Made by a program: the position numbers and the translations under genes. This document shows, piece after piece, positions 1 to 40,479 of a stretch of 40,479 nucleotides of DNA (position 1 is its first letter; every line of letters starts with the position of its first letter). Under the pieces are notes generated by a model that had not been told where the DNA came from, ran no database searches, and saw only the letters and a program-made list of their open reading frames with translations. Source of the DNA: Phycisphaerales bacterium (GTDB taxonomy: Bacteria; Planctomycetota; Phycisphaerae; Phycisphaerales; SM1A02); contig JAPKCC010000018.1 in the NCBI GenBank assembly GCA_028823105.1, positions 1 to 40,479 of the forward strand, given 5' to 3'.

Positions 1-2268
1 AGCCCAGGCGGCGTGCCGATCGGCATAGTGCGGAGATTCGGGATCGCCCGACTGGCCGCCGGGAACCGTCAAGATCGCGGCGGATCGAAGGGATGGGGAA
101 GCGACCATTCGTGCGGATGCGCCGGCCGTCTCCGACTGAACCCGGATGGCGCCCCAGTGTCCGGGCTGCGGTACGGCGGGAAGATCGAAACGAGCACCAA
201 CCAGTGGATGCGCGCTTCCAAGGGGGTGCGAGAATCTGCCACGGTTTCGCTCGCCCCAGGGCGTGTCCGGATCTGCGCGATGGGCGGCGATCGCCGACTC
301 GGCGGCCGGCCGGACCACATCGTCCCACGCGGAATCCGACGGAAAGAACCGGGGATCCCGTCCTTCCAGAACATCAAGGATGATGTTCTCTCCGATCGCG
401 GATGCCGCTTGGCGGCGTCGAGCGTCATCGTCGGAACGCACGGTCTTGGCACGATCGAGCAGCAGCATCCGGGTCCGTCCGATCACGTCACTTCTGAATG
501 CCGCAACCACCGGAAGCGCGGTGTTTTCAAATGATGCCCGGCCATCCCAGGATTGAACCAGCGTCAAGACCGCATCACGCTCGGGGCTCGCCGGGAGGCC
601 GACCAGAACCTGGATCAGGAGATCTCGAAAGGGAAGAAACCGCTGCACGGTCTCGTCGAGTTGAATGGCGAGCAAGTCGAGTTCGGAGACTTTGGCCCTT
701 GATTCGAGATCCTGGCGAATTCGCCAGGCGCGACCGCCATCCGCCCAGACTTTCCCGATTGGTGCCGCTTCCATGAGAGGCACCAGCCGATTATTCGCGG
801 TGAAGAGAAACCCCGACGGTGGGTCGACCAATCGGGGGCGTTGTTTTTCGGGGAGCGGGCCGAACCAGCCGTGGGTGGCATCGTGGACCATCGGACTTCG
901 GCCGTCGTATCCACGCCTATTCGGAATCCAACCGCTCAAGGTCCAGCCGATCCGACCGGTGTGATCAGCGATGAGAACATTCTGGGAGGGCCCGTACCAA
1001 CGAGCGGCGACATCGAGTCCGGACTCAACGTCCCGAGCTTCCGGGAGATCCATCAGGCGGAGATTGACGGCGCCGGGTTGGTCGGAGACCCGCAGCAGGC
1101 TCACCGGGGAGTCGGTCCAGCTGGTATCGGTCAGGACCGGCCCCCACCGCGACCAGCGGCTCTGGACGAAGACGGACTTCGCGCCGCGGACCTCGATTTC
1201 CACCGTTTGATCATCGAAGGACTGCCATCCTTCCGGGACGCGGTAGCGATCGGGATTTTCGGGATCGACGTCGATCAGGACCATGTCCTCGAAGTCGCCA
1301 GTGGTATTGGTCATCCCCCACGCGATCGAGTCGGTGGCGCCGATCGGTATCCCGGGAATTCCGGGCACCGATACGCCGGCCATCTCGACCTCTGGCCATG
1401 ACAATGCTGCGGGATACCAAATCCCCGGGGCGGAGTACTGCAGGTGCGGGTCATTGGCAAGAATCGCCCGTCCATCTTCGGTGCGGCTCCCTGCGACGGC
1501 AAAACTGTTCGAACCAAGATGGAGTTCATCCATCGGAACCGGTAGACGGGATTTGTCCCGGGGAAATGTGGGCCCGAGTGAGAAACCCGTGGCGGGCGGC
1601 GGGAGTATGAACTCCGACCCGTCGGGCTCGATCAGCAGGGCGTCCCACCGGCCCGGCACCGTCAGAAACCACTCGGCGACATTTTCTTCGACCAATGCTC
1701 GAAGGGCACCGACTCGAGGTTCGCGCCTGGCGTTGTTCTGAAGCGAGTCGAAGAGCACGAGCATGACCAAGATCGAGTCGGCAGGTCGCCACTCGGCCGG
1801 TCTCGTATTCAAGAGTCGGTATTCGACGGGAACGCGGTCGAAACTAGAGATCGCGGCGTTCACGCCCGCGGTGTAGGCGTTGAGGAGGCGTTGCTCCTCA
1901 GGCCGGAGTTCCGAGACGATTCGCTCGGCGATCTCGCGGCGTCGTCGGATGGCGTTGGGGCGGTCGATTGCCACCATGGGCGGGCCGATGAGCGCCGCGA
2001 GTTCTCCGGCAGCCTTCCGGCGGGACAGATCCATCTGCATCATTCGATCTCGAGCATGCATGAAACCCAGACCAGCCATCGCATCATCCTGCGAGGTCGC
2101 GGCGATGCTCGGCATCGCGTGGGCATCTAGATTGATCTGCACCGGAGCTGCCAGGCGGGAGATCTGGATGTCGTTTTCGACATTCGCTCGGCTCTCGGAT
2201 GGTGGTAGGAGAACCCCCACGGCGATCGAGGTGGCGAAGACGATTGGCGGTAGAGACGATTTCGGCAT
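1..2268 (-). CDS. Penicillin acylase family N-terminal-nucleophile amidohydrolase (3' end cut by window)
   Basis: The frame read from the ATG at 2268 stays open to base 1, giving 756 visible codons. The first ~28 residues form a signal peptide (MPKSS, then a hydrophobic VFATSIAVGVLL stretch), so export is likely. The nucleophile motif GSNSFAVAGS places the autoprocessing Ser at residue 253, followed by ILANDPHL, as in penicillin/acyl-homoserine-lactone/cephalosporin acylases. Near the edge are WGERNRGRFSHPL and GQSGDPESPHYAD, the conserved C-terminal family motifs, so probably only some tens of residues are missing. Family members are made as a precursor that self-cleaves into alpha and beta chains and hydrolyse amide bonds of N-acyl compounds. 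The substrate here cannot be read from sequence. An AGGGA-like ribosome binding site lies just upstream, and the gene is divergent from the neighbour at 2323. Confidence 0.93.
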   Translation of the reverse strand, partial: MPKSSLPPIVFATSIAVGVLLPPSESRANVENDIQISRLAAPVQINLDAHAMPSIAATSQDDAMAGLGFMHARDRMMQMDLSRRKAAGELAALIGPPMVAIDRPNAIRRRREIAERIVSELRPEEQRLLNAYTAGVNAAISSFDRVPVEYRLLNTRPAEWRPADSILVMLVLFDSLQNNARREPRVGALRALVEENVAEWFLTVPGRWDALLIEPDGSEFILPPPATGFSLGPTFPRDKSRLPVPMDELHLGSNSFAVAGSRTEDGRAILANDPHLQYSAPGIWYPAALSWPEVEMAGVSVPGIPGIPIGATDSIAWGMTNTTGDFEDMVLIDVDPENPDRYRVPEGWQSFDDQTVEIEVRGAKSVFVQSRWSRWGPVLTDTSWTDSPVSLLRVSDQPGAVNLRLMDLPEARDVESGLDVAARWYGPSQNVLIADHTGRIGWTLSGWIPNRRGYDGRSPMVHDATHGWFGPLPEKQRPRLVDPPSGFLFTANNRLVPLMEAAPIGKVWADGGRAWRIRQDLESRAKVSELDLLAIQLDETVQRFLPFRDLLIQVLVGLPASPERDAVLTLVQSWDGRASFENTALPVVAAFRSDVIGRTRMLLLDRAKTVRSDDDARRRQAASAIGENIILDVLEGRDPRFFPSDSAWDDVVRPAAESAIAAHRADPDTPWGERNRGRFSHPLGSAHPLVGARFDLPAVPQPGHWGAIRVQSETAGASARMVASPSLRSAAILTVPGGQSGDPESPHYADRHAAWA

Positions 2269-2322
2269 GACGAATTCCCTGATCTGAAGCGGCGAGGTCT
2301 GGTGGGACCGTAGCATGCAGAC

Positions 2323-4026
2323 ATGTTTCAGCATCGAACCATCCCGACGTCGTCCCGCCAGCGTTCGCCTCAACCTCTGAGCGGCAGTCCGCCGAGACGG
2401 TCCCGATACGGCCATCGCGGGGCACTCGCTGTCGGTCTCGCCGGAATGGTGCTGACTCAAGGATGTCGGGAGGATGCCAGCCCACACACCGCCAAGCCGA
2501 ACCCCGCCAACGTCGCTTCAACTGATGACGCGGAGATGTTGGAAGGCCCCACCCTCCCGCTTGAGCCGAGCGAAGTATCGGAGGCCCCATCTTCAAGACT
2601 CGTGATCACCGGGACCACCGTGCTCACGGACTTCGCTTTGGGAGCGTCCGGGGTCTGGGAAGCGATGGTGCTCGAAGAGTCAACGGTGGTCATCCAAGAT
2701 GGTCGGGTATCCGGAATCGTCCCAGCCGCGAACTTCGTCCTTCTCCAGAACGACGTGGTGGTTACGGGTCGTGGCCGGTTCGTCATGGCCGCCCCGTTGA
2801 TCGTGGGCGGCGGCGGCCCCGCGGAGATCGGTGCGTGGTTAGAAGGCGGGCGGATGATCGATGCCCTGCTTTCCGGCATCGGCGGGGTGATCCTTCCGAA
2901 GAAGATGGTCGATTCACCCGATGGTCGTTGCCTCACCGCCCGAACCACGGATCGGGAGATCGCGGCTTCCGACCTTCTGCCCTTCACGGGTGACGCTTCG
3001 ACGCTCGCGGACGATCTCGTCTCGATCCCGACGTCGGGCCAACTGATCGACGTGTATGCATCGGTGCTGAACGATCGGATCAACGCCGGCGAAGATCACA
3101 TCGGTCTGCTCGCGGCGCTCACCCGTGCACCGGCGGCCGCCATCGGGCGTCCGAATCTGGGCGTGGTCGAAAAGGGATCACCGACCAAACTTCTGGTGCT
3201 TGATTCCAATCCCATCGACGACCCTCGTGCGGTGCTTGAACCATTCGCGGTGGTGGTCGGCGATCGAGTCCTTCGCCGAGTGGAAGTGCTCGTACTGCGA
3301 GAAGCATCCGTTCGCGGCGCGGACATGCGGCAGCAGATCGCAGCGGAACAACCCGAAGGCGAGTGGTCACCACCGCTGCGGCGTTGGTTCAACAGCACGC
3401 AGGGCCAGGTTTACGGAGGATCCGTGGCGGCCGGAGAAGGCGGTCATCAGCACTTTGCGACCCGTACCGGCCGTCCACGCTTTGACCGAACCGTTGGTTC
3501 AATCGTGACCGAGCCGGCGGAAGGATTACCGAATCTCGATCTCACATACACCGGGCCGCCAGACTCCTTCCACTTCACGACGACGCCCGATGCGGACGGA
3601 CTCCGGGTCGATCTCCAGATCGTCGACCGCCCTCGAATGACCCCGAATTCACCGGGGCCCAATGGTGTTCCGATCGTCGACCTGGCCCTTGATCTAGACG
3701 TCCGGCGTGAGGCCATGATGGCATCGACGGGCGTTTTTGAATTCGACGCCCAGGAATTGCTCTATGGCAGCGGTCCGATCGGACTCGGACCGCGGCGTTT
3801 CCGATTCACCCCGATCGACATCGAGTCTTGTCCACCATGCTTCGAAGGTTTCGAGCGGGTTTGGAATCTCGAGATCTTCGATCTTGATGCGGCGCAGCCG
3901 AAGCTCGCGGGCATCGCGACGGTCGCGTTCCGTGCGGGCGGTCCGGCACGCGTTCGTTTCGAAGTGGGGCTCGATCCGATTTGGATCGACGAATCACCGG
4001 CTGTCGGCAGGGCCCCGCTGAACTGA
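2323..4026 (+). CDS. Exported amidohydrolase-like pseudoenzyme with C-terminal beta-rich domain
   Basis: The 567-residue protein has a long basic N-terminus, then a hydrophobic segment ending LTQGC (Cys48), which suggests a signal peptide or an atypical lipobox. Residues 93-160 match the first beta-sandwich half of amidohydrolases (VITGTTVLTD, VVIQDGRVSGI, GRGRFVMAAPLI). Where active members have PGLIDxHxH, this one reads AAPLIVGGGG. Residues 264-320 match the closing half (LTRAPAAAIGRP, LGVVEKGSPTKLLVLDSNP). Only about 100 residues lie between, against roughly 300 for a normal TIM barrel, and no metal-binding His/Lys/Asp set is visible. Residues ~335-567 are an unrecognised region likely rich in beta strands with a CPPC motif. 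It is therefore unlikely to be catalytic. The last 33 bases overlap the convergent alpha/beta hydrolase gene. Confidence 0.82.
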   Translation: MFQHRTIPTSSRQRSPQPLSGSPPRRSRYGHRGALAVGLAGMVLTQGCREDASPHTAKPNPANVASTDDAEMLEGPTLPLEPSEVSEAPSSRLVITGTTVLTDFALGASGVWEAMVLEESTVVIQDGRVSGIVPAANFVLLQNDVVVTGRGRFVMAAPLIVGGGGPAEIGAWLEGGRMIDALLSGIGGVILPKKMVDSPDGRCLTARTTDREIAASDLLPFTGDASTLADDLVSIPTSGQLIDVYASVLNDRINAGEDHIGLLAALTRAPAAAIGRPNLGVVEKGSPTKLLVLDSNPIDDPRAVLEPFAVVVGDRVLRRVEVLVLREASVRGADMRQQIAAEQPEGEWSPPLRRWFNSTQGQVYGGSVAAGEGGHQHFATRTGRPRFDRTVGSIVTEPAEGLPNLDLTYTGPPDSFHFTTTPDADGLRVDLQIVDRPRMTPNSPGPNGVPIVDLALDLDVRREAMMASTGVFEFDAQELLYGSGPIGLGPRRFRFTPIDIESCPPCFEGFERVWNLEIFDLDAAQPKLAGIATVAFRAGGPARVRFEVGLDPIWIDESPAVGRAPLN

Positions 4027-4968
4027 GTTCGCGGAGGTCGAGTCGCCGTCATTTTCGTCATCCCCGTCGTTGCCATCGATCCTTCGCATGAGCCGCGTGA
4101 CGATGTCGGCGACCTCGTCGGGCTTCTCGACCATCGTCGAGTGTCCGGCATTCTCGACAATTGTCGTGTACGCCGAGGGAATCGCGGCCTGCCAGCACGC
4201 GGCGCCCGACGGATGAATGATCCGATCGTCGGCGCCCCAGATGATCTCAGTGGGACACTCGATGTCGAGGAAGCGATCTGCACTGCCGAGCATTAGATCT
4301 TCGAGATTGCGAAGAATCACTTCGTGATCTTCGGCACGAATCGCCGCTTCCGCGGCGACGATCCGCTTCATGAACCTCGGCATCCACGGTGGCCGCGTGA
4401 AGTTCAGTTTGTAGATCCGCTCGAATGACTCAGCCGAGTCCACTCGGAGCAGATGCTCATCGCGTTTCGCCGCCGCGAAAACCTCGGTATCGATCGGAGG
4501 CTCGATTCCCGCTGGCCCGATGACCACCAAGCCCGCTACGGCGGTAGGTCGGGACGCCGCGTAGCCTCCCGCGATGGCTCCGCCCATGCTGGAACCGACA
4601 AGGACGGGCGGGTTCAGTCCCAGCGTCGCGATGAGATCGTCGATCGCGGAAAGGAAGAATTCGAAGTCGATGGTCCCGGGGTCATGATCCGGGTGTAGTC
4701 CGAACCCCGGGAGGTCCGGCACCACCACGTGGTGTGCTCGCACGAGGCGCCGCGCCAACTGAAGCATGGTCAGTCCGTCGACGCCGAAACCATGAATCAA
4801 CAGGATCGGTGTTCCTTTGCCGATCGGCCCGCCCTCGAATCGAGGCCAACCCAGATCCGAGTGATGTCGAAGTCCGGTCGCTCGCGCGGCACAGGTGGCG
4901 ATGCGTCGGAGGGCACGACCTCCGAGGGTCGCGGGTTGACGATTGGGACGGTTGGCGTCGGCGTTCAT
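3994..4968 (-). CDS. Alpha/beta hydrolase
   Basis: The 324-residue protein has the alpha/beta hydrolase layout. There is an oxyanion HGFG at 59-62, the nucleophile elbow GSSMGG with Ser127, an acid in WGADDRI (probably Asp248), and the catalytic His276 in NAGHSTMVEKP. The cap region lies around 155-230. No signal peptide is evident, because the N-terminus is basic and not hydrophobic. The closest familiar relatives are carboxylesterase/C-C hydrolase type enzymes, and the substrate is unknown. The C-terminal ~35 residues after the fold are low-complexity (DGNDGDDENDGDS), and this tail is where the gene overlaps the convergent gene ending at 4026. It starts 42 bases after the amidase stop and is probably cotranscribed with it. 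Confidence 0.92.
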   Translation of the reverse strand: MNADANRPNRQPATLGGRALRRIATCAARATGLRHHSDLGWPRFEGGPIGKGTPILLIHGFGVDGLTMLQLARRLVRAHHVVVPDLPGFGLHPDHDPGTIDFEFFLSAIDDLIATLGLNPPVLVGSSMGGAIAGGYAASRPTAVAGLVVIGPAGIEPPIDTEVFAAAKRDEHLLRVDSAESFERIYKLNFTRPPWMPRFMKRIVAAEAAIRAEDHEVILRNLEDLMLGSADRFLDIECPTEIIWGADDRIIHPSGAACWQAAIPSAYTTIVENAGHSTMVEKPDEVADIVTRLMRRIDGNDGDDENDGDSTSANSVQRGPADSR

Positions 4969-5010
4969 GGCAATCCGATTCCGATCTCGGCGAGCTCGAT
5001 TTCAACGGAC

Positions 5011-6741
5011 TCAGAGCACGGGGTGCTGCGTTGCCACGTCGCACCGTCGTTCGAGCTCTCGGCCGAGCCTGCAGATCGTACCCTCGTCGAACAGTCGGCC
5101 GATCAGCGTGAAGCCATGTGGCCGTCCCTCGTCGAAGACGATCGGTTGGACGAGCGTGGGATGACCCGTCGCATTGGTGATCAGCAGGAGGTTGGCGGCG
5201 AAAGCGGGCGTGGCGAGCGCGTCGACGGTGTCCATGATTCGGGCCATGGCGTCCATCACCTGTCGGCGGACCCGATCGGCCTGCACCAACTCGATCGCCG
5301 GAATGAACCAGCTTCGGCGGAAGGTGTTCGGCCAGGCTTGCGGTGACTGCCAGACCATGGAGTCATCATCGCCCGACCGGGTCAGTGATTCGAAGGCGGC
5401 GGCGGCTTCGGCATACAACGGGATGAGCAGGGATTCGTAGGGAAGATCTGGGAGGTCGACTTCGACGAGCTCGCAGCCGGCATCGCGGAGATGTTCGATG
5501 GCCGCCCGGTCGGCGGGATTCGCGCCATCGAACCAGGCGGGATTCCAACCGACCCGGAGACCCTTGACGCCCTGGCTTGCATCGTGCGCAAAGGGAACGC
5601 CCACGCTCGACGCATCGCGGGGGTCGAGGCCGTTGATGGCCGCGAGCACAAGGGCCGTGTCGTTCACGCTTCGGCAGATCGGGCCGATCTTGTCGAGGGA
5701 CCAGCAGAGACTCATGGCGCCAGCCCGGGAGACTCGTCCGAAGGTCGGACGAAGTCCGGTGGCGCCACAGACCATTGCGGGCGAGATGATCGATCCGAGG
5801 GTTTCGGTTCCGAGCCCGAACGCCATCAGACCACCCACCGTTCCGCTGGCGCTGCCGGCGCTTGATCCGCTGGAACCCTGCTTCAGATTCCATGGGTTGT
5901 TGGTTCGTCCTCCGAACCAGATGTCACCGTAGGCCAGCGCACCGACCGAGGTTTTTCCGAGCATCACCGCCCCGGCTTCGTCGAGTTTCTCGATCACCGT
6001 GGCGGTGGTCGATCCGACTCGATCCTTGAACGGCGTCGCGCCCCAGGTCGCTCTGACGTCTGCAACATCGAGGATGTCCTTGGCACCGTAGGGAATTCCC
6101 TGAAGCGGCCCTCGATCTCGTCCCTGCTTCCGTTCCGAATCCGCTCGTCGCGCTTGTTCGATCGCCCGATCGCCGGTGACGGTGATCATGCACTCGAGTT
6201 TGGGATCGATCCGCTCGATTCGATCGAGGTAGATGCGGGTGAGTCGTTCACTGGTGAGTTCGCCTCTTCGCATCCACGTACAGAGGTCCGCGACGGTGGA
6301 GAACGCGATGGCCGCTTCGTCGTCGGGAAGCGATCCGGGATTCGCCACGACCATTTCGGGGTTTCCCGTCGAGGTCACGGGGTCGAGGGCTCGATCCGGC
6401 GGCATGGCGCGGAAGACCGTCGCGGGCGCCAGCCCGTTGGGCATCGCGCCGGCGTTGACTCTCGCGGCGAAGATCGCCATCTGCTCGCCGATCGTCCCGG
6501 CGATCGTCGCTTGTTCCTCCGGCGTGAACTTGATCCCAGCGAGGCGCTCGGCCGCCGCGATGATCGCGGGCGTGATGCTCACATCATCGGGTCCGCCCGG
6601 CCAGGCATTCGGCTCCGATTCTTCTTGCTGGTCGATGGGTCGACTTCCCTGAGCGGTCGTGGTTGCGGCCGCCAATGGCAGCACAGCGAGCGTCGCGGTG
6701 GAGATGAGGAGTCTTCGACGTTCGGGGTCGTGGTTGGTCAT
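5011..6741 (-). CDS. Amidase signature family hydrolase with Tat-like signal
   Basis: The 576-residue protein begins ERRRLLI followed by a hydrophobic stretch, a twin-arginine-type export signal. The amidase signature domain starts near residue 145. The Ser-cisSer-Lys triad is intact: Lys221 in PYGAKDIL, the cis Ser290 in QGSSGSSAG, and the nucleophile Ser317 in GTETLGSIISPA. Family members hydrolyse C-N amide bonds. The signal argues against a role as GatA of the tRNA amidotransferase. Residues ~50-140 are an N-terminal extension with a helical ITPAIIAAAERLAG segment, of a kind also seen in other exported amidases. It lies 45 bases downstream of the DUF2892 gene and 42 bases upstream of the hydrolase, in a likely minus-strand operon. 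Confidence 0.93.
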   Translation of the reverse strand: MTNHDPERRRLLISTATLAVLPLAAATTTAQGSRPIDQQEESEPNAWPGGPDDVSITPAIIAAAERLAGIKFTPEEQATIAGTIGEQMAIFAARVNAGAMPNGLAPATVFRAMPPDRALDPVTSTGNPEMVVANPGSLPDDEAAIAFSTVADLCTWMRRGELTSERLTRIYLDRIERIDPKLECMITVTGDRAIEQARRADSERKQGRDRGPLQGIPYGAKDILDVADVRATWGATPFKDRVGSTTATVIEKLDEAGAVMLGKTSVGALAYGDIWFGGRTNNPWNLKQGSSGSSAGSASGTVGGLMAFGLGTETLGSIISPAMVCGATGLRPTFGRVSRAGAMSLCWSLDKIGPICRSVNDTALVLAAINGLDPRDASSVGVPFAHDASQGVKGLRVGWNPAWFDGANPADRAAIEHLRDAGCELVEVDLPDLPYESLLIPLYAEAAAAFESLTRSGDDDSMVWQSPQAWPNTFRRSWFIPAIELVQADRVRRQVMDAMARIMDTVDALATPAFAANLLLITNATGHPTLVQPIVFDEGRPHGFTLIGRLFDEGTICRLGRELERRCDVATQHPVL

Positions 6742-6786
6742 GCCTCCAGCCTAACGCGGAGTCGGAGGGCGCCGTCTCCAAAGCAG

Positions 6787-7002
6787 TCAGACGGGCGTCT
6801 TGAAGCCCATGGCTCGTACCGCGCACCACCCGCTCCAGCCTTCGAAGACCATGAAGCCGCCGCCGATCAGCAGGGCGGCTCCGATGATGACCGGAATGCC
6901 TTCAACCCCTCCGAAGACGAGGGTCAGCGCTCCGGCAACGAGGAAGCAGAGTCCGGAGAGGAGACGAACGGCTTTGCCCTTGCCATTGATGTTGCATTGC
7001 AT
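6787..7002 (-). CDS. DUF2892-type small membrane protein
   Basis: This 71-residue protein starts MQCNINGKGKAVRLLSG, followed by two hydrophobic helices (about 17-33 and 36-54), and ends WSGWCAVRAMGFKTPV. The N-terminal C-N-x-G pattern, the double helix and the terminal C-x-x-x-x-x-G-x-K-T-P are the usual layout of the DUF2892 / YgaP-like inner-membrane domain. The function is not established. In some proteins this domain is joined to a rhodanese, but none is present here. It sits between asnS (60 bases upstream) and the amidase (45 bases downstream) on the same strand. Confidence 0.8.
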   Translation of the reverse strand: MQCNINGKGKAVRLLSGLCFLVAGALTLVFGGVEGIPVIIGAALLIGGGFMVFEGWSGWCAVRAMGFKTPV

Positions 7003-7062
7003 GAGTGGATGTCCGTTGGTTGGTTTGAGGTCAGATTCGGGGAAAGCCTGGGACTTGCCGCA

Positions 7063-8475
7063 TCAGAACTCGGCGTGACCTCGCGTGCGGGGGAACGGGA
7101 TAACGTCGCGGATGTTTGCCATGCCGGTCGCGTAGGAGACGAGTCGTTCGAAGCCGAGGCCGAAGCCGGCGTGGGGCACCGAGCCGTATCGGCGCAGGTC
7201 GCGATACCACCAGTAGTCTTCCTTCGGGAGGCCCATCTCATCGAGGCGGGCGTCAAGCACGTCGAGTCGTTCCTCCCGCTGACTTCCTCCGATGATCTCG
7301 CCGACCCCCGGCGCCAGCACATCCATCGCGGCGACGGTTTGACCATCGTCGTTCATTCGCATGTAGAACGCCTTGATGTCCTTGGGGTAGTTCATGAGCA
7401 CGACGGGCTTTCCGATGATTTCCTCGGTCAGATACCGCTCGTGCTCGCTCTGCAGATCCGTACCCCAGGACACGGGGAATTCGAACTTCTTCCCCTTTGC
7501 GATCGCCGATTCCAACGCCTTGATCGCGTCGCTGTAGTCCATGCGTTCGAACGGACTATCCACGAAGTTCTCAAGGCGAGCGATGCAGGTCGGTTCGACC
7601 CGTTCGTTGAAGAACGCGAGGTCGTCGCCGCGGCGATCGAGGAGCGTTCGGAAGCAGTGCTTCAGGAGTCCCTCGGCGAGATCCGCATCGTCGGCAAGAT
7701 CCGCGAATGCGATTTCCGGCTCGATCATCCAGAACTCGGCGAGATGCCGGGTGGTGTTGCTGTTCTCGGCTCGAAAGGTGGGGCCGAACGTATAGACCTT
7801 CGAGAGGGCGAGGCACCAGCACTCGGCGGCGAGTTGTCCGGAGACTGTCAGGTGCGACTCCCGACCAAAGAAGTCCTGAGAGAAGTCGATGGCGCCAGCT
7901 TCATCGCGAGGGATATTTTCAAGGTCGAGGGTCGAGACGCGGAACATCTCGCCCGCGCCTTCGCAGTCGTTGGCCGTGATGATGGGCGTGTGGATCCACT
8001 GGAAGCCGTCCTGTTGGAAGAACTCGTGGATCGCCATGGCAAGGCAGTTCCGAACTCGGGCGACGGCACCGAAGGTGTTGGTTCGGGGCCGGAGGTGCGC
8101 GACCTCGCGGAGGTATTCAAAACTGTGTTGCTTGGGCGAGATGGGATAGGTATCGGGATCCTCGACGAATCCAATCGCCGTGATCCGGGTCGCCTTGATC
8201 TCGATCGCCTGGCCCTTGCCGCGGCTCTCGACCACGTCGCCTTCGATTTCGACCGACGAGCCCGAAGTGAGCCTCAAGACGTCAGATTCGTAGTTCTCGA
8301 GATCCCCGGGAGCGACGACCTGCATGGTCGCAAAGCAGGAGCCGTCGGAGACCTGGAGAAAACTCAATCCGCCCTTGGAGTCTCGGCGGGTTCGAATCCA
8401 GCCCTGGAGCCGTACGGACTTCCCCAGTTGGCTTTCCGGGTTGGTGAGGAGTTGAGCGATGGAGTTGGCGGGCAT
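7063..8475 (-). CDS. asnS: Asparaginyl-tRNA synthetase
   Basis: The 470-residue class IIb synthetase charges tRNA-Asn with asparagine. The N-terminal OB-fold anticodon-binding domain covers about 1-110 ([20 protein letters not shown]). Motif 2 contains [21 protein letters not shown], and motif 3 contains [12 protein letters not shown] near the C-terminus. The open frame extends 106 codons further upstream to 8793, but that part is low-complexity and Pro/Arg-rich. The ATG at 8475 gives the expected N-terminus ([10 protein letters not shown]) and normal family length, so it is chosen. A separate AsnRS means Asn-tRNA need not be made by transamidation, although an indirect route elsewhere is not excluded. 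The gene heads the minus-strand run that continues into DUF2892, amidase and hydrolase. Confidence 0.97.
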
Positions 8476-8884
8476 GACCGGAGGCGTTCCTAGCAGGGGT
8501 GATTTCAGTGCCTTTGGTGGCCTGAACGAACCAGTGGACGGGACATTGGTCGGGCGGGGACACTGTCTGGCAGCCCGGAAGAATGGCAAGGTATGCGGAA
8601 GCGGCCTCGGCTGGCGAAAATCAGGTTGCGGAGCGTGCCAGTTTGGCAGCGATCGACCCGGTCTTCCGACCGGTTGGGCATCTCGGCAGATCGAGAAACC
8701 GGTTGGGCCTGGCTCGGGAGAATCCCCGCTCGGATCCGGTGATCGACGGGAATCGCCTTTCCGGGCACGAATGGGGCCGGTAGAGCGATCCACGAACTCG
8801 ATCGCTCAGGATCTCTCCAAGGGGATCGGCTCGGGCCTCCGCGGTGTCGGTTCGGCACGCCGGTTGTTCCCTCTTGAGCACGTC
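8476..8884. other. Divergent intergenic region between asnS and the receiver gene
   Basis: No convincing gene was seen in these 409 bases. An 11-base direct repeat ACCGGTTGGGC occurs at 8669-8679 and 8698-8708. The first copy also forms a small hairpin, CCGGT (8658-8662) with ACCGG (8669-8673). Promoters for both flanking genes must lie here or inside the neighbouring genes, but no clear -35/-10 pair stands out. Confidence 0.4.
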
Positions 8885-9367
8885 ATGGACTCCGTTGTCA
8901 CGCCATTCTCATCCGCGAGCCCTTCAGCGACCCCTCGTCGTCTGAATCTGCTGTTCTCCGCCACGTGGCGGGAGGGTGGTCCGACGGCGGAATTGCCTCG
9001 ATTGCTGGATCCCCTCGGCGTCCGGTGTCTGGAAGCCCGGTGTGGCCGCGATGCGGCCAGATTGGTCGAGCAGGAGGAGATTCACATCGCCCTGATCGAT
9101 CTTGAGCTCCCCATGGAAGCCAACGGCGACAAGCGCGCTGCTGGCGAGAAGGTGCTCCAACTCCTTCGGAGAGTTGATCCAGCCCCGCCAGTGGTACTCG
9201 TCCGCCCGGCTCAGCCGAGCCGGCGCGAGAGCGGTCGCGGTCTCAGCGATGCCCTGCGAGAGGGCGTCTTCGCCGTACTCGACCGCCCCTTGGGCATCGA
9301 GACCTTGCTCGAAACCCTCCGCCGGGTGGTCCGGCGGCATTATTCGGATCAATGGCCGGTCGCCTGA
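8885..9367 (+). CDS. Degenerate CheY-like receiver domain protein
   Basis: This 160-residue protein has the alternating pattern of a response-regulator receiver. It shows a beta-1 (LNLLFSATW), a beta-3 ending in IDLELP with a possible phospho-acceptor Asp72, a beta-4 (VVLVRPAQ) and a final helix (ETLLETLRRVVRR). The acidic pair normally found after beta-1 is absent, replaced by SATWRE. The beta-5 Lys-Pro is Arg134-Pro135. Phosphorylation by the usual Mg-dependent chemistry is therefore doubtful. There is no output domain. The start is the ATG at 8885. Longer in-frame starts would only add low-complexity sequence, and no strong ribosome binding site decides it. It lies directly upstream of groES, separated by two hairpins. 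Confidence 0.7.
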   Translation: MDSVVTPFSSASPSATPRRLNLLFSATWREGGPTAELPRLLDPLGVRCLEARCGRDAARLVEQEEIHIALIDLELPMEANGDKRAAGEKVLQLLRRVDPAPPVVLVRPAQPSRRESGRGLSDALREGVFAVLDRPLGIETLLETLRRVVRRHYSDQWPVA

Positions 9368-9374
9368 CCACGAG

Positions 9375-9391
9375 GCACCCTACGCGGGTGC
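9375..9391 (+). other. Hairpin after the receiver gene
   Basis: GCACCC (9375-9380) and GGGTGC (9386-9391) form a perfect 6-bp stem with a five-base loop, 8 bases after the receiver stop codon. It has no T-tract of its own. It could be part of a bipartite terminator with the next hairpin. Confidence 0.4.
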
Positions 9392-9409
9392 GGCAGTCGA
9401 CCACCATCC

Positions 9410-9450
9410 GCCCGGCGTCAGACCGGGCAAGTTTCCTTTCTGTTTTTTCC
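9410..9450 (+). terminator. Hairpin plus T-rich tract upstream of groES
   Basis: GCCCGG (9410-9415) pairs with CCGGGC (9423-9428) across a seven-base loop and is followed within three bases by a T-rich run that includes six consecutive Ts. This resembles a Rho-independent terminator for the receiver gene. Because groES begins only 18 bases after the T-tract, it could instead act as an attenuator or leader structure for groES. Which one is correct cannot be told from sequence. Confidence 0.5.
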
Positions 9451-9467
9451 TTCGGAGTGAAGAACCT

Positions 9468-9758
9468 ATGAACGTGCGACCGCTCGGCGACAAAATCATC
9501 GTCCGGCGTGAAGAAGCCGCGACCAAGACAGAGTCCGGAATCTTCCTGCCGGAATCTGCCAAGGACAAGCCCAAGACCGGCAAGGTCATTGCGCTTGGCA
9601 GCGGTAATCTGAACAAGGACACCGGTGAGTACCTTTCATTCACCGTGAAGAAGGGCGACGCCGTCATCTTCAGTTCCTACGCCGGTACCGAAATCAAGAT
9701 CGACGGTCAGGACTACCTGATCATGACCGAGGACGATGTCCTCGGAATTATTGACTGA
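9468..9758 (+). CDS. groES: Co-chaperonin GroES
   Basis: The 96-residue protein has the full GroES fold: MNVRPLGDKIIVRREEA at the N-terminus, the mobile loop around residues 17-33 (ATKTESGIFLPESA), and the closing DYLIMTEDDVLGIID. It caps the GroEL ring during protein folding in the cytoplasm. The ATG at 9468 is preceded by GGAG at 9454-9457, which supports this start over upstream in-frame codons. GroEL follows after one small gene. No CIRCE inverted repeat (the HrcA operator) is visible upstream. Confidence 0.98.
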   Translation: MNVRPLGDKIIVRREEAATKTESGIFLPESAKDKPKTGKVIALGSGNLNKDTGEYLSFTVKKGDAVIFSSYAGTEIKIDGQDYLIMTEDDVLGIID

Positions 9759-9787
9759 CGCATTGCGTCGACGTGGGATGGTCCCGC

Positions 9788-9793
9788 GAGGAG
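9788..9793 (+). promoter_or_regulatory. Ribosome binding site setting a GTG start
   Basis: GAGGAG lies eight bases before the GTG at 9802. It is a much better initiation signal than anything before the upstream in-frame ATG codons at 9736 or 9778, so it decides the start of the small gene between groES and groEL. Confidence 0.6.
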
Positions 9794-9801
9794 TGAAATA
9801 C

Positions 9802-10002
9802 GTGAATGCCGATCAGCTTCGAACTGCGTTCTGCAACCTGAACGGACGGGACCTTCGAATTGAATTCGAAGGTGCCGAGTCGCTTTTGGTTCGAAACGCA
9901 ATGCTGATCCCCTCTGAGGAGGACGACCTGCTCAAGGTGACCGACGGATCGCACGAGTACATCATCGAGTGCGGTCGGGTCGCCTGGGTCGAGATCGGCT
10001 GA
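9802..10002 (+). CDS. Small unrecognised protein between groES and groEL
   Basis: With the GTG start at 9802 the product has 66 residues. It begins MNADQLRTAFCNLNGRDLRIEF and ends HEYIIECGRVAWVEIG. The alternation of short hydrophobic strands (LRIEF, SLLVRNAMLI, DLLKV, YIIEC, VAWVEI) suggests a small all-beta protein, perhaps SH3- or Sm-like, but no motif proves this. There is no signal peptide or membrane segment. A longer frame from 9736 would overlap the groES end. It starts 43 bases after groES and ends 71 bases before groEL on the same strand, so it is probably cotranscribed with the chaperonin genes. The function is unknown, and a chaperonin link is only an inference from position. Confidence 0.65.
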   Translation: MNADQLRTAFCNLNGRDLRIEFEGAESLLVRNAMLIPSEEDDLLKVTDGSHEYIIECGRVAWVEIG

Positions 10003-10073
10003 CGAACCCGAGTGAGAAACCCTTTCGTCACCGGCGTCGAACGCCGGGACGAATATGAATGCAAGGAATAACC

Positions 10074-11714
<1,641 letters not shown>

Positions 11715-11766
11715 TTCCGTCCCCGCCGCATGACCCGTGATCGACGGGTTTAGAACCAGTGAGATT

Positions 11767-11804
11767 GACGCCCGGGCGAGACTACTCGTCCGGGCGTCTT
11801 CCTT
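11767..11804 (+). terminator. Rho-independent terminator after groEL
   Basis: Bases 11767-11780 pair with 11785-11798 in a 14-bp stem with one G-T pair and a four-base loop (ACTA), followed by TTCCTT. It begins 52 bases after the groEL stop. It lies just ahead of the next gene, whose GGAG ribosome binding site (11805-11808) follows immediately, so readthrough is the alternative source of transcription for that gene. Confidence 0.8.
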
Positions 11805-11815
11805 GGAGACTCAAG

Positions 11816-12193
11816 ATGCCACTCGGAGGTGGAGGCGCTGGTGGAATGGGAGCGATCGGCATGATCATCATGCCGATCTCGATCGCCATCATGTTCCTCA
11901 AGCAGCCGCCGGGTCCGGTATCGAAACTCATCAAGGCGGGAGCGATCGATCCGGAGACGGCTCGCCGGACGAAAGGGCTCGACATCCCTCGCCCGTTCAT
12001 TCTTGAACCCGCCTTGAAGCGGCGAATCGTCCAACGAACCTCGGATGGCCGGTACTGGGTGGATCTCCGTCGGAATCGCCAGTACCGACGGCGACTTGCG
12101 ATCGTCGGTGGTGTCGTGGTCTTCGCAATCGGGATGGCTGGATGGATGCTCTGGCCACATCTCGGTCCGTTACAAGGTGGAGGTGCTCGATGA
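11816..12193 (+). CDS. Small two-helix membrane protein, unrecognised
   Basis: This 125-residue protein has a Gly/Met-rich start (MPLGGGGAGGMGAIGMIIMP) leading into a first hydrophobic helix at about 14-29. A basic central segment of about 70 residues follows (GAIDPETARRTKGLDIPRP), then a second hydrophobic helix at about 95-112 (LAIVGGVVVFAIGMAGW). The GGAG at 11805-11808 supports the ATG at 11816. The stop overlaps the start of the DUF1294 gene (ATGA), so the two are translationally coupled. No family was recognised, and a membrane role together with the DUF1294 protein is inferred only from coupling. Confidence 0.75.
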   Translation: MPLGGGGAGGMGAIGMIIMPISIAIMFLKQPPGPVSKLIKAGAIDPETARRTKGLDIPRPFILEPALKRRIVQRTSDGRYWVDLRRNRQYRRRLAIVGGVVVFAIGMAGWMLWPHLGPLQGGGAR

Positions 12194-12501
12194 TGATGCT
12201 GGACACAAACGCCCCGTCGTGGGCCGTATGGCTTCTCGCCTGGATGATCTTCGCCAGCATCGTGGCGTTGATCGCGCACGCTCGTGACAAGAACGCCGCT
12301 CGGAAGGGGCGGCGCAGAACTCCGGAGCGAACCCTTCATCTGCTTGAGTTGGTCGGAGGCTGGCCGGGCGCGATCATCGCGATGTTGCTGTTTCACCACA
12401 AGACTCGGAAGCCGTCCTATCTTCTGGTGACCGGGGTCATCATCGCCGGTTGGATCGCGGTCGCGATCTGGTGGGCCGGCGTCTTTGCGATGTCTTCGTG
12501 A
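12190..12501 (+). CDS. DUF1294 family membrane protein
   Basis: The 103-residue protein has the DUF1294 signature: D-K-x-A-A (residues ~33-37), then RRTPERTLHLLELVGGWPGA and HHKTRKPSY, with hydrophobic helices at about 10-27, 62-70 and 80-98. The family's function is unknown. The first ATG at 12190 overlaps the previous stop, and GGTGGAGGT at 12175-12183 is an excellent ribosome binding site. Two further ATG codons follow in frame, so the true start may be 3 or 6 bases later. Confidence 0.88.
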   Translation: MMMLDTNAPSWAVWLLAWMIFASIVALIAHARDKNAARKGRRRTPERTLHLLELVGGWPGAIIAMLLFHHKTRKPSYLLVTGVIIAGWIAVAIWWAGVFAMSS

Positions 12502-12509
12502 GGAGGCAT

Positions 12510-12534
12510 GGCGGGATCGTTCTTTGGTCCCGCC
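12510..12534. terminator. Candidate hairpin between convergent genes
   Basis: GGCGGGA (12510-12516) and TCCCGCC (12528-12534) form a perfect 7-bp stem between the end of the DUF1294 gene and the end of the convergent prepilin-like gene. There is no long T-tract on either side, so this is only a possible bidirectional terminator. Confidence 0.35.
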
Positions 12535-12599
12535 TCGGGCTGCCTTTCCTCGCTCGCCACCGGACTTTGCGGGGGGCGAGGGTTAGACGACCCGTGCCA

Positions 12600-13748
12600 T
12601 CACTTGTTACCCATCACATCTCGGCCGAAGAGACCGTCGGTGGTGAGGACGTGATAGCTGGTGTTCACCAGAGTGTCGTACGCGTATTCGCCGTAGTAGC
12701 CGTCAGCACCCCATTGCGTGTCGCGACTCCACAACCCGGTCTGGCACTCGCCGGCGGTGGTCGACTGGCAGAAGTTGCAGCTGTTGTTGGCCTCGGCCAT
12801 CACTTGGGCCCGGGTGTCGCCTTCCATCGCGTCGCTGACACCGATCATCGCAACATGTCCGTCGAAGAAGAGCGTGATCGGCGCCGAGTTGTAGCCCTGA
12901 TTGAACATCCAACTCGGATCATCGCCCTCCGAAAATCCGGGGTTGGATCCGGTCTCGGTGTTCTGGAGCCAATGATGTTCGATCATCCTCGTCTTGAGAT
13001 CCGGGTATCGGCACTGGCCGGCGGCGGGTGACCTGAACGCAGCAGGCATCGATCGGGGATTGCGCCAACCACAGTGACTGTGGACTTCCGGATTGAACAT
13101 CGCCGAGCCGCTCCAGACGTAGCTCGACCAGACGATCTTCGGGTTGTTCGGGTCCAGATAGAACTCACTGGGTTGTTCGAAGAAGGGTTCGACCGCCTCG
13201 AGTGCGTAGCTGTCCTTCGGGGCCCAGAACACCGGGTCGTAGAAGCGGGAGCCGACGTAGGCGTTGAATGCCTTGCCGTTGGGTGTCCGGAATCCGCCGA
13301 ACTTGTAGATCGGAACGTTGTAGGAGATCGGCTGGTAGATCGTGTGGAAGAAGATGCTCCACGCGAGTGGGTCACCGTCATACGCCGGACACAGGTCTCC
13401 CCCGCACCAGGCGGCCCAGATGTCTCCGTTCTGATCAGTCCCGGCAATCGCCTGCGCCATGCAGGCCACGGTGCTGTTGTAGAGGACGGGATCCGCATTC
13501 GCCACCAGCCCGAGGTCATCAGGTACGGCGGTGAACTGGCGGCCACCCCAGTCGGCGCCGTAGGTGTCGTTGGCGATGCCGAGATTTCGGAGATTGGCGG
13601 ACGACTGGGTCACTCGGGCCGAATCGCGAGCCTTGCCGATGGCGGGCAGAAGGATGGCGATCAGCAGGGCGATGATGGATATCACCACCAAGAGTTCCAC
13701 AATGGTGAAACCGAGCGATCGAGATCTGGAGGATTCGGGGGTCGGCAT
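12600..13748 (-). CDS. Large prepilin-like protein, copy 2 of a tandem pair
   Basis: The 382-residue protein has a short basic leader ending at Gly13, then [20 protein letters not shown], the type IV prepilin cleavage/methylation helix with Glu at position +5. [25 protein letters not shown] then continues the N-terminal stalk. Such proteins are cut by prepilin peptidase and inserted into pseudopilus or envelope structures. The ~330-residue globular part is far larger than a classical pilin. It contains a DGHV motif ([10 protein letters not shown]) resembling the C-terminal signature of large planctomycete prepilin-like proteins, with Tyr in place of the usual His nine residues before the Asp-Gly. 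The region [15 protein letters not shown] carries three Cys. It is closely related to the protein encoded at 14067-15209. Confidence 0.9.
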
Positions 13749-14066
13749 TGGGTTCGGACCTTGTCGTGGATTGACGGATCAGCGGCACGCAGGAAACCGT
13801 TCGGACCATTCCAAGATAGAGCATCTCAGGTGGCTTCGGAAGCAGTGAATGATGGGAATTGGCATCCAAGCGTCGCGTACGGGCGAGGGAGCACTTTTTT
13901 TCGCCGGAATCAACCTGTCCGGAGAGATCTGAGCAAGCGAGGTTCGAAGCCTGAGGAAGAAAACGGGCCGGCCCCAAGATGGAGCCGGCCCGATTAAATT
14001 CATCTTTGATCTAACCTTCAATCTACGTTTGAGCCTTTTCAGGCCCGACCGCAGATCAGTGGTCGA
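13749..14066 (-). other. Spacer between the two prepilin-like genes
   Basis: These 318 bases have no gene. They contain a strong terminator next to the upstream gene (13957-13992) and must also carry the promoter of the downstream copy. An A/T-rich patch near 13993-14030 precedes the hairpin in the minus-strand direction. An AAGGT-like sequence just before the ATG at 13748 is the probable ribosome binding site. Confidence 0.4.
13957..13992 (-). terminator. Rho-independent terminator of the first prepilin-like gene
   Basis: CGGGCCGGC (13964-13972) pairs with GCCGGCCCG (13984-13992). In the minus-strand direction the stem is followed at once by TTTTCTTC, the complement of 13957-13963 and beyond. 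It lies about 75 bases after the stop of the gene at 14067-15209, so the two paralogues are probably separate transcription units. Confidence 0.82.
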
Positions 14067-15209
14067 TCACTTCGCGCCGAACACATCACGGCCAAGAAGG
14101 CCATCGGTCGTGAGGATGACGGCGCTGGTGTCGACCAGTGTGTCATAGCTCAGGTTGCCGTAGTAACCGTTCGCACCCTTGGTGGTGTCACGGCTCCAGA
14201 GACCGGTCTGACAGTCACCATTGCCTTCGCAATTGTCGCAGACGTTATTGCGTTCGGCCTGGATCATGGCACGAGTATCGCCTTCCATGAAGTCGGTCGT
14301 ACCGATCATGCCGACGTGACCGTCGAAGAATGCAGTCATGGGCTTCGAGTTGTAGCCATGGTTAAACAGCCAGCTGGGGTCGCTACCACCGAATGACGGG
14401 TTGGCATCGGTCTCGACGTTCTGAAGCCAGTGATGCTCCATCATGCGGACCTTGAGATCCGGGAATCGACACTGGCCGATCGAAGGACTTCGGAATGCAC
14501 CGGGGAAGTTGTTGCCGTAGGGGCTCTTGTAGCCGCAGTGGCTGAGGACTTCCGGCGACCACATCGCTGCGGGGCTCCAGATGTAACTGGAGTACGCAAT
14601 CACCTGACTCCCGGAGTTCTCGGGGCTGTAAGGGTTGAACTCATCGGGGTAGTTGAAGAACGGCTCCGCAATTCGCAGCGGATACGTGTCCTTCGGAGCC
14701 CAGAACACCGGGTCGTACCAGCGGTCGCCGACGTAACTGGCGAAAGCCTTGGCGGTGGGAACGCGGAACGAGCCGAAGTCGCCACCATTGAAGCCGTAGG
14801 GCTGGAAGACGTAGTAGAAGCAGCCGTTCCAGTATCCGGGATCACCGGGGTAGCCGTTGCAGAGGTCGCCAGCACACCACCAGCCCCAGAGGCGTCCGAG
14901 GTAGTCGTAGCCGACCAACTGCTGCGGCATGCAGGCGATTTGATTGTTGTAGTCGACGGGACCGAGTCCGTTCGCGAACCCAAGACCCATGTCGTCGGGA
15001 ATCGCGGTGAACTGACGATCACCCCAGTCCGCGCCATACGTATCGTTGGCCACAGAGAGGTTTCGAAGGTTCGCGGCAGACTGTGTGACGCGTGCGGCGT
15101 CTCGAGCCTTGCCGATGGCCGGCAGCAGAATGGCAATGAGCAGCGCGATGATCGAAATCACCACCAGCAGCTCGACAATAGTGAAGCCTGGACGATTCTT
15201 TTGCTTCAT
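14067..15209 (-). CDS. Large prepilin-like protein, copy 1 of a tandem pair
   Basis: With the ATG at 15209 the product has 380 residues, starting MKQKNRPG then [20 protein letters not shown], a canonical prepilin leader and hydrophobic helix with Glu at +5. GGAG at 15219-15222 supports this start over an upstream in-frame ATG at 15371. The globular domain matches copy 2 along its whole length. Shared blocks include [53 protein letters not shown] and LTTDGL.GRDV. Its C-terminal region also has a [15 protein letters not shown] Cys cluster. The protein is likely exported to the envelope after prepilin peptidase processing, and its role is unknown. Its own terminator lies downstream. Confidence 0.92.
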
Positions 15210-15706
15210 GGCTGAAGACTCCGTTTCTGGCTCGTTCGGTTGCACACCGAAAAGCACTTCCGTGAGAGTGGAATGGGGACTGTGGAATCGGGCGGAGAAA
15301 TGTGTGCAATGCCTGATTGTGGAAGTCCGTATAGATGAAAAGATACCGGATCTGATGCGAATCTCAACCATCCTTCGTCAAAAGTGGATGATTCGTTTGT
15401 TCAGGGGACCACGATGTGATGCTTCATGGACGCGCAAAAAGTCCGATAAAACCATTTTCTATTCAATGAAACAACAGAATTAGACCAACTTGGATGGCAT
15501 CGCCTCGGAACCGAGGCATTCGGGAGGCCCATAGAGAGATGAATGGGTGGGGCCTCCGATCTCCTTTTAGTTCGTTCCGGGCACCGGTAGGTTCCCCGCT
15601 TTTTGTATCTAAGTGCATATTGGCAAAGGACTTTCATGGTGGTTCGCCCTGTGGAGGCAGGAAGCCGTTCCGGTCAGGTTCTCCCTCGTCTCGCTATGTT
15701 CCGCCC
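15210..15706. other. 497-base divergent intergenic region with hairpins and an AT-rich core
   Basis: No supported gene was found. Positions 15430-15485 are distinctly AT-rich for this GC-rich DNA. Two hairpins are visible: CCTCGG-AA-CCGAGG at 15503-15516, and GGAGGCCC (15523-15530) with GGGCCTCC (15550-15557), the latter followed by a T-containing run GATCTCCTTTT on the plus strand. On the minus strand a tentative promoter for the prepilin-like gene is TTGAGA (15362-15367), 16 bases, TATCTT (15340-15345). That would give a leader of about 125 bases. A non-coding RNA here is possible but unproven. Confidence 0.35.
15340..15367 (-). promoter_or_regulatory. Tentative sigma-70-like promoter for the prepilin-like gene
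   Basis: On the minus strand TTGAGA (complement of 15362-15367) and TATCTT (complement of 15340-15345) are 16 bases apart, close to the housekeeping consensus. Such matches occur by chance, and planctomycete promoters are poorly defined, so this is a weak call. Confidence 0.25.
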
Positions 15707-16837
15707 ATGCTGAAGGCTTCTTGCGCATCTGATCGTGGCCCGATTCTTGTGGGGACCTGGTCGTTCTCTCTGGCCGCGATCGAATCGGCATGGACCGCCT
15801 TGGGGGGCGTTTCGGTATCGGGCGATCGACCGGAAGGTGACTCCGAATCGAGTTCCAACCTGCTCGATGCGATTGAATTGGCGTGCCAGTACGCCGATCT
15901 CGATCTCGGCGTCGATAGCGTCGGCCTCGGTGGGCTTCCAGATTCCAGCGGCCGCATGAGTCTGGACGGCGCGATCATGGAATCCCCGATTCGATTCGCC
16001 GGGGTCGCCGCCCTCCGCCGACATGTGCATCCAGTGTCCGTCGCGCGATTGGTGATGGAACGTACCGAGCACACCTTGCTGTGCGGAGATGATGCGGACG
16101 TTTTCGCAGACCGCCATGGCTTGGCGGCCCGGAAACTGCTCTCCGATGATGCGAAGGCGGCGTTTGAAACATGGGAAGCATCTCGGCAAGGTGGCGACGG
16201 CGGGCCGCTCGATCAGCGCACGGATGGAGCGCTTCTTGGCCTTCGCCCGCTCGATCCAGGTCTTGGCTCCGAGAAGGCCGGAAGGCTCTTCCGCCCGAAT
16301 AGCGGACGCGAAGGCGCGGCACCGGCCGGGCATGACACGATCGGCGTGCTCGGTCGCGACATCGCTGGCAACCTCGCGGCGGGATGTTCCACGAGCGGGC
16401 TTCCGTTCAAGGTGCCCGGACGGGTCGGAGACTCGCCGATTGCGGGGCATGGCCTTTTCGTACAGCCGGGGGTGGGATCGGCCACGGCGACGGGAACCGG
16501 CGAACTGATCTCGGGCATCTGCGCGAGTTTCGTGGCGGTGGAGACTCTCCGACGGGGAGGGACACTGCTGGACGCCCTTCAAGAGGTCATGCGCCGGATC
16601 GATGAACTCGGGCCGCTGCGTCCCCATCATCAAGTGGGGGTCATCGTGATGGATGCCGCGGGCAATGTGGCGTCCGGGGCCTTTCGACCTGGTTTCCTCG
16701 TGGCCACTCGCGATGAAGGAGGGGGTAGGGTGTCTGGCCCTGATCTCGTGCATCGTCCCGAGGATGATGGCCTTCCGGAATCCGCTCGTGAAGGCCTCGC
16801 GAAGAATGATGACCCCGAACCAAAGGATGACGTATGA
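15707..16837 (+). CDS. Glycosylasparaginase / isoaspartyl peptidase family Ntn hydrolase
   Basis: With the ATG at 15707 the product has 376 residues (MLKASCASDRGPILVGTWSF). The autoprocessing site GHDTIGVLGRD places the nucleophile Thr211, exposed by cleavage after Asp210. Downstream motifs include GNLAAGCSTSGLPFK, DSPIAGHGLF and GSATATGTGE, which match N4-(beta-N-acetylglucosaminyl)-L-asparaginases more closely than plant-type asparaginases. The enzyme would hydrolyse the amide link of glycosylated asparagine or related beta-aspartyl compounds. No hydrophobic signal peptide is evident, which is unusual if the substrate is glycoprotein debris. An in-frame start 213 bases upstream would add unrelated sequence. 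The stop overlaps the next start (ATGA), so it is translationally coupled to the adenosyltransferase gene. Confidence 0.88.
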   Translation: MLKASCASDRGPILVGTWSFSLAAIESAWTALGGVSVSGDRPEGDSESSSNLLDAIELACQYADLDLGVDSVGLGGLPDSSGRMSLDGAIMESPIRFAGVAALRRHVHPVSVARLVMERTEHTLLCGDDADVFADRHGLAARKLLSDDAKAAFETWEASRQGGDGGPLDQRTDGALLGLRPLDPGLGSEKAGRLFRPNSGREGAAPAGHDTIGVLGRDIAGNLAAGCSTSGLPFKVPGRVGDSPIAGHGLFVQPGVGSATATGTGELISGICASFVAVETLRRGGTLLDALQEVMRRIDELGPLRPHHQVGVIVMDAAGNVASGAFRPGFLVATRDEGGGRVSGPDLVHRPEDDGLPESAREGLAKNDDPEPKDDV

Positions 16838-17406
16838 AGCTGTACACCCGCACCGGTGATGATGGAACGACCGGCCTGTTCTCCGGCGATCGAGTTGGCA
16901 AGGACCATCCTCGGATCGAGGCGTACGGCACCGTCGACGAGTTGAATGCCTGCATTGGTCTCGCGATCTCCGGGATCGACGGCGACGGAGAGGTCGCGGA
17001 GAAACTCCGATCGAGTCTTCTGTCGATCCAGTCGCGGTCCTTTGATCTCGGCGCCGATCTCGCCACGCCCGAGGGGGCGCGAAACAGCGACAAGGTCGGC
17101 CGCATCGATGACGCCGACGTCGCGGTGCTCGAAGGACTGATCGACCATTACCAGGCGGTGGCCCCGGAGATCCGGTGCTTCGTACTCCCGGGGGGGTGTG
17201 AACTCGCCGCCCGTCTGCATATCGCGCGGACGGTCTGTCGTCGGGCGGAGCGGTTGATGGTGCATTTGAACCATGCTGAGACAGTCACCCCCGAGGCGAT
17301 CCGCTGGGTGAATCGGCTCAGCGACCTGCTCTTTGCGATGAGTCGTGCCGCGAATCACGCGGCCGGCCTCGAAGACGTTCCATGGAAGCCCAAGGGCGGC
17401 GGTTGA
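16834..17406 (+). CDS. PduO-type cob(I)alamin adenosyltransferase
   Basis: The 190-residue protein begins MKLYTRTGDDGTTGLFSGDRV, the ATP-binding N-terminal motif of the PduO/MMAB family. It continues with HPRIEAYGTVDELNA and, near the C-terminus, RTVCRRAERLMVHL and YLNRLSD-like VNRLSDLLFAMSRAAN. It transfers the 5'-deoxyadenosyl group of ATP to cob(I)alamin to make adenosylcobalamin, the cofactor of enzymes such as methylmalonyl-CoA mutase. Its ATG overlaps the stop of the upstream Ntn hydrolase gene. The metabolic link between the two is not obvious. No cobalamin riboswitch was seen upstream of the pair. Confidence 0.95.
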   Translation: MKLYTRTGDDGTTGLFSGDRVGKDHPRIEAYGTVDELNACIGLAISGIDGDGEVAEKLRSSLLSIQSRSFDLGADLATPEGARNSDKVGRIDDADVAVLEGLIDHYQAVAPEIRCFVLPGGCELAARLHIARTVCRRAERLMVHLNHAETVTPEAIRWVNRLSDLLFAMSRAANHAAGLEDVPWKPKGGG

Positions 17407-17418
17407 CGCGGTGCTTGC

Positions 17419-18429
17419 TCAGGAACGTTTTCGCGAGCGAGGCTTTCCGATGGCGCTCGATCCACCGCTTGAGAGCCCCTTGCGGAACATGCCGATTTCG
17501 GAGATCCGTTCCCAGGCACTTTCCGCGTTCCCCGTGCCGAACTCGGTGGTGATTGAGCGGCGATTCCACGCTTTCGCGACGGTGGAGGTCGTACCGCTTC
17601 CGCAGAAGGGATCGAGGACCAGTCCCCCTTCGTTCGAACAGGCCAGGATGATCCGTTCCAAGTAGACCTCGGGAATCTGGTTGTGGTGCTGTGACCGTCG
17701 TTCCTTGTTGTTGCCCTGCACTCGACCCCAGTAGGGCCCGTACCAGACGTCCATCGGCACCCGCATTCCGGCGTTGCGATCCTTCGCCTGCGTTCTCGCA
17801 TCGTTATAGATCGACGCACGGTCCGACTGTTCCAGGATGGCGTCCGGATTCCAGATTCGGTTGTCGGCGTCCTTTGCAAAGTACAACGCATGCACCTTGC
17901 TCATGATGAATGAACTTTCGCGGTGCTGGCCGAATCGAAAATGCCAGGCGCACCAGTTGATCATGGTGAGGCCTCGTCGCTTCAAGTGCATCACGATTTC
18001 GGCGGCGGTGTCATCGGGGATGTTGACCCAGATCGAACCGTGTGGCGCCAACGCGTCGACGCAGACGTCGAGCCAGTCGAATGTAAATCGCTCGTACTCG
18101 GCTCGCGGCATGCCGTCCGACCACTCGTCGTACGGCACGTCCCAGTTAAACGGGGGGTCTGCGAAGACCAGATCCACCTCGCCGTGATCGGGGAGGTTCG
18201 GAATCACGTCCCGGCAGTCGCCGATGTAGAGCCGGGTGTCGGGGTCATTCGAGCGGTGAGCCGGTTCGACGGGACCCTTCACAGGTATGTGGGCGGCGAC
18301 TTTATCACCGAGCAACTTGATGTCCGCGGTCGGCATCTCGGCCGCGGACGCTCGTTGGATCTGAGTCGCTCCTCGGGGCGTTGCATAGCCACCGGGACGA
18401 TCGAATTCGACGTTCTTTCGTTCGGCCAT
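17419..18429 (-). CDS. Orphan DNA methyltransferase, beta class (N6-adenine or N4-cytosine)
   Basis: With the ATG at 18429 the product has 336 residues. The catalytic motif IV reads DPPF at 91-94 (VFADPPFNWD), and the AdoMet-binding motif I DPFCGSGTT is at 273-281. This order, catalytic before cofactor motif, defines the beta class. A target-recognition region lies between, containing KVHALYFAKDADNRIWNP and RVPMDVWYGPYWGRV. No restriction endonuclease or specificity subunit is adjacent, so it may be a regulatory orphan methylase. The aromatic residue after Pro is Phe, which fits several N6-adenine or N4-cytosine enzymes and does not settle the base. A longer frame to 18498 exists, but MAERKNVEF is the better start. 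It converges on the adenosyltransferase gene 12 bases away. Confidence 0.9.
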   Translation of the reverse strand: MAERKNVEFDRPGGYATPRGATQIQRASAAEMPTADIKLLGDKVAAHIPVKGPVEPAHRSNDPDTRLYIGDCRDVIPNLPDHGEVDLVFADPPFNWDVPYDEWSDGMPRAEYERFTFDWLDVCVDALAPHGSIWVNIPDDTAAEIVMHLKRRGLTMINWCAWHFRFGQHRESSFIMSKVHALYFAKDADNRIWNPDAILEQSDRASIYNDARTQAKDRNAGMRVPMDVWYGPYWGRVQGNNKERRSQHHNQIPEVYLERIILACSNEGGLVLDPFCGSGTTSTVAKAWNRRSITTEFGTGNAESAWERISEIGMFRKGLSSGGSSAIGKPRSRKRS

Positions 18430-18528
18430 GTCGCGATGATCGCCGATTCTTGGGATTCGCGCCACTCTCGAACGGTACACCACAGGACTTCGAACCATCG
18501 CGGCTATTGAGGAGGGAGGACGGGGGGG

Positions 18529-19173
18529 TCAGATGGTGCCGAAGATTCGGTCGCCGGCATCGCCCAGACCAGGCACGATGTAGGCGAGTTCGTTGAGTCG
18601 ATCGTCCAGTGCGGCGGCGTGCACCTCGACCTCGGGATGGTCTTCGGCCATCCGCCGAACCCCTTCGGGTGCCGCGACGAGACAGAGGAACCGAATCGTT
18701 CCACATCCTCGCTTCTTCAAATACTTCACCGCGTAGGTCGCACTCCCCCCGGTCGCGAGCATCGGGTCGACCACGAGGACCGGCCCTTCGGCAATGTCGC
18801 TCGGGAGCTTCTCGTAGTACTCGACGGGCTGATGGGTCTCTTCGTTTCGTTGCACGCCGATATGGCCGACCCTGGCTTCCGGGACAAGGCGAAGCATCCC
18901 GTCGGTCATGCCGAGTCCGGCGCGGAGGATTGGGACGATGGTGACGGGTGCCGCGAGTTCGGTCGCGTCGCAGGTGTCGATTGGCGTCTGGACCCGGCGG
19001 GGCTTGGTCGGGAGATTGCGAAGCGCCTCGTAGGTCATCAATCCGGCGATCTCCCCGAGCACTCTGCGGAATGTCGGCGGTGGCGTGGCGTGTTCACGGA
19101 GGATGCCCAACTTGTGGCCGATCAAGGGGTGATCGTGGGTGAGCAGGTTTGGATGATCGGGCGTGCGTCGCAT
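18529..19173 (-). CDS. upp: Uracil phosphoribosyltransferase
   Basis: The 214-residue enzyme makes UMP from uracil and PRPP in pyrimidine salvage. The start MRRTPDHPNLLTHDHPLIGHKL, the ILRAGLGMTDGML loop, the PRPP-binding VLVVDPMLATGGSA, and the uracil-recognition end (LDDRLNELAYIVPGLGDAGDR) all match UPRTase. Length is normal for the family. It starts 24 bases after argS on the same strand and is probably cotranscribed with it. Confidence 0.97.
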   Translation of the reverse strand: MRRTPDHPNLLTHDHPLIGHKLGILREHATPPPTFRRVLGEIAGLMTYEALRNLPTKPRRVQTPIDTCDATELAAPVTIVPILRAGLGMTDGMLRLVPEARVGHIGVQRNEETHQPVEYYEKLPSDIAEGPVLVVDPMLATGGSATYAVKYLKKRGCGTIRFLCLVAAPEGVRRMAEDHPEVEVHAAALDDRLNELAYIVPGLGDAGDRIFGTI

Positions 19174-19197
19174 GTCGATTCTCCTATTTTCAGTGCG

Positions 19198-21051
19198 TCA
19201 CATTCTCGTCGGCGCACCGATGCCGAGCGTGCCAAGTCCGTCTCGTAGGACGTTCCGAGTGAGTCGGACCAGTCGGATTCGGGCGTTGCGAATGCCGGAG
19301 TCCTCCGTCTTGAGCACGGGGCACGCCGAGTAGAAGGAGCTGAATTCGGTCGCGACCCCGTAGAGGAATCGACAAAGGCGACTCGCTTCGAGTGAGTGGG
19401 CCGCGGCCTGCATGGTGGCCGGGTATCTGAGAAGCAGCAGGGCGAGTCGGCGTTCTTCCGGTGCTTCAATCCGGAATGAAGCATCGGTGTCCGCCTCGTC
19501 GCCGGCTTTCTCAAGCAACGAACAAAGTCGCGCGTGGGCGTACTGGAGATACGGCCCGGTGTCCCCTTCGAAGGCGATCATCCGATCGAGGTCGAACACG
19601 TAGTCCCGTGCTGAATCGCCAGAGAGATCCGCGTACTTGATCGCGGCGATTCCGACCGCGCGTCCGATCGCTGCAAGCTCGCTCGGCGGGAGTCCGTGAG
19701 TCGGCGCGTGCGGTTCGGCGGCTCGGATCGTGACGGCTTCGGTGCCTCGGTCAACCGCGGCCTGCAGAAGATCCATCAGCTTGAAGTTGGCGCCGGAACG
19801 AGTCTTGAGGGGCTTCTTGTCGGCGCCAAGGACGGTGCCGAAGCCGAGGTGGACGAGTTTCGACTCCACGCCGTCCGGCAGTGTGGACCAGCCGATCTTC
19901 CGACAGGCATCGAAGACGTCTCGGAAGTGATCGCGCTGGCGGGCATCGACCACGTAGATAACTTCATCGCTGTCGAGTTCTTGGACGCGGTACCGCAGAG
20001 CCGCGAGATCGGTGGTCGCATAGAGAAAACCGCCGTCTCGCTTGCGAATCAGCATGGGACGATCACGATCATCGAATCGGACCACCAGCGCGCCATCATC
20101 CTCGACCGCGAGTTCAGAGCGGACGAACGTATCGACGACTTCTGCGAGCTCGTCGCGGAAACTCGATTCACCCCGCTCGCTTTCTGGGGCGATCTTGGTT
20201 CCCAGAAGATCGCAGGCGCGGTAGACCTCTTTCATGGTGACTTCGATGAGTCGCTTCCAGGCGGTGACCATGTTTGCGTCGCCGGACTGCAGTCGAACCA
20301 GTGCTTCGCGGGCCGCAGTCTGCGCGGCGCCGGCGCTCTCTTCTTGGGTTTCGAGTTCAGCGATCCGGTGCGGGCCGCAGTGATTCGCGATCGCGGCGGC
20401 AAGTCCACGACCGTCGCCGCGAGCCTCGAGTTGCGCGTCGCGATAGGCGACGTTGAGGGTGTCCAGATCGAGGGTCGCGAAATCCACCTTCCGGCTCAAC
20501 AGGGAGTGGAGGGTCATCGCGATCGGGAGTCCCCAGTCGCCGAGGTGGTTCTGGCGATGGACGGTGCGACCGATCCGTTCGAAGAGTCTGGCCACGGTGT
20601 CACCGATGACCGTGGAGCGAAGGTGGCCGACATGCATCTGCTTCGCGACATTGACCCCGCAAACGTCGATCGTCACGCCGTGGGGCTTCATCTCAGGTTC
20701 GATGCCGAGCCGATCGTCGTCCATGCCTGCCAACGCGATCGCGAGGGCGTCGGGTTCGAGGCGGAGATTCAAGAAACCTGGGCCGGCGATCTCGGGTTCG
20801 GCGATCACGCCTTTGAGTCCGAGCGCGGGCGACATCAGTGCCGCCGCGAGATCCACCGCCACCTCTCGAGGCTTCCGCCCCAGTTTCTTGGCGAGCGCCA
20901 TCGCGGCATTCAGTTGAAAGTCACCGAATTCGGGCTTCGCACTGGGTTTGAGAGCGGCATCGACACCGGTCGCGGCATCGCCACCGACCGCTTCAACAGC
21001 GGCAACGGCGGCGGCTTCAACCCTGGCCACGGGATCCTGGACGGCGTTCAT
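19198..21051 (-). CDS. argS: Arginyl-tRNA synthetase
   Basis: The 617-residue class Ia synthetase joins arginine to tRNA-Arg. The N-terminal Add-1 domain spans about 1-110 (KPEFGDFQLNAAMALAKKLG). The HIGH-type signature is HVGH at 140-143, within NVAKQMHVGHLRSTVIGD. HRQNHLGDWG follows, and the KMSKS-equivalent region reads ADKKPLKTRSG. The C-terminal anticodon-binding DALR domain ends at NVLRDGLGTLGIGAPTRM. All parts are present and length is normal. It is preceded by the SGNH hydrolase gene (63 bases) and followed by upp (24 bases). Confidence 0.98.
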   Translation of the reverse strand: MNAVQDPVARVEAAAVAAVEAVGGDAATGVDAALKPSAKPEFGDFQLNAAMALAKKLGRKPREVAVDLAAALMSPALGLKGVIAEPEIAGPGFLNLRLEPDALAIALAGMDDDRLGIEPEMKPHGVTIDVCGVNVAKQMHVGHLRSTVIGDTVARLFERIGRTVHRQNHLGDWGLPIAMTLHSLLSRKVDFATLDLDTLNVAYRDAQLEARGDGRGLAAAIANHCGPHRIAELETQEESAGAAQTAAREALVRLQSGDANMVTAWKRLIEVTMKEVYRACDLLGTKIAPESERGESSFRDELAEVVDTFVRSELAVEDDGALVVRFDDRDRPMLIRKRDGGFLYATTDLAALRYRVQELDSDEVIYVVDARQRDHFRDVFDACRKIGWSTLPDGVESKLVHLGFGTVLGADKKPLKTRSGANFKLMDLLQAAVDRGTEAVTIRAAEPHAPTHGLPPSELAAIGRAVGIAAIKYADLSGDSARDYVFDLDRMIAFEGDTGPYLQYAHARLCSLLEKAGDEADTDASFRIEAPEERRLALLLLRYPATMQAAAHSLEASRLCRFLYGVATEFSSFYSACPVLKTEDSGIRNARIRLVRLTRNVLRDGLGTLGIGAPTRM

Positions 21052-21114
21052 CGGACGAAGGATAGCGGGCGACGGGCTGGAGGCGTCGTCATCGCCTCAT
21101 TTCAGGGGATCGGT

Positions 21115-22695
21115 TCAGCCTCCGGAATCGACGGTCCACTGGCCCAGCAAGATGCCAAGATCCTGTCCCGTCACGCATCCATCGCCGGTGAGATCCGCGT
21201 AGCCCGGATCCACGCAGCCCCATTGTCCGAGCAAGAGTCCGAAATCGGCGCCATTCACCACGCCGTCGCGGTTGAGATCTGCGGTCGAGCCGGCGGCGGC
21301 GATGAGCTCTCGCCAGAGAAGCTGGGCGAACGTACGGCAGCCGGTGAGGCTGGGGTGCGTACCGTCGGAAAGCAGGGTTTGCTCCCACGCGGACCACGGA
21401 CCGAACCGGTCCATCACGATCTGGTGCAGATCGATGAAGGCGACGTCGTCCCCTGCGAGATTTCTGAGCGCGAGTGCGTATCCGTCGGAGAACACGTCCG
21501 TGTCGTTGCTGCTGTAGGGAGCAACGATGAGGAATTCCGGTTCCAGCAGGCTTGGATCGATTTTCCGTGCGTCCGCATGAACTCTGCGGCAACGTTCCAT
21601 GATGCCAGCGACGTCCTCGGCTGTGGTCCAGGGTTCGGCACTGTCTGTGCCGCCGTTGTTCGTACCGATCCACAGCAGGAAATGGGTGATTTCGTGGGCG
21701 AGGATGTGTTCCTTCAGCGCCTGATCGCTGTAGCTTGCGGGGTAGGGTCCGTCGGAGCTTGAGAGTAGTGGAACATCGGGATCTCCATACGGAAGCAGGT
21801 GGTTTTCGGTGCGCCAACCACCGTGTCCGATGAACGAGAGCCCGAGGCCATCTTCCAGTTCGAGGTCGGTGATGATGGTGCCGGGGAGGCCCGTGCGGAC
21901 GCCGCTGAAGATTGGCCCCTCGGAGGATGTGTACAGCCCCGTCCCCACGTGCCCGAGACCGTCGGCGCTTCCCTCGATCACATGGTCGAACCATGCGAGG
22001 CCTAGGTTCGGGGAACAGTCGAAGAGATGGTCGAGTTCGGTGGAGGTCCACGCGATTCCCGAGGCGGAGTTGCGGGACTTCACGGTCCATTCGGTTCGGA
22101 ACGCTGGATCTTCAGCCGCCAGGATCATCGAGCGGTGCCGTTGGAGATGCCCCGATCGCAGGAAACGACCTTGGCCGTCCGCATCGATGAACATGCCGCC
22201 CTCGTAGTCGAAGCTGCCTTTGTTCACTCCCGACGAAATGGCGCGTCCTGTCCACTGGTCGGCTTCAAGCACCCGGAGCGTCCAGGTGTGCTGACCGGCG
22301 AACGCCTCGGACCCCACTTTGGACTGGCCAGGCCGCAGCATTGGATAGTCGGCCGCGCCCGCATATTCGACCCAAGTACCGGTGGCGGCGGAGTTCGACG
22401 CAGGTGAGGTGTGAATTTGGTGCCATCGATGAGGGCGCCAATCGAGGAGGTAGCCGGTGTACATCCAGTTCGGCTGCCCGAAACTGTTGATGCTGTCGCC
22501 AATAATCGCGAGATTCGCGCGTCCACGTACCACGCTCGTCGCGAACGCCTCGAGGTTGACCGAGTTCGCGAGTCCGATCAACGCCGACCTCGATGACGAC
22601 GACGGCGTTCGGTCGTGCGACATCGGTCGGGTTGGACGGTCATCGATCGCGACAAGGCCGCAGGCGACGACGATGGAACAACAGATGGTGAACAT
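21115..22695 (-). CDS. Secreted SGNH/GDSL hydrolase with dockerin-like C-terminal tag
   Basis: The 526-residue protein has a short hydrophobic N-terminus (MFTICCSIVVACGLVA) consistent with export. The SGNH block I reads IIGDSIN with Ser68. The block V pair is Asp444 and His447 in SDGTHPS. A block III-like FLLWIGTNNGG is also present, so a serine esterase/acetylhydrolase activity is expected. A large insertion between blocks I and III (about 75-320) may form a beta-rich accessory domain. Residues ~472-520 carry two dockerin-like EF-hand motifs, TADLNRDGVVNGADFGLLLGQW and YADLTGDGCVTGQDLGILLGQW in shortened form, which predict calcium binding. The substrate is unknown, and carbohydrate esters are plausible. 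Confidence 0.87.
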   Translation of the reverse strand: MFTICCSIVVACGLVAIDDRPTRPMSHDRTPSSSSRSALIGLANSVNLEAFATSVVRGRANLAIIGDSINSFGQPNWMYTGYLLDWRPHRWHQIHTSPASNSAATGTWVEYAGAADYPMLRPGQSKVGSEAFAGQHTWTLRVLEADQWTGRAISSGVNKGSFDYEGGMFIDADGQGRFLRSGHLQRHRSMILAAEDPAFRTEWTVKSRNSASGIAWTSTELDHLFDCSPNLGLAWFDHVIEGSADGLGHVGTGLYTSSEGPIFSGVRTGLPGTIITDLELEDGLGLSFIGHGGWRTENHLLPYGDPDVPLLSSSDGPYPASYSDQALKEHILAHEITHFLLWIGTNNGGTDSAEPWTTAEDVAGIMERCRRVHADARKIDPSLLEPEFLIVAPYSSNDTDVFSDGYALALRNLAGDDVAFIDLHQIVMDRFGPWSAWEQTLLSDGTHPSLTGCRTFAQLLWRELIAAAGSTADLNRDGVVNGADFGLLLGQWGCVDPGYADLTGDGCVTGQDLGILLGQWTVDSGG

Positions 22696-22828
22696 GCTGG
22701 AAAGGGCCTCCGTCGCACGACGAACGATCCGGCCGAAACCGGATCGCCACTACATTCAAGATGGCTCGCTTCGGCTTCCAGTCCAATGAGATCGCCAAGA
22801 CGGCGCTGAAAACCGGGTTTTTCGCCCC

Positions 22829-24013
22829 TCAGCCGTCGAGCACGATCTTATTTCGTCGACGCAGCGCCCGGAGCCGCTGGGGTAACGGACCGCCCGCAGT
22901 GGATGCGTCAAGCCCGCCTGCGACGACTTCAAGCATCTCGATCAGACCGTGAAGGTCCTCCACCGAGATGAATTCGCGTCCCACCTTCGCCGGTCGGCGT
23001 CCAGCCTGGACCTCGTCGATCGCCTGCATGTTGTGGTAGTTGCCGAGCGGGAGGCAGAGACAGGTCGACTGGAAGCCGAAGGCGGAGAAGGCGGTTGCCT
23101 CGCACGCGCCGCCCGCCATGAGCTTCCTCTGCCACTTGAACTTCGGATTCGCCGCGGCGTGCGCCATCATCAGCGTCGAGATTTCATTGGTAAGCCCCGG
23201 ACTGAAGACCGTCATGCGATCCCCGACTCGGACGATCGGTCCGCCACCGATCGGGCTCTCCGGAAACGATCGACTGTTCTCTAGGCAGACGAGCCGGGCG
23301 TTCTTCTTCACCAGACCGTTGGTGGCGGCGCCGATCGCGCCGACGAAGCCGACTTCCTCGGCGACCGTGAACAGCAGGCCGACGTGTTCCATGCCCCGAC
23401 GCTTGCGGATCCGATCGAAGGCGCACAAGGCCGCGGCCGCGGCCGCAAGATCGTCGCATGCGTTGGTCTTCAGGAGTCGTTTCGATCCCCGGCCGGTGAT
23501 CGCCGCGGCGGGGAAGGCCCAGCGGCCGACATCTCCCACCGCAAGACTCGGCAGGCGGCGCGAGAGTCGGATCGTCGCGACCTTGAACAACCGTTCGCCG
23601 TCCGCCGGAGCGAGTGATTCGATCCGCCCTCGAACGATTCGATCGTCGGCGTCATGGAATTCGAGTTTGGCGTTCTCGAAGTAGGGGTCGTGGACACCGC
23701 CCCGGAACTCCGCCTCGATGGTGCGATCGTCGACGAGGTGTCTCACCACGAACGCAGGATGATCGAGATGCGCCGTGATGAGAAGGGGTGCCGTTCGCCC
23801 CGCCGGCCGCTTCTTCGAATTGATAAGGAGGTTGCCGTCGCCATCACGCCGCCAGACAAGGCTTCGGGAGCGAGCGGCAAGCCATCGATCGACGTATGCC
23901 TGAACGCGATGTTCGCGGCCAGCGGCGGTGGGCAGTGTGGTGAGTTCGAGGGCGATTCGCTCGTGCCGTCGGCGGTCGGCGGAGAGCGTACGGAAGTGGT
24001 TCTTGGCAGCCAT
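22829..24013 (-). CDS. M42-like co-catalytic zinc aminopeptidase
   Basis: The 394-residue protein shows the metal-site order of M42/M20-type peptidases: His82 (TAHLDHP), bridging Asp187 (NACDDLAA), catalytic Glu219 followed by metal ligand Glu220 (AEEVGFVGA), Glu245 (VCLENS), and a distal His327 (PLGNYHNMQ). The insertion at about 95-175 corresponds to the M42 dimerisation/PDZ-like beta domain. No signal peptide is seen, so a cytoplasmic aminopeptidase on short peptides is likely. The final His sits in GNYHNMQ and not in the RYTHSPVE form of classical M42 enzymes, so this may be a divergent subfamily. It is divergent from ribB across 77 bases. Confidence 0.85.
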   Translation of the reverse strand: MAAKNHFRTLSADRRRHERIALELTTLPTAAGREHRVQAYVDRWLAARSRSLVWRRDGDGNLLINSKKRPAGRTAPLLITAHLDHPAFVVRHLVDDRTIEAEFRGGVHDPYFENAKLEFHDADDRIVRGRIESLAPADGERLFKVATIRLSRRLPSLAVGDVGRWAFPAAAITGRGSKRLLKTNACDDLAAAAAALCAFDRIRKRRGMEHVGLLFTVAEEVGFVGAIGAATNGLVKKNARLVCLENSRSFPESPIGGGPIVRVGDRMTVFSPGLTNEISTLMMAHAAANPKFKWQRKLMAGGACEATAFSAFGFQSTCLCLPLGNYHNMQAIDEVQAGRRPAKVGREFISVEDLHGLIEMLEVVAGGLDASTAGGPLPQRLRALRRRNKIVLDG

Positions 24014-24090
24014 GCGAGCATGGTACGGCCGCGGCGACCGATGATTCGCGGCGAGGTCGGAACCCGCGGATCTTCGCTACAATCTCCCGA

Positions 24091-25290
24091 ATGCCATTCG
24101 ACTCCATCCCCGAGATCATCAAGGACCTTCAGGCCGGCCGGGTGATCGTGCTGGTCGACGACGAGAACCGAGAGAACGAAGGCGACTTCGTCATCGCGGC
24201 CGAGTTCGCGACGCCGAAAACCGTCAACTTCCTCACTCGTATCGGCGGCGGCTATCTCTGCGTGGCACTCGACGGGGCTTCATGCGAACGACTCGAACTT
24301 GGGCCACAGGGGGCCATTAACACGAGTCTTCGTCAGACCCCGTTCACGATCAGCGTCGATGGCCACCCGCGGCACGGCGTGACCACCGGGATCAGCGCCG
24401 GAGATCGGGCGGCGACGATCAAGATGCTTTCGGATCCGTCGATCCGACCGGACGATCTGGTCCGACCCGGGCACATCAATCCACTTCGAGCCCGTGAGGG
24501 TGGTGTTCTGGTTCGAACCGGCCAGACCGAGGGCTCGGTCGATCTCTGTCGCCTTGCCGGACTGCAGCCCGCCGCGGCGATCATCGAAGTCGTCAAGGCC
24601 GACGGCGAGATGGCCCGACTCCCAGACCTCGAGAAGCTGTGCACCGAACATCAGTTGAAGATGTGCTCCGTCGAACAGATCATCGAGTACCGCCTGGGTC
24701 AAGAGGCGCTGATCGAGCGAATCGATCCGATCGACGGACGCGAGATTGAAATCCCCGAGGGTCAATTCACGCTCTTCGCGTGGCGAAGCACCATCGACGC
24801 ACTGCCGCACATCGCGCTCTGTGCCGGCGGGGTTGGCGATCGCAATACGGATAAGAGTCCGGTCAAACATGACGATCCGACGCTGGTTCGGGTGCATCGT
24901 CGGGATCTTCTCGGCGATATTTTCGGCGTCCAAGCGTCGGATTCCTCGCATTCGAGTCAGGACGATCTTCGCGCCACGCTGCGAATGATCCATAAAGAGG
25001 GCCGCGGAGCACTCGTCTACATGCGCCCGGAGTCGGGGAATTTCGAGATCTCAGGCGCCTTGCACGAAGTGAGCCGTCGGTCCGAGGACGTCAATGCTCC
25101 CGACCTCGCCCGACCCGAGGGCATCGGGTCGAAGGTGATGCCGATGGATCAGCGAGAGCTCGGCATCGGAAGCCAGATTCTTCGGGATCTTGGTCTCTCG
25201 AAGCTTCGGCTCATTACCAACCATCCGCGACCGTGGCCCGCGCTGCACGGATTCGGGCTCGAAGTGACGGAGTCAGTCTCGATCCGGTGA
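24091..25290 (+). CDS. RibBA-like protein: DHBP synthase with degenerate GTP cyclohydrolase II half
   Basis: The 399-residue protein has a 3,4-dihydroxy-2-butanone-4-phosphate synthase half (1-205) with [10 protein letters not shown] (Glu28, Glu30), [13 protein letters not shown] and VRPGH. The usual GHTEA, whose His is a metal ligand in known RibB enzymes, is GQTEG here with Gln145. The second half aligns with GTP cyclohydrolase II but lacks the zinc Cys triad: Asp272, Ser283 and Ser285 occupy the expected positions ([18 protein letters not shown]). The QEGRGIG loop is also replaced by PESGNFEIS, while the end [19 protein letters not shown] is kept. Thus the second half is very probably inactive, as in the known RibBX-type fusions, and the first half may be altered. 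It should act, if at all, in riboflavin synthesis. Elsewhere a separate RibA would be needed. Confidence 0.88.
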
Positions 25291-25312
25291 ACGGAGGCAG
25301 GTCGCTGATTGC

Positions 25313-25396
25313 GGCTTCAAGCTATCTAGGCTTCAAGCTATCTAGGCTTCAAGCGACCTTAGGCTTCAAGCGACCTTAGGCTTCAACCGACCTGTA
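25313..25396. repeat. Tandem repeat of 16-18 bp units, five copies
   Basis: Five units start with GGCTTCAA, at 25313 (16 bp), 25329 (16 bp, identical), 25345 (17 bp), 25362 (17 bp, identical) and 25379 (18 bp). A sixth partial GGCTTC starts at 25397. The type changes from AGCTATCTA to AGCGACCTTA to ACCGACCTGTA endings. On the minus strand the units repeat the last codons and stop of the Rid-like remnant, so the array looks like stepwise slippage duplication of that gene's 3' end. Confidence 0.9.
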
Positions 25397-25549
25397 GGCT
25401 TCCGCTTCGATCTCCACCATCGCCGCGTCCACCAGACGAGAGACTTCAACCAAGACGTTTGCAGGGCGGATATCCGCAAATGTCGGACCCATGATTGAGG
25501 CGATCTCCTCCCAGCGGGAGATGTCCGTGGGTTGCGAGGGCGTGGGCAT
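25376..25549 (-). pseudogene. C-terminal remnant of a Rid (YjgF/YER057c) family gene
   Basis: A 57-codon frame starting at the ATG at 25549 encodes RWEEIASIMGPTFADIRP, then ANVLVEVSRLVDAAMVEIEA, then EAYRSVEA. This matches the end of Rid-family enamine/imine deaminases (F-x-D-x-R-P-A-x-x-x-V-E-V-S-R-L-V-D ... V-E-I-E-A). Intact members have about 110-130 residues. The conserved N-terminal two-thirds, including the Ser-Gly-Gln block, are not found upstream in this frame, and I did not find them in the other frames near it. The 3' end runs into the tandem repeat. It could still be expressed as a short peptide, but a decayed gene is the simplest reading. Confidence 0.55.
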
Positions 25550-25781
25550 GCGTGAAGTCCCCTGGTGATCGATCGGAGGCAGGTTTGAAGGGCTCGATGG
25601 CCGATATTCCCTTCCGGGGTCGGTCACGAATTCGGCAGGCACATCCTCCCGGAACGGTCCCCATCGTGCGACAATCGATCCAGTTCGCCGGTTCTTTCCG
25701 GCTCGGAGTGGTCCGGGCGTCGGATGGTGCGAATCATCAGAACGTGCCTGCCGACGTCGGCGGCGATCAAGGAGTCTCATC

Positions 25782-26771
25782 GTGGTCCTTCGCCAAGCCG
25801 TCAGTCTCGTGTTCGTCATGGTGTGTACGAGTGGTGCGACCTCCGCGCCGCAAGCGAGCAATGGCGCCGAGGTCGAGGCGACAAAAGCCACCTCGCCTCC
25901 CGCGTGCTGCATGCCAGGCGGTTCGCTGGCGGCTCGAATCGCGGCCGGCGCCGTCTCCGGCGATCTCAGCCAGGCCCCAGAACCTCCCGGTCCCGAACTT
26001 CCCGGCCCCGAAGTTTCCGACCCGGAACGTCCCGGTTCCGCACGTATCGACCCGGCGACCCTGACCCTGCTGGATGCCATGGATGCGCAGAGCCTCTCGC
26101 TTCAGAATTTTACCGCTCGTATCCGAATGGATGTCTATGACGATCTCGCGGACGAAACGGAGAAGCGCTTCGGCCGCGTCTATCTCGTCATGCCCCCGCC
26201 AGCCGGCCCCGAACCCGGCCCGATCCAGCACCGTCGGGCCGCGATCGTCTTCGAGCGATCGGTGGAACCGAGCGGCCGAGCCCGCGAACGTCTCGAACAC
26301 TTCGTGTTGGCAGACGGGGTTCTGAGTGACTACGACCACGAAGCGAAGCGTCTCGTTCGTCGCCGGGTGGTCGATCCGGGTGCTCGGCGGGATCCGCTTC
26401 GTCTGGGGGAGGGCCCGATTCCTCTTCCGATCGGTCAACGAAAAGCGGACATTCTGAAGTACTTTGAAGTCACGCCGGCGCCGCCGATCCCCCCACGCGT
26501 GTTCAAGGGTGCCGAGGATGTCGTGGGGATGCACCTGGTACCTCGTCTGGGCTCCGAAATGGCCGATGCTCGCAAGATCACAGCCATCGATCTCTGGGTC
26601 GGGAAGACCGATCATCTCCCCATCGCGGTGGAAGTTCATGAACGCGACGGTGATCGGACATCGGTCCGATTTTTCGATCCCTCGATCAACGCTGGCGTCA
26701 CTGACGAAGGGCGTCGCTGGCTGGACGCGCCTGATGTCGACCCAACCGTCTGGAGGATCGAATCCAAGTGA
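25782..26771 (+). CDS. Secreted LolA-fold-like protein
   Basis: The 329-residue protein starts at a GTG preceded by AAGGAG (25769-25774). Residues 1-22 form a signal peptide (MVLRQAVSLVFVMVCTSGATSA). A Pro/Glu/Gly linker of repeated P-G-P-E-type units lies at 66-86. Residues ~92-325 have the pattern of the LolA/LolB lipoprotein-carrier fold: a helix and LQNFTARIRMDVYDDL, paired beta strands (GRVYLVMPPP, AAIVFERS), then IDLWVGKTDHLPIAVEVHERDGDRTSVRF. The last is the typical closing strand set of outer-membrane-lipoprotein-sorting-like proteins. It may carry a lipid or hydrophobic ligand in the periplasm. Its TGA overlaps the ATG of the next gene by one base, indicating coupling with the TPR protease. 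Confidence 0.8.
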   Translation: MVLRQAVSLVFVMVCTSGATSAPQASNGAEVEATKATSPPACCMPGGSLAARIAAGAVSGDLSQAPEPPGPELPGPEVSDPERPGSARIDPATLTLLDAMDAQSLSLQNFTARIRMDVYDDLADETEKRFGRVYLVMPPPAGPEPGPIQHRRAAIVFERSVEPSGRARERLEHFVLADGVLSDYDHEAKRLVRRRVVDPGARRDPLRLGEGPIPLPIGQRKADILKYFEVTPAPPIPPRVFKGAEDVVGMHLVPRLGSEMADARKITAIDLWVGKTDHLPIAVEVHERDGDRTSVRFFDPSINAGVTDEGRRWLDAPDVDPTVWRIESK

Positions 26772-29617
26772 TGAACTCGATTCGTCGATTCCACATGCAG
26801 TGCATCGGCCTCCTTCGAGGCGACTCGCCGCTTCATTGCTCGATCATTGGATCGCTGATCGTCGTCACGATCTGGTCGGGCATCTCGGAGCAGGCCGCCG
26901 CCGGCCACGAGGCGCAGGAGGCGAAGGAACTCGTCCCTCGCGCGGTGGCACCCTCGCCACTGGTGGTCGAGGCCATGAAGGCGCCGTGGCTGACGCCCGA
27001 AGAGCGTTCGGAAATGCGGCTTCGCCACGGAACCTGGGGGCCCGAAGATCTGGAATCGATGCCATCAAGCCAGGCCGACGCCGCGATGATCATCGGCCGC
27101 TGGGATCTGGTCGCCGATGATCCGGCGGCACCGATTGGCAATCGAGTTGAAGCGATGCGCCGACTTGGGCGTTCGGTGGAAGCACTAGAACTGCTCGATG
27201 GTCTTGATCTCGCAGATCGGATGAACGCCGTCGCGCTCGAAGTTCGTGCCGCGATTCTTCAGTCGCTCGGTCGTCAGGAAGAAGCGCTGCAAGCCGCCAC
27301 TGCCGCCATCGAAGCATCGAACGCGGAGTCGCCGCCGAGCCTGCCGGGACGTCTTGCGGGCATCGATGCGATGCGGATCCGACTCCAAGCTGGCGGAGGA
27401 CGTCCTGAAGACTTCCAGACCATGCTGGATGATCTCGGTGACGCGCGAACCTCCATCGATCGACTGGATGCCGCGACACGTCTCTTGGAGGGTCGCCTGC
27501 TGATCGAACGTGCCAACGCATCCGAAGGCGTTCCCGCGTTGCACGAGGCGCTGGCGTTGGATCCCCGTCGTGCCGAGGCGTGGTTCGAACTCGGCCTGAT
27601 CGCGATTCGCGGATTTGATTTCGATTCCGCGGAACGAGCGGCGGCCACGTTGGATCGGCTCGCGGGACTTCTTCCGCCGGAGGACGGTGCGCTCGAGGCG
27701 ACTCACCCACTGGCGAATCTCATCCGGGCCCGCAGCGCCCTCACGCGGAACGATCCGGATCTCGCAGTCGAACTTCTCGAGGAACTTCTGACGGCATTTC
27801 CTCGAATGCCGGACGCGATCGCACTGCGGGCCGCCACTGCGGCGGTGCGCTACGATCGCTCCGATGGCGCCGACTGGCTTGCTCGCCTCGATGAGGTGGA
27901 GCCCGGTTCGCCGTTCGGTTGGTACGAAGTCGGTTCCGCACTGTCCTTTGATCGTCAGTACGAGGACGCGGCGATGGCGTTGGCAGAGGCAATCCGGCGC
28001 CGTCCCGCGTGGGCCGCGCCGCACGTCGAACTCGGCCTCCTTGAAATGCAGTCAGGGCGTGACGCCGCGGCCCGAGCGGCGCTCGATACCGCCACGGCGC
28101 TCGATCCCTACAACACCCGTGCTGCGTTCAGCGAGTTTCTCCTTGAGGAGATCGAGGCTTTTAAGGTATTGGAGAGCGAGAATTTCATCCTGAAGTATCG
28201 AGACGGCGAGGATGCGGTGGTCGCAAATGGAATGCTTGGTCCGCTCGAGGCGATGCATGCCGACCTCGTCGCACGTTTTAAACATGATCCGGATCAGAAA
28301 ACGGTCATCGAGTTGATGCCCGACCATCAGTTCTTCGCGGTCCGCATCACCGGCATGCCGGCGATCCACACCATCGCGGCGTGCACCGGCCCGCTGATCG
28401 CGATCGAGGTTCCTCGAGAGGGGCCGCCCACAAAGCACCTCGGTCTTTTCGACTGGTTGAAGGTCCTGCGGCATGAGTACGCCCACACCATCACCTTGAG
28501 TCAGACCCGGAATCGAATTCCGCACTGGTTGACCGAAGCGGCCGCCGTGAGCATCGAAGGCGTGCCTCGAAAGTACGAGACGACGCGTCAACTGGCTGAG
28601 CGATGGCGGCGTGACGACCTCTTCGATCTTGATGAGATCAACTGGGCGTTCGTCCGGCCGAAACGGCCGAGCGACCGGAGCTTCGCCTACGCGCAGGGTG
28701 ACTGGATGGTCGAGTTCATGAACGAACGCTGGGGCGATGACGCGCTCGTCGACTTGATCACCCTCTACTTCGACGGCGCCCAGGAGAAGGACGCGATTCC
28801 CCGAGCCCTCGGCATCTCTAGAGCAGACTTCCACCGCGACTTCGTCGCGTGGGCGGGCGAGCAGGTCAAGGCTTGGGGTCTCGATCCCGAACCATCGCTC
28901 GACGTGCTGTCCGATCGGGTGCGGATGCGGGATGCGGTGCAGTTGGAACGGCTTGAAGATGCTCGTCGACTTCGCCTTGAACGGATCGCGGCATTGATCG
29001 CCGGGGAAATCGGGCGTCCGCTGCGACCGGGTGAATCTCCCGAGGAGATTCGGACCACCGGGGAGGGATGGCCGGAACTCGAGCGACCCCCGGTCGAGAT
29101 CGATGATGACGCGCTTCGGGAGTTGCTCCTTGAGTTTCCGGATCATCCGGACCTGCTCGAGCTCACCATCCGCCGGACGCTCCGTGAAGACGAGCACGTG
29201 AGCGACGACGTACGGTCGATGCTCGAGCGATATACCGAAATTCGGCCGGTCGATCCGTATCCGCATCGCGTGCTTGCTCGCGACCTTCTCGAAGGTGATG
29301 AGCCGGCGCTCGCAATTCCGCATCTCCGGGAGCTCGATCTTCGGAGCGAGAAGGACAACAGTTTCGCGCTTGAGATTGCCAGGTTGTCACGGCAGACGGG
29401 ATCGAAGGAAGAGGCCCAGACCGCGGCGGAGAGAGCCGTTCGAATGAACCCGTACCACGCGGCCAATCGTGAGCTCGCCGCCGCCTGCGCCGTCGAAATG
29501 GGCGATCTGGAGTCCGCCCGTCGCCACATTGAAGCGCTGGTGATCCTCGAACCGGACCAATCTCGGCATTCAAAGCGGCTCGAAGCCGTGGAACGACTGA
29601 TCGCCAGACAAGGCTGA
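26771..29617 (+). CDS. Large TPR protein with gluzincin-type HExxH protease domain
   Basis: The 948-residue protein (ATG at 26771; a GTG three bases upstream is also possible, with GGAGG at 26752-26756) has a hydrophobic N-terminal segment at about 20-42, which acts as a signal or anchor. TPR-like helices cover ~95-450 (EALELLDG, ALDPRRAEAWFELGLI, AAMALAEAIRRRPAWAAPHV). A peptidase MA-like domain follows: His568-Glu569-x-x-His572 in RHEYAHTITL and a third ligand Glu589 in HWLTEAAAV, then GDWMVEFMNERWGDDAL. More TPR-like repeats lie at ~790-945. Family knowledge suggests a zinc metallopeptidase that recognises partner proteins through its TPRs. The substrate is unknown. It is translationally coupled to the LolA-like gene. 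Confidence 0.87.
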   Translation: MNSIRRFHMQCIGLLRGDSPLHCSIIGSLIVVTIWSGISEQAAAGHEAQEAKELVPRAVAPSPLVVEAMKAPWLTPEERSEMRLRHGTWGPEDLESMPSSQADAAMIIGRWDLVADDPAAPIGNRVEAMRRLGRSVEALELLDGLDLADRMNAVALEVRAAILQSLGRQEEALQAATAAIEASNAESPPSLPGRLAGIDAMRIRLQAGGGRPEDFQTMLDDLGDARTSIDRLDAATRLLEGRLLIERANASEGVPALHEALALDPRRAEAWFELGLIAIRGFDFDSAERAAATLDRLAGLLPPEDGALEATHPLANLIRARSALTRNDPDLAVELLEELLTAFPRMPDAIALRAATAAVRYDRSDGADWLARLDEVEPGSPFGWYEVGSALSFDRQYEDAAMALAEAIRRRPAWAAPHVELGLLEMQSGRDAAARAALDTATALDPYNTRAAFSEFLLEEIEAFKVLESENFILKYRDGEDAVVANGMLGPLEAMHADLVARFKHDPDQKTVIELMPDHQFFAVRITGMPAIHTIAACTGPLIAIEVPREGPPTKHLGLFDWLKVLRHEYAHTITLSQTRNRIPHWLTEAAAVSIEGVPRKYETTRQLAERWRRDDLFDLDEINWAFVRPKRPSDRSFAYAQGDWMVEFMNERWGDDALVDLITLYFDGAQEKDAIPRALGISRADFHRDFVAWAGEQVKAWGLDPEPSLDVLSDRVRMRDAVQLERLEDARRLRLERIAALIAGEIGRPLRPGESPEEIRTTGEGWPELERPPVEIDDDALRELLLEFPDHPDLLELTIRRTLREDEHVSDDVRSMLERYTEIRPVDPYPHRVLARDLLEGDEPALAIPHLRELDLRSEKDNSFALEIARLSRQTGSKEEAQTAAERAVRMNPYHAANRELAAACAVEMGDLESARRHIEALVILEPDQSRHSKRLEAVERLIARQG

Positions 29618-29619
29618 TC

Positions 29620-29637
29620 CCGCCCGGAGCCGGGCGG
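29620..29637. terminator. Strong GC hairpin after the TPR protease gene
   Basis: CCGCCCG (29620-29626) pairs with CGGGCGG (29631-29637) around a four-base loop, two bases after the stop codon. There is no T-tract, so it may work as a 3' stabiliser or a Rho-dependent stop site and not as a classical terminator. Confidence 0.4.
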
Positions 29638-29640
29638 TGG

Positions 29641-29680
29641 ATCGCATGTGATCGCATGTCATCGCATGTGATCGCATGTG
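29641..29680. repeat. Tandem 10-bp repeat, four copies
   Basis: ATCGCATGTG is repeated at 29641, 29651 (last base C), 29661 and 29671, followed by ATCTCGAC. Each unit spans about one helical turn. It lies between the TPR protease and the FG-GAP gene, about 230 bases upstream of the latter's start. Slippage expansion or a multi-site protein-binding array would both fit. Confidence 0.9.
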
Positions 29681-29910
29681 ATCTCGACTTTCGGAGAACC
29701 GAGAGACCGGCAGGAACGAACCACTACCTTAGGGGGGAGTGGCGCCCGCCACGCCCGATCGAGGTAGTTCCGGGACGTTGCGAGTCCCGGAATTCGATCG
29801 AGCGACGAATTTCGGTGTCCTATGGAAGATCGCGTGCGGATCTCGCGGCGTCCGGACCTACACTCGATCGTCGGCGATGCTGGTGGGGACTTCCGGGCAA
29901 GTTTCTCGTG

Positions 29911-31383
29911 ATGGAGACCTTCGTGCGTTCAGGTTCGTGGATCACCCGATCAGGTACTCAGCTCATTTGCTCGTCGGCGGTCGTCGCGAGCATGCTGGCG
30001 ATCAATGAATCCACCGTCTGCGGCGACGGACCGTTTCTCTTTGGTCCTCCGCAGATCGTCACCATGCCGACGCCGCACTCGCCGACCATGGTCGCGACCG
30101 GGGACGTGGATGGTGACGGCGACCTCGATGTCGTGGTACCGGGCCGCAACGTCGAGGGATTCGCGTACCTCATGCTAAATGAGGGCGGCGTCCTCGGGGC
30201 GCCAATCGAATTGACCACCGGTGGCCAGACGGACTGGGTAGAGATCGTCGATCTCGACGGCGATGGCCAATTGGACCTCTGCTTCGCGGTCCGCTCGCTC
30301 CGGGGAAGGCTCTCGATTCTCCGCGGGAACGGCGACGGAACCTTCGCCGACTTCGAAGAGATATCGCTCGGTCGCGAACCCCGAGGCGTGGTGGTTGACG
30401 ACCTCGATGGTGACGGCGACCCAGACATCGCCGCGATGAATCACCGGCTCCCGATCATCGATATTCTTCTGAACGATGGGGCGGGCGGCTTCGATCGGGC
30501 GCCTCAGGTCGTGGTGGGCCGATCGTCGGTCGGGATTCCATTTCCCCAGAGCATTCGAACTGCCGACTTTGATGCGGATGGTGATCGTGATCTCGTGATC
30601 GTCGCGACGGGGGCGAGTCGGGTCTTCATCTGTCGGAATCAGGGCGATGCCACGTTCGAACCTTCGGACGGCTGGCGTCCGTCGAGAGTGAACGGGCAAA
30701 TCGGCGGTATGACCGACCTTGTCGTCGGCGATCTTGATCTCGACGGCGATGAGGATCTTGTCGTGCCGCTCATTCTGATCGGCGAATCATCGCACGTCGG
30801 CATCTTTGAAAACCGAGGTTCGACCTCGTCGATCGGGTTCGATCGCAATCTCGCCTTCCCCTCCACGAATCTGGGATATGCCTACGCCGCCGCGTTGGGT
30901 GATCTCGACGGGGACGACGATCTCGACGTGGTGGTCGGGCACGCCTTGCCTGGCCCGGTGATGGTGCTCGACAATCGGACCGTGCCGATATCGGCGGGCG
31001 GAGATGGGTCTGTTCGCTTCGAACCTCCGCAGCAGATCGCCAATGACAGTTTTTTCCGCGGGCTCGCGGTCGCCGATCTGGATGGTGACTGCGACCTGGA
31101 TGTTCTGGCCGTGGAACTTATATCGAACAGCCTCTGGGTCATCCCCAATCTCACGCCGCAGGCAAGCGGTTGTGGCGACGGATTCGTCGGTCGCGTCGCG
31201 GCACTCCCTGGGTCGAAGGGACTTCCGGACATGCCGGGCATCAATCTCGATCGTCTGGCGGATCTCGACCGCAACGGCGTGGTGAACGGTTCCGACATCG
31301 CGTTGTTTCTCGCCGCGATGCGGGGGGACTCGACGCAGGATGCCGAGCGGGATCGGCGTCCTCAAGGGGCGACTCCCCAATGA
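29911..31383 (+). CDS. Secreted FG-GAP/VCBS repeat protein (seven repeats)
   Basis: With the ATG at 29911 the product has 490 residues. Residues 1-36 are a signal peptide (ICSSAVVASMLAINESTVC region). Seven calcium-binding D-x-D-x-D-x-x-D loops follow: DVDGDGDLD, DLDGDGQLD, DLDGDGDPD, DFDADGDRD, DLDLDGDED, DLDGDDDLD and DLDGDCDLD. They are spaced as blades of a beta-propeller. A single dockerin-like EF-hand (LADLDRNGVVNGSDIALFLAA) lies near the C-terminus, followed by a charged tail. Such proteins are secreted binding or adhesion modules. An in-frame start in the 10-bp repeat at 29656 would bury the signal peptide and is rejected. The stop overlaps the next ATG (ATGA). Confidence 0.88.
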   Translation: METFVRSGSWITRSGTQLICSSAVVASMLAINESTVCGDGPFLFGPPQIVTMPTPHSPTMVATGDVDGDGDLDVVVPGRNVEGFAYLMLNEGGVLGAPIELTTGGQTDWVEIVDLDGDGQLDLCFAVRSLRGRLSILRGNGDGTFADFEEISLGREPRGVVVDDLDGDGDPDIAAMNHRLPIIDILLNDGAGGFDRAPQVVVGRSSVGIPFPQSIRTADFDADGDRDLVIVATGASRVFICRNQGDATFEPSDGWRPSRVNGQIGGMTDLVVGDLDLDGDEDLVVPLILIGESSHVGIFENRGSTSSIGFDRNLAFPSTNLGYAYAAALGDLDGDDDLDVVVGHALPGPVMVLDNRTVPISAGGDGSVRFEPPQQIANDSFFRGLAVADLDGDCDLDVLAVELISNSLWVIPNLTPQASGCGDGFVGRVAALPGSKGLPDMPGINLDRLADLDRNGVVNGSDIALFLAAMRGDSTQDAERDRRPQGATPQ

Positions 31384-32480
31384 TTCGCTCAATTCGCTTA
31401 ATTCGCTTGAACCGCCTCGCCTTTCCATTCGCCATCGCGTTCTGCGCGTCTGTCACCCTAAGCGTTGCGGCGCAGCAAGAATGCGGGCCGGAACTTCCAC
31501 CCTGCGACGAACCACACGGCGAGCCCGGGTGCCTCCAGCCCGGATGCTGCGAGCTCGTCTGCGAGACGGACCTCTTCTGTTGCGAAGTCTCGTGGGATGA
31601 AACGTGCGTCGAACAGGCCGTTGAGCTCTGTGGTGACATCGCGTGCCCGAATCTGGGGGAATGCCTTGCGGTTCACGACACGCCGGGATGTCTCGACGAG
31701 GCTTGCTGCGAACTGGTTCGACTGCACGATCCCTTTTGCGGCTACGGAACATGGGATTCGATCTGCGTTGCCGAAGCGGCCGGCTGGTGCGGAGCGACGC
31801 TCGAGTGTCCAATCGAACCACCGACCGCCGCGATTCCGGAGGCTGAAGCATGTCTCGACCGCATCAACGACGGATGCTCGCAGAACGCCATCGAGGCGGT
31901 GTCATCGATCCTCCACTGCGGCGATCAAATCTACGGCAAGACCACCACGACCGTGCCCCGCGACGTCGATTGGTATCGGCTTCCGTCGACCACCGATGGC
32001 ATTTGGACGGCGACGCTCTCCACGGAATTTCCCGCGAGGTTGCTTCTGGTGACCGGCGATTGCGAAGGACCGATTCGCACCGTCGATGAACATCACGTCG
32101 ACCCCTGTACTTCGGACGACTGGTCTTTCATCCTGCCCGAAGGTGAGTGGTATCTCGTCGTCGAAGCGGGTGTGTCGGATCGACCGCTTCGCTCGGGCCT
32201 TCCGTGCGACGAGATCGACCCGAAGAATCCGCCGGGCGATGACGAGGAGCCGCTTCCTCGAGAGTACGGTCTCCACTACCTCCTTCAGGTCGACTGCAAT
32301 GCCGTCGATTGCGTGGCTGATCTGAACGGCGACGGCAGCATCGACGGGCAGGATCTCGGTCTGCTCTTCGTGGCCTGGGGCGCCTGTCCGGACGCATGCC
32401 CCGCGGATCTCGACGGAAACGCCGTGGTCGACGGGCAGGATCTCGGTTTGCTCTTCGTCGCGTGGGGCTCCTGCCCCTGA
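31380..32480 (+). CDS. Secreted Cys-rich repeat protein with double dockerin-like tail
   Basis: The 366-residue protein starts at the ATG overlapping the previous stop. Residues 1-31 form a signal peptide. Two Cys-rich repeats lie at ~41-84 and ~95-137, each with the order C-L-x-x-x-C-C-E-L-V, then a D-x-F-C block, then W-D-x-x-C-V, E-A and W/L-C, so several disulphides are expected. Residues ~155-300 look like a beta-sandwich of the bacterial pre-peptidase C-terminal kind (DVDWYRLPSTTDGIWTATLS, GEWYLVVEAGVSDRP). Residues 311-366 are two EF-hands, DLNGDGSIDGQDLGLLFVAW and DLDGNAVVDGQDLGLLFVAW, that end the protein. No catalytic motif was recognised. A surface or matrix role is inferred. Confidence 0.87.
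   Translation: MIRSIRLIRLNRLAFPFAIAFCASVTLSVAAQQECGPELPPCDEPHGEPGCLQPGCCELVCETDLFCCEVSWDETCVEQAVELCGDIACPNLGECLAVHDTPGCLDEACCELVRLHDPFCGYGTWDSICVAEAAGWCGATLECPIEPPTAAIPEAEACLDRINDGCSQNAIEAVSSILHCGDQIYGKTTTTVPRDVDWYRLPSTTDGIWTATLSTEFPARLLLVTGDCEGPIRTVDEHHVDPCTSDDWSFILPEGEWYLVVEAGVSDRPLRSGLPCDEIDPKNPPGDDEEPLPREYGLHYLLQVDCNAVDCVADLNGDGSIDGQDLGLLFVAWGACPDACPADLDGNAVVDGQDLGLLFVAWGSCP
31383..31409 (+). repeat. In-frame 9-bp triplication in a signal peptide
   Basis: ATTCGCTCA, ATTCGCTTA and ATTCGCTTG follow one another directly after the start codon and encode I-R-S, I-R-L, I-R-L. They set up the positively charged n-region of the signal peptide. Replication slippage is the likely origin. Confidence 0.85.
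32341..32476 (+). repeat. Duplicated EF-hand coding segment
   Basis: Segments 32341-32389 and 32428-32476 (offset 87 bp) differ at only five positions over 49 bases and encode the D-G-Q-D-L-G-L-L-F-V-A-W-G part of each EF-hand. The near-identity indicates recent internal duplication or gene conversion. Confidence 0.85.
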
Positions 32481-32631
32481 TCGCGGGATGAGGTCCGGCA
32501 GCTCGGAAACGGAGCCACCCTCGATGATTCGCTGAACCCGAAGCAAGGATCGCATCGAAGCCCTCTCGAGAGCCCCATCGGAGGTCTCCTCAAGTGTTCT
32601 GGAAGGTCGCTCACTGACCGGGAGCATCGCT

Positions 32632-33690
32632 GTGTGTACATCCGTGCGATTCAGCCTCCATCTTGCGGTGATGTGCCCCGCCGTCGTGATGACGTCGAGC
32701 CTCGGGTGCGCCGAGGAATTCCTTCTGCTTCCTGGGTCGAGTTTCTACCGCGGCGAACTCGAGGCAGACGTTCCTTTGGAGGGCGTCTTCGTCGGGGACT
32801 TTGACCCACAGACCAATCCGCTTGGCACCGAGACCCGACCACCATCATCCAAGCGAGGCAATGTCCCAATTCCAATGTTCGGGTCACTCTTGCTCGCGGG
32901 CTCGTTTGATAGCCTTCAACCCTCCGGGTGGATCGACGCGGACTGGGATCTCGCCACCGCTTCGATGGTGATCCATGCGTTCGACATCGATCTCGGCGCG
33001 AGCGAGCTCCGACCGGTGCCGCTCGACCAGTCGATCGATGGTGTTTCCTCGCCGTTCGTCACCGTCCGGCCGGATGGAATGTTCCCCACGGGAATCTCCG
33101 GGCCGATTGTCCTTCGCGATGCGGATGTTCTCTCCATGAGATTTCATTCGGAAGAGCCGGTTCCGGCGGATCTCCTCTCCGTGACCGATGAGATCTGGGC
33201 GGTCTTTGCGAGCATCGACGGAAGGCTGGAGATCAAGTTTGATACGGAAGTGGGCATCGTCACCAGAACCGCGTCAGTTTCTCTTCCTACCAACGGGGTT
33301 CTCTTCCTCGATCAGGGGCCTCGGCTTGAGCTCGGTTTCTTCTCGTCGTTGGGGGAGGGGAACGACGCGGGCTCGTTCCCAGCTTTGGAACTGCCATTCA
33401 GCATCGACACCGGGAAGGATGCGGAAGATGCAGATCTGATCTTCTCGGGGACGGGTCAAGACCCCGGTTTCGATCTCTTCATCGATCTAGGCATCGCGTC
33501 GGTCGCAGGCCCGCTGCCCGATCCGGACCTCGACGGCGACGGCCGCGTGGATGCCGTCGATCTCGGCCTCGTGCTGCTGGAGTGGGACCGTACCGGACCA
33601 CACCCCGCGGATCTCGATCGCAATGGTCGGGTCGGTTCTGGCGATCTCGCGAGGTTGCTGGTCGCCTGGTCGCCCGAAAGCGATGACTAG
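32632..33690 (+). CDS. Secreted beta-rich protein with dockerin-like tail, paralogue A
   Basis: The 352-residue protein starts at GTG 32632 with GGGAG seven bases upstream. A signal peptide spans ~1-27 (VMCPAVVMTSSLGCA). The body shares with the next gene a block G-x-F-V-G-D-F-D ... N-P-x-G-T-x-T-R-P, then LQPSGWIDADWDLATASMVIHAFDIDL in shortened form, and an overall beta-strand pattern (SMRFHSEEPV, RLELGFFSSLG). The C-terminus at ~297-347 has two EF-hands (DLDGDGRVDAVDLGLVLLEW and DLDRNGRVGSGDLARLLVAW). No known family was recognised. Together with its neighbour it looks like a tandem duplicate with strong divergence. Confidence 0.8.
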   Translation: MCTSVRFSLHLAVMCPAVVMTSSLGCAEEFLLLPGSSFYRGELEADVPLEGVFVGDFDPQTNPLGTETRPPSSKRGNVPIPMFGSLLLAGSFDSLQPSGWIDADWDLATASMVIHAFDIDLGASELRPVPLDQSIDGVSSPFVTVRPDGMFPTGISGPIVLRDADVLSMRFHSEEPVPADLLSVTDEIWAVFASIDGRLEIKFDTEVGIVTRTASVSLPTNGVLFLDQGPRLELGFFSSLGEGNDAGSFPALELPFSIDTGKDAEDADLIFSGTGQDPGFDLFIDLGIASVAGPLPDPDLDGDGRVDAVDLGLVLLEWDRTGPHPADLDRNGRVGSGDLARLLVAWSPESDD

Positions 33691-33755
33691 GGCGATGATT
33701 TTGGTATTCGGTTGAATTCGCCTCGGAATTGCCCACAATGTCCGTGGAGAATCTC

Positions 33756-34805
33756 ATGCCAGTTATGACCCCTGCCAGCCGTTGCTCGCTGTTTCTCGCC
33801 TTGACGATCCCGATCGCGGGTTGGGCGGTCGCGGACGACTTCACCGTCGAGTCGAAGGAGAGTTCCTTCAATCAGACGTACTCGATCTCAATTCCCTTTG
33901 CGGGAACACTGATCGGCGACTATGACGAGAAGTCCAATCCGGAAGGCACCCAGACGCGACCTGGCCTCTTCGGGGGAAGCGGAAACAATCCGATCGACTA
34001 CTCGGCGACGTTTCAACTCTCGTCGGCAGGGCAGGAGTTTCAACCTTCCGGCTTGATTGACGCGGACTTGTCGGCGATCCAGAACGGGTCACTCACCATC
34101 GATGCTTTTCAGATCGATGTGCTGGCGGGCGCGACCACGACGGTGTCGGTCGATCTGGTGATGATCTACCAGACGTTCAGAACCTACAGCCCATTCTCCC
34201 TCTATCCCGGCGGATTCGAAATCCCGATTCCACTGCAGGAGGGGACGGTCACTCAAATGGTGCTCTCTTCGGCGGTGCCAACGGCGATCGGTGTGAAGGA
34301 GAGCCGGGACGGCTTCACATTCATCGCGAATCTCCCCGGAGTACTCAGCTGGGAAGCGGACTTCGGTACGGGCCCAGTGCCCTTCGAACTCCCGGTCTTG
34401 CTGCCGGTCGAGGGCGAAGTGATCATCGGGGCCGAGCAATCCCGCCTCGAGATGTCCAGTGTGTTCTCAGCGTCTGGCGAGCAGCCCGCGGACTTTCCGC
34501 CGTTCGGACCGATCCCGCTCTCTCTTCCGACCCTTCCGCCCGGAGAGCAACTGGCCAACCTGTTGCTCAGTGGCACGATTGAGTCCTTCGCCTCTGATCT
34601 CGATCTCTCGATGCTCATCGTCGCCTTCGCGGATCTGGCGTGGAGCCCCGCGGACTTCAATCACGACGGCGCCGTGAATGGCGCCGACCTTGGGCTGTTG
34701 ATCGGAGCCTGGGGTTTGTGCGAAGGGTGTCCGGAAGACATCAATGATGATGGTCTGGTCAACGGTGCGGACCTCGGGCTTCTCTTCGGTGATTGGACTG
34801 GTTGA
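33756..34805 (+). CDS. Secreted beta-rich protein with dockerin-like tail, paralogue B
   Basis: With the ATG at 33756, preceded by GGAG at 33745-33748, the product has 349 residues. The signal peptide is clear (MPVMTPASRCSLFLALTIPI, cleavage after AVA). Earlier in-frame starts (33729 TTG, 33738 ATG) lack a good ribosome binding site. The shared block reads FAGTLIGDYD ... NPEGTQTRPG ... FQPSGLIDADL ... LTIDAFQIDVLAG, matching paralogue A. The middle is beta-rich with no catalytic motif. Two EF-hands end the protein (DFNHDGAVNGADLGLLIGAW and DINDDGLVNGADLGLLFGDW). Such a signature fits an extracellular or surface-attached protein whose tail binds calcium. The function is unknown. Confidence 0.82.
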   Translation: MPVMTPASRCSLFLALTIPIAGWAVADDFTVESKESSFNQTYSISIPFAGTLIGDYDEKSNPEGTQTRPGLFGGSGNNPIDYSATFQLSSAGQEFQPSGLIDADLSAIQNGSLTIDAFQIDVLAGATTTVSVDLVMIYQTFRTYSPFSLYPGGFEIPIPLQEGTVTQMVLSSAVPTAIGVKESRDGFTFIANLPGVLSWEADFGTGPVPFELPVLLPVEGEVIIGAEQSRLEMSSVFSASGEQPADFPPFGPIPLSLPTLPPGEQLANLLLSGTIESFASDLDLSMLIVAFADLAWSPADFNHDGAVNGADLGLLIGAWGLCEGCPEDINDDGLVNGADLGLLFGDWTG

Positions 34806-34834
34806 GCCGTCCGCCAAGTCTTCTCGGTAACCTC

Positions 34835-35809
34835 TCAGAGCAAGCTCGGCAGCGCGTCAAGATCGAGATTGCCACCGCACAAGACGACCCCGATCCTTCG
34901 GTGGCCCTTTGACCGTAGTGAATCGCTTCGGACGGCCGCGATTCCGACGGCGGCGCTCGGTTCAATGACGAGTTTGGCGCGTTCCATCACCAATCGCAGT
35001 CCTTCGCGGATCGCCGCCTCCGGCACCGTGATGATGTCATCGACGAGCTCCTGGATCACCGGAAACGTCCGCTCTCCGAGCGTGGTGCGAAGCCCATCTG
35101 CGATGGTCCGCGTCGGATCACCCGTATGGGGTTCGATCCGGCCGCTGGTCCGCGACCGGGCGGCATCGTCGACGAGTTCGGGTTCGGCGCCGATGATCTC
35201 CAGACGTGGCGAGAGCGCCTTCGCGCAGATCGCAATGCCGGCGATCATGCCACCCCCACCGACCGGAACCACGATGGCATCGAGGTCTGGTACCTGCCCG
35301 AGAAGTTCGAGGGCGATCGTTCCCTGGCCGGCGATGACTCGATCGTCGTCGTACGGAGGGATGACGGTTCCGCCGGTCTCTTCAGCGACCCGTTGACAGA
35401 TCTTCAAGCGACTTTCGAGCGTGGGCTCGCAGTCGTGCACGATGCCGCCATAGCCCAGCACCGCCTTCTTCTTGACCATCGGAGCATTGGTTGGCATGAC
35501 GATGTGTGCCGGGATGCCGCGCCGGCCGGCGGCCCAAGCGAGCGCTTGCGCATGATTGCCCGAGGAATGAGTCACCACACCGTGGTCGGCTTGGGCATCA
35601 GTGAGCGAGAAGACCGCGTTGCTCGCGCCTCTCGCCTTGAAGGCGCCCACTTTCTGGAGGTTCTCGCACTTGAGGAAGACCTCGCAGCCCGCCGCTTCAT
35701 CGATCGCGTGGCAGGTGAGGACCGGCGTTCGATGGATGTGCGGCTCGATCCTCCGGGCGGCGGCTCGGATGTCGTCGATGGTCGGGTGTTCTGAGTTGGA
35801 TCCGGGCAT
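34835..35809 (-). CDS. PLP-dependent threonine/serine dehydratase family protein
   Basis: The 324-residue fold-type II PLP enzyme has the Schiff-base Lys58 in GAFKARGA, the substrate loop HSSGNHAQALA, and the phosphate-binding PVGGGGMIAG. The length, with no C-terminal ACT-like regulatory domain, fits catabolic threonine ammonia-lyase (TdcB type) or serine racemase and not biosynthetic IlvA. It would deaminate threonine or serine to an oxo acid and ammonia. Which of the activities applies cannot be decided from sequence. It converges on the paralogue B gene 29 bases away and is divergent from the thiC leader. Confidence 0.92.
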   Translation of the reverse strand: MPGSNSEHPTIDDIRAAARRIEPHIHRTPVLTCHAIDEAAGCEVFLKCENLQKVGAFKARGASNAVFSLTDAQADHGVVTHSSGNHAQALAWAAGRRGIPAHIVMPTNAPMVKKKAVLGYGGIVHDCEPTLESRLKICQRVAEETGGTVIPPYDDDRVIAGQGTIALELLGQVPDLDAIVVPVGGGGMIAGIAICAKALSPRLEIIGAEPELVDDAARSRTSGRIEPHTGDPTRTIADGLRTTLGERTFPVIQELVDDIITVPEAAIREGLRLVMERAKLVIEPSAAVGIAAVRSDSLRSKGHRRIGVVLCGGNLDLDALPSLL

Positions 35810-35882
35810 TCGGCAATTCTAGGGGAGGGACTGACGGTGGAAGTCCAAGTGCGGGAATCACCGGTGCCGGCGTGCTAGAGTG

Positions 35883-35970
35883 CCCTCGCCACTCGGGGCG
35901 TCGCGGCGAAGAGTCCGTGTACTGAGATGCACCCGTTGAACCTGATCCGGCTGGTACCGGCGGAGGGAAT
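35883..35970 (+). promoter_or_regulatory. TPP riboswitch aptamer upstream of thiC
   Basis: The hallmark conserved segments are present: CGGGGCG near 35894-35900, CTGAGAT at 35932-35938, then ACCCGTTGAACCTGATCCGG (35941-35960) and a closing GGAGGGAAT. Helix P1 is CCCTC (35883-35887) with GAGGG (35963-35967). TPP riboswitches bind thiamine pyrophosphate and lower expression of thiamine genes, which fits thiC directly downstream. Confidence 0.95.
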
Positions 35971-36058
35971 GTGGCCCGACGACGCCAAAAAGCGTCCCGG
36001 ACCCTCCGCGCTGGTGACGAGCCCTATCGGCCATACGGCCCGAGCGGAGTCCGAGATG
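35960..36058 (+). promoter_or_regulatory. Translational expression platform of the thiC riboswitch
   Basis: Three segments compete. GCGGAGGG (35960-35967, containing the 3' strand of aptamer helix P1) is perfectly complementary to CCCTCCGC (36002-36009). CTCCGC (36004-36009) is also perfectly complementary to GCGGAG (36044-36049), which contains the ribosome binding site GGAG. With TPP bound, P1 holds the first segment and the second can sequester the ribosome binding site. Without TPP the first pairs with the second and frees translation. A small GGCC-ATAC-GGCC hairpin (36029-36040) sits in the loop. This is a prediction from complementarity. Confidence 0.75.
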
Positions 36059-37921
36059 ATCACGCCTACTACCGAAAACCCCACCTGGCGCTTCCCGATC
36101 CACGGGGCCAGCGACCCATCCTCAACCGGACAGGGCACGACCCCCGGTTCGTTCGCCCAGCGAGCGGACATCGGCGGGCCATTGAGTTTTAGTTCTCCCG
36201 ACACGCCGGGCATGCCGGCACCGAGCGTCTCGACGGCCTGGGACTTTCTGCCGGAGGGTTGGACGATCGAAGCCGTCGACGGCCCGGAGGCCGGATGCGG
36301 CGGCCACAACCAGGCGAACATCGGCGAGTGCATTCGCGCGGTTCCGACGCCCGGCTTCGAGCCGATCACCCAGCTTGAGAGCGCTCGGTTGGGAATCGTC
36401 ACCCCCGAGATGGCTCGAGTCGCAGAGCGCGAAGCGCACCTCACGGCATTCCAGGTTCGAGACGAAGTCGCTTCGGGTCGTCTGGTGATTCCGGCAAATC
36501 GCAATCATCTGGCGTTTGATCTGGACCCCATGGCCATCGGCCGAGCCTCGAAGACCAAGGTCAACGCCAACATGGGCGCGTCTCCGGTCAGCAGCTCTAC
36601 CGATGAAGAAGTCGAGAAGCTCAAGTGGGCCGAGCGCTGGGCCGCGGACACCGTGATGGACCTCTCCACCGGAGGCGACCTCGACGCCACTCGCGAGGCG
36701 ATTCTCCTCAACTCGACGGTTCCGATCGGTACCGTGCCCATCTACTCAATGATCATCGGGCGAAAAATCGAGGATCTCAACGAGGCGATGATCCTCGAGA
36801 CCCTTGAACATCAGGCGAAGCAGGGCGTCGACTACTTCACGATCCACGCGGGTGTCCGCAAGGCGCACATTCCATTGGTACGAGATCGCCTCATCGGAAT
36901 CGTGAGTCGTGGCGGAGCACTGCTGGCGAAATGGATGCTCACGCACAATGCGGAGAATCCGATGTACACCGCATGGGAGAAGATCTGCGGCGTCATGCGT
37001 CAGCATGACGTCACGTTCTCGATCGGTGACGGCCTGCGGCCCGGCGGCCTTGCCGACGCGACCGATGCCGCCCAGCTCGGCGAGTTGGAATGCCTTGGTG
37101 AACTGACCGAGCGAGCCTGGCGTTGCGGCGTGCAGGTCATGGTCGAAGGCCCCGGCCACGTTCCGTTCGATCAGATCGAATTCAACATGAAACTGCAGCG
37201 CCGTCTTTGTCATGGAGCCCCGTTCTACGTGCTCGGCCCCCTGGTCACCGACATGTTCCCGGGCTACGACCACATCACCTCGTGCATCGGCGCGACCGCG
37301 GCCGCCTATCACGGTGCCTCGATGCTTTGCTACGTGACGCCCAAGGAGCACCTTGGTCTTCCGAAGCGGGAGGACGTGAAGCAGGGGTGCATCGCGTATC
37401 GCATTGCCGCCCATGCCGCCGATGTCGCGCTGGGGATTCCCGGGACTCGCGACAACGACGACGAACTGACCAAGGCCCGCGCCGCGCTGAACTGGCAGAA
37501 GCACTTCGATCTCTCCTTTGATCCAGACACTGCTCGGGCGTATCACGACGAGGATCTTGACGTCGATACCGATTTCTGTGCCATGTGCGGACATGACTGG
37601 TGCAGCGTCCGGATCTCCAAGGAGATCCAGGAGTTCGCCAGCGGAAAGGCCGAGGGGTTTGACCGAGGCAAGGCGGTTCGATCCGATGCGCTGACCGCCG
37701 AACAGCAGGAGATCCTCGAGAAGCGAGGGGTGCTTAGTCCGGAGGAGATTCACAAGCTCGCGAGCAAAGCGAAGAAGGACTTACCACTTGAGGACGGCAA
37801 GGCGTCATGCCACTCCGATTACGTGGACCCCGACGAGGCGAAGCAGATCCAGGGCGAGACCTTGATCCAATTGAACACCGCACCCGCCCATAACCTGCCC
37901 AGCCACGATCCCATCCTCTGA
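36056..37921 (+). CDS. thiC: Phosphomethylpyrimidine synthase ThiC
   Basis: With the ATG at 36056 the product has 621 residues. It is the radical SAM enzyme that rearranges aminoimidazole ribotide to hydroxymethylpyrimidine phosphate for thiamine. The C-terminal iron-sulphur motif is C-x-x-C-x4-C at Cys508, Cys511 and Cys516 (CAMCGHDWC). The barrel contains [43 protein letters not shown], and the metal-site region [20 protein letters not shown] at 36046-36049 supports this start. In-frame ATG codons at 35927 and 35969 lie inside the riboswitch and are rejected. The last ~60 residues (after KAEGFDR) are a charged tail common in the bacterial family. The gene is controlled by the TPP riboswitch. 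Confidence 0.97.
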
Positions 37922-38060
37922 GTCGGTCGCCTCGCTGCATGACGGCGTCCGAGAAGGAGATCAATCAGGACGACCGCCCCGTATTCCGGGTCTTTCTGAT
38001 GCCTCGCTTGCATCGCGAGGTATCTTTCGATGGGCAGGGATCCAAAGATGGAAGGCAATC

Positions 38061-39146
38061 ATGCGGGTCAGCGTCGTCATTCCAGCGTTCAATGCCGTCT
38101 CCTTGCTGTCGGAGACACTCGACTCGCTCGCGAGTCAGGTACGGGAGCCGGACGAAGTCATCGTGATCGATGACGGGTCGATCGACGGGACCGCGGCCTT
38201 GGCAGAACAGCATCAGATCGTCACGCGAGTCATCGTTCGGACCAATGGCGGTATCTGTGCGGCTCGCAACGACGGCATCGAGGCATCGGATTCCGATCTC
38301 GTATTCCTACTCGACGCCGACGACCTCTGGCACCCGATCTATCTCCAACGAATGATCGCGATGATGGAGAAGCACCCGGAGGCACTTGCTGGGTTTACGG
38401 GATATCGCTGCTTCAGTCATCCGGAGGAAGGTCCGGCACCGTATGAACGTGCCATCAATGACACCGTGGCGATTCATGACGCGTCGAGTTTCAGTCGGAT
38501 CGCGAATCAGGGCCTGCCCATTCTTCCGAGCTTCTACTGTGCTCGTCGAGAAGCGTTGGCCCGTCTCGGCGCCCGGCCATACATCGAAGGTCATCTCGGT
38601 GGCGGAGAGGCGTGTTACCTCCCGGCCATGCTGGTCGCAATGGGGTCCCTGGTCGAACACATCGCGCCACTGGGCCGCTATCGAATGCACGCGGCGGCGG
38701 TCACGGGTGATGAAGTGGACGCGGCCCGAACCATGATTCCCTCGCTTCGCGATCTTGATCGTGACGTGAGGCGGAGAACGGAGCTTCGGATTCCCGTCGC
38801 AGCTCGACATGCGATTCGGAGCTACGTCTGCGACTGGCTTCGCAAGTGCGGGCGACGGTTGGGATTCGGGTCTCCTTCGGAAGGGCGTCGTGTTTTCTGG
38901 ATCGCTATCCGGATGGGAAATTTCAAGGCGGCGGTTCTCTACGCGATGAGTTTCATCCCAGGCATCGCGGGGCGGCGGGTCTGGGTCTCCGCCTGGCGGC
39001 CCGCGTCGGTTCGGCGGGCCGAAGGCACGCCTTTCTGGTCAGTGGAGACGTTCGAGGTCGATCTCCAGAAGACGACACCCACCGTGGAGCGGGATAGAGC
39101 GCAAAAGAACGCCCCGCTGAAGACGAGCGACCCATCGGTTTCGTAG
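38061..39146 (+). CDS. Family 2 glycosyltransferase
   Basis: The 361-residue protein has a GT-A fold: SVVIPAFNAVSLLSETLDSL at the N-terminus, the nucleotide-binding VIDDGSIDGT (Asp37, Asp38), and the metal-binding DxD as Asp85-Ala-Asp87 in FLLDADDLW. The catalytic region continues to about residue 215. The C-terminal ~145 residues are basic and partly hydrophobic (FKAAVLYAMSFIPGIAG) and may associate with the membrane. It would transfer a sugar from a nucleotide donor, probably for envelope polysaccharide or lipid, and the sugar cannot be read. A GGAAGG stretch six bases before the ATG is the ribosome binding site. A weak hairpin lies upstream at 38002-38020. Confidence 0.92.
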   Translation: MRVSVVIPAFNAVSLLSETLDSLASQVREPDEVIVIDDGSIDGTAALAEQHQIVTRVIVRTNGGICAARNDGIEASDSDLVFLLDADDLWHPIYLQRMIAMMEKHPEALAGFTGYRCFSHPEEGPAPYERAINDTVAIHDASSFSRIANQGLPILPSFYCARREALARLGARPYIEGHLGGGEACYLPAMLVAMGSLVEHIAPLGRYRMHAAAVTGDEVDAARTMIPSLRDLDRDVRRRTELRIPVAARHAIRSYVCDWLRKCGRRLGFGSPSEGRRVFWIAIRMGNFKAAVLYAMSFIPGIAGRRVWVSAWRPASVRRAEGTPFWSVETFEVDLQKTTPTVERDRAQKNAPLKTSDPSVS

Positions 39147-39195
39147 ACTGACGACGCGGTCGACGCGCATCACCGTCGCCTCGAGGAATCCAGTC

Positions 39196-39627
39196 ATGTC
39201 GTTCGGTCATTCCAATCAAGGGCAGGAAGGCAGCGAGCCACGGTCTCGCCGTGCGCCGATCACCTCGCTCTCGTCGGCGAGCCCGAGACCGGGGCTCCTC
39301 GACCTCCCGGCGATGCGATTCCCAGAGTTGTACGTCTGGCTCCTCTTCGTGAGCAGTCTCGACATCATGCTGACCTGGGTGATTCTGCGTGAGGGAGGCG
39401 AGGAAGTGAACCCCGTCGCCAAGTTGGTGATCGACGCGTGGGGGCTGAATGGTGCCATCCTCTTCAAATTCGGCCTGATCCTTTTCGTGATCGTCTCTTG
39501 CGAAGTGGTGTCACGCGTCCGACCGCGAGTGGCATACATTCTTATCTGGTTCGGCGTCTTGGTCAGTTCATTCCCGCCGGTCTGGTCGGTGACGTTGCTG
39601 CTCATGCACGCGGATGAACTTCGCTGA
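39196..39627 (+). CDS. DUF5658-like membrane protein
   Basis: The 143-residue protein has a charged N-terminal ~45 residues, then three or four hydrophobic helices: YVWLLFVSSLDIMLTWVIL, GAILFKFGLILFVIVSC, and VAYILIWFGVLVSSFPPVW. The motif SLDIMLTW ... GGEEVNPVAK ... GAILFKF resembles DUF5658 proteins. The function is unknown. An internal ATG at residue 40 (MRFPELYVW) would give a shorter protein lacking the tail. It follows the glycosyltransferase by 49 bases and could be cotranscribed. Confidence 0.72.
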   Translation: MSFGHSNQGQEGSEPRSRRAPITSLSSASPRPGLLDLPAMRFPELYVWLLFVSSLDIMLTWVILREGGEEVNPVAKLVIDAWGLNGAILFKFGLILFVIVSCEVVSRVRPRVAYILIWFGVLVSSFPPVWSVTLLLMHADELR

Positions 39628-39689
39628 ATCAACGGGTGTACCGAGGGGGAAACTTTGCTTTCCCGCCAAAGTCGGTTTGGAGCCTGCTC

Positions 39690-40479
39690 ATGAATGCCCT
39701 GGCCATCTTTCTCGCGTGTCTCCTCCATTGGTCACCGGGAGCTCCGCCCGCAGTTGATACATCCGCAGGCGATGCGAAGGCCCCGACGATCACCGCCGGC
39801 GCGGCGGCGGCGATGGAATCCGTGAGGAAGCGATATCAGACCGCTCCAGGGATGACCATTCTCACCAACGCCCGATGGGTCGATCCTGCCGGCGACGTGG
39901 TGCGGATGGAACGAGCTCGAGCGATCTTCGCACCGACGGGTGACCTGAAGGTGATGTCGCCGACGGCGAATTGGACCTTGGTCGGCCATGATGTCTACGC
40001 CGAATCTCAGTACTTCCCGGGAATGATCATCCGAGAGCGATCGACCGGCGCGGCGACGTCGAAGCTGCAGGTGCTCGATCGGATCTGGCCGTTCTCCAAG
40101 ATGCCGATCGAAGTCCGACTCCGACTCGCGGGTGACGTCGAAGAGGCCTTCGCGCCCTTCTTCACGCTCGTCGGTCCAGACGGAACCGTCGAAACATCCA
40201 CGCAGGTTTGGTCGGACGGCGCGCCATGCGTGGTGATCGAGTTTCGTTCCGCAGACCGATCGACGTCGCTTGCGGTCTGGATTGATGTGTCAACCGGACT
40301 GCTTCGTGGGGTACGCGGAACCTATGGGCACGCGGAGTCGCGCCGCCAGGTAGAAGTCGTTTCGGAACCGACGGAGACTTCGCGTCCTCCGAAGGTTTTA
40401 GTGGCCACGGTAGGCCGACGGGAATTTCAGAGTTACGCGGCACTTGCCGCGGAGTGGGCGAAGAACTTTGCGGTTCCAG
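39690..40479 (+). CDS. Secreted LolA/DUF2092-like protein (3' end cut by window)
   Basis: The frame from the ATG at 39690 is open to the window end (263 codons). GGAG at 39679-39682 supports this start. The N-terminus MNALAIFLACLLHWSPGAPP is a signal peptide. Residues ~38-215 follow the LolA-like layout often annotated DUF2092: MESVRKRYQTAPGMTI, VVRMERARAIFAPTGDLKVM, VYAESQYFPGMIIRERS, then SLAVWIDVSTGLLRGVRG. In planctomycetes such domains often precede a thioredoxin-like domain, but the part visible here (up to WAKNFAVP) shows no thioredoxin motif yet. The function is not established. A hairpin GGGAAA (39647-39652) / TTTCCC (39659-39664) lies upstream. Confidence 0.75.
   Translation, partial: MNALAIFLACLLHWSPGAPPAVDTSAGDAKAPTITAGAAAAMESVRKRYQTAPGMTILTNARWVDPAGDVVRMERARAIFAPTGDLKVMSPTANWTLVGHDVYAESQYFPGMIIRERSTGAATSKLQVLDRIWPFSKMPIEVRLRLAGDVEEAFAPFFTLVGPDGTVETSTQVWSDGAPCVVIEFRSADRSTSLAVWIDVSTGLLRGVRGTYGHAESRRQVEVVSEPTETSRPPKVLVATVGRREFQSYAALAAEWAKNFAVP

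Follow-up and report, generated by a model that had tools for sequence, protein, structure and literature searches.

We find that a 567-codon open reading frame (ORF) in a Phycisphaerales contig of 40,479 nucleotides (hereafter the window, meaning the whole stretch analysed) encodes a member of the amidohydrolase lineage whose catalytic barrel has collapsed. Both halves of the β-sandwich are retained, the metal site is lost, and a C-terminal β domain follows the second half. The protein belongs to a conserved family with two gene contexts, a stronger result than the preliminary description of this sequence had offered. A literature search by listings, limited to open-licence papers, returned no earlier description of such a family.

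Most pseudo-enzymes lose residues within an otherwise retained fold. In this protein, it is the fold that has been reduced, and the sandwich, usually seen as an accessory part, survives in several genera without a closed barrel. The family thereby provides a natural test of whether the amidohydrolase β-sandwich can fold and serve without its barrel. Moreover, a protein that has no active site can end up annotated as an "amidohydrolase" on flank matches alone. The parts of the gene and its neighbours are listed in Table 1. The ORF is the single match in its own genome (3.35 Mb, completeness 97.1%) and lies close to the end of its 40 kb contig.

Table 1. Coordinates in the window of the barrel-collapsed gene, its parts and the adjacent genes.
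Feature	Position	Strand	Evidence
Barrel-collapsed amidohydrolase-like protein gene, 567 aa	2323..4026	+	ORF, alignment, genome search
Residues 1-90: signal-like stretch to Gly-Cys, then fast-evolving linker; putative lipoprotein anchor	2323..2592	+	Alignment (by eye), dN/dS
Residues 91-157: amidohydrolase β-sandwich, N-terminal flank	2593..2793	+	Profile, predicted structure
Residues 158-168, PLIVGGGGPAE: position of HxH in enzymes	2794..2826	+	Sequence, alignment
Residues 169-266: collapsed barrel, modelled as helices and two strands	2827..3120	+	Model, landmark distances
Residues 267-336: β-sandwich, C-terminal flank	3121..3330	+	Profile, alignments
Residues 339-567: C-terminal β domain, ~230 aa	3337..4023	+	Alignment, dN/dS, model
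Codons 503-506, C-P-P-C, invariant in ten g1 + g49 orthologues	3829..3840	+	Alignment
Penicillin acylase (PF01804, E 2.3e-146), divergent neighbour, reaches contig end	1..2268	-	Pfam, conserved synteny
α/β hydrolase, convergent; 3' end overlaps ORF 2323-4026 by 33 bp	3994..4968	-	ORF list, Pfam, synteny
Amidase-signature enzyme (PF01425), next neighbour	5011..6741	-	Pfam, synteny

Amidohydrolase flanks around a collapsed barrel

By its N-terminal part, the protein is a member of the amidohydrolase lineage. Compared with solved structures, a profile of ten orthologues matches molinate hydrolase (4wgx, E 4.5e-4) and a prolidase (2p9b, 8.6e-4). On 4wgx, profile positions 112-154 align with residues 22-63 (N-flank, 5.6 bits) and positions 243-296 with residues 374-428 (C-flank, 13.4 bits), both in the right order and with just one stretch of -1.6 bits in between, which sets ~310 enzyme residues opposite ~88 profile positions. 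An AlphaFold2 model (480 residues, ten sequences, mean pLDDT 71.7; block pLDDT 70-95 in model residues 1-230) superposes on molinate hydrolase with Z 19.1 and rmsd 2.9 over 231 residues, and all 50 structural matches listed (Z 14.8-19.1) carry titles of amidohydrolase-type enzymes. Profile and predicted structure thus both place a composite β-sandwich, built from N- and C-terminal segments, in this protein, and the two sandwich halves named in the preliminary description are borne out. The tail of the C-terminal flank (P-x-A-x-V ... E-x-L-V) is common to most members in the alignment. Ordered profile matches and the model Z of 19 rule out a chance resemblance to amidohydrolases. With Pfam, the window protein stays below the gathering cut-off for PF01979 (Amidohydro_1; E 0.073, 12.7 bits against 25) and is not among the PF01979 matches of its own genome at E ≤ 0.01. 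Divergent members fare better: among 16 members, nine match PF01979 at E ≤ 10 (best 1.2e-7) and four match PF07969 (best 2e-10).

Between fixed landmarks, the barrel region measures 112 residues here versus 271-326 in 20 full-length rows, a range that omits three of the 23 such rows (L020_5091, L090, L115), whose double or overlong matches make distances meaningless. Eighteen barrel-less sequences have 84-113 residues between these landmarks, and one outlier (G050, row L038) has 188, including an Ala-rich insert. The earlier estimate of a barrel shortened to about 100 residues is therefore close to the measured value. After the HxH position and before the C-flank, the model contains two strands (E101-105 and E130-134) and several helices instead of the (β/α)8 barrel of the amidohydrolase superfamily. 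Structure prediction, proposed earlier as a check, accordingly gave no full TIM barrel, and the metal motif is absent.

That motif is given in PMC4407906 as H-x-H-x83-140-K-x25-70-H-x18-25-H-x52-143-D. Since its minimum span is 185 residues, it cannot fit into the 112 that are left. A scan with K or E allowed at the K position found it in none of the 19 barrel-less sequences, whereas 18 of 24 comparison rows, not all of them independent, contain it (14 if K alone is accepted); the other six rows are a one-match ORF, an HxH-only row, and four full-length proteins without HxH. The ligand set of the enzymes (HxH...K/E...H...H...D) is thus missing from the protein. Further, no histidine column is invariant among the ten orthologues; an HxH at residue 375 in the C-terminal domain of the window protein is not conserved in them, and one in the C-terminal domain of L084 stands alone. 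The preliminary description had HxH replaced by a Gly-rich loop. The loss of HxH is conserved and GGGG is present here (162-165), whereas neither the sister genus nor the distant members retain these glycines. Metal catalysis of the amidohydrolase type is almost certainly absent. Loss of the metal site excludes ordinary amidohydrolase chemistry; an activity of another kind may reside in the C-terminal domain.

The same sandwich flanks occur in molinate hydrolase (4wgx, 4ub9) and phenylurea hydrolase B (4whb), the best matches by both profile and structure. As described in PMC4407906, molinate hydrolase has six strands without an 8-stranded barrel and keeps K240, H282, H302, and D373 with one metal. 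Its six strands are a precedent for barrel reduction and in this respect weaken our finding. However, its active-site residues lie in 4ub9 95-404, for which the profile alignment gives no significant counterpart, one stretch at 163-204 reaching -1.8 bits. In these molinate and phenylurea hydrolase chains of 461-496 residues, the C-flank match stops at most ~40 residues from the chain end, which leaves no room for an added domain of 230 aa.

Prolidase/carboxypeptidase-type amidohydrolases (2p9b, 3mtw, 3feq) share the flanks with Z 18.1-19.0 over 208-230 residues; they have a full barrel and a metal site and are not known to carry an added domain. Two CRMPs (4b3z, 4b90) are among the Foldseek matches of the model. 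CRMPs are non-enzymatic amidohydrolase relatives in which the scaffold is reused non-catalytically, yet their barrel is complete, whereas it is collapsed here. Within the same bacterial family, four amidohydrolase relatives (L020:3757-5115, L096, L098, L099) also lack HxH but, unlike the window protein, have full-length barrel regions (279-307 residues between landmarks). L096, L098, and L099 come from other genera of this family, in which the metal site can thus also be lost with the barrel intact in length. In L020 (G000:C59), two genes are adjacent on the minus strand: 3757-5115, encoding the full-length 453-aa protein without HxH, and 5091-8849, encoding 1253 aa with two amidohydrolase units.

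Distribution, selection, and descent

The gene is present in all eight genomes examined of g1, the genus of the window, while none of 33 other relatives from the same draw matches the protein. With a profile that includes divergent members, the barrel-less architecture is found in 21 of 181 genomes and 6 of 45 genera of the taxonomic family: eight genomes in g1, five in g14, three in g49, two each in g7 and g38, and one in g39. The cut-off of this census was set at E ≤ 1e-12 because an earlier, narrower profile at E ≤ 0.01 drew short C-flank matches; it hit 101 of 151 family genomes, and the extras listed were mostly such stretches. In a class-wide draw at E ≤ 1e-8, with at most four candidates scored per genome, 17 of 397 genomes match. 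Six of these are known members and give the sole near-full matches, nine show a pair of widely separated matches, the pattern of full-length enzymes, and two (G399, G185) have a single match only. The related records are metagenome-assembled genomes (MAGs) labelled mostly Phycisphaerales, Phycisphaera, or Phycisphaerae, with single cases of Planctomycetia, Planctomycetaceae, and Hyphomonas. A contig numbered 122603 (81,665 bases) appears in records L048 and L049 as Phycisphaerae (MED708) and as Hyphomonas sp. TMED17; by the agreement in number and size alone, the latter label looks wrong. One MAG (G003) carries the locus twice, on two contigs with equal scores (L043, L044), probably as an assembly duplicate.

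The shortened form is kept under purifying selection, as measured within g1. In eight close pairs of this genus, residues 91-330 have a dN/dS (Nei-Gojobori) of 0.14-0.20, and the C-terminal domain has the lowest of all parts, 0.09-0.15. The barrel remnant alone gives 0.13-0.34 and the linker (residues 1-90) 0.34-0.87. In three pairs at greater distance (between g1 clades, within g49, and between g1 and g49, one each; dS ~0.8-1.4), the two folded parts show 0.24-0.49 and the barrel remnant 0.34-1.0. The search for orthologues that had been suggested thus returned the same deletion, with folded parts under purifying selection (0.09-0.20 in g1).

A barrel-less ORF could also arise through decay of an enzyme gene or through an error of assembly, and one distant copy (G114) is indeed split over three frames. 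However, the full-length match is uninterrupted in 19 of the 21 genomes, and the remaining copy (G060) is only cut by a contig end. The low dN/dS of the folded parts in close pairs and a deletion common to lineages at 17-23% identity (alignment of 16) likewise speak against decay, and the several separately deposited MAGs that carry the gene speak against an artefact. On conservation, retained synteny, dN/dS, and separate MAGs, we reject both explanations, which have only a negligible chance of being right. The alternative that the barrel was lost several times independently and the family is convergent carries more weight and is still unlikely. It would accord with the maximum-likelihood tree of the flanks (IQ-TREE, 36 rows), where both g38 sequences lie elsewhere, and with the C-terminal domains of three groups (g39 left out), between which hhalign on thin profiles finds no link (probabilities 0.3, 2.9, and 13.5%). 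In contrast, the same tree joins the 16 g1/g49 and g7/g14 sequences at UFBoot 99, and 17 together with g39 at UFBoot 78, and FastTree unites all 19 barrel-less sequences (support 0.56); the flanks had been aligned with a profile of barrel-less members, a procedure that favours their grouping. Moreover, the N-terminal parts of g1/g49 and g7/g14 align in hhalign over 212 columns (E 1.2e-13), through the shared deletion and the tail behind the sandwich, and g38, g39, g7, and g14 have the same next gene. Seven of 43 rows were omitted before tree building: the similar two-unit proteins L090, L091, and L093, L020_5091 (two units), L020_3757 (no HxH), L114 (one match), and L088 (same gene as L113).

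Two gene neighbourhoods

In g1 and g49, the barrel-less gene is flanked by a divergent acylase and a convergent α/β hydrolase, followed by the amidase. All four genes are found in each of the ten g1/g49 loci with enough context (nine genomes, the window apart), the amidase being cut in one, and in G060 the acylase is seen before the contig ends. In nine of ten genomes of g7, g14, g38, and g39, the gene is instead followed directly, on the same strand, by one encoding a Gly-rich LTxxQ-like protein; in the tenth (G073), the contig stops ~450 bases behind the barrel-less gene. By eye, this neighbour protein has a motif resembling LTxxQ; its EF-hand matches stay below threshold. Its copies, such as L102:7079-8854, L066:10259-12154, and L106:10355-11983, are Gly/Arg-rich and helical, and Pfam assigns them no family above cut-off. 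In several loci, the gene precedes CysE- and aconitase-like genes, as named by eye.

Of 181 family genomes, 178 contain a match to a profile of the LTxxQ-like neighbour, although some weaker matches are probably paralogues. Among 20 such loci, the barrel-less gene is present in one (G020, already counted) and absent from 18, which include two g1 genomes and one g49 genome; the remaining locus (L188) ends ~110 bases upstream and is uninformative. The barrel-less gene thus probably either moved once between the two places or was gained twice.

The C-terminal domain and a putative envelope role

In nine of ten orthologues, the hydrophobic N-terminal stretch ends in Gly-Cys (alignment, by eye); L007 has no cysteine at this position. 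The strict lipobox consensus, scored by eye, is matched in one of the ten. The protein is probably exported, and possibly membrane-anchored. Of the earlier proposal of export, the hydrophobic stretch with Gly-Cys stands, while a strict lipobox holds for a single orthologue.

The C-terminal domain was described before as an unrecognised domain of ~230 residues, and residues ~339-567 do lack a convincing match in NCBIfam, Pfam, and PDB sequences. NCBIfam gives no match for the window protein, Pfam gives nothing beyond amidohydrolase models and single weak matches (best 0.089) on ten orthologues or 16 members, and a PDB sequence search with the domain yields matches at E 0.94 and worse. A known module thus does not emerge from these searches, of which NCBIfam covered the window protein. 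In the modelled domain (mean pLDDT 64.5), two short helices separate two sets of six strands. Foldseek finds nothing for it at E ≤ 0.001. Structure comparison puts teneurin on top (6.9), with 2h1t (DUF1089, Z 6.6) and 2in5 (YmcC, 5.6), and lower down 3buu (LolA superfamily, 4.8) and 6ntr (DUF1849/EipB, 4.7), with unrelated proteins in between; all of these lie below Z 8, the noise limit of the comparison. The order of strands, two middle helices, and strands is faintly like the half-barrels of LolA, LolB, and EipB, with no significant match. A LolA/EipB-like half-barrel is therefore a tentative lead from the model, and the weakest step of our best explanation. EipB has been likened to LolA/LolB and is required for envelope integrity, according to PMC10787603. 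Class-wide, a profile of the g1/g49 domain matches strongly in three of 397 genomes, all g1, and weakly in eight more (E 0.005-0.08 over 26-73 positions), which we take as chance; the g7/g14 profile matches two of 298, both known members.

We think it quite likely that the protein serves in binding or as a scaffold. On balance, we favour an exported, possibly membrane-anchored, non-catalytic envelope protein of the amidohydrolase lineage that would bind a putative ligand or partner. The collapsed barrel and the absent metal motif support what had been called a non-enzymatic, perhaps binding, protein, a role that we infer. The sandwich and the barrel remnant would form a rigid platform, and the C-terminal β domain would do the work of binding, in the periplasm, a ligand or partner for which a hydrophobic ligand or an envelope protein are candidates. 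The LTxxQ-like neighbour in four genera, with its sub-threshold EF-hand matches, points to envelope work. In g1, the neighbours are enzymes (penicillin acylase, α/β hydrolase, and amidase), which fits an accessory of hydrolases equally well. A more detailed scenario, which we regard as rather doubtful in its entirety, is that a single event removed at least five barrel strands together with the entire metal site from an amidohydrolase, after which the sandwich became the stand for a LolA/EipB-like, lipid- or protein-binding envelope domain kept in two alternative neighbourhoods.

Two other functions have to be weighed against this envelope-binding role. Activity could have moved to the C-terminal domain, where CPPC, with or without C203, could be a redox or metal-binding site. 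C203, C503, and C506 are the only cysteines invariant across the ten orthologues, and dN/dS is lowest in this domain. On the other hand, these cysteines are confined to g1/g49: the alignment of 16 fills their columns in seven rows, all from these two genera, and leaves the other four genera empty, so that they cannot underlie an activity of the whole family. The cysteines may also form structural disulphides, and we judge such an enzyme distinctly unlikely. An accessory of the divergent penicillin acylase, be it activator, inhibitor, or anchor, appears improbable as well, although all eight g1 genomes (window included) and all three g49 genomes show the divergent pair, a contig end cutting one of the latter. 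This pairing does not extend to the ten loci examined in g7, g14, g38, and g39, where no acylase match lies around the gene. Moreover, 73 of the 181 family genomes have an acylase match at E ≤ 1e-60, and 56 of these 73 lack the barrel-less gene; outside g1/g49, the acylase matches have 34-45% identity and may be paralogues.

Elsewhere in the window, two tandem genes on the minus strand (12603-13748 and 14070-15209) encode prepilin-like proteins with similar N-terminal helices (by eye), a type that is common in planctomycetes. A second tandem pair (32644-33687 and 33738-34802) encodes look-alike proteins of ~350 aa with signal-like starts and is preceded by the gene for a Cys-rich protein (31407-32477), both as judged by eye.
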